From: Candidatus Phaeomarinobacter ectocarpi
GTDB lineage: Bacteria; Pseudomonadota; Alphaproteobacteria; CGMCC-115125
Direction of reading: 5' to 3'
Length of the DNA: 64,000 nucleotides
Assembly: GCF_000689395.1 (NCBI RefSeq)
Contig: NZ_HG966617.1
Location: forward strand, 1,487,274-1,551,273
Shown here piece after piece: positions 1 to 64,000 of this stretch; positions within the stretch are counted from its first letter, which is position 1, and each line of letters starts with the position of its first letter. Under the pieces are notes generated by a model. The model worked only from the letters and a program-made list of their open reading frames with translations, made no database searches and was not told the DNA's origin. Made by a program: the position numbers and the translations under genes.

Positions 1-1706
1 GCTACTGCGCGAATCAAAGCCAGCCGTGCCATGGTAACACCCGGTTGATCAGTGTGGATAAACCGCAACCGGGCGTCGTCCTTGCCTTTGTTCCACAGCG
101 CGTGGAACCCGGCAGCCAGTTCCTGCAGGTAAAAGGCGACACGATGAGGCTCATGAGACAATGCCGCCTGCTCGACAAGCCGGGGGAACCCGGCCATCAG
201 CTTGATGAGGGCCAGTTCGGCGTCATCGTCCAGCGCTGACAGGTCGGTTGTTGCCAGGGCCGCATCAGACAGGTCAGCATCCGGGAAATCATCACCCGCC
301 AGCCGCAGTACGGAACAGATACGCGCATGGGCGTACTGTACGTAAAACACCGGATTGTCCTTCGACTGCTCCATCACAGCGGCAAAGTCGAAGTCCAGCG
401 GTGCATCGTTCTTGCGCGTCAGCATCATGAACCGCACCACGTCGCGGCCCACTTCATCCACGACGTCGCGCAGGGTCACGAATTCACCGGAGCGCTTCGA
501 CATCTTCACCGGCTCGCCAGCGCGGAACAGTTTCACCATCTGGCAGATCTTGACGTCCAGTGATCCTTCATTGTCCGACAGTGCTTTGACGGCAGCCTGC
601 ATCCGCTTGATGTAGCCACCATGGTCAGCACCCCACACGTCAATCATCTCATTGAAGCCGCGCCGGTACTTGTCCAGGTGATAGGCAATGTCGGCGGCAA
701 AATAAGTGTGCGTGCCGTCAGATTTTTTCAGAGCACGGTCAACGTCATCGCCAAACTCTGTCGCCTTGAAAAGTAGCTGTGGGCGCGCTTCCCAATCATC
801 CGGCATCTTGCCTTTGGGTGGTTCCAGAACGCCGGTGTACAGCAGCCCTTTGTCCTCAAGCAGATCAATGGCTTCTGCGAGCTTCGAGCCCTGCTCATCT
901 GACCGGCCAAGACCACGCTCGGAGAAAAACACCTCATGGTGAATGTCGAGGGCCGCGAGATCATCCCGGATCATCGCCATCATCGCGTCGATGGAGGCAT
1001 CCTTGACGATGGGAAGCCAAGCGGTCTCTTCCATGTCGATCAGGGTCTTGCCGTGTTCATCCGCCAGGGCCTTGCCAACCGGCACAAGATAGTCGCCGGG
1101 ATAAAGACCTTCAGGTATCTCACCGATGTTCTCACCAAGTGCTTCGCGATAGCGAAGGAAAGCCGAACGCGCCAGAACCTCGATCTGACCTCCGGCATCA
1201 TTGATGTAGTACTCGCGCGCTACGTCGTAGCCGGCCTTGTTGAGCAGGTTCGCCAGCGCGTCGCCGAAGATGGCGCCGCGGCAATGGCCCACATGCATCG
1301 GGCCGGTCGGGTTGGCGGAGACGTATTCCACATTCACTTTGCGCCCGCCGCCGACATCTGCGTCGCCGAACTTTTCACCTGCTTCGAGCACGCCCTTCAC
1401 CTGCGCACGCATGAGGTCTTCAGCCAGACGCAGATTGATGAAGCCCGGTCCGGCAACCTCTGCAGATGCGATGGATGGAGCAGACGTGATTTCTGCAGCA
1501 ATGGCATCCGCGATATCGCGCGGCTTCATCTTGGCCTGCTTGGCCAGAACCATGGCGGCGTTGGTCGCAATATCCCCATGCGACGGGTCGCGCGGCGGCT
1601 CAACCGTCACGTTGGCGAGGTCCAGACCGCCCGGAAGTGTACCGCCGGATGAGAGGGTCTCAAGCGTCTGCAAAAGGACGGCGCGGATATCGCTGAAAAG
1701 GTTCAT
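1..1706 (-). CDS. argS: Arginyl-tRNA synthetase (C-terminus cut by window edge)
   Basis: Class I aminoacyl-tRNA synthetase that charges tRNA-Arg in the cytoplasm. The reading frame is open from the ATG at 1706 to the left edge of the window, giving 568 codons; the family is usually about 580-590 residues, so only the extreme C-terminus is missing. Visible hallmarks are the HIGH-type motif PTGPMHVGH near residue 135 (about 1290-1312) and a KMSKR loop near 490-510, plus an N-terminal tRNA-contact domain beginning [12 protein letters not shown]. No good Shine-Dalgarno is seen before the ATG. The neighbour behind it is dgt on the same strand, 84 bases away, an arrangement common in Alphaproteobacteria. 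Confidence 0.97.
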
Positions 1707-1790
1707 GTGTGTCGACGTCAAATGGAAGTGAGGAGGAAGCGCTCGATACACCCTTGAGCTCTGTTTGTCATGTCAGCGGGCTGGGGGCGT

Positions 1791-2993
1791 TTAGCGGAAA
1801 ATCGGATCGGGCTGGAACAATCGTCGGTGTTCCTCAATGGCGAAACGGTCGGTCATGCCTGCCACGTAGTCACAGACCGTTTCAGCGGTCTTCACCGTGC
1901 GCGGGCCGTCCGTCATGTCCTGCCACTCATTGGGCAGCAGGCTTGGCTCGTTGACTAGCAGTTCAAACACTTCGGTCATGACGCGTTTGGCCTTGCTCAT
2001 CATCCGGTTGACCTGGAAGTGGCGGTACATCCGTTCCAGCAGGAACGATTTTAGCGCCCGGTCGTGCGCCTGCATCTCTTCGGAGAACGATGCGATCTGC
2101 ATCCCCGCATTGCGGATATCATCGCTGTTGCCGGGCTGGATTTTCTCCAGCCGTCGTGTCGTCTCGCCAATGACATCCTCGACCATGTGAGAGATCAGTC
2201 TACGGATGGCTTCATGACGCAGACGTCGGGGCGCAAGGCCTGGATACGCATCATGCACTTCACGGAACATGTCGCCGACGAGTGGCAGTGACATCAGGTC
2301 GTCCGCGGTGAACAGACCTGCGCGCAGTCCATCGTCAATGTCATGGTTGTTGTAGGCAATGTCGTCTGACAGTGCCGCCACCTGCGCTTCAAGGCTGGCA
2401 TAGGTGTGAAGGTCCAAAGCCGCCAGACCTTCATACTCGCGGAAGGCCCGTGGCAGGTGGTCCGTCCCCTCGCCTTGCCCAATCACCGGTCCGTTGTGTT
2501 TGACGACACCTTCAAGCGTTTCCCATGTGAGGTTCAGACCATCGAAGTCTGCGTAGCGTTGCTCAAGGCGCGTGACGATGCGCAGGGTCTGGGCGTTATG
2601 GTCAAACCCGCCATAGCCTTCCATGCACTCAGCCAGCGCGTCTTCGCCCGCATGACCAAAGGGCGTGTGGCCAAGATCATGGGCCAGGGCCAGGGCCTCA
2701 GCCAGGTCTTCATCAAGACCAAGGAAGCGGCTGAGTGACCGCGCTATCTGCGCCACTTCAAGGGAATGCGTCAGTCGGGTCCGGTAGTAGTCACCCTCGT
2801 GATACACAAAGACCTGCGTCTTGTGCTTGAGCCGACGGAACGCCCCTGAATGGATAATCCGGTCGCGGTCGCGCTGGTATGGCGACCGCGTGCGGCTTTC
2901 CATCTCATCATGCCGCCGCCCGCGCGTGGCGGACGGGTCGGTTGCGTAAGGCGCAAGGTCGCCGGTGATCGGCTTGGTGAGGGCTGGTGCCAC
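1791..2993 (-). CDS. dgt: Deoxyguanosinetriphosphate triphosphohydrolase-like protein
   Basis: HD-domain dNTP triphosphohydrolase that releases the nucleoside and tripolyphosphate from dNTPs and helps balance the dNTP pool. The 400-residue protein has the metal-binding motif with H76 in RLTHSLEVAQ, the HD pair at 105-106 in AHDLGHTPFGH and a further histidine in GFDHNAQT, in the order expected for the dGTPase family (type-2 subfamily). The predicted start is GTG at 2993, three bases after the ytoQ stop, so ytoQ and dgt are probably co-transcribed and translationally coupled. A later ATG (residue 31) is possible but would remove conserved N-terminal sequence. Confidence 0.95.
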   Translation of the reverse strand: MAPALTKPITGDLAPYATDPSATRGRRHDEMESRTRSPYQRDRDRIIHSGAFRRLKHKTQVFVYHEGDYYRTRLTHSLEVAQIARSLSRFLGLDEDLAEALALAHDLGHTPFGHAGEDALAECMEGYGGFDHNAQTLRIVTRLEQRYADFDGLNLTWETLEGVVKHNGPVIGQGEGTDHLPRAFREYEGLAALDLHTYASLEAQVAALSDDIAYNNHDIDDGLRAGLFTADDLMSLPLVGDMFREVHDAYPGLAPRRLRHEAIRRLISHMVEDVIGETTRRLEKIQPGNSDDIRNAGMQIASFSEEMQAHDRALKSFLLERMYRHFQVNRMMSKAKRVMTEVFELLVNEPSLLPNEWQDMTDGPRTVKTAETVCDYVAGMTDRFAIEEHRRLFQPDPIFR

Positions 2994-2996
2994 TGG

Positions 2997-3452
2997 CTAG
3001 AGCGTCCCGTCGATGACGTACTTCAAAACCCGAACGACCTGTGCTGGTTCCTGCGCCCAGGCCAATGCCGCGCCGTCGACTTCCTTCAGAGGATGACGGA
3101 GGTCCGGGTCATGGAGCGTAATGATCGGCTTGTTGAGAGCCGCCGCATAGCCTGCGTCAAAGGCAGCGTTCCACTGCTTGTACTTGTCGCCAAAGCGCAC
3201 AACCACAATGTCTGCCCCCTTGATAAGGGTGGAGGTGCGAATGGAATTCACCTTCGCGCCCTTGTTGTCGTACCAAAACTCATTGTCTTCAGCGCCGAGG
3301 ATATCTGCACCGCAGGCGTCGGAGGAGCCGTGATCAGTTACAGGGGCTGAAAACACCACCGGCAGACCAGCAGCTTTGGTGCCTGCTTCGATCTGGTCGC
3401 GCCAGTCAGTGTGAATTTCGCCGGAAAGATAGACCTGCCAGGTTTTGCTCAT
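2997..3452 (-). CDS. YtoQ family protein
   Basis: A 151-residue cytoplasmic protein resembling the YtoQ family, which has a nucleoside 2-deoxyribosyltransferase-like fold. It begins MSKTWQVYLSGEIHTDWR and contains a DIVVVRFGDKYKQWN stretch and a GYAAALNKPII stretch typical of that fold, where bound nucleoside sits near the sheet edge. The biochemical activity of YtoQ proteins is not established. It lies directly upstream of dgt, which suggests a link to nucleotide pool handling, but that is inference from position only. The start is ATG at 3452. It is divergent from erpA. Confidence 0.9.
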   Translation of the reverse strand: MSKTWQVYLSGEIHTDWRDQIEAGTKAAGLPVVFSAPVTDHGSSDACGADILGAEDNEFWYDNKGAKVNSIRTSTLIKGADIVVVRFGDKYKQWNAAFDAGYAAALNKPIITLHDPDLRHPLKEVDGAALAWAQEPAQVVRVLKYVIDGTL

Positions 3453-3491
3453 ATTTGGCTCGTTTCTTGAGGCTCGTTTGGGCGCCTAGAT

Positions 3492-3523
3492 TGACAATCG
3501 CTTATGTGCGATTACCTAATAAT
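3492..3523 (+). promoter_or_regulatory. Candidate promoter with dyad operator before erpA
   Basis: A TTGACA box at 3492-3497 is followed by an AT-rich segment ending TAATAA at 3518-3523. The spacing is longer than ideal for a sigma-70 promoter, so the exact -10 is uncertain. A perfect inverted repeat, AATCGC (3497-3502), six bases, GCGATT (3509-3514), lies between the two boxes where a bound repressor would block polymerase. The site sits in the divergent ytoQ/erpA intergenic region. The regulator is unknown; an iron or Fe-S responsive protein would fit erpA. Confidence 0.45.
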
Positions 3524-3596
3524 AACAAGTCGCATCGCAAGGTTGAAAAACCGGCGCAATGCCACCTGTGCGAATTTGTGTATCGAGGGTGTACCC

Positions 3597-3974
3597 ATGA
3601 GCGACGTTCAAGTCGAGAGCAACTCTGCAGACGCAATTGCGGCCGCTGGCGGTGATTTCACCGTTTCTGCCAGCGCAGCCAAGCAGATCGGCAAAATCCT
3701 CTCTGGCGAGGCGGATGGCACGATGCTGCGCGTCAGCGTCGAAGGCGGCGGCTGCTCGGGTTTTCAGTACAATTTCACCCTCGATGATACCAAAACCGAC
3801 GACGATCTGGTGATTGAGCGTGACGGGGCCACGGTTCTCGTGGATTCGGTCTCGCTGATGTATGTTGGCGGCTCCGAGCTGGACTATGTGGACGACCTCA
3901 TCGGTCAGTCATTTCAGGTCAAAAACCCCAATGCGACGGCTTCGTGTGGCTGCGGGACATCATTCTCCGTCTAG
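3597..3974 (+). CDS. erpA: Iron-sulfur cluster insertion protein ErpA
   Basis: A-type Fe-S carrier of the HesB/IscA family, which receives clusters from the assembly machinery and hands them to apo-proteins. The 125-residue product carries the three ligand cysteines in the standard arrangement: C53 in GGGCSGF, and C117 and C119 in ASCGCGTSF near the C-terminus. I chose the ATG at 3597 because GAGGG lies just upstream and the protein then has the family length; an upstream in-frame ATG at 3504 lies inside the putative operator and would add 31 residues that look non-coding. The gene precedes xth, a common alphaproteobacterial order. Confidence 0.95.
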   Translation: MSDVQVESNSADAIAAAGGDFTVSASAAKQIGKILSGEADGTMLRVSVEGGGCSGFQYNFTLDDTKTDDDLVIERDGATVLVDSVSLMYVGGSELDYVDDLIGQSFQVKNPNATASCGCGTSFSV

Positions 3975-4035
3975 CCTTCTGGTCTTCAGGCGTGCCCTCG
4001 CCTAACCTCCGCAACCTTGATTTGCGGAGTGCCTC

Positions 4036-4821
4036 ATGAAGATCGCGACCTGGAACGTCAATTCCATCAAAGTACGCCTGCCCAACCTGCTTGCCTGGCT
4101 GAAGGACGCTGAGCCCGACGTCGTGTGTCTGCAGGAACTCAAATGCGTGGATGAGGCTTTCCCCCGGTCGCAGGTGGAAGACGCTGGCTACAACGTCGAG
4201 ACCCATGGGCAGAAAACATATAACGGCGTGGCAATCCTCTCGAAGTCTCCCCTTGAAGATGTGACCCGTGGCCTGCCCGGCATGGAAGACGATGAACAGG
4301 CACGATATCTCGAAGGGCTCGTGCCCGCCGGCGATCAGATGCTGCGCATTGCCTCGATCTATCTGCCAAATGGCAACCCGGCACCCGGCCCCAAATATGA
4401 CTACAAGCTGGACTGGATGGAGAAGCTCGCTGCCCACGCAGAAGCCCTTCTGGCCTATGAAGAGCCGCTGGCCCTGACCGGTGACTACAACGTTATTCCG
4501 ACGCCGGACGATGTGCATGATGCAGCAGCATGGGCAGATGATGCCCTGTTCCGGCCGGACACGCTCAAGGCATTTCGCACCATTGCCAATCTCGGCCTGA
4601 CGGACGCCTTCCGGGCGTGTCACACAACGCCCCACCGCTACTCCTTCTGGGACTACCAGGCCGGTGCATGGCAGAAGGACAACGGCATTCGCATTGACCA
4701 CCTGATGCTCAGCGCCCACGCCGCTGACCGGCTGGTGTCCTGCGACATAGACAAATATGTGCGCGACTGGGAAAAGCCGTCAGACCATGTGCCGGTCTGG
4801 GCGGAGCTGGATTTTGACTAG
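4036..4821 (+). CDS. xth: Exodeoxyribonuclease III
   Basis: Cytoplasmic AP endonuclease / 3'-exonuclease of base-excision repair, EEP superfamily, 261 residues. Seen motifs are the N-terminal MKIATWNVNSIKVR (metal-site N7), the LQEL motif with E34, LTGDYNVIPTPDDV with D150 and N152, and the C-terminal IDHLMLS and SDHVPVWAEL segments that carry the catalytic Asp-His pair. A GGAG Shine-Dalgarno stands about eight bases before the ATG. The 3' end overlaps the next gene by eight bases, suggesting co-translation. Confidence 0.97.
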   Translation: MKIATWNVNSIKVRLPNLLAWLKDAEPDVVCLQELKCVDEAFPRSQVEDAGYNVETHGQKTYNGVAILSKSPLEDVTRGLPGMEDDEQARYLEGLVPAGDQMLRIASIYLPNGNPAPGPKYDYKLDWMEKLAAHAEALLAYEEPLALTGDYNVIPTPDDVHDAAAWADDALFRPDTLKAFRTIANLGLTDAFRACHTTPHRYSFWDYQAGAWQKDNGIRIDHLMLSAHAADRLVSCDIDKYVRDWEKPSDHVPVWAELDFD

Positions 4822-5251
4822 CGGACCCACCCCGCTGCTGGCCGGCGGCTGCTCATGTGGAGCGGTCCGATATGAGATCTCGACGCCTGAGATCAATGCC
4901 GGGATTTGCCATTGCGCAGACTGCCAGCGTCATTCTGGTGCGCCCTTTGTCGTGTGGCTTGGTATCGAGCCAGAGGCTTTCAAACTGACCCAGGGTGATG
5001 TGAAAGAATTCAGCTCATCCAAATGGGCGACGCGCGGGTTTTGCGCTACGTGCGGGTCTACCCTGACCTATCGGGTCAACGACAACACTGACGAGATTGA
5101 TGTCGCCGGTGGCACGCTGGATGACCCCGGTGCAGCGGCACCCAAGTTTCAGATTTTCAAGAAAGACAGTCCCCGCTTCATGCAGGGCTTCGATGAAACG
5201 CTGCCGGAAAAAGACGTGGAAGCCTATTTCAACGGTTTGCGTGAGCGCTGA
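4814..5251 (+). CDS. GFA family (CENP-V/GFA domain) protein
   Basis: A 145-residue zinc-binding protein of the glutathione-dependent formaldehyde-activating (GFA/CENP-V) fold. The cysteine pattern is clear: C13 and C15 in GGCSCGAVRYE, C32/C34/C37 in ICHCADCQRHSG, and a later FCATCGSTLTY. Many family members have no proven activity, so the S-(hydroxymethyl)glutathione reaction should not be assumed. The frame is open further upstream, but those codons only shadow xth. I place the start at TTG 4814, which has GGAG eight bases before it and overlaps the xth stop. The last 28 bases overlap the convergent M81 peptidase gene. Confidence 0.9.
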   Translation: MTSGPTPLLAGGCSCGAVRYEISTPEINAGICHCADCQRHSGAPFVVWLGIEPEAFKLTQGDVKEFSSSKWATRGFCATCGSTLTYRVNDNTDEIDVAGGTLDDPGAAAPKFQIFKKDSPRFMQGFDETLPEKDVEAYFNGLRER

Positions 5252-6801
5252 AACGCCGGGCCCATGGGCATGAGCCGCACACCGCTACGCAGCCGCCTGT
5301 AGGCCAGGTCCACATGATCCGCCGGGTTGGGACCAGGGCTGCCCACCACCACAATGTCACGGGCGATCTTTTGAAAGTCCGCCCTGAAGTGAACCGAGCT
5401 TTTGACAGCAACAATATTCTCGGCCGCAGGCTCGACACCAAATGCAGTGAACATGACCCGGTCCGCTGTTTGAACCTTGTGGCTGGCAACCACGACCCGG
5501 ACGTCTTCAATCATCAGCAAGGCTGACTTGCCCAGCGACAGATGCGCGCCGCGATAAAATGGTCCGTGTGCTTCTATTTCGCCGTCATGCAGCTTGAGGA
5601 CCTTGAAGGTGCCTTCAATAGGTTTTTCCTTGGCACCGCCCGTCCATGCGCCGAGCGACATCTGGACCTCCGCGCCCTCGCCGGCCGCCCATGCGGCACT
5701 TGCGGCCGATGGATCAAACAGCACGCCGCACAGCGCCGTTTCAGCGCCGGAAATCAGTGAGCGCAGAATGCCGACCGTATCGCCATTGCCACCGGCACCG
5801 GGATTGTCCTGCGTATCCGCCAGGATCAATGGCCCGTCCCGGCGGTCAAGGTCGCTTGCCGCTTCGCCATAGGCCACGGCTTCTTCAGCGGTCCATATCT
5901 TCTGACGAAACCCGCGTTCAAACTCCATGAACGTTTCAGCCAGACGATCAACAGCTTCGTCTGCCGCCTCCTGCGTATCCGCATAGGCCATGACGGCAGG
6001 GCCGCATTCAGCAATGTCCGCCGGTGGAAATCCCATGGTGGCGGAGGCTGTCAGGATTTCGGTTTCCTCATTGCCATTGGTATCTAGCTTGAGATGCTCA
6101 AGGGCCGTCACATCCGCGTAGATCAATGCAGCCGGGTCACTCATGGTCGATTGCGCCGTGAGTGGAATGAGATAGTTGAGTTTGCGGAATGCCTTTGCCG
6201 GGCGCCCTGCCCGACGCGCCAGATTGGCAACCAGCTTCGCCGCGCGGGCGCCCGTCTCCGCCATGTCCACGTGTGGATAGGTGCGGTACGCCACCAGCGC
6301 ATCTGAGTTGCGCATCATCTTGGCGGTTACGTTGGCATGGAGATCAAGCGATGCGACGATCGGAACCTGGCCATTGGTGATGTCGCGGATCCACTCCAGC
6401 AGATCCCCCTCGCCGTCTTCCATTTCTTCGGTGACCATTGCGCCGTGAAGATCAAGGTAGATGGCGTCGAGGGGCCCATCGCGCAGGGCACGCTCGAGTT
6501 CCTCGACCATCATGCCGGCAATATGTGCAAAGGCGTCGGACGTGACATGCGCAGACGGCGTGGCGGCCGCCCACACCATGGGAACCGGTGTCAGCGCCTG
6601 GGCCACTGCTTCGGCGAGAAAGCCCGCAATCGGGATGTTCATGTCGCTGGCGCCATCCGCGCCGGGCGCGAATGTGGTCAACAGGCCAGGTCCACCTTGG
6701 AGGGCCGGCCAGGCGTCAGGCTGCAGGAACGCATCCAAATCTGCCTTTTGGGAGGCAAATGTGTTGGTCTCGTGCTGAAAACCACCCACTGCGACACGCA
6801 T
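5224..6801 (-). CDS. M81 family metallopeptidase (MlrC-like)
   Basis: A 525-residue protein of the MlrC/M81 family, named for the enzyme that degrades linearised microcystin in sphingomonads; most relatives act on unknown small peptides. The start MRVAVGGFQHETNTF is the family's typical N-terminus, and internal segments LDAIYLDLHGAMVTE and SLDLHANVT carry the histidine/aspartate residues thought to bind zinc. The frame extends 19 codons upstream, but the ATG at 6801 has a GAAGAGGCG ribosome site and matches family starts. No signal peptide is evident. The gene stands alone and its 3' end overlaps the GFA gene. Confidence 0.92.
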   Translation of the reverse strand: MRVAVGGFQHETNTFASQKADLDAFLQPDAWPALQGGPGLLTTFAPGADGASDMNIPIAGFLAEAVAQALTPVPMVWAAATPSAHVTSDAFAHIAGMMVEELERALRDGPLDAIYLDLHGAMVTEEMEDGEGDLLEWIRDITNGQVPIVASLDLHANVTAKMMRNSDALVAYRTYPHVDMAETGARAAKLVANLARRAGRPAKAFRKLNYLIPLTAQSTMSDPAALIYADVTALEHLKLDTNGNEETEILTASATMGFPPADIAECGPAVMAYADTQEAADEAVDRLAETFMEFERGFRQKIWTAEEAVAYGEAASDLDRRDGPLILADTQDNPGAGGNGDTVGILRSLISGAETALCGVLFDPSAASAAWAAGEGAEVQMSLGAWTGGAKEKPIEGTFKVLKLHDGEIEAHGPFYRGAHLSLGKSALLMIEDVRVVVASHKVQTADRVMFTAFGVEPAAENIVAVKSSVHFRADFQKIARDIVVVGSPGPNPADHVDLAYRRLRSGVRLMPMGPAFQRSRKPLK

Positions 6802-6992
6802 GACGGACGCCTCTTCTGTGTCTGTGTGGAGACCCGCACATGCCTGACATACGGCCACACGCCAACTAGCTTAGGACTCGCCGGCAGCCCATGGCTACAA
6901 TCAAAGACATCAAAAAAACGCGGAAAATGTGACCGGGGGTTTTGGGCGCGCTAGATAGCCGCCGGGGTCGACCGGCAAAGGAAGCTAACACC

Positions 6993-7361
6993 ATGATCAA
7001 ATTGATATTCTGCCTCCACCGGCTCCCGGGTCTCTCAGCGGAGGCCTTTCGGGAATACTGGTGGACAAAACACGCGCCCCTCGTGAAAGAACGCGCTCCG
7101 GCGCTCAAAATTGCGCGCTATGTGCAATCCCACGGCATGGAGACACCTTTGGACGGTGCCATGCAGGCCTCTCGCGACGCCCAGCCGAAATACGATGGTT
7201 TCGCGGAACTGTGCTGGGAGAGCGAAGACGATCTCAACTTCGCCATGTCCGATGAAGCAGCCCTGAAAGCAGGAGCGGAACTTCTCGCAGATGAAAGAAA
7301 ATTCATCGACCTGAAGCGCTCCTCCCTCACCTTCGTGCGCGAACGGTCCGTCGTCGGCTAG
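6993..7361 (+). CDS. EthD domain-containing protein
   Basis: A 122-residue protein of the dimeric alpha/beta-barrel superfamily. The start MIKLIFCLHRLPGLSAEAF and the YWWTKHAPLVKE segment are characteristic of EthD-type domains, which occur in ether or aromatic degradation clusters and in many stand-alone proteins of unknown role. Here nothing in the neighbourhood indicates a substrate. AGGAAG precedes the ATG at 6993 with good spacing; the 17 upstream in-frame codons have no support. The stop overlaps the convergent desuccinylase-like gene by four bases. Confidence 0.88.
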   Translation: MIKLIFCLHRLPGLSAEAFREYWWTKHAPLVKERAPALKIARYVQSHGMETPLDGAMQASRDAQPKYDGFAELCWESEDDLNFAMSDEAALKAGAELLADERKFIDLKRSSLTFVRERSVVG

Positions 7362-8428
7362 AGGATTTCATCCTCGTCAAACAATGGGTCGCCATCAAAG
7401 GCTTCTTCAATTGTATCGAGATCGGCCCCCTCAGCTGCCGCTTTGGGGATGGCGGCGATATGCACAAGCGCATCGCCTTGGTTGACGATAGGCAGGTTGC
7501 TGCGTCCGATTACAAGCCCGTCGCGCTGAGCAAACATTTCTGTGTCTCGAATGCCGAACGGGTCAGAAATCACCCCAATCAGGCTTCCCGATTTAACGAA
7601 CTGTCCAACCTTGCAATGAATACGAGCGATGCCTCCCTCCGTTGCACGTATCCAGGCACTTTTGGTGGCGATGGATGAGGGAGGCAGAGGCTTCTCCAAG
7701 GGCGGAACGGAATGATGCCTTCCGGTCATGCCCAGATGCCGAAGCACGTTCAACACACCTTTGACACCAACTCGGATCGCCGTCTCATCAAACCTCAACC
7801 CCTCTCCGGCCTCGAAAACCATGACGGGAACACCTTTGTCGCCCGCGGCATGGCGCAGTGAGCCTTCACGCAAGGCTGAGTCGACGATCACTGGTGGAGA
7901 AAAGGCATCCGCCAGTTTGTGGGCCCGCTTGTCTCTCATATCGATACGGATTTGCGGCAGATTCACCCGATTGATCGCGGCTGTATGTAGATCAATTCCG
8001 TATTCGGAGCGCTCCACGACTTCTTCCATGAACAGATGCGCCAGCCGCGCGGCAAGTGATCCCGTCGGACTGCCTGGAAATGATCTGTTCAGATCGCGCC
8101 TGTCCGGCAGATAGCGACTGTGACTGATGAAGCCGAACATGTTGACTATCGGAACCAACAGTACAGTGCCCGATATTCGACGCAGCGCGGGCGCACGGAT
8201 GAGCCGCCGCACAATCTCCACCCCAAGAATTTCGTCCCCATGGATCGCGGCGCTTACAAAAACAGTCGGGCCGTCCTGCTTACCGTGGATTGCCTGAATG
8301 GAGAGCGTTGCAGGCGTGTGGTCCGACATCATGCTCAGTGGCAGATCAACAACCTCGCGCGTGCCTGCCTTTATTGTGGTTCCTGCGATCACCAATGGTG
8401 CGCGAGAGGTCTTTTTTTTGTCAGGCAC
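7358..8428 (-). CDS. Succinylglutamate desuccinylase/aspartoacylase family protein
   Basis: Zinc carboxypeptidase-fold (M14 AstE/AspA) protein, last gene of the rimB-rimK operon. Zinc-site segments are [11 protein letters not shown] (H63, E66 in this numbering) and YGIDLHTAA. The C-terminal third ([20 protein letters not shown] onwards) is a small beta domain resembling a lipoyl-type fold, common in this subfamily. I start it at GTG 8428, overlapping the rimK stop and preceded by GGAG; an ATG at 8485 would give 375 residues but overlap rimK by 65 bases. In this context it may trim or edit amino-acid tails added by RimK; that is inference, and true succinylglutamate activity is unlikely without other ast genes. 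Confidence 0.85.
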
Positions 8429-9350
8429 TTTTCGGAACGCTCCGTTTCTTACGGGTACGGGTATGGGTCTTGCCGGGTTTGGCATTCTTCTCGAGGAATT
8501 CGATGATCTGTCCGGCTACGTCCACTTTTGTCGCGTTTTCAAGACCTTCGAGACCGGGCGATGAATTGACCTCCATTACTACCGGGCCATCATTCGAGCG
8601 CAGCATGTCCACGCCGCAGACATTGAGGCCCATGGCCTTTGCAGCCTTGACCGCAGTTGCACGCTCAGTGGGCGTGATCTTTATAAGTTTGGCACTCCCG
8701 CCGCGATGCAGGTTGGAGCGGAAATCACCGTCCTTGCCCTTGCGCATCATGGCGGCAATGACCTTGTCACCGATGACCAGGCAGCGAATGTCCTCGCCAT
8801 TGGCTTCTTTCACGAATTGCTGCACCAGGATATTGGTCTGCACACCACCAAAAGCCTGAATGATGCTTTCAGCTGCCCGTGGCGTCTCGCCCAGGACCAC
8901 GCCAATGCCCTGCGTGCCCTCCAGCAGTTTGATGATGACCGGCGCGCCGCCAGCAATCTTAAGGAGCTCGTTAGCATCAGAGGTCCGGTGGGCGAACACA
9001 GTCGTGGGTAGACCGACACCGTCACGGGATAAAAGCTGCAGGCTGCGCAGCTTGTCGCGTGACCGGGAGATGGCAACCGACTCATTGAGTGGATAAACGC
9101 CCATCATCTCGAATTGCCTCAGAACAGCACTGCCAAAGAAGGTCACCGAGGCGCCAATACGGGGAATGACCGCATCATATCCCTTCAGGGACTCGCCGTT
9201 GTAATGGACTTCAGGGTCACTCGACGCGATGTCGATGTAGCAGCGCAAATGGTCAATCACATCAATCTGATGTCCGCGCTCCTTCGCGGCCTCGACGAGG
9301 CGTTTGTGCGAGTACAGGGATGCATTGCGACACAAAAGGGCGATTTTCAC
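8421..9350 (-). CDS. rimK: RimK family alpha-L-glutamate ligase
   Basis: ATP-grasp ligase, 309 residues, of the family that adds glutamate residues to the C-terminus of ribosomal protein S6. The RimK-type N-terminal pre-ATP-grasp domain (about 1-100) is followed by [17 protein letters not shown] (nucleotide-binding), the [18 protein letters not shown] segment and the metal-binding end [15 protein letters not shown] near residue 265. It overlaps the rimB stop by four bases (ATGA), so it is translationally coupled. The extended basic C-terminus ([11 protein letters not shown]) is beyond the core. The substrate in this organism is not shown by the sequence. Confidence 0.93.
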
Positions 9351-9868
9351 TTTTTTGGTTCCTTCGGGTTTGCAGGCAGCCTGATTGCCGCAGTAAGCGA
9401 GCCGCCGACGAATGAGCGGCCTGGATCAATAACGAAGTTCTTTCGAACGGCTTCGCGGCCCAGCAGCATGCGAAAGCCTAGCTGGTCGCGGTCAGTAAGT
9501 GTCAGTTCTATGGGCCAGAAATGGTCGCCGACCTGGGCAGTGGTCTTGATGACATAACGCTCTTCCTGGTGCCCGTTTGAACTACGTATGTGGCGCTGGT
9601 CGTGTACAGCAGCCACGCATTCGATCTCAGGCAGCCGTCGTCGTTGCGCGGGATGTAGCAAGAACGATACATGTGGTGATCCGCCATCAGTAAACGGACG
9701 GATTTTGAAGGCATGGATGGCCGACGTCCGGGCGCCGGTGTCAATTTTTGCTTTGACCTGTGTGACCCCCAAATCCCCAAGACCGACCCATTCCCGCCAG
9801 CCGATAATCGGACGGGCGGGTTTTACCCGTGGGCGAGGAGGCTTAAGAGCCGTGTTTTTCGCAGACAT
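9347..9868 (-). CDS. RimK/LysX-associated retropepsin-like protease (RimB/COG4067)
   Basis: A 173-residue protein of the ATP-dependent zinc protease / COG4067 family that accompanies rimK in many Proteobacteria. The retroviral-type aspartyl protease motif is visible as [13 protein letters not shown] with D43, and a late [17 protein letters not shown] segment matches the family's second conserved block. In Pseudomonas a homologue (RimB) modulates RimK activity and the modified S6; a similar role is inferred here. It is the first gene of a three-gene operon with overlapping stops and starts. There are 94 bases between it and the Sel1 gene upstream. Confidence 0.88.
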
Positions 9869-9962
9869 GAAGGGCCGGAAATCACAATAAGGAGTGTATG
9901 CTTATCACGATGCGCCCCCAATGCCTGAAAATACTTCAGCAAATCGGCTTGGTCTTTTGGCG

Positions 9963-10688
9963 CTATCTCTTGGTGTGTTCGAGGCGAAATGCTTCCGCCA
10001 GCCGGATGCCTGCGTCCATCTGGGCGCGCGACATCTGTTTTTCCCGCTGGCCCATCAGGGCATCAACACCTGCGCGGGTGTCGTCCGTTGCGCCTTGGCG
10101 CGCGAGAAGCAGAAAGCTGTAGGCCTTGGCCTTGTCCTGGGGAAGCGGATCACCGTCCCAGTAAATCCCGGACAGAAAAATGAGGGCTGGCGTGTAGTAC
10201 TTTTCAGCGGCCAGCTCGTACCAGCGAATGCCTTCAAAGCGGTTTCGTTCGGCGCCCTCGCCGTTGTAGTGCATTTCGCCGATCTTCATCTGGGCTTCAG
10301 CGTGCTGGTTGAGCGCTGCCTTCTCATACCAGCGCAACGCTTCGTCCACATTGGATTTGATGTCCGCGTCAGGCTTGCCGGTGCGATAATAGTCACCCAG
10401 CTCCACCTGCGCCTGCACATGGTTCCCTTCAGCGGCCAGCGTCATGTACTTCACGGCCTTGTAAGGATTAGCCGGGGCACCATTGTTGCCCTCATACATC
10501 TTGGCCGCCAGAAAGGCGGAGGTTGCATCGCCCGCGTCGCCGCCCTCAGCCCATGCCTGTGTGGCGGCGGTCACGTCGCCCGCAGAATAGGCTTCAATGC
10601 CGCTTTGCAGGTCAGCTGCAGCCGGGGCGATGCCCCAGCTAATGGCTGCCAGCAAAACGAAAGCAGTTTTAGATATCCGCATAAACAT
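9963..10688 (-). CDS. Exported Sel1-like repeat protein
   Basis: A 241-residue protein with an N-terminal signal peptide (hydrophobic stretch ending near PAAADL) followed by about four Sel1-type tetratricopeptide-like repeats, recognisable as alternating [24 protein letters not shown] and WYELAAEKY helices. Such repeats mediate protein contacts in the periplasm; no partner can be named. The ATG at 10688 has AGGAAG at ideal distance, and this ribosome site lies inside the end of ilvD, so the first 20 bases overlap ilvD and the two genes are probably translated together. Confidence 0.85.
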
Positions 10689-12393
10689 GCGTTTCTTCCT
10701 TTGCGCCCGGATGGGTCAATGCGCCGCCCCGGGCCGGGCCGACAAGCTGAACATATTTCCACAATGTGCCGGAATTATAGTCGGTCTTGCGCGGTTTCCA
10801 GTTTTTCTTCCGCTCAGCCATCACATCTTCGGCAACGTCGAGATCAAGTGTCCCGGCTTCCGCATCAATGGTGATGATGTCGCCATCCTCGATGAGGCCG
10901 ATGGGACCTCCTTCGGCAGCTTCTGGACCCACATGGCCGATGCAGAACCCGCGTGTCGCGCCTGAGAAGCGACCATCGGTGATGAGCGCAACCTTGTCGC
11001 CCATGCCCTGGCCATAGAGCGCAGACGTGGTGGACAGCATTTCGCGCATGCCCGGACCACCCTTGGGCCCTTCATAGCGAATGATCAGGACCTCGCCTTC
11101 CTTGTACTGACGGTTTTCAACCGCCTCGAAGGCTTCCTCTTCGCAATCAAAGCAGCGCGCGGGGCCTGAGAACTGCTGCTTCTCAAGACCGGCCACTTTC
11201 ACGATGGCGCCTTCCGGTGCCAGTGATCCCTGAAGACCGACAACGCCGCCGGTTGGAGTGATTGGGTTGGACACCGGATAGATGACTTTCTGGTCCGGGT
11301 TCCACTCGATCTCGGAGAGGTTTTCCTCCAGTGTTTTGCCGGTGACCGTAACGCAGTCACCATGCAGGAACCCACCCTCGTGGAGTGTCTTGAGCAGCAT
11401 TGGAACGCCACCGGCTTCGTACATGTCCTTGGCAACGTAATTGCCGCCTGGCTTGAGGTCAGCCACATAGGGCGTCTTCTTGAAAATCTCGCAGACTTCC
11501 ATCAGGTCGAAATCAATGCCTGCTTCTGCCGCCATGGCAGGAAGATGCAGACCGGCATTGGTCGAGCCGCCGGAGGCCGCCACGACCGTGGCCGCGTTTT
11601 CAAATGCCTTGCGCGTGCAGATGTCGCGTGGGCGCAAACCCGTCTTGACCAGTTCCATGACGGCGCGACCAGAGGCGGCTGCGTACTCGTCACGGCTTTC
11701 ATAGGGTGCAGGAGCACCAGCCGAATTTGGCAGTGCGAGACCGATGGCTTCCGACACGCAGGCCATGGTGTTGGCTGTGAATTGACCACCGCAGGCGCCT
11801 GCGCTCGGGCATGCAATGCATTCAAGCTCATGCAGGTCTTCGTCAGACATGTTGCCGGCAGAGTGCTGGCCGACGCCTTCAAAGACATCAAGAACGGTTA
11901 CGTCCTTGCCCTTGAATTGGCCCGGCAAAATGGAGCCGCCATACATGAAAACGCTTGGCACGTTGAGACGCAGCATGGACATCATCATGCCCGGAAGGCT
12001 TTTGTCACAGCCTGCGAGGCCAACAAGCGCGTCATAGCAATGGCCGCGCATGGTGAGCTCAACGGAGTCCGCAATGACATCACGGCTGACCAGGGATGAC
12101 TTCATGCCCTGATGACCCATGGCAATGCCGTCCGTCACGGTGATGGTGCAGAATTCACGCGGTGTGCCCGACGCTTCCTTGACACCCTGCTTCACAGACT
12201 GGGCCTGACGCTGCAACGCGATGTTGCATGGCGCAGCCTCGTTCCAGCAGGTGGCCACACCCACAAATGGTTGATCAATCTCTTCCTGCGTAAGGCCCAT
12301 CGCATAGTAGTACGAGCGATGCGGAGCGCGCTGCGGGCCGACCGTAACGTGGCGGCTCGGCAGCTTCGATTTATCAAATGTGTTGGCACTCAT
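10669..12393 (-). CDS. ilvD: Dihydroxy-acid dehydratase
   Basis: Converts 2,3-dihydroxy-3-methyl acids into 2-keto acids in isoleucine and valine synthesis (and pantothenate via valine precursor). The 574-residue protein shows the Fe-S cysteine motifs [22 protein letters not shown] and [16 protein letters not shown], as well as the C-terminal [10 protein letters not shown] segment. I start at ATG 12393 with GGAG upstream; an in-frame TTG ten codons earlier is weaker. The rest of the branched-chain pathway is not in the window. Confidence 0.97.
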
Positions 12394-12505
12394 GGGGCCG
12401 GATCTCCGTTGGGGGTGTCGCAATAGTGGCGAAAGTTTAGGCGTTCGGTCTTTGAGGTTCCACAGTAAGACCGGGCATCAGCCTTGCAGTGGTTAACCCC
12501 AGGCA

Positions 12506-13693
12506 TCAGGGGGTTTCTGCCTGGGTCAGGCTTCCGATCATGGCGAGATATGCGGTTGTGAAGGCCGCCTGGTCCAAAGCACTGTGTTCCGTGTTCCAGG
12601 TTGCCGTGATGCACCAGCTTGTGCCGGTTTCATCCACAAGCCGTGTGGTCATGTTGAAGGCCCCGAAATTCGAGCCGCCCTTATAGGCCACTTTTTCCCA
12701 CATTTCAGGGTTTGCCACACCGGGATTAACCTGCATGGCAGGCTGATCGGCGACGTCCTCAATGAGACTGCAAAGTTCGCGCGCGGAGATCGGCCAGCCG
12801 ATTTCAGGCGACGGGCTGTCATCGAGTTCGGTCACCTCAGGCAGTGGCGCATCGGCCAGATCAACCAGCACGTCAGCCCGACTTTCGTTCTCAGCCGCCC
12901 GGAAGCGGGCCCGGGTGTTGTTCACATCGGCCTTGAGTTTGAAGAACTCTGCGGTCGTGATCAGCGGCTTTTGCGGCAGGTGCGCTTCGACCGCGTCGCG
13001 CCCAAGGATTGAAATCAGCGCATCCGTCGCGGTGTTGTCCGAGATGGAAATCATCAAGGTGGCCAGTGTGGCCAGCGTCACCGGCGTGTCCTCAGGCCAG
13101 TCCTGGAGGATGCCGCTGGGCAGAGAGCGCCAGGCGGGATCAACCGTCACCACGTCAGCCATGGTCAGCGTGCCGCTCTCAACCGCTTCCATCAGTGCCT
13201 TGAGAACAGCCATCTTGAAGGTCGAGCCGGCATCCAGTGCTGTGTCCGGTGCCAATGCCACCTGGTCCACACCATCGCGGGTGACCAGCAATGAAATCTG
13301 CCCGCCGCCAGACCGCTCAAGCCGGACAAAGCCACCCAACGCTTCCTGCGGCGTAAGGCCGGACGCGGTTGGTTGCCGGAAGAACAGGAATGTGACCAGC
13401 CCCTGATCATCAAGCTGGATTTCAGCAGGCACACGGCCGCGCTCCAGAAACACCGTGTAGGTGTTCTGACCGTCTTTCTGGACACCGCGGAATCCGCCCA
13501 GCGTGCCTTTGAGCCCACGGACGATGGCCACGACCTCTTCCACATTGGCGCGGTTCAGGAGCTCAGGCGAAAACAGCGTGCGCTCGATTGTGTCACGCAC
13601 GAATATGGTCTCGAGGACTTCTTCTTCTGCGGCATGGGCCGGCAGAACAAAAAGCAAGAACGCCAATGCAACGGCACTAAGTCGGGTCATCAT
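12506..13693 (-). CDS. Exported serine hydrolase of the beta-lactamase (class A) fold
   Basis: Penicillin-binding-protein-like serine hydrolase, 395 residues, with a signal peptide ending near AHAAEE. Active-site motifs are STFK (S157, K160), SDN (218-220) and KGG near residue 345 (AYKGGSNFGA). About 130 extra residues precede the catalytic domain, resembling the N-terminal NTF2/ORF12-like domain found in environmental class A-related serine hydrolases. It is not a typical resistance enzyme: the insert and the sequence GVANPEMWEKVAYKGG argue for a peptidase or esterase role in the cell envelope. The start lies two bases after the valS stop, indicating one transcript. Confidence 0.87.
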   Translation of the reverse strand: MMTRLSAVALAFLLFVLPAHAAEEEVLETIFVRDTIERTLFSPELLNRANVEEVVAIVRGLKGTLGGFRGVQKDGQNTYTVFLERGRVPAEIQLDDQGLVTFLFFRQPTASGLTPQEALGGFVRLERSGGGQISLLVTRDGVDQVALAPDTALDAGSTFKMAVLKALMEAVESGTLTMADVVTVDPAWRSLPSGILQDWPEDTPVTLATLATLMISISDNTATDALISILGRDAVEAHLPQKPLITTAEFFKLKADVNNTRARFRAAENESRADVLVDLADAPLPEVTELDDSPSPEIGWPISARELCSLIEDVADQPAMQVNPGVANPEMWEKVAYKGGSNFGAFNMTTRLVDETGTSWCITATWNTEHSALDQAAFTTAYLAMIGSLTQAETP

Positions 13694-13695
13694 CT

Positions 13696-16470
13696 TTACG
13701 CAGCCCCTTCCAGGCGACCAAGAGCATCCGCCAGTTTGGCGCGGGTTTGTTCAGCATCAGTGCGCCGTTCGCGCTGTTCTTCGATGACAGCTTCCGGTGC
13801 CTTGGACAGGAATTTTTCATTGCCAAGTTTGCCGTCGATCTTCTTGATCTCGCCATCGATCTTGCCGATTTCCTTCGCAAGGCGCGCGCGCTCTGCGTCG
13901 ATATCAATGACGTCAGCAAGCGGCAGGAAGAGCGTCGCTTCATCCACAACGGACTGAATGGCGCCTGCGGGCGTTTCATCACTGGCCTTGATGCTGTCGA
14001 GCCGGGCAAGTCGCTCGATCATGTCCTTGTTGCGCGCGATGCGGTCAATGGTTTCAGCAGAGGCCCCCCGCAGGACGAGCGGGATTTTGGCCCCCGCGGG
14101 AACATTCATCTGCGCACGGACGGACCGCACTTCAGACACCAGCCGGATGATCCAGTCGATCTCAGCATCCGCTGCAGCGTCACCGAGTTCGGCGCTGTAG
14201 GTCGGCCACTCAGCTGATACCAGCATGCTGGTCCGTGCGGGCCCTTCAACACCATCCTTCCATAGTTCCTCTGTCAGGAACGGCATCATGGGGTGGAGCA
14301 TCAGCAAGATCTGATCCAGCGCCCATGCCGCAGTGGCGCGGGTTTCAGCCTTGGTGGCTTCGTCCGTGCCGTAAAGCACGGGCTTGATGAGCTCCACATA
14401 CCAGTCGCAATAGACATCCCAGACGAAGTGATAAAGCGCGCCCGCCGCTTCATTGAAGCGGTAGCCTTCTAGCGCCTCGGTGACTTTGGCAGCCGTCCGG
14501 CGTGTTTCACCGGCGATCCACTTGTTCGGTGTGCTGGTCACGGTGGAGACGTCAAAGCCTTTAACGCGCGAGCACTCGTTCATCTGGCAGAAGCGTGCGG
14601 CGTTCCACAACTTGGTACCGAAGTTTCGGTAGCCCTCTACACGGGACGTGGAAAGTTTGATGTCACGCCCCTGCGCCGCCATCGCGGTCAGCGTAAAACG
14701 CAACGCATCGGCGCCATAGGTATCGATCAATTCCAGAGGGTCAATGACATTGCCCTTGGACTTGGACATCTTGGCGCCCTTGTCATCACGAACCAGGGCA
14801 TGGATGTAAACGTCCTTGAACGGAACTTCCTTCATGAAGTGAAGACCAAACATCATCATCCGGGCAACCCAGAAGAAGATGATGTCAAAGGCTGTTACCA
14901 GAACATCTGTGCCGTAATAACGACCAAGCTCTGGCGTTTCTTCGGGCCAGCCCTGGGTTGAGAACGGCCACAGGCCGGAGCTGAACCAGGTATCCAGAAC
15001 GTCTTCGTCCCGCTCCAGATCAACACGCTTGCCATAGTGAATTTCAGCCTGCTCGTAAGCATCTTCTTCTGTCTGGGCGACGAACACTTCCTTGTCCGGG
15101 CCATACCAGGCCGGAATCCGATGCCCCCACCACAGTTGCCGTGAGATGCACCAGGGCTGGATGTTCCGCATCCATTCGAAATAGGTCTTTTCCCAGTTCT
15201 TTGGAACGAAGGTCGTTTCGCCTTTCTCCACCGCTTCAATGGCGGGCTTGGCGAGTGTTGCGGCGTCCACATACCACTGGTCTGTCAGAAACGGTTCGAT
15301 GACATCATTGGACCGGTCACCATAGGGAATGGCGTGGCGATGATCATCAATCTTGTCGAGCATTCCCAGCTCATCAAGTGCTGAGACGATCTCCTTGCGG
15401 ACATCAAAACGGTCCTTGCCATGATAGGCGGTAACGGCCTCATGAGCCTGCGGTGCGCCTTCAAGGAAGGCCTCGTTGCTGTCGAGCAGGAGCTTCCCAC
15501 GTGTATCCAGAATGTTGATCATGCGCAGATCGTTCCGGCGGCCAACTTCAAAGTCATTGAAGTCATGCGCGGGCGTGATCTTCACAGCACCTGAGCCCTG
15601 TGTCGGGTCGGCGTGCTCGTCCGCAACAATGGGAATGCGGCGACCGGTGATTGGCAGCACCACATGCGAGCCGATCAGATGCTTGTAGCGCTCGTCTTCT
15701 GCATTAACAGCGACGCCGGTGTCACCCAGCATGGTTTCCGGACGCGTTGTGGCGACAACAATGTAATCGCGTGTTTCATGGGCGATCGGGTTGCCGTCGT
15801 CGTCATGCTCCGTTGGAAACTCATAGGTTTTTCCATCGGCAAGCGGATAGCGGAAATGCCATAGATGTCCGTTGACGTCCGTGGGCACGACTTCGAGGTC
15901 TGAGATCGCGGTCTCAAGCGTGGGGTCCCAGTTCACAAGGCGCTTGTCCTTGTAGATCAGGCCTTCCTTGTAGAGCTGGACAAACACCTTGAGGACGGCT
16001 TTGGACATGCCGTCATCCATAGTGAAGCGCTCGCGCGACCAGTCACACGAAGCACCAAGGCGGCGCAGCTGATTGGTAATCGTGCTGCCGCTCTCAGCCT
16101 TCCATTCCCAGACGCGCTCGATAAAGGCATCCCGGCCCATTTCACGACGCGACGAATTGTTGCCCTGCTCAGCAAGCTGACGTTCGACGACTGCCTGAGT
16201 CGCGATGCCCGCATGATCCGTCCCTGGCTGCCACAACACGTCCTTGCCCCGCATGCGTTCAAACCGGATCAGAATGTCCTGCAACGTATTGTTGAGGGCG
16301 TGTCCCATATGCAGGGAGCCCGTCACATTGGGAGGGGGAATGACGATTGAATATGGCGTGGCACCCGCTGCGACGCGCTCGGGATCACCGCCCTTGAAGG
16401 CACCGGTTTCTTCCCACTCGGCATAGATACGTGGCTCAGCCGTCTGAGGCTGGAAGGACTTCTCAAGCAT
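13696..16470 (-). CDS. valS: Valyl-tRNA synthetase
   Basis: Class I synthetase charging tRNA-Val, 924 residues, close to the family length. The signature HMGH (residues 54-57, in [16 protein letters not shown]) and the [12 protein letters not shown] loop near residue 565 are intact; the editing (CP1) domain is present with [11 protein letters not shown], and the C-terminus ends in the coiled-coil arm ([17 protein letters not shown] and following). The start is ATG at 16470. A rho-independent terminator stands between it and popZ, so it likely has its own promoter in 16471-16530. Confidence 0.98.
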
Positions 16471-16530
16471 TGTGTGTCTGGACCTTGCCCATGCCTGCCG
16501 CAGGAGGCCTGCAATCAGGGGGGCTAATAA

Positions 16531-16586
16531 ACAAAAAAGCCGGTTCCGCTGCGAATGCCTGATTTGGCATCACAAGGGAACCGGCT
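16531..16586 (-). terminator. Rho-independent terminator after popZ
   Basis: Reading the minus strand, AGCCGGTTCC (16586-16577) and GGAACCGGCT (16547-16538) form a perfect 10-bp stem around a 29-base loop, followed directly by a run of six T (16538-16533). It ends the popZ transcript before valS. The plus strand also ends in GGTTTT but has no gene to serve. Confidence 0.82.
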
Positions 16587-16649
16587 GGTTTTAACGCAAA
16601 GAGCCTCAATGACAACAAGGGGACAAAAAGAGGCTCGAAATCTACGTGA

Positions 16650-17387
16650 TTACCGCCGGCGACGGCGGCCCACGCGCTCCACTTCTTCAGCTACAGCTGC
16701 TTCGACGATGGCGGGCAGATTGTCATCCAGCCAGGCCTTCATCATTGGCCGCAGAAGGTCCTGAACGAGGCCTTCCAGTGTGCCGGATTCACCTTCGCCT
16801 GAGATGCGCATGTCATCAGACAGGCGGTCAAACGCGGCTGTCGCGGCAGCAGTTGCCTCTTCAGACATCAAGGATGTGGGTTCCGGTGTCGGCGCTGTAT
16901 TGGCAACCGGTATCGGCGCGGCCAGCGGTACCGGGGCCGGTTCCGGCTCGGGCTCTGGTTCCGGCGTGCGATCAATCGCCATGAGATCGCTGTCTTCGCC
17001 CGTGTCAAACGGGTCATCCACAACCGGTTCGGGTGCGGGTGCGGGTGCGGGTTCGGGCTCTGGCTCGGGGTCAGGCGCTGCAGCCATTTCCGGCTCAGGT
17101 TCTGGCTCTGGCTCAGGTTCCGGGTCAGCTTCGGCGATGTCCGTCAGTTCGAGAACATCATCTTCGTCATCCGCGCCATCATCGGCGACCATCAGGTCTT
17201 CAATGGGCGTTGCTTCTTCCTCAGCCGGGTCAGCGTCGCCTGCTGCGTCGACAGCTTCAGATGCTTCCGCCTCGGACGCTGCCGCGCCTTCAGCACCTTC
17301 TTCCTCGCCGTCTTCGGAAATAATCCGACGGATCGAGGCGAGAATTTCTTCCATGGAAGGTTCGGCCTGGGTGCCTTGTTCGCTCAT
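16650..17387 (-). CDS. popZ: PopZ-like polar organising protein (DUF2497)
   Basis: A 245-residue acidic protein matching the PopZ layout: a short N-terminal helix (PSMEEILASIRRIISEDG, residues about 10-27) that binds client proteins, a long Pro/Glu/Asp-rich linker (about 40-165, with PEPEPEPEPE runs), and a helical C-terminus (LVQDLLRPMMKAWLDDNLPAIVEA) that oligomerises. In Caulobacter PopZ forms the polar hub that anchors chromosome centromeres. The valS-popZ-tolC order is shared with that genus. The C-terminal tail is GRRRRR. The frame extends 35 codons upstream through a tandem repeat, but the ATG at 17387 has GGTGAG before it and matches family N-termini. Confidence 0.9.
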   Translation of the reverse strand: MSEQGTQAEPSMEEILASIRRIISEDGEEEGAEGAAASEAEASEAVDAAGDADPAEEEATPIEDLMVADDGADDEDDVLELTDIAEADPEPEPEPEPEPEMAAAPDPEPEPEPAPAPAPEPVVDDPFDTGEDSDLMAIDRTPEPEPEPEPAPVPLAAPIPVANTAPTPEPTSLMSEEATAAATAAFDRLSDDMRISGEGESGTLEGLVQDLLRPMMKAWLDDNLPAIVEAAVAEEVERVGRRRRR

Positions 17388-17405
17388 CGTATCACTCACC
17401 GCATG

Positions 17406-17441
17406 CTGCGCGCTAAATCGGTTCTGCGCGCTAAATCTGTT
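17406..17441. repeat. Tandem 18-bp repeat upstream of popZ
   Basis: Two adjacent 18-bp units (17406-17423 and 17424-17441) differ at one base; each contains GCGCGCTAAATC. They lie 19 to 54 bases before the popZ ATG, where a transcript leader or operator would be. Because 18 is divisible by three, the repeat would also read as a duplicated hexapeptide if an upstream start were used. Confidence 0.8.
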
Positions 17442-17663
17442 TTGGCCTGCTCCGGACAAGGAACCGACTCGAGGAAAAACCTCTGCAACCAACTGAGTTA
17501 AGCCTAGCCCAGCCGCAAGGCCAATTAAAGGCAGGCAAACCCTAAAGGGAGATAGTTATCAAAGCAGTTTCAGCCAGAAACAGTTAACTCCAGCCTATTG
17601 TGGCGAAGAAAACAGCACTTCTGGCTTTGAACACCCGCAATGGAGCATTCGCGGACTGCGTGA

Positions 17664-19136
17664 TTAGAGCTGAGACGCTGCGTCGGTGCCTGATTCGGGA
17701 GCCACATCATCCGGCTCGTCATCAATGCCCCAGCCGATCCACTGTCCGCTCACATCGTCGTAGTTTTCGCTGGGATCATACTGGTCAACGGGAAGAGCCA
17801 GATAGTTGGCATTCAGGCGACCGATGGCAGACAGCAATTGATATGCAGCCACATAGGCATTGCGCTCGGATGTCACCAGGGCGACGCGTGAGTCCAGCAA
17901 CTCCTGCTCGGCATCCAGAACGTCCAGAGTTGTACGCGAGCCGACCTGAGCTTCCTGCTGAACACCGTCGAGGGCGATCTCGTTGGCGCGTACCTGTTCG
18001 CGATCGGACACGATACGCGCATTGGCGGCCCGGTAGTTTTCCCAGGCACTTGCAACGCCTTCTTCAACCGAGCGAGTCGCTTCGCGGATCTGCAGGCGCG
18101 ATTGGCTGTTCAGCTGTTTCGCCTGACGGATCTGGCTGTACTCAGCACCCGACTGATACAGCGGGATGGTCAGCCGACCGGTAACGGACGCGCTTTCAGA
18201 ACTCTTCACAGTCGTACTGGGATTGTCTGACTGGCTGTAGTCACCCTGCACGGTCAATGTCGGCAGCAGACTGCCCTGCGCCGTCCGAATGGCGTGACGC
18301 GAGGCTTCTTCGGCAAAGCGTGCCGCCGCCAGTGTCGGATTGTTGACAGTGGCTGTCGCGAGCGCTGCGTCTTCGCTTTCAGGTAGTGGCGGCAGATCAG
18401 GTGCGGCCTGAAGCGTGCCGGGTGCTGATCCCACCACCCGTTCATAGGTGGCACGTGAGTTGATCAGATTGGCCTGCGCCTGAATGAGCGATGATTCAGA
18501 GCGGCTGAGGCGGGCTTCTGACTGTGCCACGTCTGTCCGGGTGATTTCGCCGACGTCGAAACGGTCCTGTGAGGCTTCAAGCTGGCGCTGCAACACGCTG
18601 ACATTGTTCTGATTGAGTTCGACCGTGGCCGTATCGCGCAGCACGTCCATATAGGCCGTCACAGCACTTAGCAGCACGTCCTGCTCTGTGCTGGTCAGTT
18701 GCGCGCGCCCAGCGGCAACCTGTGCCTTGGCCTGGCGTGTCTGGGAGACTGTGCGTCCCCCACGGAAGATGTTTTGCTGCACGGTGACGGTGCCGGTGTT
18801 CGTCGTCCGGTCATCCTTTGAGCTGCTAAGGGCGGCAAACCCCGCTCCGGCGCGCAGATCATTGTCCGACTGGGAGAACTGGCTGGTTCCGGTCGCGGAA
18901 ATTGACGGACGCCAATTGGCCAGTGCCTGGTTGACGTTTTCATCGGTCGCGCGCAGCTCCGCGCGGGCAGCCTGAAGCGTCGGGTTCGACCCGTATGTCG
19001 CCACAAGGGCGTCCTGCAGAGATTCTGCAGATGCGACGGACATGCCGCCGGCAAATACGAGTGAGAGCGAGAGTGCTGCAAGAGAAGCGCTATTGCGCAG
19101 CTTCTTGACCAGGAAGTCCGCTGAAAAATTGCTCAA
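17664..19136 (-). CDS. tolC: TolC family outer membrane protein
   Basis: Outer-membrane exit duct for type I secretion and multidrug efflux, 490 residues. A signal peptide (hydrophobic core SLAALSLSLVFAGG, cleavage near SVASA/ES) precedes two outer-membrane-efflux repeats; the characteristic start of the mature protein SLQDALVATYGSNPTLQAA is plain, and EVGEITRTDVAQSEARLS-like segments mark the helical barrel. The only workable start is TTG at 19136, preceded by GCGGGGC; the nearest ATG lies inside the signal peptide. No secretion ATPase or adaptor is adjacent. The gene sits between pcm and popZ as in related genomes. Confidence 0.93.
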   Translation of the reverse strand: MSNFSADFLVKKLRNSASLAALSLSLVFAGGMSVASAESLQDALVATYGSNPTLQAARAELRATDENVNQALANWRPSISATGTSQFSQSDNDLRAGAGFAALSSSKDDRTTNTGTVTVQQNIFRGGRTVSQTRQAKAQVAAGRAQLTSTEQDVLLSAVTAYMDVLRDTATVELNQNNVSVLQRQLEASQDRFDVGEITRTDVAQSEARLSRSESSLIQAQANLINSRATYERVVGSAPGTLQAAPDLPPLPESEDAALATATVNNPTLAAARFAEEASRHAIRTAQGSLLPTLTVQGDYSQSDNPSTTVKSSESASVTGRLTIPLYQSGAEYSQIRQAKQLNSQSRLQIREATRSVEEGVASAWENYRAANARIVSDREQVRANEIALDGVQQEAQVGSRTTLDVLDAEQELLDSRVALVTSERNAYVAAYQLLSAIGRLNANYLALPVDQYDPSENYDDVSGQWIGWGIDDEPDDVAPESGTDAASQL

Positions 19137-19311
19137 AACATGCCCCGCTTGTGCCCTGTCGGTGCAATGCGCACCTCAGCTGCTTATGTCAGTCCTATAT
19201 AGGGTGCCGGTGGAAGCCGGTTCAACACAGTCGCGCCAAAAAGTGGACAAATCGTCTGCATATCAGCCGTGAATCGGCTGTCTCACGCCCCTAAACACAT
19301 GTTTTACGCGT

Positions 19312-19340
19312 AAAAAGCCCAACCGGTTGTGCGGGTTAGG
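19312..19340 (-). terminator. Probable terminator after pcm
   Basis: On the minus strand CCTAACC and GGTTGGG pair (one G-T wobble) around a seven-base loop and are followed by C and five T. The site begins 24 bases after the pcm stop, in the gap before tolC. Confidence 0.55.
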
Positions 19341-19363
19341 CCGGTTGTGGCCGGAATTGTTGC

Positions 19364-20032
19364 CTAAAAGACAAAGGCGTCAGGTTTCTCAAAGCCCGGC
19401 GCCGGTGCCACAGCGGCGCTGAACTCCACCCGCGCGCTTGCTTCCCCGCCGGTTGCCTCAAATACGTGCGCCTTGCCGGCCAGTCCCCGGCCAATCACAC
19501 ACACGAGCTTCCCGCCATCCTTGAGCTGGCTGCATAGGTCCGCCGGGGCTTCCGGCAGCGCACCATCCACAACAATCGCGTCAAAGGGTGCCTGATCCGG
19601 ACAGCCTTGCTGCAAGGCACCTTCAATGACTGCCACATTGTCTGCGCCGGCTTCGGTGAGGTTTTGGCTCGCATGACCGGCCAGTGTGGCATCGCTCTCG
19701 AGAGCAACCACGGTTTCAGCCAGTTTTGACACCACCGCAGGGCCATACCCCAGTCCTGCGCCCACATAGAGCACCAGAGCACCCGGCTTGATGTCTGCGA
19801 ACTGCAGAAGCCGAGCAAGCACACGAGGCTCCATGATGAAGCGCTGAACGCCGTCATCAGATGTGTGAATGACGAAGTCTTCGTCCTGATAAGCCACAGA
19901 TCGCTTGGCAGCAGGCACGAAAAGCTCGCGTGGCGTGTCCAGCATGGCCTGAAGAACCGATTTATCCGTCACGTCATTGGGACGGATCTGGCTTTCGATC
20001 ATGTTGTAGCGAGCAGAAGCAAAATCGAGCAT
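19364..20032 (-). CDS. pcm: Protein-L-isoaspartate O-methyltransferase family protein
   Basis: SAM-dependent methyltransferase, 222 residues, of the Pcm family that initiates repair of isoaspartyl residues. The start MLDFASARYNMIESQIRPNDV is typical of the alphaproteobacterial group, with motif I as VLYVGAGLGYGPAVV and motif II/III around DAIVVDGALPE. Motif I reads GAGLGYG rather than the usual GSGSGYQ, and the C-terminal half is short, so activity on isoaspartate is likely but not certain. ATG 20032 is preferred to a start 19 codons upstream. Confidence 0.88.
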   Translation of the reverse strand: MLDFASARYNMIESQIRPNDVTDKSVLQAMLDTPRELFVPAAKRSVAYQDEDFVIHTSDDGVQRFIMEPRVLARLLQFADIKPGALVLYVGAGLGYGPAVVSKLAETVVALESDATLAGHASQNLTEAGADNVAVIEGALQQGCPDQAPFDAIVVDGALPEAPADLCSQLKDGGKLVCVIGRGLAGKAHVFEATGGEASARVEFSAAVAPAPGFEKPDAFVF

Positions 20033-20257
20033 GGGTTCGGCCTGACCTGAAAGTGGCAACAATCGGCAAAATGTCGATGGTTGCACCAATAATAGCGTTA
20101 TCGCGCCTTATAGTCAGCGGCTCGGTGGCTGACAATGCGTCCAGGTGCGCTGAGAAGGGACATGCGGTGTTTTCCGCGATTGTTTGGCAGCGCACCATCT
20201 GCTATAGCCCCCTGCCTTGGATGGCTGCTGTCCTTATGGACGCCCCATTCAGGATGA

Positions 20258-20331
20258 GGCCACGTGGCGGAGTGGTTACGTGCCGGACTGCAAATCCGTT
20301 TACCCCGGTTCGATTCCGGGCGTGGCCTCCA
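20258..20331 (+). tRNA. tRNA-Cys (GCA)
   Basis: Cloverleaf with acceptor GGCCACG/CGTGGCC, a D arm, anticodon loop CTGCAAA (GCA), T arm GGTTCGATTCC and encoded CCA at 20329-20331. The discriminator base is T (U73), as expected for tRNA-Cys. Confidence 0.95.
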
Positions 20332-20399
20332 ACTTTCCCACATCAGAAGCAATATCGGCCTCAGTGCCGGTCCCAGTGCCTGACTAGGGCTCTGGCGTC

Positions 20400-20672
20400 C
20401 TAGGCTGTTTCCGTTTCAGACGCCGCTTTGGCTTTCTGGGCGGCCTTGGCTTCCTTGCGGCGGCCATACCAGACCTCCAGCCGCCGCCGCATTCGCCTCA
20501 CACGCCACGAATCCACCGACAGGACCAGCAGGCCCAGCGGGATCATCCAGAACCCGACAATCGGCAGGAAGCCGAGCATGCCCAGGAGCACCAATACGAC
20601 GCCCAGCGCGATGCGCACCGGTTTTGAACCCGGAACGGCATAGGAGCGTCTGCCAAGTTTGATTCGTGCCAT
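20400..20672 (-). CDS. Small inner-membrane protein of unknown function
   Basis: A 90-residue protein with a basic N-terminus (MARIKLGRRSYAV), one long or two closely spaced membrane segments (about 22-58; IALGVVLVLLGMLGFLPIVG then WMIPLGLLVL) and a strongly basic, Lys/Arg/Ala-rich C-terminal tail. It vaguely resembles PGPGW-type small membrane proteins, but the defining motif is not seen. The frame extends 65 codons upstream without support; ATG at 20672 is the sensible start. It lies between tRNA-Cys and tRNA-Asn on the opposite strand. Confidence 0.72.
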   Translation of the reverse strand: MARIKLGRRSYAVPGSKPVRIALGVVLVLLGMLGFLPIVGFWMIPLGLLVLSVDSWRVRRMRRRLEVWYGRRKEAKAAQKAKAASETETA

Positions 20673-20907
20673 GGGCCTCTGTGCAGTCAAATTGCTGTTT
20701 GCGCCGGCCAGTGAGCCCTGTACGGCCCAAGTCCTGACAATGCAGTGCGGATAACCCCACACGTAGGCGGGAATGTGGCTGGTGTTAACCCGAACATGAC
20801 GAGATTTGTTGCATTCTGGCGAAATGGGGCTTTGCAAGGCGTTAAGGGCTTTGCTATAGCCCTGCATCTCGCACGAAGCGGCTGACCAATGGTTGCTTTG
20901 TGAGTGT

Positions 20908-20983
20908 TCCCCGGTAGCTCAGTTGGTAGAGCAAGCGGCTGTTAACCGCTTTGTCGCTGGTTCGAGTCCGGCCCGGGGAGCCA
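20908..20983 (+). tRNA. tRNA-Asn (GTT)
   Basis: Acceptor stem TCCCCGG/CCGGGGA, D arm with AGCTCAGTTGGTAGAGC, anticodon stem GCGGC/ACCGC around loop containing GTT, T arm CTGGTTCGAGTCCGG and encoded CCA at 20981-20983. Confidence 0.96.
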
Positions 20984-20992
20984 TTTTCTTTC

Positions 20993-21016
20993 AGGGGCCA
21001 CCAACACCCCTCTTTC
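20993..21016 (+). terminator. Weak hairpin after tRNA-Asn
   Basis: AGGGG (20993-20997) and CCCCT (21007-21011) form a 5-bp stem with a nine-base loop, followed by CTTTC. It could end the tRNA transcript, but the T-run is short. Confidence 0.35.
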
Positions 21017-21070
21017 GTCGCCGAAAACAGACCACGCTTGCACACCCGTTCGGGGTGGGCCGCCAGGCGA

Positions 21071-21445
21071 TTACAGACCCATGCCCAGAGCTCCAAAGCC
21101 TGCAATTAGTCCAAACCCGTAGATCGCAGGGAGCCGGAAGAAGATGCGATTGGCGAAGATGGCGATGTAAAGCGGCACGAGCGCGCATCCCACGCTGTAA
21201 AGCGTGGCGGCCACCGCCAGTTCTATTGGCCCGCCATACACGGCCAGGTAGGCAAAGGCCGCGGACAGCGCGATCATGCCAAAGCTGGCCGTATGCCAGG
21301 CCATGTAACCCATCCACCGGATCAGTTCCGGCAGATCGGTCATGCCCATCAACGGGCGCACATAAGCCCGCCCACCGGCAATCACATGCACCAGGAATAG
21401 AACCAGCGCCGCACCAGAAGCCGCAAACAGCCATATTGAATTCAT
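21071..21445 (-). CDS. Four-helix integral membrane protein, function unknown
   Basis: A 124-residue hydrophobic protein with four predicted membrane helices (about 3-25, 45-67, 72-92 and 100-122). Helix one carries H20 (FLVHVIAGG) and helix two H51 (YMAWHTASFG), polar residues within membrane that might bind a metal or heme, though this is only suggestive. I do not recognise a characterised family. The ATG at 21445 gives a compact protein; no operon partner is adjacent. Confidence 0.75.
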   Translation of the reverse strand: MNSIWLFAASGAALVLFLVHVIAGGRAYVRPLMGMTDLPELIRWMGYMAWHTASFGMIALSAAFAYLAVYGGPIELAVAATLYSVGCALVPLYIAIFANRIFFRLPAIYGFGLIAGFGALGMGL

Positions 21446-21612
21446 CTTGGGTCCTCTCCCATGGGTGCAGAACTATCTGATCAGGCGAGAAATCTTGCAA
21501 GCCAGCCCACGACCGGTGCTGCAAATAGCGGACAAGAGTGCCTTTGGACGTTTTCAGACTTCATCATTTTGAGGCGGGCTGTTTGGGACATTTGGTGTGA
21601 TAGAGTCCATCC

Positions 21613-22239
21613 ATGCTCGATTTCTCCACATGCCTGAATGCGATGCGTCAGCGCGATGCCGCGTTTGACGGGCTGTTTTTTATCGGTGTGCGGACGACCG
21701 GCATTTACTGTCGGCCGGTCTGCCGGGTGAAAACACCCATGGAAAAGAATGTGACGTTTTATCCAAGTGCCGCGGCAGCGGAGCAGGCCGGGTTTCGACC
21801 CTGTCTGAGGTGTCGGCCTGAAACTGCGCCCTTCAGCCCGGCCTGGAACGGCACACGCACAACGGCGGATCGCGCCATGCGGCTCATTGCGCAAGGCGCG
21901 CTCAACGAGGGATCTGTTGAAGATCTGGCTGAGCGTCTTGGCATTGGTGCACGGCATTTGAGCCGCCTGCTGCAGGAACACATCGGCGCGTCGCCAAAGC
22001 AGATTGCGCAGACACTGCGAACCCACACGGCAAAGCGGCTGCTGGATGAAACGGACATGTCCATGGCGGACATCGCCATCGAAGCAGGCTTTGGCAGTAC
22101 ACGGCGCTTCAATGCGGCATTCAACAAGCTCTATGGGCGCCCGCCCTCGTCGTTCCGGAAAAAGAAGGCTGCGCTGCGACGCGCCGTTACTTCACGACGG
22201 GCATCCGCGCCCGGTTCTACCAGCGCGCCCCCCGCATAA
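21613..22239 (+). CDS. AdaA-like methylphosphotriester-sensing AraC-family regulator
   Basis: A 208-residue protein with an N-terminal Ada zinc domain (about 1-80; four cysteines C33, C37, C64 and C67 in GIYCRPVCRVKTP and RPCLRCRP) and an AraC-type double helix-turn-helix (about 90-180, with IAIEAGFGSTRRFNAAFNKLYG). This is the layout of AdaA, which accepts methyl groups from DNA phosphotriesters and then activates alkylation repair genes. It lacks the Ogt domain of full Ada. No alkA, ogt or alkB is adjacent, so its targets lie elsewhere. The C-terminal tail is basic and Ser/Ala-rich. Confidence 0.88.
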   Translation: MLDFSTCLNAMRQRDAAFDGLFFIGVRTTGIYCRPVCRVKTPMEKNVTFYPSAAAAEQAGFRPCLRCRPETAPFSPAWNGTRTTADRAMRLIAQGALNEGSVEDLAERLGIGARHLSRLLQEHIGASPKQIAQTLRTHTAKRLLDETDMSMADIAIEAGFGSTRRFNAAFNKLYGRPPSSFRKKKAALRRAVTSRRASAPGSTSAPPA

Positions 22240-22284
22240 AACCGCGGGTGTGAATCCGGTGTGAGGTCACATAAGCTGTGACTC

Positions 22285-23304
22285 ATGACACTTATTCTCA
22301 GATTTCTTTCACCTCTCGCAGTGCTCGTGGCTATGTGGCTGCCGTCTGCTGCATCTGCGCAGACATGTCCCATCGATCGACCGGTGGTCTTTGCAGGTCT
22401 CGACTGGGACTCCGCCCGTTTTCACAATGCGGTTGCGGAGCGGCTTCTCTCTGCCGGCTATGGATGCGAAACGGCCAACATTCCAGGTTCCACCATTCCT
22501 CTCACCAACGGTCTCGCCCGCGGCGACATTGATGTGATGATGGAAGTCTGGCGCAACAATCTGGCTGCCGCCTGGGTCAAGGCTGTGGATCGTGGTCAGG
22601 TTGTGGATATCGGCGCCAACTTCCCCGACGCCGTGCAGGGCTGGTACGTGCCTCGCTATGTGGTGGAAGGGCCTGACGCCCCTGCCCCGGATCTAAAGCA
22701 TGTCAGCGACCTGCCCAACTACACGGACCTGTTCAAGGACCGCGAAGAGCCGGGCAAAGGCCGGTTCTACAATTGCATAACCGGTTGGTCCTGCGAGATC
22801 GTCAATACGCGCAAGCTCAAGGCGTATGGACTTGATGATCTGTACACAAACTTTCGCTCCGGTACGAGCGAAGCGCTGTCAGCTGCCGTTGCTGGCGCTG
22901 TCCGGCGCAAACGTCCGATCCTGTTCTACTACTGGGAGCCAACATGGCTGGCCGGGCTGCATGACCTCGTAAGGCTGGAAGAACCCGCCTACGATCAGGA
23001 TGCCTTCAGCGCCTTGCGGGACCCGGACCTGCCCCTGCTGACCGGCGTGGAATATCCCGTTGCGGCGGTTGCGATTGGCGTGAACACCGAGTTTGAAGCA
23101 GCGGCGCCAGATATCATCGACCTGCTGAAAGCGTACAACACCACGTCGCAAATGGTATCCAATGTGCTGGCGCAAATGCGGGAAAACGACCTGTCGGATG
23201 AGGAAGCTGCCGATTGGTTTCTCTCAACCCATCCTGACCACTGGGCCGACTGGGTGTCAGACGATGCACGAGCACGCATTCTTGCGGCTCTGCCCGAACA
23301 GTAA
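22285..23304 (+). CDS. proX: Glycine betaine/proline-type ABC transporter substrate-binding protein
   Basis: Periplasmic binding protein of the ProX/OpuAC family, 339 residues. A signal peptide (LRFLSPLAVLVAMWLPSAASA) is cut near residue 26. The mature part shows the LDWDSARFHNAVAERLL opening, GDIDVMMEVWRNN, and RPILFYYWEPTWL, where aromatic residues would box the quaternary ammonium group. It is first in a proX-proW-proV operon. The substrate may be glycine betaine, choline or proline; sequence alone does not separate them. Confidence 0.9.
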   Translation: MTLILRFLSPLAVLVAMWLPSAASAQTCPIDRPVVFAGLDWDSARFHNAVAERLLSAGYGCETANIPGSTIPLTNGLARGDIDVMMEVWRNNLAAAWVKAVDRGQVVDIGANFPDAVQGWYVPRYVVEGPDAPAPDLKHVSDLPNYTDLFKDREEPGKGRFYNCITGWSCEIVNTRKLKAYGLDDLYTNFRSGTSEALSAAVAGAVRRKRPILFYYWEPTWLAGLHDLVRLEEPAYDQDAFSALRDPDLPLLTGVEYPVAAVAIGVNTEFEAAAPDIIDLLKAYNTTSQMVSNVLAQMRENDLSDEEAADWFLSTHPDHWADWVSDDARARILAALPEQ

Positions 23305-23313
23305 GGCGACATC

Positions 23314-24174
23314 TTGTTTCCCGATTTCGGCAGCCCCCTGCGAGACGCCGCCAACGCGGCGATTGACTGGCTGATCATTACCCATGGCAACAGCTTTGAC
23401 GCTGTGTCCGATGCCTTGCTGGGAGCCTTTCTGTTCGTCGAATTGCCGCTCCGCGCCATGCCTCCCTGGGCTGTGTTGCTGGTGGTCGCAATTCTGGCCT
23501 TTGCGGCGTCCCGCAAAATCCTGCTGACCCTCATATGCACCGGCGGTATGTGGCTGCTGGGCGCGCTTGGGGTCTGGGATGAGGCCATGCAGAGCCTTGC
23601 CATTGTGCTGGTATCGGTTGGCGTGTGCGCCGTCTTTGGCGTGCCGCTTGGCATTGCCATGGCCAAAAGCGCGACGGTCCGCCGAATGCTCTCGCCGGTG
23701 CTGGACCTGATGCAGACCATTCCCAGCTTTGTCTATCTCATTCCCGTCGCCATGTTGCTGGGCCTCGGCAAGGTCCCGGCGATCCTGGCGACCGTGGTCT
23801 ATGCGCTGCCCCCTCTCATTCGCCTGACGGATCTGGGCCTTCGCCTGATCGAGCAGGAGTTGCTGGAGGCAGCAGATGCCTTCGGCGCCACCGCGATGCA
23901 GCGCCTCGTGTCTGTCGAATTGCCCCTTGCGGCCCCCAACATTCTGCAGGGCATCAATCAGACAACGATGATGGCACTGGCAATGGTCGTTATCGCGTCC
24001 ATGGTGGGAGCCCCCGGCCTAGGTCAGACGGTTCTGGAAGGGCTGCAACGCGCCGACGTTGGCAAGGGATTGATCGGCGGATTGTCCATTGTGTTGCTGG
24101 CCATCGTGCTGGATCGCATTACCCAGGCTTTCGGTTCCCGTCGCCTGACGTCGCGCGGAGATGACACGCCATGA
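23314..24174 (+). CDS. proW: ABC transporter permease, glycine betaine/proline type
   Basis: Inner-membrane permease with about six helices, 286 residues, of the ProW family. The EAA loop is visible as LEAADAFGATAMQRLVSVELPLAAPNI near residues 185-210. The start is TTG at 23314, nine bases after the proX stop with AAGGCGAC before it; the first ATG would cut the N-terminal cytoplasmic segment. The stop overlaps proV (ATGA), so the operon is translationally coupled. Confidence 0.9.
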   Translation: MFPDFGSPLRDAANAAIDWLIITHGNSFDAVSDALLGAFLFVELPLRAMPPWAVLLVVAILAFAASRKILLTLICTGGMWLLGALGVWDEAMQSLAIVLVSVGVCAVFGVPLGIAMAKSATVRRMLSPVLDLMQTIPSFVYLIPVAMLLGLGKVPAILATVVYALPPLIRLTDLGLRLIEQELLEAADAFGATAMQRLVSVELPLAAPNILQGINQTTMMALAMVVIASMVGAPGLGQTVLEGLQRADVGKGLIGGLSIVLLAIVLDRITQAFGSRRLTSRGDDTP

Positions 24175-25001
24175 TCTCCATCGATCAGGCATCGCTCCTG
24201 TTTGGCAGCAATCCTGGGGCGGTGCGTCAGGCGGTCGTCGCCGCACGCCAAAGTGCCGGCCGCGACCGCATACGGGATCAATTGGGTGTGACTTTGGCGC
24301 TCGACGACGTGTCACTGGACATCAAGGACGGTGAACTGTTCGTAGTCATGGGCCTGTCGGGCTCCGGCAAGTCCACACTGGTCCGCCTGATCAATGGCCT
24401 TTTGTTGCCGCACGCGGGATCCGTGACTGTGGATGGCGTGACTGTGAGTGCGCTGTCCAAGCCGGACCTGATTGCCTTCCGGCGCGAGCGGATCGCCATG
24501 GTCTTCCAGAGCTTTGCCCTGTTCCCACACCGCACGGTTGGAGAGAACGCGGCGTTTGGTCTTACGGTGGCTGGCATGAACAAGGCTGACCGGGAGGCAC
24601 GCGCCAGCAAATGGCTGGAACGTGTGGGCCTGGGGTCTCACGCCGGGTCCTACCCGCACCAGCTGTCAGGGGGCATGCGCCAAAGGGTCGGTCTGGCCCG
24701 GGCCCTATGTGTCGAGTCGCCTATCATGCTGCTTGATGAGCCGTTTTCTGCACTGGACCCCATCACACGCGTTGACCTGCAGGACCTCCTGCTGGAGCTC
24801 CAGTCGGAACTGGCCCGCACCATCGTGTTTGTGACCCATGACTTCTCGGAAGCTGCCCGTCTGGCGGACCGTATGGCTGTTCTTGAGAACGGGCGCGTTG
24901 CCCAGATCGGGACCCCTGCAGCCATCAGGTCGGCCCCGGCCACGAGCCACGTGGCCCGCTTTATTGAAGCAGCGACGCAAACAGTCCCGTCATCCGTCTG
25001 A
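24171..25001 (+). CDS. proV: ABC transporter ATP-binding protein, glycine betaine/proline type
   Basis: Energises the ProXWV importer. The 276-residue protein has Walker A GLSGSGKST (about 60-68), Q-loop in FQSFALFPH, signature LSGGMRQRVGLARAL, Walker B IMLLDEPFSALD and switch H in FVTHDFSEA. It ends without the CBS domains that sense ionic strength in longer ProV/OpuAA proteins, so osmotic gating by that route is unlikely. A promoter-like element begins four bases after its stop. Confidence 0.92.
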   Translation: MISIDQASLLFGSNPGAVRQAVVAARQSAGRDRIRDQLGVTLALDDVSLDIKDGELFVVMGLSGSGKSTLVRLINGLLLPHAGSVTVDGVTVSALSKPDLIAFRRERIAMVFQSFALFPHRTVGENAAFGLTVAGMNKADREARASKWLERVGLGSHAGSYPHQLSGGMRQRVGLARALCVESPIMLLDEPFSALDPITRVDLQDLLLELQSELARTIVFVTHDFSEAARLADRMAVLENGRVAQIGTPAAIRSAPATSHVARFIEAATQTVPSSV

Positions 25002-25004
25002 AAA

Positions 25005-25032
25005 TGATCCAAATCGGGTCTCGAGCCGTAGA
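25005..25032 (+). promoter_or_regulatory. Candidate ECF11 (RpoE/ChrR-type) promoter for the photolyase operon
   Basis: TGATCC at 25005-25010, a 16-base spacer, then CGTAGA at 25027-25032. This fits the -35 TGATCC and -10 (CG)TAAG/TA-type pattern known for RpoE of Rhodobacter sphaeroides and ECF11 relatives. It lies 73 bases before the photolyase start and directly after proV. A copy with the same spacing lies at 33649-33676 on the minus strand. Confidence 0.65.
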
Positions 25033-25104
25033 AAAACCATACTGAATTTGCGTCAACTGACGCACCATTTGCCCCAATTTCGGGGCTTTGCATTGGGTTT
25101 TCCT

Positions 25105-26556
25105 TTGAGCAACGACCCCGCCATTGTCTGGTTCAGGCAGGATCTGCGTATTGCAGACAACCGGGCCCTGTCGGCTGCCGCAGCATCCGGGCAGCCGGTC
25201 ATCGCACTGTACATTCTCGACGATGAGACGCCGGGCGAGTGGCGCATGGGCGGGGCCAGCCGCTGGTGGCTGCACCACTCTTTGGCGTCGTTGACAGCTG
25301 ACCTTGATGGGCTTGACGCGCAACTGATCCTGCGCACGGGCAACGCGGCAGATGTGCTCAAGGACGTCGTCTCCCAGACCCAAGCCACAGCGGTTCATTG
25401 GAACCGGTTGTACGAGCCCTATGCCATTGCGCGGGACAAGGACGTGAAGGCTGACCTGCAGGCAATGGACATTGAGGTGACCAGTTACAACGCCAGCCTT
25501 TTGTTCGAGCCATGGACGGCAAAAACCAAGACCGGTGGACCCTATCGTGTGTTTTCGCCCTTCTGGCGCAATTGCATGCGAGAGCTGGACGCGCCGGATC
25601 ACCCAAAATCTGCGCCGAAAAAACTGACCTCTCTCAAGGACAGGCCGGCTTCTGACACGTTGGAAGACTGGCACCTACTGCCAACCAAGCCGGACTGGGC
25701 CGGCGGTCTGGAAGAGCAATGGTCGCCTGGCGCGACCGGCGCCGCCGCAAGACTGGACCGCTTTCTGGACAAGGCAGCTGGCGGTTACAAGGAAGGCCGC
25801 GACATGCCCGGTATTGATGGCACGTCCGGCCTGTCTCCCCATTTGCACTTTGGCGAAATCAGTCCCCGCCATGTCTACTGGGCGGCAAGGGCACATGCAG
25901 ACGAGTATCCGGCCCACTCAAAGAGCGTGGACAAGTTCGTTGCTGAACTTGGCTGGCGCGAATTTGCTTACCACCTGCTCTATCACTTCCCGAGCATTCC
26001 AACCGACAACTATCAGGACAAGTTTGACGATTTCCCCTGGCGCGAAGACGCAGACGGCCTCGCCGCCTGGCAACAGGGCATGACGGGATACCCCATGGTG
26101 GACGCCGGCATGCGTCAGCTCTGGCAGACCGGCTGGATGCACAACCGTGTACGGATGATCGTTGCCTCCTTCCTCGCCAAGCATTTGATGGTGCACTGGC
26201 GCGAGGGCGAAAGCTGGTTCTGGGATACCTTGGTGGATGCTGATCTGGCCGCCAATGCCGCCAGCTGGCAGTGGGTGGCAGGCTCCGGAGCGGATGCGGC
26301 ACCCTATTTCCGGATTTTCAATCCGATCACACAGGGAAACAAATTTGATCCGGATGGCGATTATGTTCGCAAATACGTGCCGGAACTTGCAAAACTACCC
26401 AACAAATATTTGTTCTCTCCCTGGACCGCTCCAGACGACGTGCTTGATCAGGCAGGCATTGTTCTGGGAACGGACTACCCACGACCCATTGTAGATCACT
26501 CAGACGCGCGCGAGCGTGCCCTGGGTGGATATAGCGACATCAAGAAGGCCAGCTGA
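25105..26556 (+). CDS. phrB: Deoxyribodipyrimidine photolyase (cryptochrome/photolyase family)
   Basis: FAD-dependent, light-driven repair of UV pyrimidine dimers, 483 residues. The N-terminal antenna domain opens SNDPAIVWFRQDLRIADN; the FAD domain shows LHFGEISPR, WREFAYHLLYHFPSIPTDNY, GMRQLWQTGWMHNRVRMIV and ASWQWVAGSGADAAPYFRIF, the classic CPD photolyase blocks with the tryptophan chain. The frame is open back to 24838, but those codons shadow proV. TTG at 25105 gives the N-terminus of close relatives (SNDPAIVWF); TTG at 25093 is an alternative. It is first gene of a six-gene oxidative/photo-stress operon. Confidence 0.94.
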   Translation: MSNDPAIVWFRQDLRIADNRALSAAAASGQPVIALYILDDETPGEWRMGGASRWWLHHSLASLTADLDGLDAQLILRTGNAADVLKDVVSQTQATAVHWNRLYEPYAIARDKDVKADLQAMDIEVTSYNASLLFEPWTAKTKTGGPYRVFSPFWRNCMRELDAPDHPKSAPKKLTSLKDRPASDTLEDWHLLPTKPDWAGGLEEQWSPGATGAAARLDRFLDKAAGGYKEGRDMPGIDGTSGLSPHLHFGEISPRHVYWAARAHADEYPAHSKSVDKFVAELGWREFAYHLLYHFPSIPTDNYQDKFDDFPWREDADGLAAWQQGMTGYPMVDAGMRQLWQTGWMHNRVRMIVASFLAKHLMVHWREGESWFWDTLVDADLAANAASWQWVAGSGADAAPYFRIFNPITQGNKFDPDGDYVRKYVPELAKLPNKYLFSPWTAPDDVLDQAGIVLGTDYPRPIVDHSDARERALGGYSDIKKAS

Positions 26557-26621
26557 TTGCTTGCCTCATATTCGCGGCGCTCAGGTGCCGGGCGCCTTGC
26601 GTAGAAAGACACTGACTGACC

Positions 26622-27926
26622 ATGAAAATTGCAATTGCCGGAACTGGTATCTCCTCCAACGCAGCAGCCCACGTGCTGTCGCGTCATCACGAGGTGACGA
26701 TTTATGAAAAGCAGGACCGGATCGGTGGTCATTCAAACACGGTGGACGTGGACTATGATGGGGTGACCATCCCGGTCGATACCGGATTCATTGTCTACAA
26801 CGAGCACAATTATCCGCGCATGACGAAGCTGTTTGCCGAGCTTGGTGTGGAGACGCAGGACAGCGACATGAGCTTCGCTGTCTCCACCATGGGTGGCGCA
26901 TTCGAATGGTCCGGCCGCACGGTGCGCAGCGTGTTTGCCCAACGGCGTAATCTGTTCAGCCCGGGCTTCCTTTTCATGCTGCGGGAAATCTTCCGGTTCA
27001 ACCGCCTTGCCCGTGAGGATCTGGAGACAGGCCTCAAGGAAAGCGTGTCGCTTGGTGACTATCTTTCAAGCCACAAGTTTTCGGCACGCTTCAAGCGCGA
27101 TTATCTGTTGCCCATGGGCGCTGCTATCTGGTCCACACCTGCCAGTGAGATGCTGCTGTTCCCGGCACGCAGCTTTCTGGATTTCTTCCGCAACCACCGT
27201 CTTATTGACGAGGACCGTCCCCAATGGCGCACCGTCACGGGTGGCTCTCGCTCCTATGTCAAAAAGCTGACGGCTCCCTATGCCGACCGTATCCAGCTTG
27301 GTGTCGGCATTGCCAAGGTAACCCGGACCGATGGCCGCGTGCAGGTGACGGATACCAACGGCAAGACGGAGGAATACGATCACATCGTGATTGGGGCGCA
27401 TTCGGACGAAGCCCTGGCCATGTTGTCTGATGCGTCTGACGCTGAAAACAGGCTGCTTGGCGCCGTGCGCTACGGGCCCAACAAGGTCTATCTGCACCGT
27501 GACCCCGCGCTGATGCCACGCCGCCGGCGTGCCTGGTCTGCATGGAACTATCTGTCACCGGGCCGCATCGACAAGGGCAGTCACCTGTCGGTGACCTACT
27601 GGATGAACCAGCTTCAGGGCATTGATGAGAAGTATCCGCTGTTTGTGACGCTGAATCCGGTGGCCCCGCCCAAGGCAGAACTGACCTTTGCGGAACTGAA
27701 CTACGATCATCCGATGTTTGATGCGCAGGCGCTGGATGCCCAAAAGGAAATCTCATCTCTGCAGGGCCAGAGAAATACCTGGTTCTGTGGCGCGTGGCTT
27801 GGCTATGGATTCCATGAAGATGGATTGTCCTCCGGCCTGGATGTCGCTCAGATGTTGCTCGACGCCAATGCAGATGACACTGCGGCACCCGCAACCATCG
27901 AACCATTTGTCGAGGCCGCCGAGTGA
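26622..27926 (+). CDS. NAD(P)/FAD-binding oxidoreductase (COG2907)
   Basis: A 434-residue flavoprotein with the N-terminal dinucleotide-binding motif GTGISSNAAAHVLS and the second FAD segment GGHSNTVDVDYDGVTIPVDTGF, as in amine-oxidase-type and desaturase-type enzymes. It belongs to the COG2907 group that is nearly always found with DUF1365 and a cyclopropane-fatty-acyl synthase. In a few bacteria this trio has been linked to furan fatty acid or other modified lipid formation; the reaction here is not shown. It starts 65 bases after photolyase and overlaps the DUF1365 start (GTGA). Confidence 0.9.
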   Translation: MKIAIAGTGISSNAAAHVLSRHHEVTIYEKQDRIGGHSNTVDVDYDGVTIPVDTGFIVYNEHNYPRMTKLFAELGVETQDSDMSFAVSTMGGAFEWSGRTVRSVFAQRRNLFSPGFLFMLREIFRFNRLAREDLETGLKESVSLGDYLSSHKFSARFKRDYLLPMGAAIWSTPASEMLLFPARSFLDFFRNHRLIDEDRPQWRTVTGGSRSYVKKLTAPYADRIQLGVGIAKVTRTDGRVQVTDTNGKTEEYDHIVIGAHSDEALAMLSDASDAENRLLGAVRYGPNKVYLHRDPALMPRRRRAWSAWNYLSPGRIDKGSHLSVTYWMNQLQGIDEKYPLFVTLNPVAPPKAELTFAELNYDHPMFDAQALDAQKEISSLQGQRNTWFCGAWLGYGFHEDGLSSGLDVAQMLLDANADDTAAPATIEPFVEAAE

Positions 27927-28813
27927 CGGGCACCCTACCCACGCCTGCGATCAACGACCCGGCCGCCCGGTTGTATTTCGGGCGGGTCATCCACGCACGC
28001 TCGCGCCCGCGCAAGCATCGCTTTGCCTACAAGGTCTTTTCAATGCTGATCGACATCGATCGGCTTGAAGATGTGGCGAAGACCAGCACCTTGTTCTCCC
28101 TCGACCGCTTTAACCTGTTCAGCTTTCATCGCCGGGATCACGGTCCCAAAGACGGTAGCTCATTGCGCGCGCACATAGACACCCTGCTGGGTGATGCGGG
28201 CCTGCCGGCACCCGCCCAAATCAAGCTGCTCTGCTATCCGCGTATTCTTGGATATGTGTTCAATCCGCTGTCGGTCTATTACTGCTACGATGCTGCGGGC
28301 CAATTGTCCGTACTGGTCTATCAGGTCCACAACACGTTCGGCGACGTGCACAGCTACATCGCACCTGTTGCGGAGGCTGAGCAAAAAGGCCGCGTGGTGC
28401 ATCAGTCCCGGGACAAGAACCTGCACGTCTCGCCTTTCGTTGGCATGGCGGCGTCCTATCACTTTGCTCTGGATGACCCTGCAGAGACGATTGGCATCCG
28501 CATCCGTGAAACCGATGAAGACGGGCCCTTTCTACTGGCGACGTTTGACGGCAAGGCACGCGCATTTTCAACCGCGACGCTGGCCCTGGCGTTTGTCAAG
28601 TATCCCCTCATGACACTCAAGATTGTCGGCGCCATTCACTTTGAAGCATTGCGGTTATGGCTCAAAGGCGTGCCGTTTTTCTCAAGCCCGCTGCAGGCGC
28701 CCGCGCGGTCCAGTTTGGACGGTCCGTCGCAAGGGGCACGGGGAAATGCAATCGACCCTGCAAAGGCGCCCGAAAAACGCTATACTGATCCCGCGAAAAC
28801 AAAGGCAGCCTGA
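27923..28813 (+). CDS. DUF1365 domain-containing protein
   Basis: A 296-residue protein opening with the family's LYFGRVIHARSRPRKHRFAYKVF and containing LLCYPRILGYVFNPLSVYYCYD and QVHNTFGDVHSYI, the most conserved DUF1365 blocks. The Ser/His/Tyr-rich pattern hints at an enzyme of unknown reaction working on membrane lipids along with its two flanking genes. It starts with GTG overlapping the COG2907 stop and ends five bases before the cyclopropane synthase, so all three are likely made together. Confidence 0.93.
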   Translation: MTGTLPTPAINDPAARLYFGRVIHARSRPRKHRFAYKVFSMLIDIDRLEDVAKTSTLFSLDRFNLFSFHRRDHGPKDGSSLRAHIDTLLGDAGLPAPAQIKLLCYPRILGYVFNPLSVYYCYDAAGQLSVLVYQVHNTFGDVHSYIAPVAEAEQKGRVVHQSRDKNLHVSPFVGMAASYHFALDDPAETIGIRIRETDEDGPFLLATFDGKARAFSTATLALAFVKYPLMTLKIVGAIHFEALRLWLKGVPFFSSPLQAPARSSLDGPSQGARGNAIDPAKAPEKRYTDPAKTKAA

Positions 28814-28818
28814 GCGAC

Positions 28819-30078
28819 ATGACTACCACCGATATGTCAGATGTTGCCGCGCAGGGACGCCCTGCGCCCGTTGTGGCAACCCCGGAAGTTCTGGACGGTC
28901 TGTCTGGTGTGCCGCGTCTCGTGCGCTTTTCATTGCGCATGCTCCTCAATATCCAAAGCGGCAGCCTGACAGTCCGCTTGCCGGATCAAGCGCCCTTGCG
29001 ATTTGAGGGCAAGGAACCCGGCGACCAAGGCGAAGTGGAACTGAAGCACTATCGTGCTGTGCGCAGGCTGCTGGCCGGCGGCGGCATCGGTTTTGGAGAG
29101 GCCTACATTGCTGGCGACGTGGACTCGCCCGATATGGCGAAGTTCCTGGAAGTGTTTGCGCGCAACCGGACCATGATGCTGCAGGCGTTGCGCATGGGGC
29201 TTTTTGACTGGGTGAACAAGCTCTATCACAAGCTTCACAAGAACACGCGCAAGGGGTCCGAGCGCAACATACATGCCCATTATGATCTGGGCAATGAGTT
29301 CTATGGCCTTTGGCTTGATCCGACGATGACCTATTCGTCCGCGATTTTTAAGCCCGGCATGAACGATCTGGCCTCAGCTCAGCGTGAAAAATATCGCGCG
29401 CTGGCTGACAGCATGCAGCTGGAAGCCTCTCACCACGTGCTGGAAATCGGCTGCGGCTGGGGTGGCTTTGCGGAATATGCGGCCGGCGAAATCGGCTGCC
29501 GTGTCACCGGCATCACCATCTCCAAGGAGCAATTAGAGTTTGCCCGCGAGCGCGTGCAGCGCGCCGGGCTGAGCGACAAGGTCGAGATCCGCTACCAGGA
29601 TTATCGCGACGTCAGCGAGACGTTTGACCGGGTTGCCTCGATCGAGATGTTTGAAGCGGTTGGCGAGGATTATTGGCCAACCTACTTCCAGCAGGTCCGC
29701 AACGTGCTCAAGCCCGGCGGCAAGGCCGGCTTGCAGATCATCACCATTGCGGATGAAGCCTATGAGGATTATCGCAATACGGCGGACTTCATTCAGCGCT
29801 ACATATTCCCCGGTGGCATGCTTCCCTCGCCTACGGCCCTGCGTGACCAGATCAGCAATGCGGGACTGGTTCTGACCGGTAACCGGGAATTTGGACGTGA
29901 CTACGCCCGCACCCTGCGCATGTGGCAGGAGAGTTTCGCTGAAGCATGGCCGAAGATCGAACCGCTTGGATTTGACGAGCGGTTCAAGCGGCTCTGGCAC
30001 TTCTATCTGGCCTATTGCGAGGCTGGCTTCAGTTCAGCCAATACCGACGTGACCCAGGTCACACTAGCGCGCGCCTGA
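28819..30078 (+). CDS. cfa: Cyclopropane-fatty-acyl-phospholipid synthase family protein
   Basis: SAM-dependent methyltransferase of the Cfa family, 419 residues. An N-terminal lipid-binding domain (about 1-130) precedes the SAM site VLEIGCGWGGFAEYA and the conserved RNIHAHYDLGNEFYGLWLDPTMTYS and IEMFEAVGEDYW segments. It methylates double bonds of membrane phospholipid acyl chains, giving cyclopropane or, in some clusters, methylated intermediates. In Rhodobacter a cfa gene is a direct target of the singlet-oxygen sigma factor, matching its place here behind the candidate ECF11 promoter. Confidence 0.94.
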   Translation: MTTTDMSDVAAQGRPAPVVATPEVLDGLSGVPRLVRFSLRMLLNIQSGSLTVRLPDQAPLRFEGKEPGDQGEVELKHYRAVRRLLAGGGIGFGEAYIAGDVDSPDMAKFLEVFARNRTMMLQALRMGLFDWVNKLYHKLHKNTRKGSERNIHAHYDLGNEFYGLWLDPTMTYSSAIFKPGMNDLASAQREKYRALADSMQLEASHHVLEIGCGWGGFAEYAAGEIGCRVTGITISKEQLEFARERVQRAGLSDKVEIRYQDYRDVSETFDRVASIEMFEAVGEDYWPTYFQQVRNVLKPGGKAGLQIITIADEAYEDYRNTADFIQRYIFPGGMLPSPTALRDQISNAGLVLTGNREFGRDYARTLRMWQESFAEAWPKIEPLGFDERFKRLWHFYLAYCEAGFSSANTDVTQVTLARA

Positions 30079-30087
30079 TCTCATCTG

Positions 30088-31425
30088 ATGTCCCCCCGCA
30101 CATCGACCTTCTGGTGGTACGCACTGCCGGGCCTTCCGCTCGCAGCACTTACGTTGCCGGTTTATGTGTTTGTGCCGGCCTTTTATGCCGAGCTTGGCGT
30201 GTCTCTCGCATTGATCGGCACGGTGCTGCTCGGCGTCCGGCTGCTGGACGCGGTTTCTGATCCCGCCATCGGCTTTTTGAGCGACAGACTTCGCCTTCCC
30301 GGCGGCCGCCGAAAGCCTTGGATGTTTGTGGGCCTAGTCCCCACCATGCTTGCGGTCTGGATGGTGTTCGTCCCGTCAGATACGCCGTCAGCAACCTATC
30401 TGTTTGTCTGGAGCGCGGTGCTGTCGGTTGGCTGGACCCTGATGATCCTGCCCTACAATGCGTGGGGCGCCGAACTGGCAGACGACTACGACGGTCGCAC
30501 GGCAGTCACCGCGCGACGCGAAGGCATGGTTGTGGCGGGCACGTTGCTGGCCACCGCAACGCCGGCCGTGCTGGCCGCGCTGGGGGTGATCGGAACGGCC
30601 GCCGCCCTTGAGATACTCGCGCTTGGTTTGGTTATCCTCCTGCCACTGACAGTTGCCCTGTGCCTGTGGCGCGTTCCCTCACCGCCGGACAAAAGTCATC
30701 AGCGGGTGGCGCTGGGCGCCGGTTTGCGGGCGATCGGGGCAAACAAATCCTTCGTACGGCTTGTCTCCGCCTATCTCATAAACGGGTGGGCCAACGGCCT
30801 GCCTGCAACCCTGTTTGTGCTCTTCGTCACCCACGTGCTTGTGGCACCTGAAATGGTTGGCCCGCTATTGTTCCTCTATTTCCTGTCCGGCGTGCTCGCC
30901 ATTCCCGGCTGGGTCTGGCTGTCGCGTCGATGGAGCAAGCATCGCGTCTGGGTCGGCTCGATGACGCTCGCCTGTGCGACGTTTATCTGGGTGCCATTCC
31001 TGGGCGCAGGCGATGTCCTGTGGTTCGCCGTGATCTGCGTGCTGTCGGGCTTCGCGGTCGGGGCTGACCTTGTGCTGCCGGCCGCCATTCAGGCAGACGT
31101 GGTGGATGTGGACACAGCTGACACCGGTGAACAGCGCACGGGTCTCTACTTCGCGCTCTGGAGCCTGGCCACAAAGCTCTCATTGGCGCTGGCGGCAGGC
31201 GTCGCCTTTCCCCTTCTTGCCTTTGTGGGCTTTCAGGCGGATACCGTTCCTGGCCTCGACAGCACCAACACAAATGGAAGTTTATTCGCTGTTTCAATGC
31301 TTTATGCCGGTTTGCCGGTGATCCTAAAGCTGCCAGCGCTCGTACTTATGTGGAATTTTCCATTGAGCCGGGAAGCTCAGGAAGACTTGCAGGCGCGGAT
31401 TTCAGCGGCTGCGTCCCCTTCCTGA
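30088..31425 (+). CDS. MFS transporter (glycoside-pentoside-hexuronide-type)
   Basis: A 445-residue inner-membrane carrier with about twelve helices. The loop between helices two and three reads RLLDAVSDPAIGFLSDRLRLPGGRRKPW, the signature of the GPH/MelB-like group, and TVLLGVR precedes it. Such carriers move sugars or other solutes with cations, but members located in COG2907-DUF1365-cfa clusters have no known substrate. ATG at 30088 follows the cfa stop by nine bases. Confidence 0.9.
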   Translation: MSPRTSTFWWYALPGLPLAALTLPVYVFVPAFYAELGVSLALIGTVLLGVRLLDAVSDPAIGFLSDRLRLPGGRRKPWMFVGLVPTMLAVWMVFVPSDTPSATYLFVWSAVLSVGWTLMILPYNAWGAELADDYDGRTAVTARREGMVVAGTLLATATPAVLAALGVIGTAAALEILALGLVILLPLTVALCLWRVPSPPDKSHQRVALGAGLRAIGANKSFVRLVSAYLINGWANGLPATLFVLFVTHVLVAPEMVGPLLFLYFLSGVLAIPGWVWLSRRWSKHRVWVGSMTLACATFIWVPFLGAGDVLWFAVICVLSGFAVGADLVLPAAIQADVVDVDTADTGEQRTGLYFALWSLATKLSLALAAGVAFPLLAFVGFQADTVPGLDSTNTNGSLFAVSMLYAGLPVILKLPALVLMWNFPLSREAQEDLQARISAAASPS

Positions 31426-31473
31426 TCCAATTGCGGGCCCCGGCCCCGTCAGTGGACGAGTGTGAGCTGCCTC

Positions 31474-31971
31474 ATGAGTGAGAACAGACATTACGAAGAC
31501 GCAGAAGCTGCATCGGGCCTCGAGTTGCGTCTCGAAGAGTTTTTTGACGGGTCGCTCGACGCACAGGGTGAATTCCGTGATCCCTTCGGTCGGGTGCGCA
31601 GGACATTCCACGCTCATGTCACCGGCAAGCGCGAGGGGGACACCATCCGTATCCATGAAAAATTCCACTATCACGACGGTGAAATTGATGAACGCGAATG
31701 GGTGATCCGTGCCCACGGCGATGGACGTTATACGGGCGAAGCAACAGACGTTGTGGGAGTGGCTGAAGGCAAGGTGGAAGGGCCCCGCCTGCGCTGGTCC
31801 TACCCGATTGACCTGCCCATTGGTGGCCGCGCATGGCGGCTCAACTTCGACGACGAGTTCGAGCTGTGCGAGCCGGATGCGCTGGTCAATACGGCGAGTG
31901 TAAAGAAATTTGGTCTGCCCTTCGGCACCGTCCGTCAGACGATTTCACGCCGGACGTCTTCCAGCAGCTAG
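31474..31971 (+). CDS. DUF3833 family protein
   Basis: A 165-residue protein with the DUF3833 pattern: LEEFFDGSLDAQGEFRDPFG, VTGKREGDTIRIHEKFHYHDGE, RRYTGEATDVVG-like GDGRYTGEATDVVG, LRWSYPIDLPIGGRAWRLNFDD and NTASVKKFGLPFG. Many DUF3833 members are lipoproteins, yet this one has no signal peptide or lipobox from the ATG at 31474 (or from the GTG at 31462), so it appears cytoplasmic. It ends the photolyase operon and stops four bases before the convergent SDR gene. Its role is unknown. Confidence 0.85.
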   Translation: MSENRHYEDAEAASGLELRLEEFFDGSLDAQGEFRDPFGRVRRTFHAHVTGKREGDTIRIHEKFHYHDGEIDEREWVIRAHGDGRYTGEATDVVGVAEGKVEGPRLRWSYPIDLPIGGRAWRLNFDDEFELCEPDALVNTASVKKFGLPFGTVRQTISRRTSSSS

Positions 31972-31974
31972 GCG

Positions 31975-32793
31975 CTACGCGTCGCCGGTGGGTATGTCCG
32001 GCGTCGTGTCCGGGTCAGCCCAGCCTGTCAGCTTTCGCACGAGAGCCAGCCGCCATGTAGTTGGCAGGTAGTCCAGAGCTTTGAGAACATAGGTAAAGCG
32101 ACGCGGGAACGTCAGTTCAAACCGTGTCGATGCCAATCCATCAACAATCCGGTCGGCAGCATCCTTTGATGCCATCAAGGCCGGCATCGGGAACGGATTG
32201 TTCTTTGTTGCCGGCGTGTCGATGAATCCCGGATTGACGACCTGAACCAGCAGGCCAATCGGATCAAGTTCGATGCGCAACGTCTCTGCCAGATTGATGA
32301 GCGCCGCCTTGCTGGCTCCGTATGCGGAGCTTGTGGGCAGCCCGCCATATCCTGTGACCGACGCCACCAGCGCGATCTGGCCCTTGCCCCGCGTCTTCAT
32401 GGACGCGATGGCTGGTTCCAGACAGTTGGCCACACCAACAAGGTTGACGTCGAAGGTCGATTGAAAGGCGTCCGCCTTGAAATTGCGCGCATCGATTGGC
32501 TTGAACACACCGGCGTTCAACACGCACAGCGCCACCTTGCCAAACTGATGTTCGACACGCTGGACGATGCTTTCCATCGCGGTCTTGTCTGAGACATCCC
32601 CAGCAAAGGGGCGGATCTGTCCTGGGAGGTCTTTGCTTAGCTCTGCCAGCTCAGCGAGCTCGCCGACGCGGCGAGCTGTGGCGATAACCTGCCAGCCATC
32701 CGCTGCCAGCCTCAGAGCCACATCCCGGCCAATGCCCGAGCTGGCCCCTGTGACCCATGCCACGCCATCTTCTTTTGTTACCGGGTCAGCCAT
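31975..32793 (-). CDS. SDR family NAD(P)-dependent oxidoreductase
   Basis: Short-chain dehydrogenase, 272 residues. The Rossmann motif is WVTGASSGIGRDVALRL (about 13-29), NAG appears in CVLNAGVF and the catalytic tetrad region is ASVTGYGGLPTSSAYGASKAAL with Tyr and Lys spaced by three. SDR genes of this type recur in the RpoE/ChrR gene neighbourhood. It is 67 bases behind the ChrR-like gene on the same strand and convergent with the DUF3833 gene, so a two-gene minus-strand operon is likely. Confidence 0.92.
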   Translation of the reverse strand: MADPVTKEDGVAWVTGASSGIGRDVALRLAADGWQVIATARRVGELAELAELSKDLPGQIRPFAGDVSDKTAMESIVQRVEHQFGKVALCVLNAGVFKPIDARNFKADAFQSTFDVNLVGVANCLEPAIASMKTRGKGQIALVASVTGYGGLPTSSAYGASKAALINLAETLRIELDPIGLLVQVVNPGFIDTPATKNNPFPMPALMASKDAADRIVDGLASTRFELTFPRRFTYVLKALDYLPTTWRLALVRKLTGWADPDTTPDIPTGDA

Positions 32794-32860
32794 GGGACCT
32801 CACTTTCGTGGTCGGTATTTCAGCACCCGACCATGCAGTAGATCTGGTGAGACTGAGCGC

Positions 32861-33535
32861 CTAAAGCAATGACTGGAAAATCCGGCCGATGCGCCCTGTC
32901 AGCTTCATTGGAGCCTCAGTGACCGCAAAGCAGATGCAGGTCTCGCCGCGTTCAGCAATGGGTTTGTGATCCACCGCATCGTCAGCAAGTTCCAGATCGC
33001 CGGGGCCAAAGCGGCCCGCGTCATCCGAATAGGCACCCTGAACGACCAACGTCGCTTCCATGCCCTCATGGGTGTGCTGGGGAACGGCCTTGCCCGGTTC
33101 GATACGCAACAGACGCGCGACGATACCCTCATCCTCAAATTCCTTGAGGCGATACTCGTAGGCGCCGATGCCCCGCCACTTCCACGCGATGTCAGACAGT
33201 GGCTGTCCCACAGCATGCGTCAGGGATGCAGGCAGAGGGCTTGGTGTAGGGCGCGGTGAAACGATAGGCGCTGTGGCCGTGAGCGTGTCGCCCTCTTCAA
33301 GCTGCGCCAGAAGAGCGTCCGCAGACTGTGCCCGCATGCTGACCGGCTCCGCCCGCTCCAGTGACCAACCGCCGACCTGTTCGATCCGGTCAGCCGTATG
33401 GCGCTGCTGCGGGTTCATCTCGAGATAGGTCTCTGCGAGGAGCGCTGCCGCTCTGGGCAACTGACCAAGCGCATACTGCGAGATCAACCAGTCAACACTT
33501 GGTGCGGATCGGGGTGTATGGGGCATGTGCTGCAT
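32861..33535 (-). CDS. ChrR-like cupin protein with degenerate anti-sigma zinc site
   Basis: A 224-residue relative of ChrR, the zinc-dependent anti-sigma factor that releases RpoE upon singlet oxygen. The N-terminal anti-sigma fold (about 14-80; WLISQYALGQLPRAAALLAE) aligns well, but the four zinc ligands of ChrR (His, His, Cys, Cys) fall at P12, Y37, N41 and Q44, so the site is lost. The C-terminal cupin domain (about 115-215) keeps its metal ligands H154, H156, E160 and H190 (VPQHTHEGME, VDHKPIA). No sigma factor gene is adjacent. It may act as a cupin sensor without zinc-clasped sigma binding. A start at codon 4 (33526) is also possible. Confidence 0.82.
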   Translation of the reverse strand: MQHMPHTPRSAPSVDWLISQYALGQLPRAAALLAETYLEMNPQQRHTADRIEQVGGWSLERAEPVSMRAQSADALLAQLEEGDTLTATAPIVSPRPTPSPLPASLTHAVGQPLSDIAWKWRGIGAYEYRLKEFEDEGIVARLLRIEPGKAVPQHTHEGMEATLVVQGAYSDDAGRFGPGDLELADDAVDHKPIAERGETCICFAVTEAPMKLTGRIGRIFQSLL

Positions 33536-33586
33536 TCTAAGGTTTTCGACTCATCCTTGGTGATCATGCGCGCAGTAGGGGTGCGC

Positions 33587-33619
33587 AAAACCCGCCAAAT
33601 CCCGCGGTTTTTTGCGGGG
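33587..33619 (-). other. Alternative hairpins in leader of ChrR-like gene
   Basis: In the minus-strand transcript CCCGC (33618-33614) can pair with GCGGG at 33605-33601 or with GCGGG at 33595-33591. The second option is followed by four U (33590-33587), a terminator-like arrangement. This would lie in a leader of about 105 bases. Confidence 0.4.
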
Positions 33620-33648
33620 CTTGTTGGTTATCTCTGAATTTGTCTGTA

Positions 33649-33676
33649 GATACGGCCACATAAGCTGTTTGGATCA
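33649..33676 (-). promoter_or_regulatory. Candidate ECF11-type promoter for ChrR-like gene and SDR
   Basis: Reading leftward, TGATCC (33676-33671), 16 bases, then CGTATC (33654-33649). It shares TGATCCAAA and the exact spacing with the element at 25005. It would start transcription near 33640, about 105 bases before the ChrR-like ATG. Confidence 0.62.
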
Positions 33677-33883
33677 CTTGTGGGCACAAATGATCCTCTC
33701 AGGTCCGTTTGCCCGCACCCGACGCTCTGGATAGAGCAATCCTGCGTGATCTTTGTGTTTCGACGGGCGATGCGGTTGCGCCGGGACGGGCCTCTCCCTA
33801 TTTTCCAAACTCCCCATGCTTCCAACCACATGAAAATTATGTGGATCGCATAAATCTACAGTTTCCAATGAGGAATAACGTTC

Positions 33884-34903
33884 ATGACATCTGCAACACC
33901 CGGGATCAGGAACGGCATTGTCGATGCCATCGGCAACACTCCTCTCATTCGCCTCAAAAAGGCCTCTGAGGAAACCGGCTGCGAAATTCTGGGCAAGGCG
34001 GAATTCATGAACCCCGGCCAGTCGGTCAAGGACCGGGCCGCTCTCTTCATCATTCAGGATGCCATCAAGTCCGGCCGTCTCCAGCCCGGCGGCACAATTG
34101 TCGAAGGCACAGCCGGCAACACCGGCATCGGCCTTGCGCTGGTTGGCAACGCGCTTGGGTTCAAGACCGTGATCGTGATCCCGGAAACCCAGACCCAGGA
34201 AAAGAAAGACATGTTGCGTCTGGCGGGTGCCGAACTGATTGAAGTCCCAGCGCTGCCGTACAAGGACCCCAACAACTACGTGAAATATTCCGGTCGTCTG
34301 GCAGAAGAGCTGGCCGCCAAGGAACCCAAAGGCGCAATCTGGGCAAACCAGTTTGACAACGTCGCCAATCGTCAGGGCCATGTGGAAACCACAGCACCCG
34401 AAATCTGGGAGCAGACAGATGGCAAGGTCGATGGGTTCATTTGTGCCGTCGGCACCGGCGGCACACTGGCAGGCGTCGCCATGGGCCTGCGCGAAAAGAA
34501 GAAAGACATCACCATCGGCATCGCCGACCCCATGGGGGCCGCGCTCTACAACTATTATGCGAACGGAGAACTCAAAGCCGAGGGCACATCCATCACTGAG
34601 GGCATCGGTCAGGGTCGCATCACGGCCAACCTTGAAGGCCTCAAGGTGGACGAAGCATTCCAGATACCAGACGAAGAAGCCCTGCCCGTTGCCTTTGACC
34701 TGCTGGAACACGAAGGACTGTGTATGGGCTCCTCAAGCGGCGTGAACGTCGCCGGTGCCATGCGGCTGGCGAAGAAGATGGGGCCTGGCCATACGATTGT
34801 GACCATCCTGTGTGACTTCGGCACGCGCTACCAGTCCAAGATGTTCAACCCGGCCTTCCTTAAGGAAAAGGGACTTCCCGTTCCCGGTTGGCTGGACAAG
34901 TAG
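33884..34903 (+). CDS. cysK: Cysteine synthase A
   Basis: PLP enzyme making cysteine from O-acetylserine and sulfide, 339 residues. The PLP lysine is K49 in NPGQSVKDRAA, the substrate loop is EGTAGNTGIGLA, and the PLP phosphate loop reads VGTGGTLAG. GAGGAA precedes the ATG with good spacing. It is directly followed by a 3-mercaptopyruvate sulfurtransferase gene with no gap, linking cysteine synthesis and sulfane sulfur metabolism. Confidence 0.95.
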   Translation: MTSATPGIRNGIVDAIGNTPLIRLKKASEETGCEILGKAEFMNPGQSVKDRAALFIIQDAIKSGRLQPGGTIVEGTAGNTGIGLALVGNALGFKTVIVIPETQTQEKKDMLRLAGAELIEVPALPYKDPNNYVKYSGRLAEELAAKEPKGAIWANQFDNVANRQGHVETTAPEIWEQTDGKVDGFICAVGTGGTLAGVAMGLREKKKDITIGIADPMGAALYNYYANGELKAEGTSITEGIGQGRITANLEGLKVDEAFQIPDEEALPVAFDLLEHEGLCMGSSSGVNVAGAMRLAKKMGPGHTIVTILCDFGTRYQSKMFNPAFLKEKGLPVPGWLDK

Positions 34904-35767
34904 GTGACCGCCGCGCCGAACACGGACGATCCCCGGACGCTGGTATCAGTGCAGTGGGTGCGCAACCATATCTCTGATCGAAATCTCGTGCTGCTGGATG
35001 CCTCATGGCATATGCCGGCCGCTGAACGTGACCCCTACGCAGAATATGTCGATGGCCACATTCCAGGCGCACGGTTCTTCGACATCGATGCCATCAGTGA
35101 TACCTCCTCGCCCCTGCCCCATATGCTTCCGACCGCCGAGGCCTTTGCTGCATCGGTGAGCGGCCTTGGAATCTCGAATGCGGACCAGATCATCATCTAT
35201 GACGCGGTCGGCCTTTTCAGCGCCGCCAGGGCCTGGTGGATGTTTCGTGCCATGGGCCATCAAAATGTCGCCGTGATGGATGGCGGACTTCCCGCGTGGC
35301 TGGCCTCAGGCGGCACGACCACAGATGCCGAAGAAGATTTTGAGCCTGCACCGTATGAGGCCCAGCTCAACCCGCGCGCCGTGACGTCGCTTTCTGCGAT
35401 GCAGGCTGCAAGTGCGGGCGCAAGCCATGTCATTCTGGATGCACGCCCGGCTGGCCGCTTTGACGGCTCGCAGCCAGAGCCCCGGCCGGGCCTGCCCTCG
35501 GGTCACATGCCCAACGCGACAAGCCTCCCGTTTCCCAACGTCGTCACGGCAGATGGATGCCTAAAGTCACCGTCCGACCTAGAAAACCTATTCGCCGGAT
35601 TGGAGGTGGGTCATAAGAAAAACATCATCACCACCTGCGGATCCGGCGTGACGGCGGCGATCCTCACTTTGGCTCTCGCACGCATAGGCGTTGAAGACAC
35701 TTCGCTTTATGATGGGTCCTGGACACAATGGGGCAGCACGGAAGGTTGCCCGATCGAGACCGGATAA
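34904..35767 (+). CDS. sseA: 3-mercaptopyruvate sulfurtransferase
   Basis: Two-domain rhodanese, 287 residues, that moves sulfur from 3-mercaptopyruvate to thiol acceptors. The inactive N-terminal rhodanese domain (about 10-140; YVDGHIPGARFFDID) is followed by the catalytic one with C245 in TTCGSGVTA; the CGSGVTA loop is that of mercaptopyruvate, not thiosulfate, enzymes. The start is GTG at 34904, immediately after the cysK stop, so it is translated by coupling. Confidence 0.93.
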   Translation: MTAAPNTDDPRTLVSVQWVRNHISDRNLVLLDASWHMPAAERDPYAEYVDGHIPGARFFDIDAISDTSSPLPHMLPTAEAFAASVSGLGISNADQIIIYDAVGLFSAARAWWMFRAMGHQNVAVMDGGLPAWLASGGTTTDAEEDFEPAPYEAQLNPRAVTSLSAMQAASAGASHVILDARPAGRFDGSQPEPRPGLPSGHMPNATSLPFPNVVTADGCLKSPSDLENLFAGLEVGHKKNIITTCGSGVTAAILTLALARIGVEDTSLYDGSWTQWGSTEGCPIETG

Positions 35768-35808
35768 GATGTAGTCATTCGCATCGCAGGATGCAGGCTC
35801 AGGCGGGC

Positions 35809-36324
35809 ATGGGCACCATACACAAGACCACTGTTACCTTTCTCAGCATGGACGAGGACCCGGACAACCGGGTTCCCATGCCGGCACGACGTCTTGCCCT
35901 GATGCGCAGCGTCGAGCCGCCGGCGCACTATTACCGGTATCTGTATGACGCGGTTGGTCGCGACCACATCTGGGTAGACCGCAAGCGCAAGAACGATGCC
36001 GATCTCTTGAGCATCATCCACGATGATCTCGTTGAGATTTATGTCCTGTACGTCGAGGGCTCTCCAGCCGGGTTTGCGGAACTGAACTTTCGTGAGCGCG
36101 GCGTATGCGAACTTGCCTATATGGGCTTGATCCCGGAGTTCGTAGGGGGCGGCCTTGGGGAATACCTGTTGGCGCAGGCCATCGAGATTGCCTGGCAACA
36201 TTCCATCACCAAACTGAAGGTGCAGACCTGCACCCTGGACCATCCCCGCGCCCTGGGCCTGTATCAGCGCATGGGGTTTACCCCCTACGCACAGACTGAA
36301 GCCGAAGTTGAAGAACTTGATTGA
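35809..36324 (+). CDS. GNAT family N-acetyltransferase
   Basis: A 171-residue acetyltransferase. The acetyl-CoA site appears as AYMGLIPEFVGGGLGEYLLAQAIEIAW (about 100-126) followed by VQTCTLDHPRALGLYQRMGFTPY, a standard GNAT ending. The acceptor is unknown. In-frame ATGs exist at 35728, 35791 and 35809; the first lies inside sseA, and I choose 35809, which starts close to the conserved fold, with 35791 also possible. It follows sseA by 41 bases. Confidence 0.85.
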   Translation: MGTIHKTTVTFLSMDEDPDNRVPMPARRLALMRSVEPPAHYYRYLYDAVGRDHIWVDRKRKNDADLLSIIHDDLVEIYVLYVEGSPAGFAELNFRERGVCELAYMGLIPEFVGGGLGEYLLAQAIEIAWQHSITKLKVQTCTLDHPRALGLYQRMGFTPYAQTEAEVEELD

Positions 36325-36343
36325 CCCCAAACAAGGAAATCCC

Positions 36344-36986
36344 ATGCGGCACAGATTCATACTCCTGGCCATGCTGGTCAGCGTCGTCCTGACCGGTACC
36401 GCGATGGCGCATGAGGACCCGTTTGATTTTGGCTTCAAGTATTATCGGGTGACCGGCGTCGAACAGAATGACACGCTCAATGTACGTACGGAACCATCCG
36501 CCTCATCACAGATCATCGGCACATTGCAACCGGATTCAGGCCCCCATGAAGTGGTGATGACAAAGGATGGTTGGGGCCAGATTGTTCATCAGGAATTTAA
36601 CGGCTGGGTGGCGTTGCGTTACCTGGCGGAAGTTGAAGTGGAAAAGCTCGGGGAAAGTTCCCTGCCGGCCGGACTGACCTGCGGCGGCACAGAACCTTTC
36701 TGGGGTATATCCTTCCTAACAGCTGAACAAGCGATCTACACAAACCTGTCCATAGACGGGCCACGACCACTGGACGTCGTCGCCATCAAAAGCGCCATCG
36801 CGCGGTTTCATGTTCTGTGGTTTGACCTTGCCAAGGACGGCGCGGATGTCGGCCACGCTGTCATTCGGCGCAGCGCCTGCTCCGATGGCATGTCTGACAG
36901 AACATATCCCTACTCGGCTGATCTGTCCGTTGTCAGCGATGACATGGAGTGGACGCTTGAGGGCTGCTGCTATCTGCCGGAGGCCG

Positions 36987-37006
<20 letters not shown>
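36344..37006 (+). CDS. Exported SH3-domain protein
   Basis: A 220-residue protein with a signal peptide ([17 protein letters not shown], cut near residue 23), a bacterial SH3 domain (about 33-100; [26 protein letters not shown]) and a C-terminal domain starting [12 protein letters not shown], a block seen in COG3650-like periplasmic proteins. Four further cysteines occur in the C-terminal domain. AAGGAAAT precedes the ATG at 36344. It likely binds cell wall or proteins in the periplasm. Its last 20 bases overlap the convergent aapP. Confidence 0.85.
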
Positions 37007-37791
<785 letters not shown>

Positions 37792-37799
<8 letters not shown>

Positions 37800-38940
37800 T
37801 ACGGTGTCCCGTATCTAGGCGGCGCTCCATGTAGCGCGAATATTGCGACATGCCGGAGCATATGACGAAGTAGATCGAGGCCGCGAACACGTAGCCTGTA
37901 ATGGCCGTCTGCGGCGTTGACCACTCTGGATCGGTGAAGTTGAGCTGGATGATGCCAAGGAAATCGAACAGGCCGATGATGAGTACCAGCGTCGTATCCT
38001 TGAAGAGAGCAATGAAGGAATTGACGATGCCGGGGATCACAGTCTTGAGGGCCTGAGGCAGAATGACGAACACCATCATCTTCCAGTAGTTGAGGCCCAG
38101 TGCCTGCGCGCCTTCATATTGTCCACGCGGCACAGCCTGCAAGCCGCCACGCACCACTTCGGCCATATAGGCCGATGAGAACAGCGCAACCGCCACAAGG
38201 CAGCGCAGCAGTTTGTCGAAGGTCACGCCTTCGGGCAGGAACAGCGGCAGCATGACGCTGGCCATGAACAGCACCGTGATCAGCGGCACACCACGCCAAA
38301 TCTCGATAAAGCCGATACACAACATGCGAATGACCGGCATTTCGGATCGGCGCCCCAGCGCCAGCAGAATGCCGAGCGGGAGCGATGCGACAATGCCCGT
38401 GATGGCAACCACCAACGTCACCAGCATGCCGCCCCAGAAGGATGTCTCGACTTCTACAAGGCCAAAGGTACCGCCTGTGAGCAACAGGAAGGCAATCACC
38501 GGGTAAGGCACCAGCAGATAGATGGCGTTCCAGAGCTTGTATGGCACCGATGGAATAAGCATCGGGATGAGGCCCGCAACGCCCAGGAAGAAAGTCCAGT
38601 CCACGCGCCAGCGCTCTTCCAGTGGATAGCGTCCATAGATGAACTGATCCATCTTGGCGTCAATGAATGGCCAGCAGGCACCCGCCCCGTCGCGCAGACA
38701 CGCGTCGCGTCCATCGCCTGTAAACGTCGCACTGAACAGCGCCCAGTCGAGCACCGACGGGACGATCAGGTACAGCAGGTACGCACCGAGCAACGTCAGC
38801 AGCGTGTTGCTGACAGACGAAAACAGGTTCGTCTGCATCCACGCGATGACACCGGTCGTGCGTCCGGGTGGCGGCAGCGCCGGTTTGTTCTGTGTGCGAA
38901 CAAAGGGTTGCATGGCTTCTATGTGATGTGCGTCGGGCAT
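37792..38940 (-). CDS. aapM: General L-amino acid ABC transporter permease AapM
   Basis: Inner-membrane permease, 382 residues, with about eight helices and a long periplasmic insert between helices one and two ([19 protein letters not shown]), a feature of AapM. The EAA loop is [29 protein letters not shown] near 290-320. It forms a heterodimer channel with AapQ and is three bases behind it. Confidence 0.94.
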
Positions 38941-38943
38941 GGC

Positions 38944-40152
38944 CTAGCGCTCCACCAGCGCAATGCGCGAGTTGTACCAGTTCATCAAAATGCTGGTGAG
39001 GATTGAGAGTGTCAGATAGACCGACATGGTGAGGAACAGGATTTCAACCGCCTGCCCCGTCTGGTTCAACACCGTGCCTGCAAAGACCGACACGAGGTCA
39101 GGATATGCAATGGCAACGGCGAGAGACGAGTTCTTGGTCAGGTTCAGATACTGGCTGGTCAGCGGCGGAATGATCACCCGCATGGCCTGGGGGATGATCA
39201 CCAGGCGCATGGTCGGGCCGGGCTGAATGCCAAGCGCATAGGCGGCTTCGGTCTGACCCTTGCTGACAGACTGAATGCCCGACCGCACGTTTTCCGCGAT
39301 AAACCCGGCGGTATAGATCGACAGGGCAAGCACCAGCGAAATGAACTCGGGGATCATCACAATGCCGCCGCGGAAATTGAATCCGCGCAGCTCCGGGTAA
39401 TCGAATGTCAGCGGCATGCCGAGCAGCAGAAATACGGCCAGCGGAACGCCTATGATCAGGCCAAGAGACCAGTACAGAACCGGAAACGGTTGCCCTGTTT
39501 GCTCACGGCGTTTGCTGGCCCAGCGGGCAATGAAGAATGACGCCGCGATGCCAATGCAAATCAGCAGGAGAACGAGGCCAAAGCCCTCCCCACCTTCGGG
39601 CCGTGGAAAATAGATGCCCCGGTTGTTGACGAAGATGCTGTCCAGAAAGTTCAGGCTTTCACGGGGACCCGGCACGGCTCTAAGGACGCCGAAATACCAG
39701 AAGAACAGATGCAGCAGCAGCGGAATGTTGCGCATCACTTCCACATAGGCGACGCAGATCTGACGGATGAGCCAGTTGCGCGACAGAGACCCGATCCCCA
39801 CCAGAAACCCGATGACCGTCGCCAGCAGGATCCCGAAAACCGCGACGATCAACGTGTTGAGAAGGCCAACGAAGAACGCCCGTCCGTAGCTTGATTCCTC
39901 TGTGTACTCGATCAGCGTTTGAACGATGCCAAACCCGGCCGTCGTGTCCAGGAACCCGAAGCCCGACGCGATATTGGCGCGCTCGAGATTGCTGACGGCA
40001 TTTGTCCAGAACTCGACACCGATCCACACAACCACGAGCAGGGTCAGTACCTGATAGACAATACCGCGCACACGCGGATCGTTCACCAGCGATGCTTTCG
40101 CCTCAGCTCTGGCGGGAGGTTTGGATGAGGTGGCGATGGTGGGATCTGTCAT
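38944..40152 (-). CDS. aapQ: General L-amino acid ABC transporter permease AapQ
   Basis: Inner-membrane permease, 402 residues, with about eight helices and the EAA loop EAAYALGIQPGPTMRLVIIPQAMRVIIPP near 310-340. The large central insert (PRPEGGEGFGLVLLLICIG and after) is typical of AapQ. It lies behind aapJ after a stem-loop that probably reduces its expression relative to the binding protein. Confidence 0.94.
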   Translation of the reverse strand: MTDPTIATSSKPPARAEAKASLVNDPRVRGIVYQVLTLLVVVWIGVEFWTNAVSNLERANIASGFGFLDTTAGFGIVQTLIEYTEESSYGRAFFVGLLNTLIVAVFGILLATVIGFLVGIGSLSRNWLIRQICVAYVEVMRNIPLLLHLFFWYFGVLRAVPGPRESLNFLDSIFVNNRGIYFPRPEGGEGFGLVLLLICIGIAASFFIARWASKRREQTGQPFPVLYWSLGLIIGVPLAVFLLLGMPLTFDYPELRGFNFRGGIVMIPEFISLVLALSIYTAGFIAENVRSGIQSVSKGQTEAAYALGIQPGPTMRLVIIPQAMRVIIPPLTSQYLNLTKNSSLAVAIAYPDLVSVFAGTVLNQTGQAVEILFLTMSVYLTLSILTSILMNWYNSRIALVER

Positions 40153-40170
40153 TCAGCTGAAAGCATACAT

Positions 40171-40211
40171 AAAAACGGCGCGCCGATCTCAGATTTGATA
40201 TCGGCGCGCCG
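40171..40211 (-). terminator. Intercistronic stem-loop between aapJ and aapQ
   Basis: A perfect 12-bp stem (40211-40200 with 40187-40176) around a 12-base loop, followed on the minus strand by five T (40175-40171). Each arm contains GGCGCGCC. It is likely a partial terminator or RNA-stabilising structure that favours aapJ over the downstream membrane and ATPase genes, a frequent pattern in ABC importer operons. Confidence 0.75.
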
Positions 40212-40232
40212 CGCGGTGTTTGGTCTGTGTGT

Positions 40233-41294
40233 CTAGCGAACGGGAATGGCGTATTGAAGCCCACCGTCCGTCCACAGGGCATTCTGCCCGCGGGCGAGGC
40301 CCAGCGGCGTGTTGACACCAAGGTTGCGCTCAAAGCTCTCGCCGTAGTTCCCAACGGCCTTGATGGCGTTGTACGCCCAATCATTGGAAAGACCCAGCGC
40401 ATCACCAAAGGCACCTTCGGTGCCCAGCAGACGCTTGATCTGCGGATTGTCGCTCGATTTCATTTCATCGATATTGGCAGCTGTCACACCCAGTTCTTCG
40501 GCAGCCACCATCGCGTTGAGTGTCCAGCGAATGATGTCGAGCCATTGATCATCGCCCTGACGAACCGCTGGTCCAAGCGGCTCCTTGGAGATGATTGTTT
40601 CAAGGATCACATGGGCATCCGGCTCGGTAAGCTTGAGGCGCTGGGCGGCAAGGCCGGACACGTCCGTCGTGTACACGTCGCACCGGTTGGCGTTGTAGGC
40701 GGCCACAACCTCATCAGCCTTTTCAAAGGCGAGGATCTTGTACTCAAGATTGTTGGACCGGAAGAAGTCGGCCACATTCAGTTCTGTTGTTGTGCCGGTG
40801 TTGGTGCACAGCGTCACGCCGTCCAGCTCAAGCGCATCCGTCACACCCACCGATTTGCGGACCATCAGGCCCTGGCCGTCATAGTAGTTCACACCGGCAA
40901 AGTTGACGCCAAGCGACGTATCACGGTCGAGGGTCCAGGTGGTGTTGCGGGACAGAAGATCAATCTCCCGTGACTGAAGCGCTGTGAAGCGTTCCTTGGC
41001 GGACAGCGGAGTGAACCGCACGGCAGTGGCGTCCGCGAAAATGGCCGCTGCCACGGCGCGGCAGAAATCAACATCGAGGCCTGTCCACTCGCCGGTGGCG
41101 TCCGGGTTGGAGAAGCCGGGAAGCCCCTGGCTCACGCCGCATTGCACATAGCCTTTGTCCTTGACGGCGGCGAGCGTTGCGCCCGCATCCGCAGGTTCTG
41201 CGGCGGCCCCGTGAACAGACATCAATCCAAGGGCCAGTCCAGCTAGACCAGCCAACGCAGGACGCTTGAGAGCGCGAATGGTGGTGGGAATCAT
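40233..41294 (-). CDS. aapJ: General L-amino acid ABC transporter substrate-binding protein
   Basis: Periplasmic binding protein of the AapJ/BztA type, 353 residues, with a signal peptide (AGLAGLALGLMSVHGAAA, cut near residue 33). Mature sequence contains VQCGVSQGLPGFSNPD, TGLDVDFCRAVAAAIF and RFTALQSREIDLLSRNTTWT, the conserved family start, and NYGESFERNLG near the C-terminus. It heads the aap operon and takes up a wide range of L-amino acids in rhizobial homologues. Confidence 0.95.
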   Translation of the reverse strand: MIPTTIRALKRPALAGLAGLALGLMSVHGAAAEPADAGATLAAVKDKGYVQCGVSQGLPGFSNPDATGEWTGLDVDFCRAVAAAIFADATAVRFTPLSAKERFTALQSREIDLLSRNTTWTLDRDTSLGVNFAGVNYYDGQGLMVRKSVGVTDALELDGVTLCTNTGTTTELNVADFFRSNNLEYKILAFEKADEVVAAYNANRCDVYTTDVSGLAAQRLKLTEPDAHVILETIISKEPLGPAVRQGDDQWLDIIRWTLNAMVAAEELGVTAANIDEMKSSDNPQIKRLLGTEGAFGDALGLSNDWAYNAIKAVGNYGESFERNLGVNTPLGLARGQNALWTDGGLQYAIPVR

Positions 41295-41477
41295 ACGAAT
41301 CTATCCTCACAGTCGATACGGGGCAGAAAACTGAGCACTGGATGTACCGCACGCAGCGATTTTTACCAGCATTTGTGCCAGTGTAGCATTCCTCAAGGCC
41401 CCGGCTAGGGGCTTGGCGCAAGATCTGTTACCGGGCCGGAATGGGCGTTGATGGCCATTGGAACCAAAGTGGGTGCG

Positions 41478-42632
41478 ATGAAAGAAAAGACCAAAATAGT
41501 TCATGCCGGACGGGACCCGAAATCAAATCACGGTGCCGTCAATCCGCCTGTCTATCACGCCTCCACCATCCTCTATCCGACCTATGAGGACCTGAAGCAC
41601 CCCAAGACGCGCGTGCAATATGGCCGTCGCGGCACGCCCACCGTGTTTGCCCTGGAAGACGCCATCATGGCCCTTGAGGGGGGCGCGGGATGCGCCATCG
41701 TGCCCTCAGGGCTGAACGCATGCACCACCGCCCTGCTCGCTTTCCTGAGCGCCGGCGACCATCTGCTGATGCCAGATAGTGCCTATGGACCGACACGCAA
41801 TTTCTGCAACACGTTCCTGAAACGTATGGGCGTCGAGACCACCTTTTACGACCCGACCATCGGGGCCGATATCGCCGCCCTCATGACGGACCAAACAAAG
41901 GTGGTTTTTGTTGAGAGCCCCGGTTCGTTGACCTTCGAAGTACAGGACATCCCCGCGATCGCCGACGTGGCCCACGCAAACGGCGCAAAGGTCATTCTCG
42001 ACAACACCTGGGCATCTCCGCTGTTCTTCAAGCCCTATGAGCATGGGGTGGATGTTTCCATCCAGGCCGCCACCAAATACGTGGTGGGACATGCAGACAC
42101 GATGCTGGGAACGATCACCGCCAACGAAGAATGCTGGCCGCTGGTTCATGCGGCCCATGGCCAATTGGGGCTGTGCGCTGGACCGGACGACATTTTTCTC
42201 GCGCTGCGCGGTCTACGGACATTGGATGTCCGGTTGAAGCAACACATGAAGCAGGGCATTGAACTTGCGACCTGGCTTGGTGAGCGTGATGAAGTCTCCC
42301 ACGTGCTGCACCCAGCCCTGCCCTCGCATCCACAGCACGACATCTGGGCCCGGGATTTTCTGGGCGCCAGCGGCCTCTTCTCGGTTGTGCTGAATCCTGT
42401 CGAAGAAGACGCGCTGGCCGCCATGCTGGACGGTCTTGAGCTCTTCGGCATGGGGTACTCCTGGGGAGGATTTGAAAGTCTTGTGGTGCCCTCGAACCCG
42501 GCGCGCTATCGCACAGCGACCACATGGGATGTACCTGGACGCCTGCTCCGCTTCCATGCCGGCCTTGAAGATATGGATGATCTGAAAGCTGATCTGGATA
42601 AGGGGTTGGCACGCCTCAAGGCTGCCGGATGA
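41478..42632 (+). CDS. metC: Cystathionine beta-lyase
   Basis: PLP enzyme of the Cys/Met metabolism family that splits cystathionine to homocysteine, 384 residues. The PLP lysine is in QAATKYVVGHADTMLG, substrate-binding motifs include VQYGRRGTPTVFALE and VPSGLNACTTALLAFL. The ATG at 41478 fits the usual KIVHAGRDP opening and has GTGGGTG before it; an ATG at 41451 is the alternative. The stop overlaps the modA ATG (ATGA), an unusual partnership. Together with cysK nearby it belongs to sulfur amino acid metabolism. Confidence 0.92.
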   Translation: MKEKTKIVHAGRDPKSNHGAVNPPVYHASTILYPTYEDLKHPKTRVQYGRRGTPTVFALEDAIMALEGGAGCAIVPSGLNACTTALLAFLSAGDHLLMPDSAYGPTRNFCNTFLKRMGVETTFYDPTIGADIAALMTDQTKVVFVESPGSLTFEVQDIPAIADVAHANGAKVILDNTWASPLFFKPYEHGVDVSIQAATKYVVGHADTMLGTITANEECWPLVHAAHGQLGLCAGPDDIFLALRGLRTLDVRLKQHMKQGIELATWLGERDEVSHVLHPALPSHPQHDIWARDFLGASGLFSVVLNPVEEDALAAMLDGLELFGMGYSWGGFESLVVPSNPARYRTATTWDVPGRLLRFHAGLEDMDDLKADLDKGLARLKAAG

Positions 42633-43441
42633 TCCGCGCTGCCGTACTTGCCATGCTGATTGCGACTGCTTGGTCCCTGCCCTCAAAAGCAGATACGCCG
42701 CTTTTGATCTTCGCCGCCGCGAGCATGACCAACGCGGTGCAGGATATGGCCGATGCTTTTGAAGCGGCAGGACATGGCCCGACGATCACCGTGTTTGATT
42801 CAACATCGCGGGCTGCCCGGCAGATACAGCAAGGGGCGCCAGCGCATGTGTTCATTTCCGCGAACGCCCAATGGGCGGAATGGCTGGTGGCCTGTGGCAT
42901 CGGCGACAAGGCGTCACGGCGCGCCGTTGCGGGGAACACTCTGGTTCTGATCGGCACGCGTCCCAACGACGACAGCACTCAGGCATCCGAGCGTGTTCCG
43001 TTCGGTCCAAACCATTCCGGGCTGACCCGCGGGCGCTTAGCAATTGCGGACCCCATCGGTGTGCCCGCAGGGGTCTATGCCCGAGAAGCGCTGATGGCGG
43101 TCAAGGCATGGCAGCGTGTGCAGGACCGGCTTGTTCAGGGCGATACCGTTCGCACGGTGCTGAACTGGGTCCGGACCGGGACAGCGCCCGTGGGCATTGT
43201 CTATGCCACGGATGCGGCAATCGTGGACGACGTTCAGGTGTTGGCCACGATACCTGAGACGCTGCACGGGCCGATTGTCTATGAGGCGCTGGCTGTCACG
43301 GGCGCTCCATCACAGGCGTATGACTTCCTCAACTTTCTGAGCGGTCCCAAAGGGACGGCCATCCTGAAATCCAATGGGTTTTCGCCACCACCTGACGTCG
43401 ATTCGTCAGATGCCTCCCATCCACAAGCGCAGTGCGGGTAG
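42629..43441 (+). CDS. modA: Molybdate ABC transporter substrate-binding protein
   Basis: Periplasmic oxyanion-binding protein, 270 residues, with a short signal peptide (AAVLAMLIATAWSLPSKA). The ModA start LLIFAAASMTNAVQDMADAF is followed by FDSTSRAARQIQQGAPAHVFISAN, which contains the serine ligands of molybdate or tungstate, and by GIVYATDA near the hinge. It is translationally coupled to metC and followed by modB eight bases later. Confidence 0.9.
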   Translation: MIRAAVLAMLIATAWSLPSKADTPLLIFAAASMTNAVQDMADAFEAAGHGPTITVFDSTSRAARQIQQGAPAHVFISANAQWAEWLVACGIGDKASRRAVAGNTLVLIGTRPNDDSTQASERVPFGPNHSGLTRGRLAIADPIGVPAGVYAREALMAVKAWQRVQDRLVQGDTVRTVLNWVRTGTAPVGIVYATDAAIVDDVQVLATIPETLHGPIVYEALAVTGAPSQAYDFLNFLSGPKGTAILKSNGFSPPPDVDSSDASHPQAQCG

Positions 43442-43448
43442 TGGGCAC

Positions 43449-44135
43449 ATGTGGGGTATAACTGACGCAGAGCTTCAGGCGCTCACGGTCTCTTTGACGG
43501 TCGCAGGTGTGGGCCTGCTGGTGTCAATGCCGCTCGCTCTGCTCACCGGCTGGGCTCTGGCCCGTTGGCAGTTCTGGGGCAAGACCGCCCTCGACATCAT
43601 TGTGCATTTGCCGCTGGTCATGCCGCCGGTTGCCCTTGGCTATCTCCTACTTCTTGCGTTGGGGCCGCGAGGACCCATCGGCGAACCGCTCCAGTCATGG
43701 TTCGGAATCAATCTTGCGTTCTCATGGTCAGGGGCTGTGATCGTGGCGGCTGTCAGTGGATTTCCCCTGGCCGTTCGCGCCATTCGCATTTCGGCTGAAA
43801 ATGTCGAGGAGCGGCTGTTGCAGGCGGCCCGCACACTTGGCCAGTCACCCTTTGGTGCATTCGCGACGATTGCCCTGCCCTTGATGGTCCCCGGAGTAGT
43901 GGCAGGCGGCGTGCTGGCATTTGCCCGCGCCCTTGGAGAGTTTGGCGCCACCATCACCTTTGCGGCGTCCATTCCTGGCGAGACGCGGACACTGCCGCTT
44001 GCCCTGTATACTTTTTTGCAGATGCCCGGCGGCGAACAGGCCGCATTGCGTGTTCTCATCCTATCGGTAACTGTTGCTGTTGCAGCGTTGGTCGCATCTG
44101 AATATCTCGTGCGCCGCTCGGCCCGGCAGCGATAA
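43449..44135 (+). CDS. modB: Molybdate ABC transporter permease
   Basis: Inner-membrane permease, 229 residues, five to six helices, with the family start LTDAELQALTVSLTVAG-like sequence and the EAA region LLQAARTLGQSPFGAFATIALPLMVPG near residue 130. The frame runs 25 codons further upstream inside modA, but ATG at 43449 matches ModB proteins. No ModC ATPase gene follows; the next gene is a biotinyl carrier. The complex must borrow an ATPase encoded elsewhere, or be non-functional. Confidence 0.92.
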   Translation: MWGITDAELQALTVSLTVAGVGLLVSMPLALLTGWALARWQFWGKTALDIIVHLPLVMPPVALGYLLLLALGPRGPIGEPLQSWFGINLAFSWSGAVIVAAVSGFPLAVRAIRISAENVEERLLQAARTLGQSPFGAFATIALPLMVPGVVAGGVLAFARALGEFGATITFAASIPGETRTLPLALYTFLQMPGGEQAALRVLILSVTVAVAALVASEYLVRRSARQR

Positions 44136-44150
44136 AGGGAAGTCGAATTT

Positions 44151-44363
44151 ATGGATATCAAGTCGGAGATTTCAGGCAAGGTCTGGAAGATCGAAGCCAC
44201 CCCGGGCACGTCCGTGGAAGAAGAAGATGCGATCATCATTCTGGAATCCATGAAGATGGAAATCCCCGTTGCAGCACCCAAGGATGGCAAGGTCACAGAA
44301 ATTCTGGTCGAAGAAGAAGAACTGGTCGAAGAAGGCCAGGTTGTTGCGCGGATGGAAACCTAG
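44151..44363 (+). CDS. Small biotin/lipoyl carrier protein
   Basis: A 70-residue stand-alone biotinyl domain. The attachment site is K35 in LESMKMEIPV, the invariant biotinylation motif, with GTSVEEEDAI before and GKVTEILVEEEELVEEGQVVA after it as the second half of the barrel. Small carriers of this type serve acyl-CoA or pyruvate-type carboxylases made from separate subunits, but no carboxylase is in the window. It has GGGAAG before the ATG and is 15 bases after modB. Confidence 0.9.
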   Translation: MDIKSEISGKVWKIEATPGTSVEEEDAIIILESMKMEIPVAAPKDGKVTEILVEEEELVEEGQVVARMET

Positions 44364-44384
44364 AGACAAGCACAAGGTGTCAAA

Positions 44385-44975
44385 ATGATTCGGAACCGAT
44401 TGGTACTTGTCTTCGCTGTGATCTTCGCATGTTTGTCATCAGCGATGGGTACATCCGCACAGACGCCGGACGAGGCATTCAACCCGTTAATGGAAGATCT
44501 AGAGTTCGGTTGTTCAGCCTGTCATGCAGACGAAACGGACGCAAAGTTTCGGGAAGTACCACAGACGGACGAACAGGTAGCGGCCGCCAATCATATTCAT
44601 CAATTGCTCCAAGAATTTGAAGGTCAGCGGGCTGTCCGCGTTGATGCACCACAAGGTAATGCGCTTGCCGGGCAAGAGCTCGCCGAGAATCTTTGTGCTT
44701 CCTGCCACGCACTTGTGCCCAATCAAATCTCGCCCAATGAGGCGGCACCTAACTTTAATTCGATGGTGATCGCATATCCCCCCAGCCATTTGGCTGAGGG
44801 CTTCGCTGAGGGAATAGTGGTAGGTACCGACTCGCACATCGCAATGCCGCAGTTTCAACTAGAGCCTGAACAGATTGACGATCTAATCGCCTACCTCGAA
44901 ACGGTGCTCGTCTACGCTTATCCGCCGGCTAAGGACGGTCCTCGAGTCTATCGAGAACAAAACGTCGAGGACTAA
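44385..44975 (+). CDS. Exported c-type cytochrome with two CxxCH motifs
   Basis: A 196-residue protein with a signal peptide (LVLVFAVIFACLSSAMGTSA) and two heme-binding motifs, CSACH near residue 44 and CASCH near residue 105. The second belongs to a typical class I cytochrome c domain whose axial methionine is probably in HIAMPQFQLEPEQIDDLIAYL. The first motif lacks an evident domain. It uses more CGA, CTA and ATA codons than its neighbours, suggesting recent arrival. It stops four bases into the convergent aldonolactone oxidase gene. Confidence 0.85.
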   Translation: MIRNRLVLVFAVIFACLSSAMGTSAQTPDEAFNPLMEDLEFGCSACHADETDAKFREVPQTDEQVAAANHIHQLLQEFEGQRAVRVDAPQGNALAGQELAENLCASCHALVPNQISPNEAAPNFNSMVIAYPPSHLAEGFAEGIVVGTDSHIAMPQFQLEPEQIDDLIAYLETVLVYAYPPAKDGPRVYREQNVED

Positions 44976-46312
44976 CTGCCGACTTCGCCAAACAGGCGTG
45001 CGAGATATGGTGTGAGGAACAGACCCTTCGGGTCGAGCCGTCGGCGCACTTCCTGGAAATCGTCCCAGTGCGGATAAAGCGGCGCCAGCTCACGTGCAGT
45101 CAGCGTGTGCAGCTTGCCCCAATGCGGGCGGCCGCCATAGTTGCGGAAGATGGCTTCGGCCCCGTCAAACAGCCGTCGGTAGTCCTGCTTCGCATATTGG
45201 TGGATCGAGATCGACACGCTGTCGCGCCCCTGGAACGGGCTCAGCCAGATGTCGTCACCCTGAATGGTGCGATACTCAATCGGGAAGATGAAATTGCCGC
45301 CTCGCTTGCGCATATGCTCGGCAAGTTCCTGAACACAGTCCGGGCCGCTGGCCAGCGGGACTGAAAATTCCATTTCGTTGAATCGCACGTCCCGATCACT
45401 GGGGAAGGCCTGATAGGCATGGCGGACTTTCGCCTTTTGCGAAAATTCGTCCGCGCCCATGTAACGGGCACCGGCATTATTGGTCAGGAACCGCTGCAGC
45501 GGTCCGCGCAGGAAGGGCGCAAAGCGGCTGATCTCGCACGCTGCCACCATGGCGAACTGTTCCATGCCGCCACCACCCTCACGCGGCGGACGTGCGGGCT
45601 CATCTGTTGTGTTCAGGAATTTGACCAGCACGTCGTCGGCAAACGGGAACCAGAAGAACTCAAAGTGCCGGTTGTCATTCACCAGACTGTCCATCTGCGC
45701 CATGACCTCTGTCACAGCCATGCGCCCGCCGGTCTCCCGCAATGAGTATGCTGGAAGGCACTGCAGATCGAACTCGGTCAGAATGCCCAGCGTGCCAAGC
45801 GAAACGCGCGCCGCATTGAAGACGTCAGCATTTTCGTCAGCGGAGCACGACACGATGCTGCCATCCGCCGTTGCAACGCGCACACCGGCCACCTGGGACG
45901 ACACCGAGCCAAGGGTCAGGCCGGTGCCATGGGTACCTGTCGAGATGGCCCCTGCGATGGATTGCCGGTTGATATCGCCCTGATTGGCGAGGGCCAGTCC
46001 GGCCTCGAGAAGGGGCGCACCCAGATTGTGAATTTTTGTTCCGGCCTTGACCCGCGCGCGGCCGGTCGAGGCATCCGCGGACACCAGCCCTTCATGACCA
46101 TCAATATCAATCATGGTGCCGTCGGTAATGACGATGGGCGTAAATGAGTGTCCGGTGCCCGGCGCACGCACCGGGCCCCTGCCCTGAGACGCTGCCTCAA
46201 CAATGGCAGCTGAAATTTCGGCTTCGCTGTTGGCAGTCACAAGGTTGGAGGGTGCGCATGTCAGCGCCCCCGACCAGTTGGTCCACACGGCATTCTTTTG
46301 CTGGATACTCAT
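44972..46312 (-). CDS. D-arabinono-1,4-lactone oxidase family FAD-linked oxidase
   Basis: FAD-binding (PCMH/VAO-type) oxidoreductase, 446 residues, of the group that includes L-gulonolactone and D-arabinonolactone oxidases. FAD-site blocks are RGPVRAPGTGHSFTPIV, with the histidine that often carries covalent FAD, and GAISTGTHGTGLTLG; the C-terminal ALO domain ends with RPHWGKLHTLT, where the HWGK motif belongs to the active site. ATG at 46312 is chosen over a TTG 14 codons upstream. The natural substrate and electron acceptor are not shown. Confidence 0.9.
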   Translation of the reverse strand: MSIQQKNAVWTNWSGALTCAPSNLVTANSEAEISAAIVEAASQGRGPVRAPGTGHSFTPIVITDGTMIDIDGHEGLVSADASTGRARVKAGTKIHNLGAPLLEAGLALANQGDINRQSIAGAISTGTHGTGLTLGSVSSQVAGVRVATADGSIVSCSADENADVFNAARVSLGTLGILTEFDLQCLPAYSLRETGGRMAVTEVMAQMDSLVNDNRHFEFFWFPFADDVLVKFLNTTDEPARPPREGGGGMEQFAMVAACEISRFAPFLRGPLQRFLTNNAGARYMGADEFSQKAKVRHAYQAFPSDRDVRFNEMEFSVPLASGPDCVQELAEHMRKRGGNFIFPIEYRTIQGDDIWLSPFQGRDSVSISIHQYAKQDYRRLFDGAEAIFRNYGGRPHWGKLHTLTARELAPLYPHWDDFQEVRRRLDPKGLFLTPYLARLFGEVGS

Positions 46313-46407
46313 CGGGCCTGCACTGCGCCTCTTTGTTTGATCACCTTCGCGCAAAGCATGTTCGACATTCGCTCAGGATGCAATCGACCGGCGCGCAATT
46401 AGGGCAA

Positions 46408-46445
46408 AGAAAAAGCCCCCCGGACGATGTGTCCGAGGGGCTTTC
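46408..46445 (-). terminator. Rho-independent terminator after DUF1329 gene
   Basis: A 14-bp stem (46444-46431 with 46425-46412, one C-A type mismatch) around a five-base loop, followed on the minus strand by TTTTTCTTT. It begins 25 bases after the DUF1329 stop. The plus-strand side also ends with CTTTCTTT, but no gene there needs it. Confidence 0.88.
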
Positions 46446-46469
46446 TTTAGGCTCTCGATGTTCGGTGGT

Positions 46470-47840
46470 TTACCGAACGCCGCGGCGGCGCAGGGCTGCC
46501 GGGTCGAGGTTGTCTTCGCTCAACTCATCATATGTGTAGTTGATTTCACGTTCCTGGTTCTTCAGGCCCTGGACGTTGTAGTAGTCCGCCTGAATGTCAT
46601 AGGTGACGTCTGAGTTGTTCCAGCAAGTCGGCACATCGTAATAGTTAAGGATGTGACCTTCCTGGACACGCCACAGCTGACCACGGCTGTCAAACATTTC
46701 GCCGGTGACCATGTTGTAGGTGTCTTCATCAAATGACTTCACACGACGTGTGTAGATGTGACGCTGACCTTCACGGATCTTGGCTTCAACGGTCCACACG
46801 CGGTGCAGTTCGTAGCGAAGAAGATCCTGATTGAGAGAGGCCGGCTGCAGCATCTGGTCGTAGGTGTTGGCCGGGTCAGCCCATTTGTATGAGTTGTACG
46901 CAATGTACTTCTCGGACTTGCCCTGCATCGTCCAGGTGTAACGGTCAGGTGACCCGTTGAAGAGGTCAAACTGGTCCGTTGTCTGGCGGCCATCAGCGTA
47001 AGACTGCGGGTTGTCATAGGCCACGGTTGGCGCACGACGCACACGCTTGGTGCCAGGGTTGTACTGCCACGCGTTACGGGCACCCTTCACCTGGTTGATG
47101 GTTTCGTGCACGAGCAGCAATTCACCAGCACGACGAGACGGTGCAATAACCGTCTGCAGGTACTTGAGTGAAATGTTGTTCAGGCTATCGAAGCTGGGGA
47201 TGTCAGGGTTCGAGTAGGTGAACACCACTTCGTCATACACCGTAATCGGCGTGAAGTTGGCATTGCCGTCCGGAGCGATGGAGGCAAACTGACGGTTCAG
47301 CTTGTAGCCGCGGTAACGCAGATTGTGGTTCCATGCGAGCTGAACAGCTTCAGTCGGAATTGGGAACGGCGCACCGATTGTGGCATTTGCCACACCGTTA
47401 CCGTCGGCAACCAGCTCACTGTTGAGAGCGTTCTGCTTGATGGCGGCATTCACAAAGTCCGGATAGGAGCAGTTGCGGCGCGACGGGTACACGATCATCT
47501 TGTAGCCGGCGATGTCGTCAAGCAAAGCGGCATGGGTGCCGGTCAGCTTGTCGGCATACTCAGCCTTGTTTTCAGATGTGATGGTGAACAGTGGCGCATC
47601 ATCTGCGTACGGATCAGCATAGAAATCGCCGGCCGTGTGAGCTGGCGGATTTGCAAGCGGCTCCCAAGCCGGGATCGTGCCGTCAGCATTGCCTGCTTTT
47701 TCAGCGCCGATTGGCGTCAGGGTTGTGCCGAGCTTGTCGGCTTCAGCCTGGCTCACGCCTGCTACTGCAGGAACGGCAAATGCCGTCGCTGTCAGCAGCG
47801 CGGCAATCGCACCAGTGCTGGTGTTGAAAACTGAACTCAT
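46470..47840 (-). CDS. DUF1329 domain-containing exported protein
   Basis: A 456-residue protein of the DUF1329 family, which has a LolA/outer-membrane lipoprotein-sorting-like fold and often accompanies RND-type exporters or hydrophobic compound use. A signal peptide (IAALLTATAFAVPAVAG, cut near residue 28) is followed by the family start VSQAEADKLGTTLTPIGAEKAGN, and by RRVRRAPTVAYDNP and DQMLQPASLNQDLLRYELHRVW. A very strong AAGGAGG precedes the ATG at 47840 and a strong terminator follows, so it is a highly expressed single-gene unit. Confidence 0.92.
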   Translation of the reverse strand: MSSVFNTSTGAIAALLTATAFAVPAVAGVSQAEADKLGTTLTPIGAEKAGNADGTIPAWEPLANPPAHTAGDFYADPYADDAPLFTITSENKAEYADKLTGTHAALLDDIAGYKMIVYPSRRNCSYPDFVNAAIKQNALNSELVADGNGVANATIGAPFPIPTEAVQLAWNHNLRYRGYKLNRQFASIAPDGNANFTPITVYDEVVFTYSNPDIPSFDSLNNISLKYLQTVIAPSRRAGELLLVHETINQVKGARNAWQYNPGTKRVRRAPTVAYDNPQSYADGRQTTDQFDLFNGSPDRYTWTMQGKSEKYIAYNSYKWADPANTYDQMLQPASLNQDLLRYELHRVWTVEAKIREGQRHIYTRRVKSFDEDTYNMVTGEMFDSRGQLWRVQEGHILNYYDVPTCWNNSDVTYDIQADYYNVQGLKNQEREINYTYDELSEDNLDPAALRRRGVR

Positions 47841-47959
47841 TGTTGGTCCTCCTTGTGGGCCCCCAAATTGGCCTGTCCGCATTTGGCAGACACCCCACGT
47901 TCTGCGGGTAGTAAAGCCATCACCGATCTGAACAGAAACTAACTGAACCAGATCAATCC

Positions 47960-47983
47960 GGATGCTGCAGAAATCCAGCATCC
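47960..47983. repeat. Inverted repeat upstream of DUF1329 gene
   Basis: GGATGCTG (47960-47967) and CAGCATCC (47976-47983) are perfect complements around eight bases. It lies 120 bases before the DUF1329 start on that gene's strand. It has no T-run and could be an operator or a leader hairpin. Confidence 0.5.
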
Positions 47984-48093
47984 TTCAATTTCATCGCATG
48001 ACATAGCACGGAACGCACACAAATGAAGATGAATTACGTGAAAGGTCGCTACGCAAAACCCTCATAAACCATAATGGTTCCCTGCTTCTCTCG

Positions 48094-48870
48094 CTAAATC
48101 GGCTCAAAGGCGCGGGCTGCATCAACACCCTTCTTGATCTGATCATTTGTCAGCTTGGGTGTGAGCGCTTCAATTGCTTCAGCGGGATATTTGGGAAAGC
48201 CGTTTTCATTGGAGAGGATGTAGTACATGTAGGCCTTGACCACGTCCTTCTCGACGCCCTCGCCTTCCTCATAGAGAACGCCGACATTGTACTGACTGGC
48301 AGCATGGCCGCGCAATGCGCCCTGCTCAAACCATTTGGCGGCTTCTGCGCGGTCCTGCTCGACGCCAAAACCCCAGTCATAGGCACTGCCCAGGTCGCCC
48401 ATGGCACGGCCGTCGCCCATGTCAGCGGCTCGCCGCAGCCATTTGAGGCCTTCGTCAAAGCTATGAGATACGGACTGGCCATCCATGTAGGCAGCGCCAA
48501 TGCGGTAGGCCGCGCCGGCATCACCTGCTTCGGCCGCTTCTTCCCATACCATCAATGCTTCAGGATAAAGACCGCGCTTGTAGAGCCCAAATCCGCCGTC
48601 TTCGGTCCGCTCGGCTTCCCGGACGACGCGGGCAATGGCGTCCTCATCGCCCTCCGCGAGAGGACGCGGTGCATCTGCGGTCTCAGCAGCATATGTGTCT
48701 TCCAGGGCTTCCGCCTCGCCTGATGCCGCATCCAGCGCAGGCGACTTTGCGTCCGCCATGCCGACCCAGATCAGCGCGCCCAGTGCCAGCACACCGGCGA
48801 CAGCCAGACCTTGAAGCGATGGTCCGTTTTCCATTGATGCGGCTTTGGTATCCGCGGAGCGTTTCGTCAT
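48094..48870 (-). CDS. Membrane-anchored Sel1-like repeat protein
   Basis: A 258-residue protein with one membrane segment near the N-terminus (about 17-35; LAVAGVLALGALIWVGM), an acidic linker and four or so Sel1 repeats (AYRIGAAYMDGQSVSHSFDEGLKWLRRAADMGD and following). It probably faces the periplasm and recruits partners. GGGAGAAGACAG precedes the ATG at 48870; upstream in-frame codons are unsupported. It is distinct from the Sel1 protein behind ilvD. Confidence 0.86.
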   Translation of the reverse strand: MTKRSADTKAASMENGPSLQGLAVAGVLALGALIWVGMADAKSPALDAASGEAEALEDTYAAETADAPRPLAEGDEDAIARVVREAERTEDGGFGLYKRGLYPEALMVWEEAAEAGDAGAAYRIGAAYMDGQSVSHSFDEGLKWLRRAADMGDGRAMGDLGSAYDWGFGVEQDRAEAAKWFEQGALRGHAASQYNVGVLYEEGEGVEKDVVKAYMYYILSNENGFPKYPAEAIEALTPKLTNDQIKKGVDAARAFEPI

Positions 48871-49183
48871 TCTGTCTTCTCCCAAACAGACGCTGAAGGA
48901 CAGCGCCGCCATCAGGTAATTTGATACCCGTATTGTTCTATATTCAATATGTAGGGTGAAAACGTGGCGGAGCCACCACGTCTGACGCAAGTTACACTTC
49001 CGTCAGGTGGCTCACGCTTGCGTGTATAGGCCTGTCAATCCGCTGGCGTGAGGCGACCGCTGCCCATATGTTGCGCGTCACCGAAGGCGCATTTCCGGCT
49101 GTCAGGCTCCGCGGACCAAAATTTCTGACGGCGACACATCGTAGCGGCGGACATCGCCAGCCCCCCAAGAATTGCAGAGACAC
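48871..49183. other. Divergent intergenic region before MscS-like gene
   Basis: 313 bases between two divergent genes. It contains an AT-rich patch around 48926-48955 suited to a leftward promoter and the bulged hairpin at 48970-49013. No protein-coding frame is convincing in 49014-49183. Confidence 0.65.
48970..49013. repeat. Bulged 13-bp hairpin in divergent intergenic region
   Basis: GAGCCAC (48970-48976) pairs with GTGGCTC (49007-49013) and, after a five-base bulge on the left side, CTGACG (48982-48987) pairs with CGTCAG (49001-49006), leaving a 13-base loop. Shorter alternative pairings (ACGTGG with CCACGT at 48962-48981; ACGCAAG with CTTGCGT at 48985-49022) compete with it. Confidence 0.6.
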
Positions 49184-50017
49184 ATGTATTCACAACTCGC
49201 CAGCTCGCTTATTCTGATTGCCACTTTGGGCGTGGTCTGGACCTTTATATCCATGGTGCTCCTGCGCCGAGCCCCTCTCGCTGCGACCGACCGTCGGCGC
49301 TGGCGATCGGCCGGGCGCGGCATCCTTATTTTGGCGCTGTTTTTTGGGCTGATTTACGTCTGGGCACCGGAGCTACGCACCTTCGCGCTGTCTATTGTTG
49401 CCTTCGCCGTGGCCATCGTGATTGCCACCAAGGAACTGATCCTGTGCTTCACCGGCGGGATTTACCGCCTTGCCACCGGCGCCTCAAAGATTGGGGACAG
49501 AGTGAGCATCGGCGATGCGCGGGGCGAAATAATTGATCAGACCCTGCTTGCAATCACTTTGCAGGAAATGGGGCACGATGAAACGTCAGAGACGTTTACC
49601 GGCCAGAGAATCATCGTGCCGAACAGCGTGCTTCTCGCGACGCCGATCATAAATGAATCGACCAATTCCGGCATCTGTCTGAGGGAACTCGTCGTTCCGC
49701 TGCAGCCGGGTACTAACGTTGATGCGGCCCAGACCACTCTGCTGGCAGTTGCCAGGGATGTGCTGGATCCACTGAGTGCAAAGATCCACAGCTTCTGGAA
49801 GCATCTCAATGAGATGGTTGAGGCGACGGCCCCTGGTCTTGAGCCACAGGTGAATGTCCGCGTGACCGATCACGACAAGATCAGCCTCGTCCTGCATTTT
49901 TTCGTGCCCGCCAAGGAGTGGCCCGATGTGCGGAACAAAATCCTGGAGCGATACCTCGCCTCCCGCCAGCCTCAGATTGGCGCGCCCGTCGCAACCGGGT
50001 CACCCTCGGCGACCTAG
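49184..50017 (+). CDS. MscS-like mechanosensitive channel domain protein
   Basis: A 277-residue inner-membrane protein with about three N-terminal helices (about 8-28, 45-62 and 66-88) and an MscS-type beta domain (GDRVSIGDARGEIIDQTLLAITLQEM). The pore helix region after AFAVAIVIATKELILCFTGG is shorter than in small-conductance channels. It could relieve osmotic pressure, or be a small regulatory relative. ATG at 49184 is chosen; a TTG four codons upstream is also in frame. Confidence 0.85.
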   Translation: MYSQLASSLILIATLGVVWTFISMVLLRRAPLAATDRRRWRSAGRGILILALFFGLIYVWAPELRTFALSIVAFAVAIVIATKELILCFTGGIYRLATGASKIGDRVSIGDARGEIIDQTLLAITLQEMGHDETSETFTGQRIIVPNSVLLATPIINESTNSGICLRELVVPLQPGTNVDAAQTTLLAVARDVLDPLSAKIHSFWKHLNEMVEATAPGLEPQVNVRVTDHDKISLVLHFFVPAKEWPDVRNKILERYLASRQPQIGAPVATGSPSAT

Positions 50018-50049
50018 GGTCTTGGGTCGCCTGGGCGCGCTCGTTTTTT
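50008..50049 (+). terminator. Possible terminator after MscS-like gene
   Basis: GGCGACC (50008-50014) and GGTCGCC (50025-50031) pair around ten bases, and six T follow at 50044-50049. The 12-base gap before the T-run makes it a weak candidate. Confidence 0.3.
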
Positions 50050-50101
50050 CGCACCGGAGTGCGGACGCGGCGTTTAGCGAACGAAGCCAAGCGGTGCGGC
50101 G

Positions 50102-50857
50102 CTAGATCCTGAATTCCTGGAGATGCTCTGGATTGAATTCGGCATACTCGGTGAGCTTGGGAACGTTGACCAACCGCAGCCAGCCATTGTCCATGGTGAT
50201 CAGACCCAGCTTTTTCAGCTTCTGCATCTGCCGGTTGATGTGAACAAGGCTGAGCCCCAGCGTGTCCGCCAGATCATTCTGGGTCATGGGAAACTCAAAC
50301 CAGTCCTCTTTGGTTTCCCCCACCAGCCTGAGGCGATGCCACAACTCAAGCAGCAGATGTATCAGGCGCTTGCTCGCGTCCAGCCGCCCAAGCCGGACAG
50401 TCTGGTCACCCAGAATGGCAAACTCCCGCGCCGTGCACCAACTCAGTCCCGCCGCCAACACCGGATATTTTTGCGAGATTTCGTTGATGCGAAGGGGCTC
50501 AACAACCGCGAGTTCCAACTGGGTCAATGCGGCAGCAGAATAGCTGGACGTCCGACGGAAATTGACGTGCAGGCCCAGAATGTCTCCTGGCAGCGCGTAG
50601 CTCAGGATTTGCCGCCGCCCCGATGGCGTCAGGACATATCGGATAGCCCAACCGCTCACCACTATGAACGTCGCTTTGAAGGCTTCCCCGTCCCCAATAA
50701 AATCTGTCTCAGGCGTAATGGTTGCGCTGTTGCTGTGCAGACCCTCCAGGAAAGCGAGCTCTTCATCTGACAGCAACGTCATCGCACCGAGTTTGCGAGC
50801 GATTGGGACCGCGGACTCTGGCGGTCGCAGATCCGTTACGATGTCTTGTTTTGTCAT
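50102..50857 (-). CDS. Crp/Fnr family transcriptional regulator
   Basis: A 251-residue regulator with a cyclic-nucleotide-binding-like sensor domain (about 20-150; GDILGLHVNFRRTSSYSAAAL) and a C-terminal Crp-type winged helix (about 160-230; MTQNDLADTLGLSLVHINRQMQKLKKLGLI). It lacks the four-cysteine cluster of Fnr, so a Fe-S sensor is unlikely; such proteins in Alphaproteobacteria are often general stress or carbon responsive. A perfect 14-bp palindrome is 28 bases before its start. It is a single gene. Confidence 0.9.
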   Translation of the reverse strand: MTKQDIVTDLRPPESAVPIARKLGAMTLLSDEELAFLEGLHSNSATITPETDFIGDGEAFKATFIVVSGWAIRYVLTPSGRRQILSYALPGDILGLHVNFRRTSSYSAAALTQLELAVVEPLRINEISQKYPVLAAGLSWCTAREFAILGDQTVRLGRLDASKRLIHLLLELWHRLRLVGETKEDWFEFPMTQNDLADTLGLSLVHINRQMQKLKKLGLITMDNGWLRLVNVPKLTEYAEFNPEHLQEFRI

Positions 50858-50884
50858 TTTTTGTTTACCGTTCGATCTGCAAAA

Positions 50885-50898
50885 TTAACATATGTTAA
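50885..50898. promoter_or_regulatory. Perfect palindrome at the Crp/Fnr gene promoter
   Basis: TTAACATATGTTAA is a perfect 14-bp dyad. Read as TTAAC, four bases, GTTAA it has the half-site architecture of Crp/Fnr operators (compare TTGAT-N4-ATCAA). It lies 28 to 41 bases upstream of the regulator's ATG, so autoregulation is likely. Confidence 0.6.
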
Positions 50899-51021
50899 CC
50901 GGGGTACATTCCGGACACCATAGCGGTTACACAATAGGTGTACGCCCATCGGGTATGCATCACGAGTAAGTCTGTCTCGGTGCAAGGTGCGGGGAACGAC
51001 AACGGCCACTCCTGGGAGGAA

Positions 51022-51098
51022 TGGCGCGCCCGGCAGGACTTGAACCTGCAACCTACGGCTTAGAAGGCCGTTGCTCTATCCAGTTGAGCTACGGGCGC
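51022..51098 (-). tRNA. tRNA-Arg (TCT)
   Basis: On the minus strand, acceptor GCGCCCG/CGGGCGC, D arm GCTCAACTGGATAGAGC, anticodon stem ACGGC/GCCGT around CTTCTAA (anticodon TCT), T arm CAGGTTCAAGTCCTG and encoded CCA (51024-51022). Confidence 0.96.
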
Positions 51099-51128
51099 AA
51101 AACGCGAGGCGAAACAGGCAACCGGTCG

Positions 51129-51437
51129 CTAATGCGTCCAGTTGCCGTCTACACGGTCTGATCTGAAATTGTCGGAGTAGGCTTTGGGGCGTGCCGCGCG
51201 TGGCTGCGGCTCAAACACCTGATAGGCAATCTTGTGCCGCTCCGCGTAGGCCACCGCGTCTTCCTTGCTGGAGAACTTCAGCTGCAGCTGCCCGTTCATG
51301 TCGCCGGAGCTTGTCCAGCCCATGAGGGGATCGATCTCGCGAGCGCTTTCGGGCTCATACTCCAAAAACCACAGATTGGTCTTTGCGGTGCCAGACTGCA
51401 TGGCCGTTTTGGCCGGCTTGTAAATGCGCGCCACCAT
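51129..51437 (-). CDS. NADH dehydrogenase accessory subunit (NDUFS4-type)
   Basis: A 102-residue protein of the ETC complex I subunit family, the bacterial counterpart of mitochondrial NDUFS4 (18 kDa). Conserved blocks are ARIYKPAKTAMQSG, LEYEPESAREIDPLMGWTSSGDM, and the ending PKAYSDNFRSDRVDGNWTH, with the WTH tail typical of the family. It attaches to the peripheral arm of complex I. ATG at 51437 is supported by family starts; the 11 upstream codons are not. It is 30 bases behind the tRNA-Arg end in the same direction of transcription. Confidence 0.94.
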   Translation of the reverse strand: MVARIYKPAKTAMQSGTAKTNLWFLEYEPESAREIDPLMGWTSSGDMNGQLQLKFSSKEDAVAYAERHKIAYQVFEPQPRAARPKAYSDNFRSDRVDGNWTH

Positions 51438-51537
51438 GATGCTTGGGTACCCTGTAGAAGATCGTTTCAACTAAAACACTGTATGGCGGAATAAATCCCG
51501 CCAAGGCAAGCCATTTGATAGGCCAGCGCCGCCCTGG

Positions 51538-52233
51538 TCAGGCTGACATTCTGGCCTTGATGATGTCTGACAACGTGTCGGTCAACTCAGCCTCGACATT
51601 CATTGGCTGTTTTTTGAGTTCCGGTGCCCGGATCGCAAGTTCTGCGATAACGTCGGGTGGCGGGGACGCAAACTGTTGCAGCCCAATGGCAAGTGCACAA
51701 GCGCGGGTGATGAGTGTCGCCCCTTCGCCTTCTTTCAGCCCACCGGAATGCTCAATGGTCGAGCCGATGTCACTGATCCGTGCCGAGAGCTTTCGTTTGA
51801 AATCAACCAGCGCGTCAATGCCTGCACCAGGTTCAAGTTGCGAAAACAGCAGGCTCAGCAATGACAGCAATGCGTGGGGACCAAGCAACGCGCCGGTCAG
51901 AACCTTCGCTATATGGTCCGCAGACTGACGATCGCCCTTGAGGCCTTCATCAATAGCAACAAAACACGCGTCCAGCTTGTGCATCAAAACCGCAAGGAAC
52001 AGCGCTTCCTTGCTTGGGTAATAAAGATACACGGTGCCCTTTGCGAGACCTGCCCGCTTGGCAATCTCCAGCATGGTGATGTCGTGGTAGGACGCGTCAA
52101 CAAGGGCAGCCTCTGCTGCCTGCAGCAAGGCTTCCGCCCGCGCCTGCTTGGCCTCGGGCGCGCGTGCCTTGGGAGTCCCGGCGCGTGTGGCCGTTGCCAC
52201 TGCCTTTGCGGGCGCTGTTGCCGGAGGTGTCAC
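51538..52233 (-). CDS. TetR family transcriptional regulator
   Basis: A 231-residue repressor-type protein. The N-terminal helix-turn-helix (about 30-75) reads ALVDASYHDITMLEIAKRAGLAKGTVYLYYPSKEALF, the standard TetR motif; the C-terminal ligand-binding half is helical and unassigned. An Ala/Pro/Lys-rich 25-residue leader precedes it. No obvious transporter or enzyme target is beside it. Confidence 0.92.
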   Translation of the reverse strand: MTPPATAPAKAVATATRAGTPKARAPEAKQARAEALLQAAEAALVDASYHDITMLEIAKRAGLAKGTVYLYYPSKEALFLAVLMHKLDACFVAIDEGLKGDRQSADHIAKVLTGALLGPHALLSLLSLLFSQLEPGAGIDALVDFKRKLSARISDIGSTIEHSGGLKEGEGATLITRACALAIGLQQFASPPPDVIAELAIRAPELKKQPMNVEAELTDTLSDIIKARMSA

Positions 52234-52422
52234 CGCATCAACCTTTCAAATCCAATCGATCAAGTTTGGCCAAGCGGCGATAATTCGATTCCTGCCGCGA
52301 AGCGTTGCAAAGATAGGACCCTTGAGCGCTCAGACCAAGCTTCCAAACCGTCGCATGACTCACTGTCACCAAATCACAAAGTGACAGTGAGTGGGTTAAC
52401 ATCATGATTTTTAAGGAAAAAA

Positions 52423-52499
52423 TGGTCGGGGCAAGAGGATTCGAACCTCTGACCCCCTGTTCCCAAAACAGGTGCGCTACCGGGCTGCGCCATGCCCCG
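52423..52499 (-). tRNA. tRNA-Pro (TGG)
   Basis: On the minus strand, acceptor CGGGGCA/TGCCCCG, D arm GCGCAGCCCGGTAGCGC, anticodon stem CCTGT/ACAGG around TTTGGGA (anticodon TGG), T arm AGAGGTTCGAATCCTCT and encoded CCA at 52425-52423. Confidence 0.96.
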
Positions 52500-52607
52500 A
52501 CCGAGCCAATACAAACAGCGAATTACCGCCCTATGCGTCAGCGAGGCGGGACATTGGCTCAACAGGCTCGCTCCTGCAAGCCCCTTCCCGCCCAAATCTC
52601 GTTTTGG

Positions 52608-53063
52608 CTATTTTTTCTTGTGTCTGGGCATGAGTTTGAAGACGCCCGTTGCATGCAGAATGGGCCGTGAACCCACCGATACATGGGCCTCGACAAAGGC
52701 CACAGACCGGGTGGCGCGGGTCACGGTCGCGCTCCCTTCAACCCAGTCGCCAACCTTTGCAATGGACAGGAAGTCAGCATTGAGGCGAATGGTGAGGCCG
52801 ACAATCTGAGTTTCGCGCCAGACCGCCGTGCCCATCAGACCATCCGCAAAGGCTGTTACCAGCCCGCCATGGACGATGCCCATGCCGTTACAGTGCTGTT
52901 CGGCCGCACGAAAGCCGTGCAGGAAGCTGCCATCGGCATCAATGCGATGAAAGAACGGTCCGTTGTGGGTCGTAAACGGCCCGCGATTGGTGCTCTCCTC
53001 AAAGCCTTCCGGCGGATTGGGAGCAGTCTGGCCAGCCAGATCGGATTTGGTTGGTGATGTCAT
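52608..53063 (-). CDS. PaaI family thioesterase
   Basis: A 151-residue hotdog-fold acyl-CoA thioesterase. The active-site helix and motif are HCNGMGIVHGGLVTAFADGLMG, with the HGG typical of the PaaI group, followed by LTIRLNADFLSIAKVGDWVEG. The substrate is unknown. I start at ATG 53063, although the frame is open 55 codons upstream through non-conserved sequence. It lies 31 bases behind DUF192, probably in one transcript with it and ends before tRNA-Pro. Confidence 0.9.
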   Translation of the reverse strand: MTSPTKSDLAGQTAPNPPEGFEESTNRGPFTTHNGPFFHRIDADGSFLHGFRAAEQHCNGMGIVHGGLVTAFADGLMGTAVWRETQIVGLTIRLNADFLSIAKVGDWVEGSATVTRATRSVAFVEAHVSVGSRPILHATGVFKLMPRHKKK

Positions 53064-53094
53064 GGGGCGGGAATATCGCAGCAGATGCCCGGTG

Positions 53095-53583
53095 TCACCC
53101 GTCACTTGGAGCAGCCGGGCTCCCGAAAAGGGGATGCGAGACCCTGTCACCGACCTTGATGCCGATCCGTTTTGCGGTACCCGCATTGACCTCAAAGACA
53201 GCCGACGCAGGGTAACGCGAGGAAACAATCGCCTCTGAGTACGGCACGGTGTTTTCGGCCACGCTGATGATGCGCCCGTTTGGATCGATGAAAATCATAT
53301 CAAGCGGCAGCGGCGTGTTGCGCATCCACATGGTGATGACCCGCGGGGTCTCAAAGTCAAAGAGCATGCCGGCGTCCAGGGCCAGGTCCTCGCGAAACAT
53401 CAGGCCTGTGCGACGGCGCTCTTCGGTATCGGCCAGCTCCACCGTGAAGCCATGAACACCCGTTGAGGTCTCAATGGTGAGGCTCTCGGAGGCGGTTTCA
53501 GGTGATGGATTTGGTTCGGCGCATGCTGCGAGACTCAAGACAGCAAATGTCGCAGCAAGCAGCATGGCTGCAAGGTTACGCAT
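53095..53583 (-). CDS. DUF192 domain lipoprotein
   Basis: A 162-residue protein with a lipoprotein signal (MLLAATFAVLSLAAC, lipobox LSLAAC, lipid on about C21) and one DUF192 domain, marked by ERRRTGLMFREDLALDAGMLFDF, MWMRNTPLPLDMIFID and AVFEVNAGTAKRIGIKVGD. The family's role is unclear; members are exported and small. ATG at 53583 is preferred over TTG at 53598. It is 39 bases behind the cold-shock protein gene. Confidence 0.91.
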   Translation of the reverse strand: MRNLAAMLLAATFAVLSLAACAEPNPSPETASESLTIETSTGVHGFTVELADTEERRRTGLMFREDLALDAGMLFDFETPRVITMWMRNTPLPLDMIFIDPNGRIISVAENTVPYSEAIVSSRYPASAVFEVNAGTAKRIGIKVGDRVSHPLFGSPAAPSDG

Positions 53584-53622
53584 CAAGGGTACCTGCAAAA
53601 TCAGTTGACCGGGCGGTGAGTG

Positions 53623-54183
53623 CTAATCAAGCAACTCGATGGTGGCGACCATAAGGCCTTTGTCGCCTTCGCCAAACCGCACCTGAACCTGCTGTCCCTG
53701 ACGCAATTCACGTATGCCCGCCTCGCGCAGGGTTTCCATGTGCACAAATATATCCGGCGTGCCGTCTCCGCGGGTGACAAAACCATAGCCCTTGGCCCGG
53801 TTGAACCACTTGACCGTGGCTGTCTCCTGCTCGCCAACCGCAACAACGCGCGGTGCCCGCGACTCGCCATTGCTTTTGGGAGGATCTGTTTGAACCGGAG
53901 CAGCGACAGCCGTGCTGTCATCGACTTCAAGCACGCGAAGGGCCTGTGTGCCCTTGGGCCGCTTGACCGCCTCACATTCAACCGTGGCCCCTTCGCGTGC
54001 TGCCTCAAGTCCCGCCTGCTTGAGACAGGACATATGCAACAACACGTCCGCCGAACCATCTTCGGGGACAATGAAGCCATAGCCTTTGGTTGTATCGAAC
54101 CACTTGACGACGCCCGTCACTCTGAATGCGAGTTCTGCGTCGCTTGCGGTCTCTCCTTGAACCTGCATCTGCGTTTCCGCCAC
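53623..54183 (-). CDS. Two-domain cold-shock protein
   Basis: A 186-residue protein with two cold-shock domains, about 22-88 and 118-185. Each keeps the RNA-binding motifs: RNP1 as [11 protein letters not shown] and [14 protein letters not shown]2 as VLLHMS and IFVHME. They are joined by a Pro-rich linker. Double-CSD proteins are usual in Alphaproteobacteria and act as RNA chaperones or stationary-phase regulators. It is first of csp-DUF192-thioesterase. Confidence 0.93.
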
Positions 54184-54478
54184 CCTGACCCCCGGCGTTT
54201 TCGCGCTTCTATTGCGGCCTATTCTTACGGTCTTTTGTACATGCCGCTTTTGTTGTCGGGCGCCCTTTGTCGGGTCACCTCGTTACTTATGTGCGTCAAG
54301 ATAACACACTCGAAAAGTGGGGAGAAGTGTTTGCGAAATTTTCCGAGCCTTTGGAGCTGCGTTCGCGCGGATTCTTTCGCTTTTTCGTCCGGTTCTGCTG
54401 GTCAACTGCATCCATGGCTATTATCAAAGATGGCAACGGGCCCTTTGAGCCTGCTTTGGGGAGCGATCTGAAAACACA

Positions 54479-54952
54479 ATGTTGCGCGGTCTTATCTTGG
54501 CGCTTGGGTTGTTTGGTTTGTGGCTGCTGTTGTCAGGAGTCTACAAGCCATTGTGGATCGGTCTTGGAGCCGGATCTGCTATTGCTGTCACCTTCCTGAT
54601 TGCCCGAATGGACGTTCTTGATTCGGAGGGTGTGCCCAATCAGATGCGGTTCGGCACCATGCGGTATTGGGGCTGGCTGCAGGCGGAGATCGTCAAAGCC
54701 AACATCGCCGTCACCAGGATTCTTCTGGCGCCGCGTCTGAATATTTCGCCCTCCATTGTCCGGGTCACGCCAACCCAGGAAAGCGATATCGGGCGGGTGA
54801 CCTTTGCCAATTCCATCACCCTGACGCCGGGCACGGTGACCATCGATGCAGACGGCGAGCAATTCATTGTGCACGCCATTGATGATTCTTTTGCTGATGT
54901 GGAAGCGCTGGCCGATATGGATCGCCGCGTCACCGCGATCGAAAATCGATAG
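54479..54952 (+). CDS. mnhE: Mrp-type cation/proton antiporter subunit E
   Basis: A 157-residue membrane protein with two N-terminal helices (about 3-22 and 27-43) and a cytoplasmic tail containing YWGWLQAEIVKANIAVTRILL, TFANSITLTPGTVTIDADG, the MnhE/MrpE hallmark. It opens a ten-gene Mrp operon running to 62159. It is needed for assembly of the antiporter complex. Confidence 0.93.
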   Translation: MLRGLILALGLFGLWLLLSGVYKPLWIGLGAGSAIAVTFLIARMDVLDSEGVPNQMRFGTMRYWGWLQAEIVKANIAVTRILLAPRLNISPSIVRVTPTQESDIGRVTFANSITLTPGTVTIDADGEQFIVHAIDDSFADVEALADMDRRVTAIENR

Positions 54953-54962
54953 GGGCTGACAG

Positions 54963-55301
54963 ATGTTCTTTGCCGCCAGCCTCGCCCTCCTCGCCGCCAT
55001 GCTGCTGATGCTTGTGCGCCTGTTCGCGGGCCCAAGCCTTTATGATCGTGTGCTCGCCCTCAATGCGTTTGGCACCAAGACGGTGCTGCTGATTGGCCTT
55101 GTCGGCTTTGTCACCGACCGTCCTGACTTCATGGACATCGCGCTTCTATATGCGCTGATCAATTTCGTCGGCACGATTGCCGTTCTGAAGTTCTTCCGCT
55201 ACCGGGCGCTGGGTGACATTGATGATCTGGGGGTGCTCGACGCTGACGCCGCCGCCACCAAGGCCGACACAGCCGTGAAGCAGGAGGCGTCATCATCATG
55301 A
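54963..55301 (+). CDS. mnhF: Mrp-type antiporter subunit F
   Basis: A 112-residue protein with three helices. RLFAGPSLYDRVLALNAFGTK and FMDIALLYALINFVGTIAVLKF are the typical MrpF blocks, with the conserved aspartates in both. The C-terminal tail (LDADAAATKADTAVKQEASSS) is an extra. It overlaps the next gene by four bases. Confidence 0.92.
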   Translation: MFFAASLALLAAMLLMLVRLFAGPSLYDRVLALNAFGTKTVLLIGLVGFVTDRPDFMDIALLYALINFVGTIAVLKFFRYRALGDIDDLGVLDADAAATKADTAVKQEASSS

Positions 55302-55651
55302 TCGAAATGCTTCTTGATATAGCAACTGGCGTTCTGCTGGCCGGCGGGAGTTTCTTCCTGCTGGTGGGGTCGATTGGTGTTCTGCGTCTGCCCGACTTTT
55401 ACTCGCGGATGCACGCCGCCGGTGTGACGGACACACTGGGCGCCGAACTGATCCTGCTGGCGATGATCCTGCAGACCGGCTTCAGTCTCATTACGGTGAA
55501 GATTGTCGCCATCGGTTTCTTCATGTTCTTTACCAGCCCGACATCCACCCATGCCGTGGCAAACGCGGCCTGGACCGCAGGACTGCGGCCGCTGCTGGGC
55601 AAGGACCTGAAGGAAGGCGAAACCGGCGGCAAGGACGGAGGTGCAGCATGA
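55298..55651 (+). CDS. mnhG: Mrp-type antiporter subunit G
   Basis: A 117-residue, three-helix membrane protein with GSFFLLVGSIGVLRLPDFYSRMHAAGVTDTLGAELIL, the MrpG motif containing conserved RLPDFYSRMHA. FFMFFTSPTSTHAVANAAW near residue 75 closes the domain. Overlapped at both ends by four bases, it is strictly coupled with its neighbours. Confidence 0.94.
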   Translation: MIEMLLDIATGVLLAGGSFFLLVGSIGVLRLPDFYSRMHAAGVTDTLGAELILLAMILQTGFSLITVKIVAIGFFMFFTSPTSTHAVANAAWTAGLRPLLGKDLKEGETGGKDGGAA

Positions 55652-56229
55652 GTGCGCTCATCATCGACCTTGTCCTCTTCACGCTGCTGGTTGCTGTTGC
55701 AATCCAGATCGTCCGCCTCGATCACCTGTTCGTCGTGACTATGTTGTCGGGTGTCTTCAGCCTGCTGACAGCCAGCCTCTTCATCACGCTGGATGCCCCG
55801 GATGTGGCCTTTACGGAAGCTGCCGTGGGCGCAGGTATCTCAACAGTCCTGATGCTGGGCACGCTGGCACTGACGTCGCAGATTCAAAAGCCGTCCAAGC
55901 GGACCCAGATCGTTCCCCTGCTGGTGGTGATCGTCACCGGCATGGCGCTTATCTACTCAACATTCGACATGCCCGCATTCGGCGACCCTCAGGCGCCCTC
56001 TCACACTCATGTAGGCCCCTACTACATCACCCAGACCCCTGAAGAGATTGATGTGCCAAACATCGTGACCGCCGTCCTGGCGAGCTACCGCGGCTTTGAC
56101 ACCCTGGGCGAAGTGGTCGTGGTGTTCATGGCTGGCGTCGGTGTGCTGGCGCTTCTGGGACACAAGCCGATGAAGCGGGCGGTTGCGGCCCGCGCGCAGG
56201 CGGCCAACCGTCGGGAGGAAGATGAATGA
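55648..56229 (+). CDS. DUF4040/MbhD-MbhE-like subunit
   Basis: A 193-residue membrane protein with about five helices. The N-terminal half (MLSGVFSLLTASLFITLDAPDVAFTEAAVGAGISTVLML) is the DUF4040/MbhD domain and the rest (YRGFDTLGEVVVVFMAGVGVLALL) is the MbhE domain; in classical Mrp systems both are the C-terminal end of MrpA. A free-standing version is seen in membrane-bound hydrogenase and Mbh-type antiporters. It takes the place of the missing MrpA end. Confidence 0.9.
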   Translation: MSALIIDLVLFTLLVAVAIQIVRLDHLFVVTMLSGVFSLLTASLFITLDAPDVAFTEAAVGAGISTVLMLGTLALTSQIQKPSKRTQIVPLLVVIVTGMALIYSTFDMPAFGDPQAPSHTHVGPYYITQTPEEIDVPNIVTAVLASYRGFDTLGEVVVVFMAGVGVLALLGHKPMKRAVAARAQAANRREEDE

Positions 56230-56675
56230 ACCATCACATCGTCCTTCGGGTCATCACCAAGATCCTGATCGCGCCAATCATTCTGTTTGGCTTGTATGTG
56301 CAATTCCATGGCGACTTCGGCGCCGGGGGCGGCTTTCAGGCAGGCGTGATCGTTGCGGTCGGCTTCATTCTGTACGCGCTGATTTTTGGGCTGCGCACCA
56401 CTCAGGAAGTGATGCCGCTGTGGGTCGTGCGAACAGCAGCCTGCTTTGGCGTGCTCATTTATGCCGGTGTCGGCGTCTACACCATGCTGCGCGGCGGCAA
56501 CTTCCTCGACTATGACTATGTGGCGGCTGACCCCATCGGCTATGCGATTGCCGGGCAACATCTGGGCATCCTGCTCATTGAAGCAGGCGTCGGCCTGACC
56601 GTGGCTGCCGTCATGGTGCTTGTGTTTTACGGATTTGCAGATGCTGCCGGTCCCATTGACGACAAGGACTGGTAG
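56226..56675 (+). CDS. mnhB: Mrp-type antiporter subunit B
   Basis: A 149-residue, four-helix protein. HIVLRVITKILIAPIILFGLYVQFHGDFGAGGGFQAGVI is the MnhB motif (the HGDFGAGGGFQAG loop is nearly invariant). Start ATG at 56226 overlaps the stop of the upstream gene. Confidence 0.95.
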   Translation: MNHHIVLRVITKILIAPIILFGLYVQFHGDFGAGGGFQAGVIVAVGFILYALIFGLRTTQEVMPLWVVRTAACFGVLIYAGVGVYTMLRGGNFLDYDYVAADPIGYAIAGQHLGILLIEAGVGLTVAAVMVLVFYGFADAAGPIDDKDW

Positions 56676-56678
56676 GCA

Positions 56679-57113
56679 ATGGAAGACAGCCCGATCCTCG
56701 AATTCATCCTTGGCCGGTACAATTACTGGCTCGTCATCGTGTTGATGATGGTTGGTCTTTACGTCGTTGTGGCGCGCGGCAACCTTGTGAAGAAACTCGT
56801 CGGCCTGAACCTGTTTCAGGTGTCCGTGTTTCTGTTCTACATCTCCGTTGGCAAGGTTTCGGGCGGCACCGCACCGATCTATGTCGATGATCCCAATGCG
56901 TTGTATTCCAATCCCCTGCCCCACGTTTTGATCCTCACCGCCATTGTGGTGGGTGTGGCGACGCTGGCGGTCGGACTGAGCCTCGTCATCCGTATTCAGC
57001 GGGCCTATGGCACCATTGAAGAAGACGACATTCAGGTGGCTGACGCCGGTCGTGACGTGTCACCCCGCGCCGGTGGCGAGAGTGGAACCTCCGCAAGCGG
57101 AGGCGCTGCGTGA
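56679..57113 (+). CDS. mnhC: Mrp-type antiporter subunit C (NuoK-like)
   Basis: A 144-residue protein with three helices homologous to NuoK. LPHVLILTAIVVGVATLAVGLSLVIRI and NLVKKLVGLNLFQVSVFLFYIS carry the membrane glutamate/lysine-type elements of the group. A hydrophilic C-terminal tail (VADAGRDVSPRAGGESGTSAS) is an extension. It overlaps the first MnhD-like gene by four bases. Confidence 0.93.
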   Translation: MEDSPILEFILGRYNYWLVIVLMMVGLYVVVARGNLVKKLVGLNLFQVSVFLFYISVGKVSGGTAPIYVDDPNALYSNPLPHVLILTAIVVGVATLAVGLSLVIRIQRAYGTIEEDDIQVADAGRDVSPRAGGESGTSASGGAA

Positions 57114-58663
57114 TGATGGAATTCATCATGTATCACCTGCCTGCGCTGCAGGTGGTCGTGCCCATGCTGGCGGCACCCATCTGTCTCCTGATGATGCGCG
57201 GCAGTCTCGCGGGGCTCGTGGCGCTTGTGACAGGCGTTCTTTGCTTCGTCATGTCGCTGCTGCTGTTGCAGCAGGTCATCGTGAGCGGGCCGATCTCCTA
57301 TCAGCTGGGGGGATGGGCACCGCCTTTCGGCATTGAGTATCGCGTCGATGCGATGAATGCCTTTGTGCTGGTTATTGTCGCTGCGACCAGTGCACTGGTT
57401 CTGCCGTTTGCACGCCGTTCCATACGGGCGGAAATCGAGCCCTCCAAGCAGGCGCTTTTCTACACGGTCTTTACGCTGTGCCTGACGGGCCTGCTGGGTG
57501 TCACGATTACCGGAGACGCCTTCAACGTCTTCGTGTTCCTGGAGATTTCATCCCTCTCCACCTATGTCCTCGTGGCAATGGGTGCGCGGCGGGATCGGCG
57601 GGCCCTGACCGCCGGGTACACCTATCTGGTGATGGGCACCATCGGGGCCACGTTCTACGTCATCGGTCTAGGCCTGCTCTATCAGGCGACCGGCACCCTC
57701 AACATGGAAGACCTGGCCGTCCGGCTGCAGCCTCTGGGTGACCTGACCAGCGTGCGCGCAGGCTTCGCCTTCATCATGGTGGGCCTGGCGCTGAAGCTGG
57801 CCATGTTCCCGATCCATGCCTGGCTGCCAAACGCCTACACCTATGCCCCTTCCGTGGTCAGCATCTTTCTTGCCGCCACGTCCACCAAGGTGGCGGTCTA
57901 TGTGCTGCTGCGCTTCATGTTCACGGTGTTTGGCTATGACTTCCCGGTCGTTGAGCTATCGCTGTCAACCGTGTTCCTGCCACTCGCCGTGATTGCCATG
58001 TTCGTGGCGTCTGCTGTTGCGGTCTTCCAGACCGACTTCAAGCGATTGCTCGCCTACTCGTCCGTTGCCCAGATCGGCTACATGGTGCTCGGTTTCTCCA
58101 TGGCAAGCGTCACAGGCCTGACCGCTACCATGGTGCACCTGTTCAACCACGCCGCCATGAAAGGCGTCATGTTCATGGTGGCTGGCGCCGTGGTCTATCG
58201 CGTGGGTTCAACAGCCGTGACCAGTTTTGCAGGCCTTGGCCGACAGATGCCGTGGACCATGGCCGCGATGGTTGTGGGCGGCCTGTCGCTCATCGGCGTG
58301 CCCCTGACGGTCGGCTTCATCTCCAAGTGGTATCTCATCCTCGGTGCCCTTGAGACCGGCGACTGGATCATCGCTTTTATGATCGTGGCGAGTTCACTGA
58401 TCGCTGTCATCTATGTGTGGCGGATGGTCGAGATGGCCTATCTCACACCAGCCCCTGAGGGATCAAAACCCGTGCGTGAAGCGCCGCTCTCCATGCTGCT
58501 GCCCATGTGGACCCTTGCACTTGTGTGCCTCTATTTCGGCATCAATGCAGAGCTGACAGCCAGCATCGGCCAGGCCGTGGCAGAGACGCTCCTCAATGGC
58601 GGCGTTGATGCGGCAGCCAGTGTCATTCCGATGGACGAAGTTGTGGAAGGAGTGGCCCCATGA
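57110..58663 (+). CDS. mnhD: Mrp-type antiporter subunit D (NuoN/M-like), first copy
   Basis: A 517-residue proton-conducting membrane protein with about 14 helices. The TM5 glutamate is in VFVFLEISSLSTYVL, the TM7 lysine in LALKLAMFPIHAWLPNAY and a TM8 lysine in AATSTKVAVYVLLRF; all three are the conserved charged residues of MrpD/NuoN channels. It is the most canonical of three such subunits here. Alternative starts at 57113 or 57125 are in frame. Confidence 0.94.
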   Translation: MMMEFIMYHLPALQVVVPMLAAPICLLMMRGSLAGLVALVTGVLCFVMSLLLLQQVIVSGPISYQLGGWAPPFGIEYRVDAMNAFVLVIVAATSALVLPFARRSIRAEIEPSKQALFYTVFTLCLTGLLGVTITGDAFNVFVFLEISSLSTYVLVAMGARRDRRALTAGYTYLVMGTIGATFYVIGLGLLYQATGTLNMEDLAVRLQPLGDLTSVRAGFAFIMVGLALKLAMFPIHAWLPNAYTYAPSVVSIFLAATSTKVAVYVLLRFMFTVFGYDFPVVELSLSTVFLPLAVIAMFVASAVAVFQTDFKRLLAYSSVAQIGYMVLGFSMASVTGLTATMVHLFNHAAMKGVMFMVAGAVVYRVGSTAVTSFAGLGRQMPWTMAAMVVGGLSLIGVPLTVGFISKWYLILGALETGDWIIAFMIVASSLIAVIYVWRMVEMAYLTPAPEGSKPVREAPLSMLLPMWTLALVCLYFGINAELTASIGQAVAETLLNGGVDAAASVIPMDEVVEGVAP

Positions 58664-60180
58664 CCTTGCTCACTCCTCTGGGGATCGATTTTGGCACCGC
58701 CATGCTGATTGCGGTCCTCCTGCCCATGGCGGGTGCGGTGCTTCTGGTACTTGCCGGACGCTGGCCGAATCTGCGTGAAGCGGTGACGCTCACAACCGCT
58801 GTGGCTCTCTTCATCACGGTTCTGCATCTGCTGGGTGGATACCTGGCAGGTGAGGCGCCACGGCTTGTTCTGTTTGATGTAGTGCCCGGCATCCCGATCG
58901 CTTTCAAGCTCGAGCCGCTGGGCGTCATCTTCTCACTGGTCGCCAGTGGGCTTTGGATCGTGACGTCGCTCTATGCCATCGGCTATATGCGCGGCAACAA
59001 GGAAGAAAACCAGACACGCTTCTATGCCTGCTTTGCCATTGCGCTCGGCGCGGCCATGGGCATTGCCCTGGCAGACAACCTGCTGACGCTTTTCATCTTC
59101 TACGAAGTGCTGACGCTGTCGACCTATCCGCTGGTGGCCCACAAGGAAACACCGGCAGCTCGGCGCGGAGCGCGCATCTATCTGGGTATCCTGCTGGCCA
59201 CATCCATCGGCCTGCTTCTCCCCGCCATCATCTGGACCTATGCAGTTGCGGGGACCGGTGACTTCCAGGTCGGCGGTATTCTGGAGGGCAAGATCGACGA
59301 AGCCCTGCTGCCGATCCTGCTGGGCCTCTACATGTTCGGTATCGGCAAGGCGGCGCTCGTCCCCATTCACCCGTGGTTGCCCCACGCCATGGTGGCACCG
59401 ACACCGGTGTCAGCGTTGCTGCATGCCGTGGCCGTTGTGAAAGCCGGTGTGTTCACCGTCCTCAAAGTAACCGTCTATGTGTTTGGCACGGACTTCCTGT
59501 CATCAACGGATGCCAGTGTCTGGCTGATGTGGGTGGCGGCCTTCTCGATTGTCTTTGCAGGCATCATTGCCATGACCAAAGACAATCTGAAGGCGCGGTT
59601 GGCTTATTCGACAGTGAGCCAGCTCTCCTACGTGACACTAGGCGCGATGTTGGCGTCCGGCTATGGCGTGACCGCCGGTGCCCTGCAGATCATGATGCAC
59701 GCGACCGCCAAGATCACGCTCTTCATGTGCGCCGGTGCGATTTACGTCGCGACGCAAAAAACCGAGCTAAGCCAGATGGATGGTCTGGGGCGCAAAATGC
59801 CCTGGGTGTATGGCGCCTTTACTGTGGGCGCCCTTGCGATCATCGGCATACCGCCACTGGGCGGCGACTGGGTGAAGCTGTACCTGGTCATGGCCGCGAC
59901 GGATTCAGGTGAAAAATACATCATCTATCCGCTGATCCTCGCGTCGCTTTTGTCCATCGGCTACCTGTTGCCTGTGGTTGCCCGTGGCTTCTTTGGCAAT
60001 CTTGGCGACCGGGCGGAACCAGCGTCCCAGTTCAATGAAGCCGTGCCCGTGGAAGAGCGCATTCGCGCGCCTCGGCTTACCGTCATTGCGCCGGTGATTA
60101 CCGCCGCCTTGTGTTTCCTCACCCTGTTCCTCGTTGGGCCGCTCAAAGAGCTGATCGCGCCCCTCGTCGGTGCGCATTAG
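58660..60180 (+). CDS. Mrp-type proton-conducting subunit (MnhD/NuoM-like), second copy
   Basis: A 506-residue antiporter-like subunit with about 14 helices. Charged residues are kept: glutamate in LTLFIFYEVLTLSTYPL, lysine in GIGKAALVPIHPWLPHAMVAPTPVS, and lysines in AVVKAGVFTVLK. The HPWLPHAM motif and the VSALLHAVAVVKAG stretch liken it to Mbh/NuoL-type subunits. With its partners it substitutes for the missing MrpA. It overlaps the preceding gene by four bases. Confidence 0.93.
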   Translation: MTLLTPLGIDFGTAMLIAVLLPMAGAVLLVLAGRWPNLREAVTLTTAVALFITVLHLLGGYLAGEAPRLVLFDVVPGIPIAFKLEPLGVIFSLVASGLWIVTSLYAIGYMRGNKEENQTRFYACFAIALGAAMGIALADNLLTLFIFYEVLTLSTYPLVAHKETPAARRGARIYLGILLATSIGLLLPAIIWTYAVAGTGDFQVGGILEGKIDEALLPILLGLYMFGIGKAALVPIHPWLPHAMVAPTPVSALLHAVAVVKAGVFTVLKVTVYVFGTDFLSSTDASVWLMWVAAFSIVFAGIIAMTKDNLKARLAYSTVSQLSYVTLGAMLASGYGVTAGALQIMMHATAKITLFMCAGAIYVATQKTELSQMDGLGRKMPWVYGAFTVGALAIIGIPPLGGDWVKLYLVMAATDSGEKYIIYPLILASLLSIGYLLPVVARGFFGNLGDRAEPASQFNEAVPVEERIRAPRLTVIAPVITAALCFLTLFLVGPLKELIAPLVGAH

Positions 60181-60192
60181 GGAGGCTGATTG

Positions 60193-60465
60193 ATGTCTGA
60201 CAAACCAAATGGCTTCTGGGGCTGGGCGCTGACCAAACAGGCGGACCGCAACATGCTGGTCTTTATCGTCATCCTGTGTGTGCTGCTGGGCGGGGCGGGC
60301 CTAGTGTTTCCATCCAGCGGCGTTCCGTTCATTTCTGAAATTCCCTTTGGGGCCGCCGTGGCCTCCTTTGCCGCGGCACTGGTTGCCGTTGTTGCCACCT
60401 GGCCGTTGCGCTTTTTGCTGCGCCGCCGGATTGGCTATTACAGCGGGAAGGATGACACCCAATGA
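60193..60465 (+). CDS. Small two-helix membrane protein of the Mrp operon
   Basis: A 90-residue protein with two predicted membrane helices (about 21-41 and 49-74) and short charged ends (MSDKPNGFWGWALTKQADRN; RRRIGYYSGKDDTQ). It resembles no classical Mrp subunit. GGGAGGCTGATTG stands before the ATG, and its stop overlaps the next gene by four bases, so it is an integral member of the operon and may be an assembly or structural subunit. Confidence 0.82.
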   Translation: MSDKPNGFWGWALTKQADRNMLVFIVILCVLLGGAGLVFPSSGVPFISEIPFGAAVASFAAALVAVVATWPLRFLLRRRIGYYSGKDDTQ

Positions 60466-62159
60466 GCATGGCCCCGGACATCTTCGGCGGAGTGCTTGAT
60501 GGCCTGTCACCGGGCTTCCTGCTGATCCTTGCCGGTCTTCTGGCAACATTGCTGCCGCGTGCGGCACGTCCCTTTGTCTCAGTTGCAGCGCCACTCTTGG
60601 GGCTTGTGCATCTGCTAGCCTTGCCTGCCGGGCCTGGTGGAATGGTGGAGATGCTGGGCATTTCCATCGCCACGTTTGATATTACCCAGCCGGGTTTCGC
60701 CATTGCGGTCAGCTTTCTGGCAGCGGCGACCATCGCCGGCATTTTCAACTGGCATGAGCGCGCCGGCCTGCCGGTGGCTGCGGGTCTCATTTACACGGGC
60801 TGTGCGACGGGGGCCGTGCTGGCAGGCGACCTGCCGAGCTTCTTCATCTTCTTTGAAATCTCGTCCATCGCTGCGGCCTTCCTGATCTGGTCAGGCGGCA
60901 CCAGCCGCTCGCTGGGCGCAGGCATGCGCTTTGCCGTGGCCAATATTCTGGCCGGTGTCCTGCTGCTGGAAGCATTCCTGCTCACCTACAAGGTAACCGG
61001 CAGCATTTCTTTCTTTGTGGGCGACCTGAGCACGACTGCCGGCATCTACCTTATTCTCGCGCTTGGTATCCGCTCTGCCTTTCCGGTGTTGCACGCATGG
61101 CTGACGGATGCCTATCCGGAATCCACGCCGGGCGGCACGGTTCTGCTCAGCGTATTTGCCGTGACAACATCCGTATACGCATTGATGCGCTTCCTGCCGG
61201 GTGAGCAGCTGCTGACCTATATCGGACCGGTGATGATTGCCTTCCCGGTCTTCCTTGCCCTGCTCTCCAACGATCTTCGCCGGGCACTTTGCTACGGACT
61301 CATAAGCCAGGTCGGCCTCGCCGTCACTGCAGTTGGCATCGGCACGCCGGAAGCCCTTGCGGCCGCCACGACGCTTGCTGTGGCTAACATCTTTGGCTTC
61401 CTCTTGATGTTTATGGCCATTGGCGCGGTTCTGTTCCGCACCGGCACAGCCTCTGCTGCAAGCCTTGGTGGTCTTGCAGCCCAAATGCCGTGGACTGCGG
61501 GTTTTGCGGTGATCGGCGGTCTGTCGGTCGCGGGCCTTCCCATCCTTGCAGGCGGTACGGCCATGCCGGCCCTGCTGACATCCATCTGGACCAGTTCAGG
61601 TCCCTATGTTGCGGCGCTGACCCTGTTTGGTGTGGCCGGCGTATGGGCTCATGCGGGCCTCAGGGTGCCCGCAGCAGCGTTCTTTGGTGAGCGTCAGGAG
61701 ACCCACACCGTCTCAGAAGCCCCACTGCATATGCGCCTCGCCATGCTGATTGGTGTTCTGGGCTGTCTTGGCATCGGCTCCATGCCCTATTGGGACAATG
61801 TGGCCTTCGATGCCGCGGGACTTGTCCTGCACATGCAGGGTCTGGCGTTCTCACTGCTGGTGTTCGCGGCCGCCCGGGCGTGGGGACTGCTGCCGCGCGA
61901 CGAGGCATCCGCCCTCATCGATGTGGATTGGCTCTACCGCCGCCTTGGACCGGCAATTGTCGCGACGGTCATGTCGGTGACGTCCGCCGCCTATGCAGCC
62001 TGGCAGAATTTCATAAGCGCGCGGCTGGTGGGAACCTTCCAGGCCATGTTCACGGCGGCAGGACCACAAACCAATGTTGCTGCCACCTGGGGAACCGGCC
62101 TGAGTGTATTGTGGGTTGCCATCCTTCTGGTGGTGATGTTGCTGGTCAGCTACGTCTGA
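60462..62159 (+). CDS. Mrp-type proton-conducting subunit, divergent third copy
   Basis: A 565-residue antiporter-like protein with about 15 helices. The glutamate in SFFIFFEISSIAAAFLIW is present, but the TM7 block reads LALGIRSAFPVLHAWLTDAYPES, so arginine stands where the other two copies have lysine, and the TM8 block SVFAVTTSVYALMRF has threonine in place of the lysine. It is therefore a diverged NuoN-like subunit, perhaps structural rather than conducting. It ends the operon. Confidence 0.9.
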   Translation: MSMAPDIFGGVLDGLSPGFLLILAGLLATLLPRAARPFVSVAAPLLGLVHLLALPAGPGGMVEMLGISIATFDITQPGFAIAVSFLAAATIAGIFNWHERAGLPVAAGLIYTGCATGAVLAGDLPSFFIFFEISSIAAAFLIWSGGTSRSLGAGMRFAVANILAGVLLLEAFLLTYKVTGSISFFVGDLSTTAGIYLILALGIRSAFPVLHAWLTDAYPESTPGGTVLLSVFAVTTSVYALMRFLPGEQLLTYIGPVMIAFPVFLALLSNDLRRALCYGLISQVGLAVTAVGIGTPEALAAATTLAVANIFGFLLMFMAIGAVLFRTGTASAASLGGLAAQMPWTAGFAVIGGLSVAGLPILAGGTAMPALLTSIWTSSGPYVAALTLFGVAGVWAHAGLRVPAAAFFGERQETHTVSEAPLHMRLAMLIGVLGCLGIGSMPYWDNVAFDAAGLVLHMQGLAFSLLVFAAARAWGLLPRDEASALIDVDWLYRRLGPAIVATVMSVTSAAYAAWQNFISARLVGTFQAMFTAAGPQTNVAATWGTGLSVLWVAILLVVMLLVSYV

Positions 62160-62188
62160 CCCGCAACACCGCCAACCCGGCGGACCTC

Positions 62189-63787
62189 CTACTCAGCGTT
62201 CATCCCGACAAAGACACCTAGCGGGCCGACGGTAACCTGGCCCGCATCATGGCTCGCTTTGCCAAGCGTCAGTTCTTTCACCAGCACCGCATTGGTATCG
62301 ATGTTGGTTTCCTCGTCCCCAAAGTTGAAGACACAGGTCATGGTCTGCGACCCGTCGCTTCGGGTGAAGGCCAGCACATCGTTGGATGATTCAAGCAGGG
62401 TGATATCCCCGGTTTGCAGAACCCGGTGCGCCTTGCGCAAAGCAATCGCCCGTTTGGAAAACGCCAGCGTCGACTCTGTGTCTGCTTCCTGGGTGCTGAC
62501 AGACAGGGCGGGATGCTCCGGCCCGACCGGCAGCCATGGTTCAACTGTCGAGAACCCCGCATAGCGAACATCCGGCGCCCACGGCATGGGAGAGCGGCAC
62601 CCGTCCCTGCCCTTGAAGTGCGGGAAATACAACGTGCCGAACGGGTCGCGTATCTGCTCCCGGGTGACATCAATGTCGTCGAGACCCAGTTCCTCGCCCT
62701 GATACATCAAGGCGGTGCCGCGCAGGCACATGAGAAGCGCCATACCGAGCTTGGCGACCTGTGCCTTGTCACGGCCCTTTGACCAGCGCGTGACGGGACG
62801 GGCCACGTCATGGTTGGAAAAGGTCACGCAGGGGAACAGGTCTTCCACCGGCCCGGCGATGCGATTGTAGTAGCGGTCAAAGACCGAGCGCTCGAGATTG
62901 GCTGCATCCAGCAGGGTAAATGTGTAGGCCGTGTGCAGACGATCATCGCCGCCTGCATATTGGCCGAGGATTTTCTCTCCTGCGGCAAACTCACCAAAGA
63001 CCAGCCGATCCTCATAGCTATCCACCACGTCACGGATGCGGGTCATGATGGCGACGTTCTCCGGCTGGTTCCAGTCATGGTCATGAAACTGCAGGCGGGC
63101 TGGATGGCTCCAGGAGAGGTCTGAACGCTTTTCCTTTGGCACGGCCGTATTGTCCGCCAGAGAGGCGTCATGCACATAGGAATTGGCGACATCAAGCCGG
63201 AACCCGTCAACGCCCTTGTCGAGCCAGAACCGCAACACGTCCAGCACGGCCTCGACCACGTCCGGATTGTGGAAATTGAGCTTGGGCTGCGTCCGCAGGA
63301 ACTGGTGGAAGTAATATTGCCGACGCAGCGGGTGCCACGACCATGAGGCGCCACCAAACGCTGCCAGCCAGTTGTTGGGCGGCGTGCCGTCTTCGCGCGC
63401 CTCGGTCCACACATACCAGTCGGACTTGGGATTGTCCTTTGATGTGAGGCTTTCCTGAAACCAGGCATGCTGGTCGGAGGTATGGCTCAGAACCTGATCC
63501 AGAATGACTTTCAGACCGCGTGAGTGGGCTTCTTCAAGCAGCGCATCAAACGCAGGCATGCCCCCCATGGCGGCATCAACATCCACATAATCGGCAACAT
63601 CATATCCAAAATCATCGTTCGGGGATGGATAGATGGGTGACAGCCAGATGGCGTCCACACCAAGGGAAGCAACGTAGTCAAGCTTGCGGCGAATGCCGTC
63701 CAGATCGCCAATGCCGTCTCCATTGGTATCCATATAGCTGCGTGGATAGATCTGGTAGACGACTGCCCCCTGCCACCATTCACTCAT
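62189..63787 (-). CDS. GH13 family alpha-glucosidase
   Basis: A 532-residue alpha-amylase-family enzyme of the oligo-1,6-glucosidase/alpha-glucosidase type. It opens WWQGAVVYQIYPRSYMDTNGDGIGDL; conserved regions are the nucleophile in GVDGFRLDVANSY, the acid/base in DRLVFGEFAAGEK, and VTFSNHDVARPVTRW. LVLDQVLSHTSDQH-like DQVLSHTSDQHAWF is region I. No signal peptide is present, so it works on imported oligosaccharides in the cytoplasm. ATG at 63787 has GAGGAAA before it; 17 further upstream codons are unsupported. It converges with the Mrp operon, 29 bases from its end. Confidence 0.95.
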   Translation of the reverse strand: MSEWWQGAVVYQIYPRSYMDTNGDGIGDLDGIRRKLDYVASLGVDAIWLSPIYPSPNDDFGYDVADYVDVDAAMGGMPAFDALLEEAHSRGLKVILDQVLSHTSDQHAWFQESLTSKDNPKSDWYVWTEAREDGTPPNNWLAAFGGASWSWHPLRRQYYFHQFLRTQPKLNFHNPDVVEAVLDVLRFWLDKGVDGFRLDVANSYVHDASLADNTAVPKEKRSDLSWSHPARLQFHDHDWNQPENVAIMTRIRDVVDSYEDRLVFGEFAAGEKILGQYAGGDDRLHTAYTFTLLDAANLERSVFDRYYNRIAGPVEDLFPCVTFSNHDVARPVTRWSKGRDKAQVAKLGMALLMCLRGTALMYQGEELGLDDIDVTREQIRDPFGTLYFPHFKGRDGCRSPMPWAPDVRYAGFSTVEPWLPVGPEHPALSVSTQEADTESTLAFSKRAIALRKAHRVLQTGDITLLESSNDVLAFTRSDGSQTMTCVFNFGDEETNIDTNAVLVKELTLGKASHDAGQVTVGPLGVFVGMNAE

Positions 63788-63885
63788 TCGTATTTTCCTC
63801 GTCGCGTCGGCGCAAATCACTCGTTGCGTTGAAATCAAGTCGCGCTAACCTGCCCTAGTCATTCTTCAATGCAAGGCCTTTTTCC

Positions 63886-64000
63886 GTGACCGACAAACGT
63901 ATCGCCATTCTCACAGATGCCACTCACTTTGTTGGCGACGCCATTGCGACACGGCTGAGCACAGACGGCTATCAGGTCTTTGCTGTCGATCCGGCTTTCA
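63886..64000 (+). CDS. SDR-like protein, N-terminus only
   Basis: The first 38 codons of a gene cut by the right edge, from GTG at 63886: (M)TDKRIAILTDATHFV then GDAIATRLSTDGYQVFAVDP. The beta-strand, T-D-A-x-x-x-V-G-type turn and helix look like the start of a Rossmann fold of a short-chain dehydrogenase; the usual TGxxxGIG is altered to TDATHFVG, so the family is uncertain. It is divergent from the glucosidase gene. Confidence 0.65.
   Translation, partial: MTDKRIAILTDATHFVGDAIATRLSTDGYQVFAVDPAF

Follow-up and report, generated by a model that had tools for sequence, protein, structure and literature searches.

Background

The closest described counterpart of the locus studied here is the RpoE/ChrR system of Rhodobacter sphaeroides, in which the cupin domain of ChrR is required for release by singlet oxygen or organic peroxides (PMC6852236). 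The RpoE/ECF11 promoter of Rhodobacter reads TGATCC(N15)GCGTA (PMC5036791), and the sites of Pseudomonas syringae have the same spacing (PMC5507510). The site at which ChrR senses singlet oxygen is disputed, the two proposals being oxidation of the zinc finger and the cupin domain (PMC6432622, PMC6852236). One output of the regulon is a methylated furan fatty acid, made in R. sphaeroides and R. palustris by UfaM (a Cfa-family methylase), UfaD (an FAD desaturase) and UfaO (a DUF1365 protein) (PMC7380195). R. sphaeroides mutants without the sigma-E targets for furan fatty acids show an impaired rise of sigma-E activity under singlet oxygen (PMC6852236). The pairing of anti-sigma factors with ECF sigma factors that have no adjacent regulator is described in PMC8103513 as a general open problem.

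Gene content of the island

Within the window, which is the whole 64-kb stretch of DNA that was analysed, a plus-strand block (25108-31971) meets a minus-strand block (31975-33535), and an ECF11 motif stands immediately before each outer end. The features of this island, with inferred start codons, are as follows.

25005 to 25030, plus strand: ECF11-type promoter TGATCC-N16-CGTA preceding the photolyase operon, predicted from motif and conservation
25108 to 26556, plus strand: phr, DNA photolyase (Pfam FAD_binding_7 and DNA_photolyase; start codon TTG assumed)
26622 to 27926, plus strand: ufaD-like gene, COG2907-type flavoprotein (Pfam Amino_oxidase/NAD_binding_8; PMC7380195)
27923 to 28813, plus strand: ufaO-like gene, DUF1365 protein (Pfam DUF1365, E 2.9e-77; PMC7380195)
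28819 to 30078, plus strand: ufaM-like gene, Cfa-family SAM methyltransferase (Pfam CMAS; NCBIfam)
30088 to 31425, plus strand: MFS_2 (GPH-type) transporter (profile search)
31319 to 31344, plus strand: third exact TGATCC-N16-CGTA, within the 3' end of the MFS gene and 118 bp upstream of the DUF3833 gene
31462 to 31971, plus strand: DUF3833 protein (profile search)
31975 to 32793, minus strand: short-chain dehydrogenase/reductase (SDR), second gene of the chrR2-SDR operon
32861 to 33535, minus strand: chrR2, predicted ChrR-family anti-sigma protein (TIGR02451, 162 bits), with no sigma partner gene
33651 to 33676, minus strand: ECF11-type promoter of chrR2-SDR, predicted from the motif, which is kept in three genomes of the genus (G001, G002, G003)

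Profile matches agree with the gene content that an earlier note had read between the two outer motifs, and an Rfam scan of the window found tRNAs only. Homologues of UfaM, UfaD and UfaO are present together in the island, as judged by families and gene order. By homology to the furan fatty acid pathway, the ufaD-like product would be a fatty acyl desaturase and the ufaO-like product would take part in the oxygenation step at the furan ring. The Cfa-type gene does not reach the curated thresholds of models for true Cfa (NCBIfam), which is consistent with a putative UfaM identity. The COG2907-DUF1365-Cfa genes, whose lipid product the earlier note had regarded as not yet defined, therefore have a candidate product, since they appear to correspond to UfaD-UfaO-UfaM of a published pathway (PMC7380195).

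Promoter motifs in the island and the genome

TGATCC-N16-CGTA is present at both ends of the island, at 25005-25030 on the plus strand and 33651-33676 on the minus strand, and in both cases is followed directly 3' of TGATCC by AAA. Both motifs and the shared AAA had been reported by the earlier note, which gave the spans as 25005-25032 and 33649-33676 and so placed one end of each two bases too wide. The sequence of these motifs identifies them as predicted promoters of the published RpoE/ECF11 type. The photolyase-side promoter is kept in two loci of the same genus (L104, at 18017 on the minus strand; L105, at 18282 on the minus strand). The motif within the MFS gene (31319-31344) is kept in all four same-genus genomes and suggests an internal promoter; the codons that it spans are conserved in 4/4 genomes, but 26 of 305 codon windows show equal conservation.

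Three copies of TGATCC-N16-CGTA were found in the window, compared with 0.06 expected. Across the whole genome (3.4 Mb) the bare motif has 11 matches, and its reversed control has none. Because base composition alone predicts approximately 5.6 matches genome-wide, the bare motif is a poor discriminator and its occurrence carries little weight. Exactly three sites in the genome match the extended form TGATCCAA-N12-GCCGTA perfectly (expected 0.02). Two are the island ends, and the third precedes a sigma gene of the RpoH family, 87 bp from the earliest start codon that this gene could use. A spacing control, the N14-spaced extended motif (total 28), gave no genomic match with 0-1 mismatches.

The extension was chosen after all three sites were known, and conservation was therefore used as the independent test. 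G002 has a perfect site at rpoH and on the photolyase side, and one with a single mismatch on the ChrR side; in G003 the ChrR-side extended site is perfect; and in G001 both island sites are retained in the bare form (all three genomes are from the same genus). This identifies rpoH as a further predicted ECF11 target. The promoter motif, the core target genes (photolyase, RSP_1087-1091-type genes, a Cfa-type methylase and rpoH) and an ECF11 sigma gene in the genome were all found, in keeping with the proposal of the earlier note that this is an ECF11 regulon block. Its description as complete does not hold, as the rpoH target lies outside the island.

The sigma factor and ChrR1

The sigma factor had been expected to be encoded elsewhere, and an ECF11 sigma gene was located at G000:C1:3101883-3102497, 1.58 Mb from the island (G000 being the genome of the window). 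Its best PDB match is R. sphaeroides RpoE (2q1z, E 3.8e-42), with the next best at E 2.8e-19. Directly downstream lies a chrR gene, chrR1. ChrR1 of G000 retains only H31 and C35 of the zinc ligands of the anti-sigma domain (ASD), and ChrR1 of G001 retains none. The presence of ChrR1 beside the sigma gene had been overlooked; the island ChrR is thus a second copy, and one without ASD zinc ligands.

Full scans of the sigma-chrR1 loci of G000, G001 and G002 found neither an ECF11 site (spacers 15-17) upstream of the operon nor an EcfG-like site upstream of the sigma gene. Autoregulation of the sigma-chrR operon by an ECF11 promoter was thus not found. This feature of the operon had also escaped the earlier note, which had forecast motif matches at the two island sites, rpoH and the ECF11 sigma gene; the first three carry the extended motif and the sigma gene has no site.

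Unlinked ChrR genes across the class

To place this arrangement, 289 genomes of the class, some of them drafts, were surveyed. ChrR matches (n=136) adjoin an ECF11 sigma gene in 111 cases and do not in 25. Motifs were sampled at 20 unlinked ChrR loci (approximately ten families), at 14 sigma genes that have no chrR beside them in the same orientation, at six linked pairs whose genomes also bear an unlinked ChrR, and at 39 linked pairs of the ordinary kind. The criterion at the unlinked ChrR genes was TGATCC-N16-CGTA with no more than one mismatch within 350 bp upstream. Nineteen of the 20 unlinked ChrR genes have such a motif, 16 of them perfect (resampled expectation 0.7 % per region); the only one without a recognisable motif is that of G021.

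The motif was absent upstream of the unlinked sigma genes (0/14) and of the linked sigma genes that coexist with an unlinked ChrR (0/6), compared with its presence at 30/39 ordinary linked sigma genes overall and at 25/28 in the first sample, which was less selected. Differences from the ordinary linked pairs were significant (Fisher test, 3e-7 for 0/14 and 6e-4 for 0/6), with independence overstated owing to shared ancestry. In G229 sigma and chrR lie tail to tail and the site is found only at chrR. At one linked locus (L114) the motif lies inside the sigma gene and was not counted.

In approximately ten genomes (including G021, G293, G145, G264, G187, G095, G174 and G059) the sole ECF11 sigma gene and the sole ChrR gene are unlinked. 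The unlinked ChrR is therefore the only ChrR-type anti-sigma candidate there, a status that depends on genome completeness (estimated 90-100 %). The converse proposition, that every motif-less linked sigma gene implies an unlinked second ChrR, failed in 8/8 genomes: G158, G238, G116, G276, G013, G101, G132 and G214 each have a motif-less linked pair and no second ChrR. Loss of the autopromoter alone therefore does not imply rewiring.

Unlinked ChrR genes of families f1, f19, f91 and f117 have SDR, cysK and rhodanese genes, or a subset of these, as common neighbours, which mark the same locus. Neither cysK nor rhodanese was found beside linked chrR among the sampled linked loci. The f91 copies have an intact HHCC, and no other ChrR occurs in their genomes; this locus therefore evidently encodes working anti-sigma factors in that family. 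In the ChrR tree, a zinc-free clade with modest support (86/71) unites the copies of f1, f19 and f71. The copies of f78 nest within a linked clade of Rhodobacter type (98/89 and 96/87). Well-supported branches of this tree force at least two splitting events. Some linked ChrRs are zinc-free too (G031, G042, G303 and G108).

Proposed circuit and alternative explanations

The island is probably an ECF11 (RpoE/ChrR) photo-oxidative stress regulon gathered in one block, in which sigma-driven ChrR2 would provide negative feedback in place of the co-amplification of sigma and anti-sigma factor. This reading draws on the conserved promoter motifs, on the separation of ChrR genes from sigma genes in many families, on the lack of sigma autopromoters in genomes with an unlinked ChrR, on the loss from ChrR2 of the ASD zinc ligands but not of the cupin ligands, and on purifying selection on the zinc-free ASD. 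The left inward promoter would drive phr-ufaD-ufaO-ufaM-MFS-DUF3833 and the right inward promoter chrR2-SDR, with the sigma factor supplied from elsewhere by the sigma-chrR1 operon, which has no recognisable ECF11 promoter. By analogy with R. sphaeroides, the sigma factor would be held by ChrR1, ChrR2 or both, and would be released through the cupin domain on exposure to singlet oxygen or organic peroxides. It would then induce, from the promoters described above, genes for DNA repair and furan fatty acid synthesis, rpoH and chrR2-SDR, after which fresh ChrR2 would recapture it. The circuit thus appears rewired: the sigma gene no longer belongs to the regulon that it controls, and sigma drives production of the anti-sigma factor. 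The two would then no longer be amplified jointly, as is usual, and negative feedback through the anti-sigma factor alone would remain.

This reading supposes that ChrR2 would bind and inhibit this sigma factor without ASD zinc and be released via the cupin domain. ChrR2 matches the full-length TIGR02451 profile (162 bits, cut-off 124.5) and PDB chain 2z2s (E 6.6e-38). An AlphaFold2 model has a mean pLDDT of 90.4 (94-98 in the ASD helices), and its best PDB matches are the ChrR chains of 2q1z/2z2s, where ChrR is in complex with sigma. The ASD zinc site H-x24-H-x3-C-x2-C, regarded as necessary for restraint of sigma, is missing, H6, H31, C35 and C38 being replaced by P/A, Y, N and Q, and the cupin ligands H141, H143, E147 and H177 are all retained. 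Numbering is that of R. sphaeroides ChrR, from the PDB chains; the first few residues of this reference in the ASD alignments, including H6, are those that we take the protein to have. The chrR2 leader folds only slightly better than shuffled sequences (z -1.8).

The absence of all four ASD zinc ligands from ChrR2 in every genus member, with the cupin ligands kept, would also fit a protein that no longer binds sigma. Its cupin domain would then act otherwise in the stress response, by binding or processing oxidised lipids or as a protease decoy for ChrR1, and its ASD would be a structural remnant. The existence of a linked ChrR1 in the genus points the same way, as does the faster divergence of ChrR2 (78 % identity) than of its neighbours SDR and UfaD (94-97 %). 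However, within the genus the ASD of ChrR2 has a dN/dS of 0.05-0.15, like the cupin domain, and the linker is relaxed (approximately 0.4), with synonymous sites near saturation; the zinc-free ASD is under purifying selection. In f19 and f71 genomes with an ECF11 sigma gene the zinc-free unlinked ChrR is the only ChrR, and the linked zinc-free ChrRs noted above, together with the general frequency of zinc-free class I ASDs (approximately 44 %; PMC7406223), also argue against loss of sigma binding, which seems unlikely.

An ordinary ECF11 core-regulon cluster, with chrR2 a redundant paralogue and the sigma gene under another, unrecognised promoter, would account for a gene content equal to the published core regulon (PMC6852236; PMC5507510) and for linked pairs without autoregulation, but is improbable given that the chrR2 promoter is kept in 4/4 genus members and at unlinked ChrRs of approximately ten families, and that full scans of the sigma loci (spacers 15-17) found no ECF11 site near the sigma start and no EcfG-like site upstream.

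If ChrR2 is indeed a sigma-driven anti-sigma factor, replacing co-amplification by negative feedback alone would predict a smaller and faster-terminating response. In a toy model run with 60 random parameter sets, the split circuit reached a median plateau of 0.27 of maximum, compared with 0.96 for the co-amplified operon, and its shut-off half-time was 0.14 compared with 1.08 units. Extended to several families, a tentative reading is that the ECF11 circuit may have been rewired more than once, with the sigma gene moving out of its regulon and the anti-sigma gene moving in, and that in one lineage ChrR might work without an ASD zinc finger, the singlet-oxygen signal being read via the cupin domain or proteolysis and not by zinc-thiol oxidation.

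Comparison with known systems

The promoter, the regulon genes and the furan fatty acid pathway are already known. Unlinked second anti-sigma factors are also already known for the EcfG response (S. meliloti RsiA1; PMC8103513). No report of an ECF11 system with a ChrR that is unlinked, driven by sigma or zinc-free came up in the open-access literature searched, and priority is not established. Natural ChrRs that have no zinc finger and retain the cupin site are test cases for the disputed sensor site, and the survey pairs unlinked ECF sigma factors with their likely anti-sigma factors via the promoter.

Sinorhizobium meliloti RpoE2 resembles this system in having one ECF sigma factor with a linked (RsiA2) and an unlinked (RsiA1) anti-sigma factor, as cited in PMC8103513. 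However, RpoE2 belongs to the EcfG general stress response and not to ECF11, and the zinc loss and regulon-island setting have no counterpart in the account of it given there. UfaM-UfaD-UfaO of R. sphaeroides and R. palustris (RPA2569-2571; PMC7380195) share with the island the adjacent genes for a DUF1365 protein, an FAD flavoprotein and a Cfa-type methylase, and sigma-E control, which for the island is predicted; there the assignment is by family, gene order and regulation. The greatest likeness is to the R. sphaeroides RpoE/ChrR core regulon (the RSP_1087-1091 operon, phrA, ufaM RSP_2144 and rpoHII), which has the same targets, the TGATCC-N16-CGTA promoter (PMC5036791), the rpoH cascade and the ChrR fold. 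In R. sphaeroides, rpoE-chrR is one operon within its own regulon, whereas here sigma-chrR1 has no such promoter, and the island carries a second ChrR, predicted to be driven by sigma, whose ASD has no zinc ligands.

ECF11 motifs and their surroundings

22285-25001, glycine-betaine/choline-type ABC transporter operon
31319-31344, third exact TGATCC-N16-CGTA, within the MFS gene
33536-33645, chrR2 leader, about 110 nt

The MFS-internal motif was kept in all same-genus genomes (4 of 4), about 90-155 bp upstream of DUF3833. This copy may be an internal promoter, although nearby codons were likewise well conserved. In another genome, G018, the ECF11 motif sits within the sigma gene (locus L114, 9199-9224), immediately upstream of chrR, and may therefore raise expression of chrR only; this arrangement is a possible intermediate of the rewiring. 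The photolyase promoter starts 3 bases past the end of the transporter operon, whose ATPase and permease were kept as its neighbours in G001 and G002. A CCCGC/GCGGG hairpin is possible in the chrR2 leader, with folding barely better than that of shuffled sequence (z -1.8).

Zinc ligands of ChrR proteins

L022, 6167-6877, sigma-linked ChrR1 of the window's genome
L077, sigma-linked ChrR1 of G001

Only H31 and C35 were left of the zinc ligands in the first protein and none in the second, indicating that the zinc site is being lost also in the sigma-linked ChrR1 of this genus. In G225 (L224), a relative of G021, an ECF11 sigma was present and ChrR was undetected throughout the 99 % complete draft. 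The opposite pattern to that of the window's ChrR2 was seen in ChrR-like anti-sigma proteins at L227 (G229) and L228 (G276), which have an intact HHCC zinc motif and lack the cupin ligands.

Follow-up and report, generated by a model that had tools for sequence, protein, structure and literature searches.

Can a ChrR-type anti-sigma factor operate without the zinc site of its anti-sigma domain (ASD), and on a sigma factor encoded elsewhere in the chromosome? This question is raised by a gene in a 64,000-nucleotide stretch of the Candidatus Phaeomarinobacter ectocarpi genome (hereafter, the window), whose product the initial annotation described as a ChrR-like protein that has lost every zinc ligand of the ASD and has no sigma partner. 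No strand was given there; the open reading frame is on the minus strand (33535..32861; Table 1). The family assignment is borne out by a full-length match to the ChrR model TIGR02451 (162 bits, cut-off 124.5) and by a phmmer alignment over nearly the whole length with R. sphaeroides ChrR (2z2s_B, E 6.6e-38). Against the ChrR equivalog model NF051881 the window protein scored 138 bits, below the cut-off of 300 bits, which was also missed by the sigma-adjacent copy of the same genome (139.5) and by a Roseibium copy (131).

Table 1. Features at the chrR locus, in window coordinates.
Feature	Coordinates	Strand	Basis or remark
Trans (unlinked) ChrR, 224 aa	32861..33535	minus	TIGR02451, 2z2s_B, AF2 model
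ASD, aa 12-66	33338..33502	minus	Ungapped 2Z2S alignment; pLDDT 95-98 over helices; dN/dS ~0.05-0.15 where estimable
Replaced zinc-ligand codons	P12 33502-33500, Y37 33427-33425, N41 33415-33413, Q44 33406-33404	minus	
Cupin domain, aa 116-206	32918..33190	minus	Pfam Cupin_7, 51 bits; metal ligands H154, H156, E160, H190 intact
SDR oxidoreductase, probable second gene of chrR transcript	31975..32793	minus	Pfam adh_short; 67 bp downstream, same strand
Photolyase/cryptochrome	25106..26556, start approximate (ORF opens 24838, homology from ~25120)	plus	NCBIfam
FAD-dependent amine-oxidase-like protein, RpoE target cluster	26622..27926	plus	
DUF1365 protein, RpoE target cluster	27923..28813	plus	Pfam DUF1365, 260 bits
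Cfa-like methyltransferase	28819..30078	plus	Pfam CMAS
MFS transporter	30088..31425	plus	Pfam MFS_2
DUF3833 protein	31462..31971	plus	Pfam
cysK, divergent neighbour marking conserved insertion site	33884..34903	plus	NF007989, 582 bits
Predicted RpoE (ECF11) promoter of chrR-SDR pair	33651..33676	minus	TGATCC-N16-CGTA; in all 4 congeners
Predicted RpoE promoter before photolyase-to-DUF3833 run	25005..25030	plus	TGATCC-N16-CGTA
Third TGATCC-N16-CGTA site, before DUF3833	31319..31344	plus	

Through the ASD, the alignment with 2Z2S is ungapped and places P12, Y37, N41, and Q44 of the window protein at the zinc ligands H6, H31, C35, and C38; the ZAS pattern H...Hx3Cx2C is absent, and the ASD contains no cysteine. 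The only two cysteines of the protein, C200 and C202, are both in the cupin, which makes a shifted Cys-bearing zinc site impossible, and with the ASD histidines (H3, H6, and H46) not conserved in three congeners, shifted zinc ligands are ruled out. In the cupin, H141, H143, E147, and H177 of 2Z2S correspond to H154, H156, E160, and H190. The ligand positions of four Phaeomarinobacter species read PYNQ, PYNQ, PYNM, and PYNK, all four ligands being lost in each, and this agreement, together with the purifying selection described below, rules out a sequencing error or a pseudogene. Both parts of the annotated picture, complete ligand loss in the ASD and a preserved cupin site, thus hold, and the loss withstood the two objections named against it, shifted ligands and sequence error.

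Identity among the four congeners is 58-87% in the ASD and only 17-35% in the linker, and the dN/dS of the ASD, ~0.05-0.15 where estimable and with synonymous sites near saturation, is similar to that of the cupin. By these measures, purifying selection acts on the ASD, and the linker is drifting. An AlphaFold2 (AF2) model of the window protein, based on 68 aligned ChrRs, has a mean pLDDT of 91, rising to 95-98 in the helices of the ASD; among PDB structures, it matches best the ChrR chains of 2q1z (TM 0.82, normalized by target length) and 2z2s. Its helices at 14-22, 28-40, 42-61, and 69-81 are predicted to form a class I ASD fold of the ChrR/RseA type. Among 36 ligand-less ChrRs encoded away from a sigma gene (orphans), the position of C35 is occupied by serine, asparagine, or threonine in 32, followed by proline (P36) in 21; in the model, N41 directly precedes helix 42-61. 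It is reasonable to infer from the model that a helix N-cap could replace the zinc knuckle at the C35/N41 position.

There are precedents for ASDs that dispense with zinc. RseA and RskA reside in the membrane and carry different sensory domains, whereas the window protein has the soluble layout of ChrR and keeps the cupin. What these class I proteins share with it is a helical ASD; in RseA and RskA this domain inhibits an ECF sigma factor without zinc (PMC6852236, PMC7406223), as is predicted for the window protein, and RseA does so with a similar fold (PMC6852236). In other ECF groups, ASDs that lack zinc are common (~44%; PMC7406223). In Bacillus subtilis RsiW, zinc can likewise be dispensable for ECF binding by this domain (PMC7406223), although RsiW, unlike the window protein, retains the zinc motif and is membrane-bound.

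The window chrR lies between a divergent cysK upstream and an SDR gene downstream, with no sigma gene adjoining. Four congeners share one site, at which cysK, chrR, and SDR are followed by convergent genes for photolyase, FAD oxidase, DUF1365, Cfa, MFS, and DUF3833 proteins; one of them, G003, is a short contig on which the locus is only partly covered. Together with the SDR gene and the TGATCC-N16-CGTA motif, this cluster constitutes the gene context of an ECF11 RpoE-ChrR regulon. A similar gene set in R. sphaeroides, the operon RSP1091-1087, is a target of RpoE, and the breakdown of ChrR under singlet oxygen depends on its products (PMC3818230, PMC6852236). At most loci with an unlinked chrR, cysK adjoins it and the chrR-SDR order is retained, and the window gene is one of the unlinked chrR-SDR pairs located between cysK and a furan-fatty-acid/photolyase sigma-E target cluster in Stappiaceae, Hyphomicrobiales, the PS1 clade, and Phaeomarinobacter.

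The Phaeomarinobacter genome encodes exactly one ECF11-type sigma factor, at 3101883-3102485 of the contig, and a search of the genome with this RpoE gave no other match below 1e-12. Directly behind it lies a gene for a second full-length ChrR (3101205-3101822), and this rpoE-chrR pair, which the initial annotation had suggested looking for, is the one found in the genome. The window chrR, 1.6 Mb from rpoE, does not follow it directly. With one ECF11 sigma and two ChrRs in the genome, the window ChrR is unlinked from, rather than without, a possible partner; the annotated lack of a sigma partner is correct for the adjoining genes and misleading beyond them, the likely partner being unlinked. 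The rpoE-adjacent ChrR (L038 3167-3877, G000 contig ~3.10 Mb) reads R/H/C/A and has itself lost two of the four ligands, and its counterpart in the sister species G001 (L035 5275-5982) reads Q/Q/R/I, with all four gone. The two copies separate in the ChrR tree, and a recent duplication of the rpoE-adjacent gene is an unlikely source of the window copy by this quick tree. The same genome also encodes a separate 228-aa ChrR-cupin-like protein with no recognizable ASD and apparently two cupin halves (L003 1159-1845, G000 contig ~2.88 Mb), and similar tandem weak cupin matches occur in other genomes of the class.

We scanned public genomes, which yielded 80 named loci and a survey set of 127 distinct ChrRs; because relatives of the window protein were used to seed the set, its proportions are not those of nature. 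A sigma gene adjoins 87 of the 127, of which 76 have all zinc ligands (one with an unread residue) and 11 do not, and the remaining 40 comprise 4 with zinc ligands and 36 without. Ligand loss is thus not peculiar to orphans, since 11 sigma-adjacent ChrRs, the one in this genome included, are degenerate, and the cupin ligands are HHEH in all 127. The ligand-less orphans occur in Roseibium, Labrenzia, Stappia, Pannonibacter, Hansschlegelia, Hyphomicrobiales, Beijerinckiaceae, and PS1-clade or Rhodobiaceae genomes, and most of the 36 have the setting of cysK, chrR-SDR, and cfa cluster in common. All 20 orphan genomes that were searched whole encode a single full-length ChrR, the ligand-less orphan, and a single ECF11 sigma with 51-61% identity to Phaeomarinobacter RpoE, the next ECF sigma reaching at most 39%; four further genomes (G021, G152, G329, and G191) give the same picture. 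Of 385 genomes in the class, 140 have both ChrR and an ECF11 sigma, 7 have ChrR only, 6 the sigma only, and 232 neither. In one genome (G039, assembly 84% complete), a FAD-oxidase gene adjoins the gene of a ChrR that retains every zinc ligand (L026), and no ECF11 sigma was found at 1e-35.

In most orphan genomes the solitary rpoE is located between rlmN-ialB and trmL-qor, and no chrR or recognizable anti-sigma gene was found beside it at loci L193-L212 or L178-L184. The ialB gene adjoins an intact rpoE-chrR pair in 24 of the 87 sigma-adjacent loci, and by this comparison the solitary rpoE at the ialB site of orphan genomes has probably lost its adjacent chrR. In another genome (G308), an rpoE-chrR pair with the degenerate ligands IHRT is directly joined to the SDR/DUF3833/cfa cluster (L228).

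The predicted promoter of the window chrR matches the R. sphaeroides RpoE promoter, TGATCC(N15)GCGTA (PMC5036791), except for the base preceding CGTA. Upstream of unlinked chrR genes, TGATCC-N16-CGTA was found in 28 of 40 cases, always with a spacing of 16 (shuffled mean, 0.05), and it precedes 46 of the 87 paired rpoE genes. Before the rpoE genes of orphan-bearing genomes, Phaeomarinobacter included, it was found in 0 of the 30 examined (loci L178-L184 and L193-L212 among them). The presence of the motif before orphan chrRs and its absence before their rpoE genes imply a putative rewired loop, in which RpoE would drive its own brake instead of amplifying itself from TGATCC-N16-CGTA. The Phaeomarinobacter genome has 11 such sites, some of them within genes, which makes single sites weak, and the weight rests on conservation. 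One of the 11, a perfect RpoE-type promoter, lies upstream of an rpoH-type sigma-32 gene (L157 1501-2505, G000 contig ~2.70 Mb), which suggests that a cascade from RpoE to RpoHII is kept in Phaeomarinobacter; rpoHII is an RpoE target in R. sphaeroides (PMC6852236). The motif was found in none of eight PS1/Rhodobiaceae-type orphans (L189, L190, L191, L101, L102, and L121 among the loci), nor within 16 kb around three of them, and the sigma of this type may read another promoter.

The successive steps of a series in gene position and ligand state (INTERMEDIATES) are still present among genomes. Cis and trans copies both have HHCC in G045 and G343, and both are degenerate in Phaeomarinobacter and in G125 (ECKV, EHSS); a trans copy is the only one, with HHCC, in G070, G083, G096, G205, G296, and G373, and is the only one, degenerate, in Stappiaceae and others. 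Since trans-only copies with HHCC and ligand-less paired copies both exist, zinc loss as a mere result of unlinking was rejected. The trans-only HHCC copies further suggest that it is the trans protein that does the work of ChrR. In the four two-copy lineages, a small number, both copies are concordant in having or lacking the full zinc site, which suggests that the cause of the loss lies outside the single gene. A distinct clade of ligand-less ChrRs, for which the initial annotation had proposed a phylogeny, finds partial support: the quick tree itself splits the orphans, with poorly supported deep branches, and, compared with the unconstrained quick search, holding all 27 ligand-less orphans as one clade improved the likelihood by 69.6. 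Adding three unlinked HHCC orphans (f94) to the constrained clade gave a likelihood 65.8 higher. In this tree, weak at depth, a single origin of the ligand-less orphans is favoured by the higher likelihood.

From these genome comparisons, we regard the window ChrR as probably a functional zinc-independent anti-sigma factor, one that is induced by the unlinked RpoE, restrains this sigma factor in trans, and senses through its cupin. Among the three options offered by the initial annotation, this one is the best supported by the constraint on the ASD and by the 20 genomes in which an orphan is the only ChrR and faces one unlinked ECF11 sigma. The ASD would fold and hold the sigma factor without bound zinc, acting on the sole ECF11 sigma, RpoE, encoded at the conserved site between rlmN-ialB and trmL. 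The chrR and SDR genes would be transcribed together from an RpoE promoter, so that active RpoE would yield more of its ChrR brake, a negative feedback unmatched by autoregulation of rpoE. Under singlet oxygen or peroxide, RpoE would be set free via the intact cupin metal site and the adjoining RSP1091/1090-like genes, not via ASD zinc chemistry. In many related genomes the orphan would do this as the only ChrR; in Phaeomarinobacter it would work beside the rpoE-adjacent ChrR, which may share or lead the task, and, with that copy retained, the window ChrR may be redundant there.

A second-tier role, another of the annotated options, may also hold in this genus: the rpoE-adjacent ChrR would be the actual brake, leaving the window copy as a weak or specialized paralogue, such as an arm for shut-off or a sink attuned to a different oxidant. 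Two ChrRs serve one sigma here, and only the window copy is preceded by an RpoE promoter, but the other genomes examined have no full-length ChrR apart from the corresponding unlinked copy, and both copies of the genus are degenerate in their ligands, so neither is the obvious canonical one; we consider this reading unlikely. It is far less plausible that the protein is a sensor or enzyme operating by the cupin only, with a relic ASD that no longer binds a sigma factor. Such a role would suit the loss of all ASD zinc ligands beside invariant cupin ligands, yet the ASD is constrained about as much as the cupin, unlike the drifting linker, the presence of ChrR is tightly coupled to that of an ECF11 sigma across genomes, and ligand-degenerate ChrRs also directly adjoin rpoE. 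Least credible of all is an anti-sigma factor for an ECF sigma outside ECF11, for which the missing sigma neighbour and the additional ECFs of some genomes could be cited, since one ECF11 sigma, which would otherwise be devoid of a ChrR, occurs in each of the 20 orphan genomes, and an ECF11 promoter usually precedes the orphan itself.

The zinc-independent anti-sigma factor proposed here resembles R. sphaeroides ChrR (2Q1Z, 2Z2S; ECF11) as a full-length two-domain homologue in predicted fold, cupin ligands, RpoE promoter motif, and RSP1091-1087-type target cluster. It differs in that its ASD has no zinc site, that it is unlinked from rpoE and has its own predicted RpoE promoter, and that its rpoE lacks that promoter. 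ChrR, zinc-less ASDs, and ECF11 regulons are already known; our searches of the open full-text literature turned up no account of an unlinked ChrR lineage that lacks the ligands and has this circuit, and a chrR without rpoE is mentioned, ambiguously, for Rhizobium etli (PMC3818230). Tentatively, and as a serious possibility, we extend the proposal to a whole ChrR lineage without ASD zinc, in which a helix cap would stand in for the zinc knuckle, sensing would use the cupin metal only, and the autoregulated rpoE-chrR operon would have been rewired into a non-autoregulated rpoE and an RpoE-induced brake elsewhere. Zinc loss in both copies would then suggest that the change occurred on the side of the sigma factor or of the signal, and the classical ASD zinc would be structural, not a singlet-oxygen sensor.

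A ligand-less ChrR lineage that keeps the cupin and the regulon provides a natural test of the role of ASD zinc in singlet-oxygen sensing: if these bacteria still induce RpoE under singlet oxygen, oxidation of that zinc is not required. The extant intermediates indicate that a sigma/anti-sigma operon can be dismantled and rewired into separate loci. In this scenario, the window ChrR would have moved from the rpoE locus into the gene set of RpoE itself, an arrangement found in many alphaproteobacteria.
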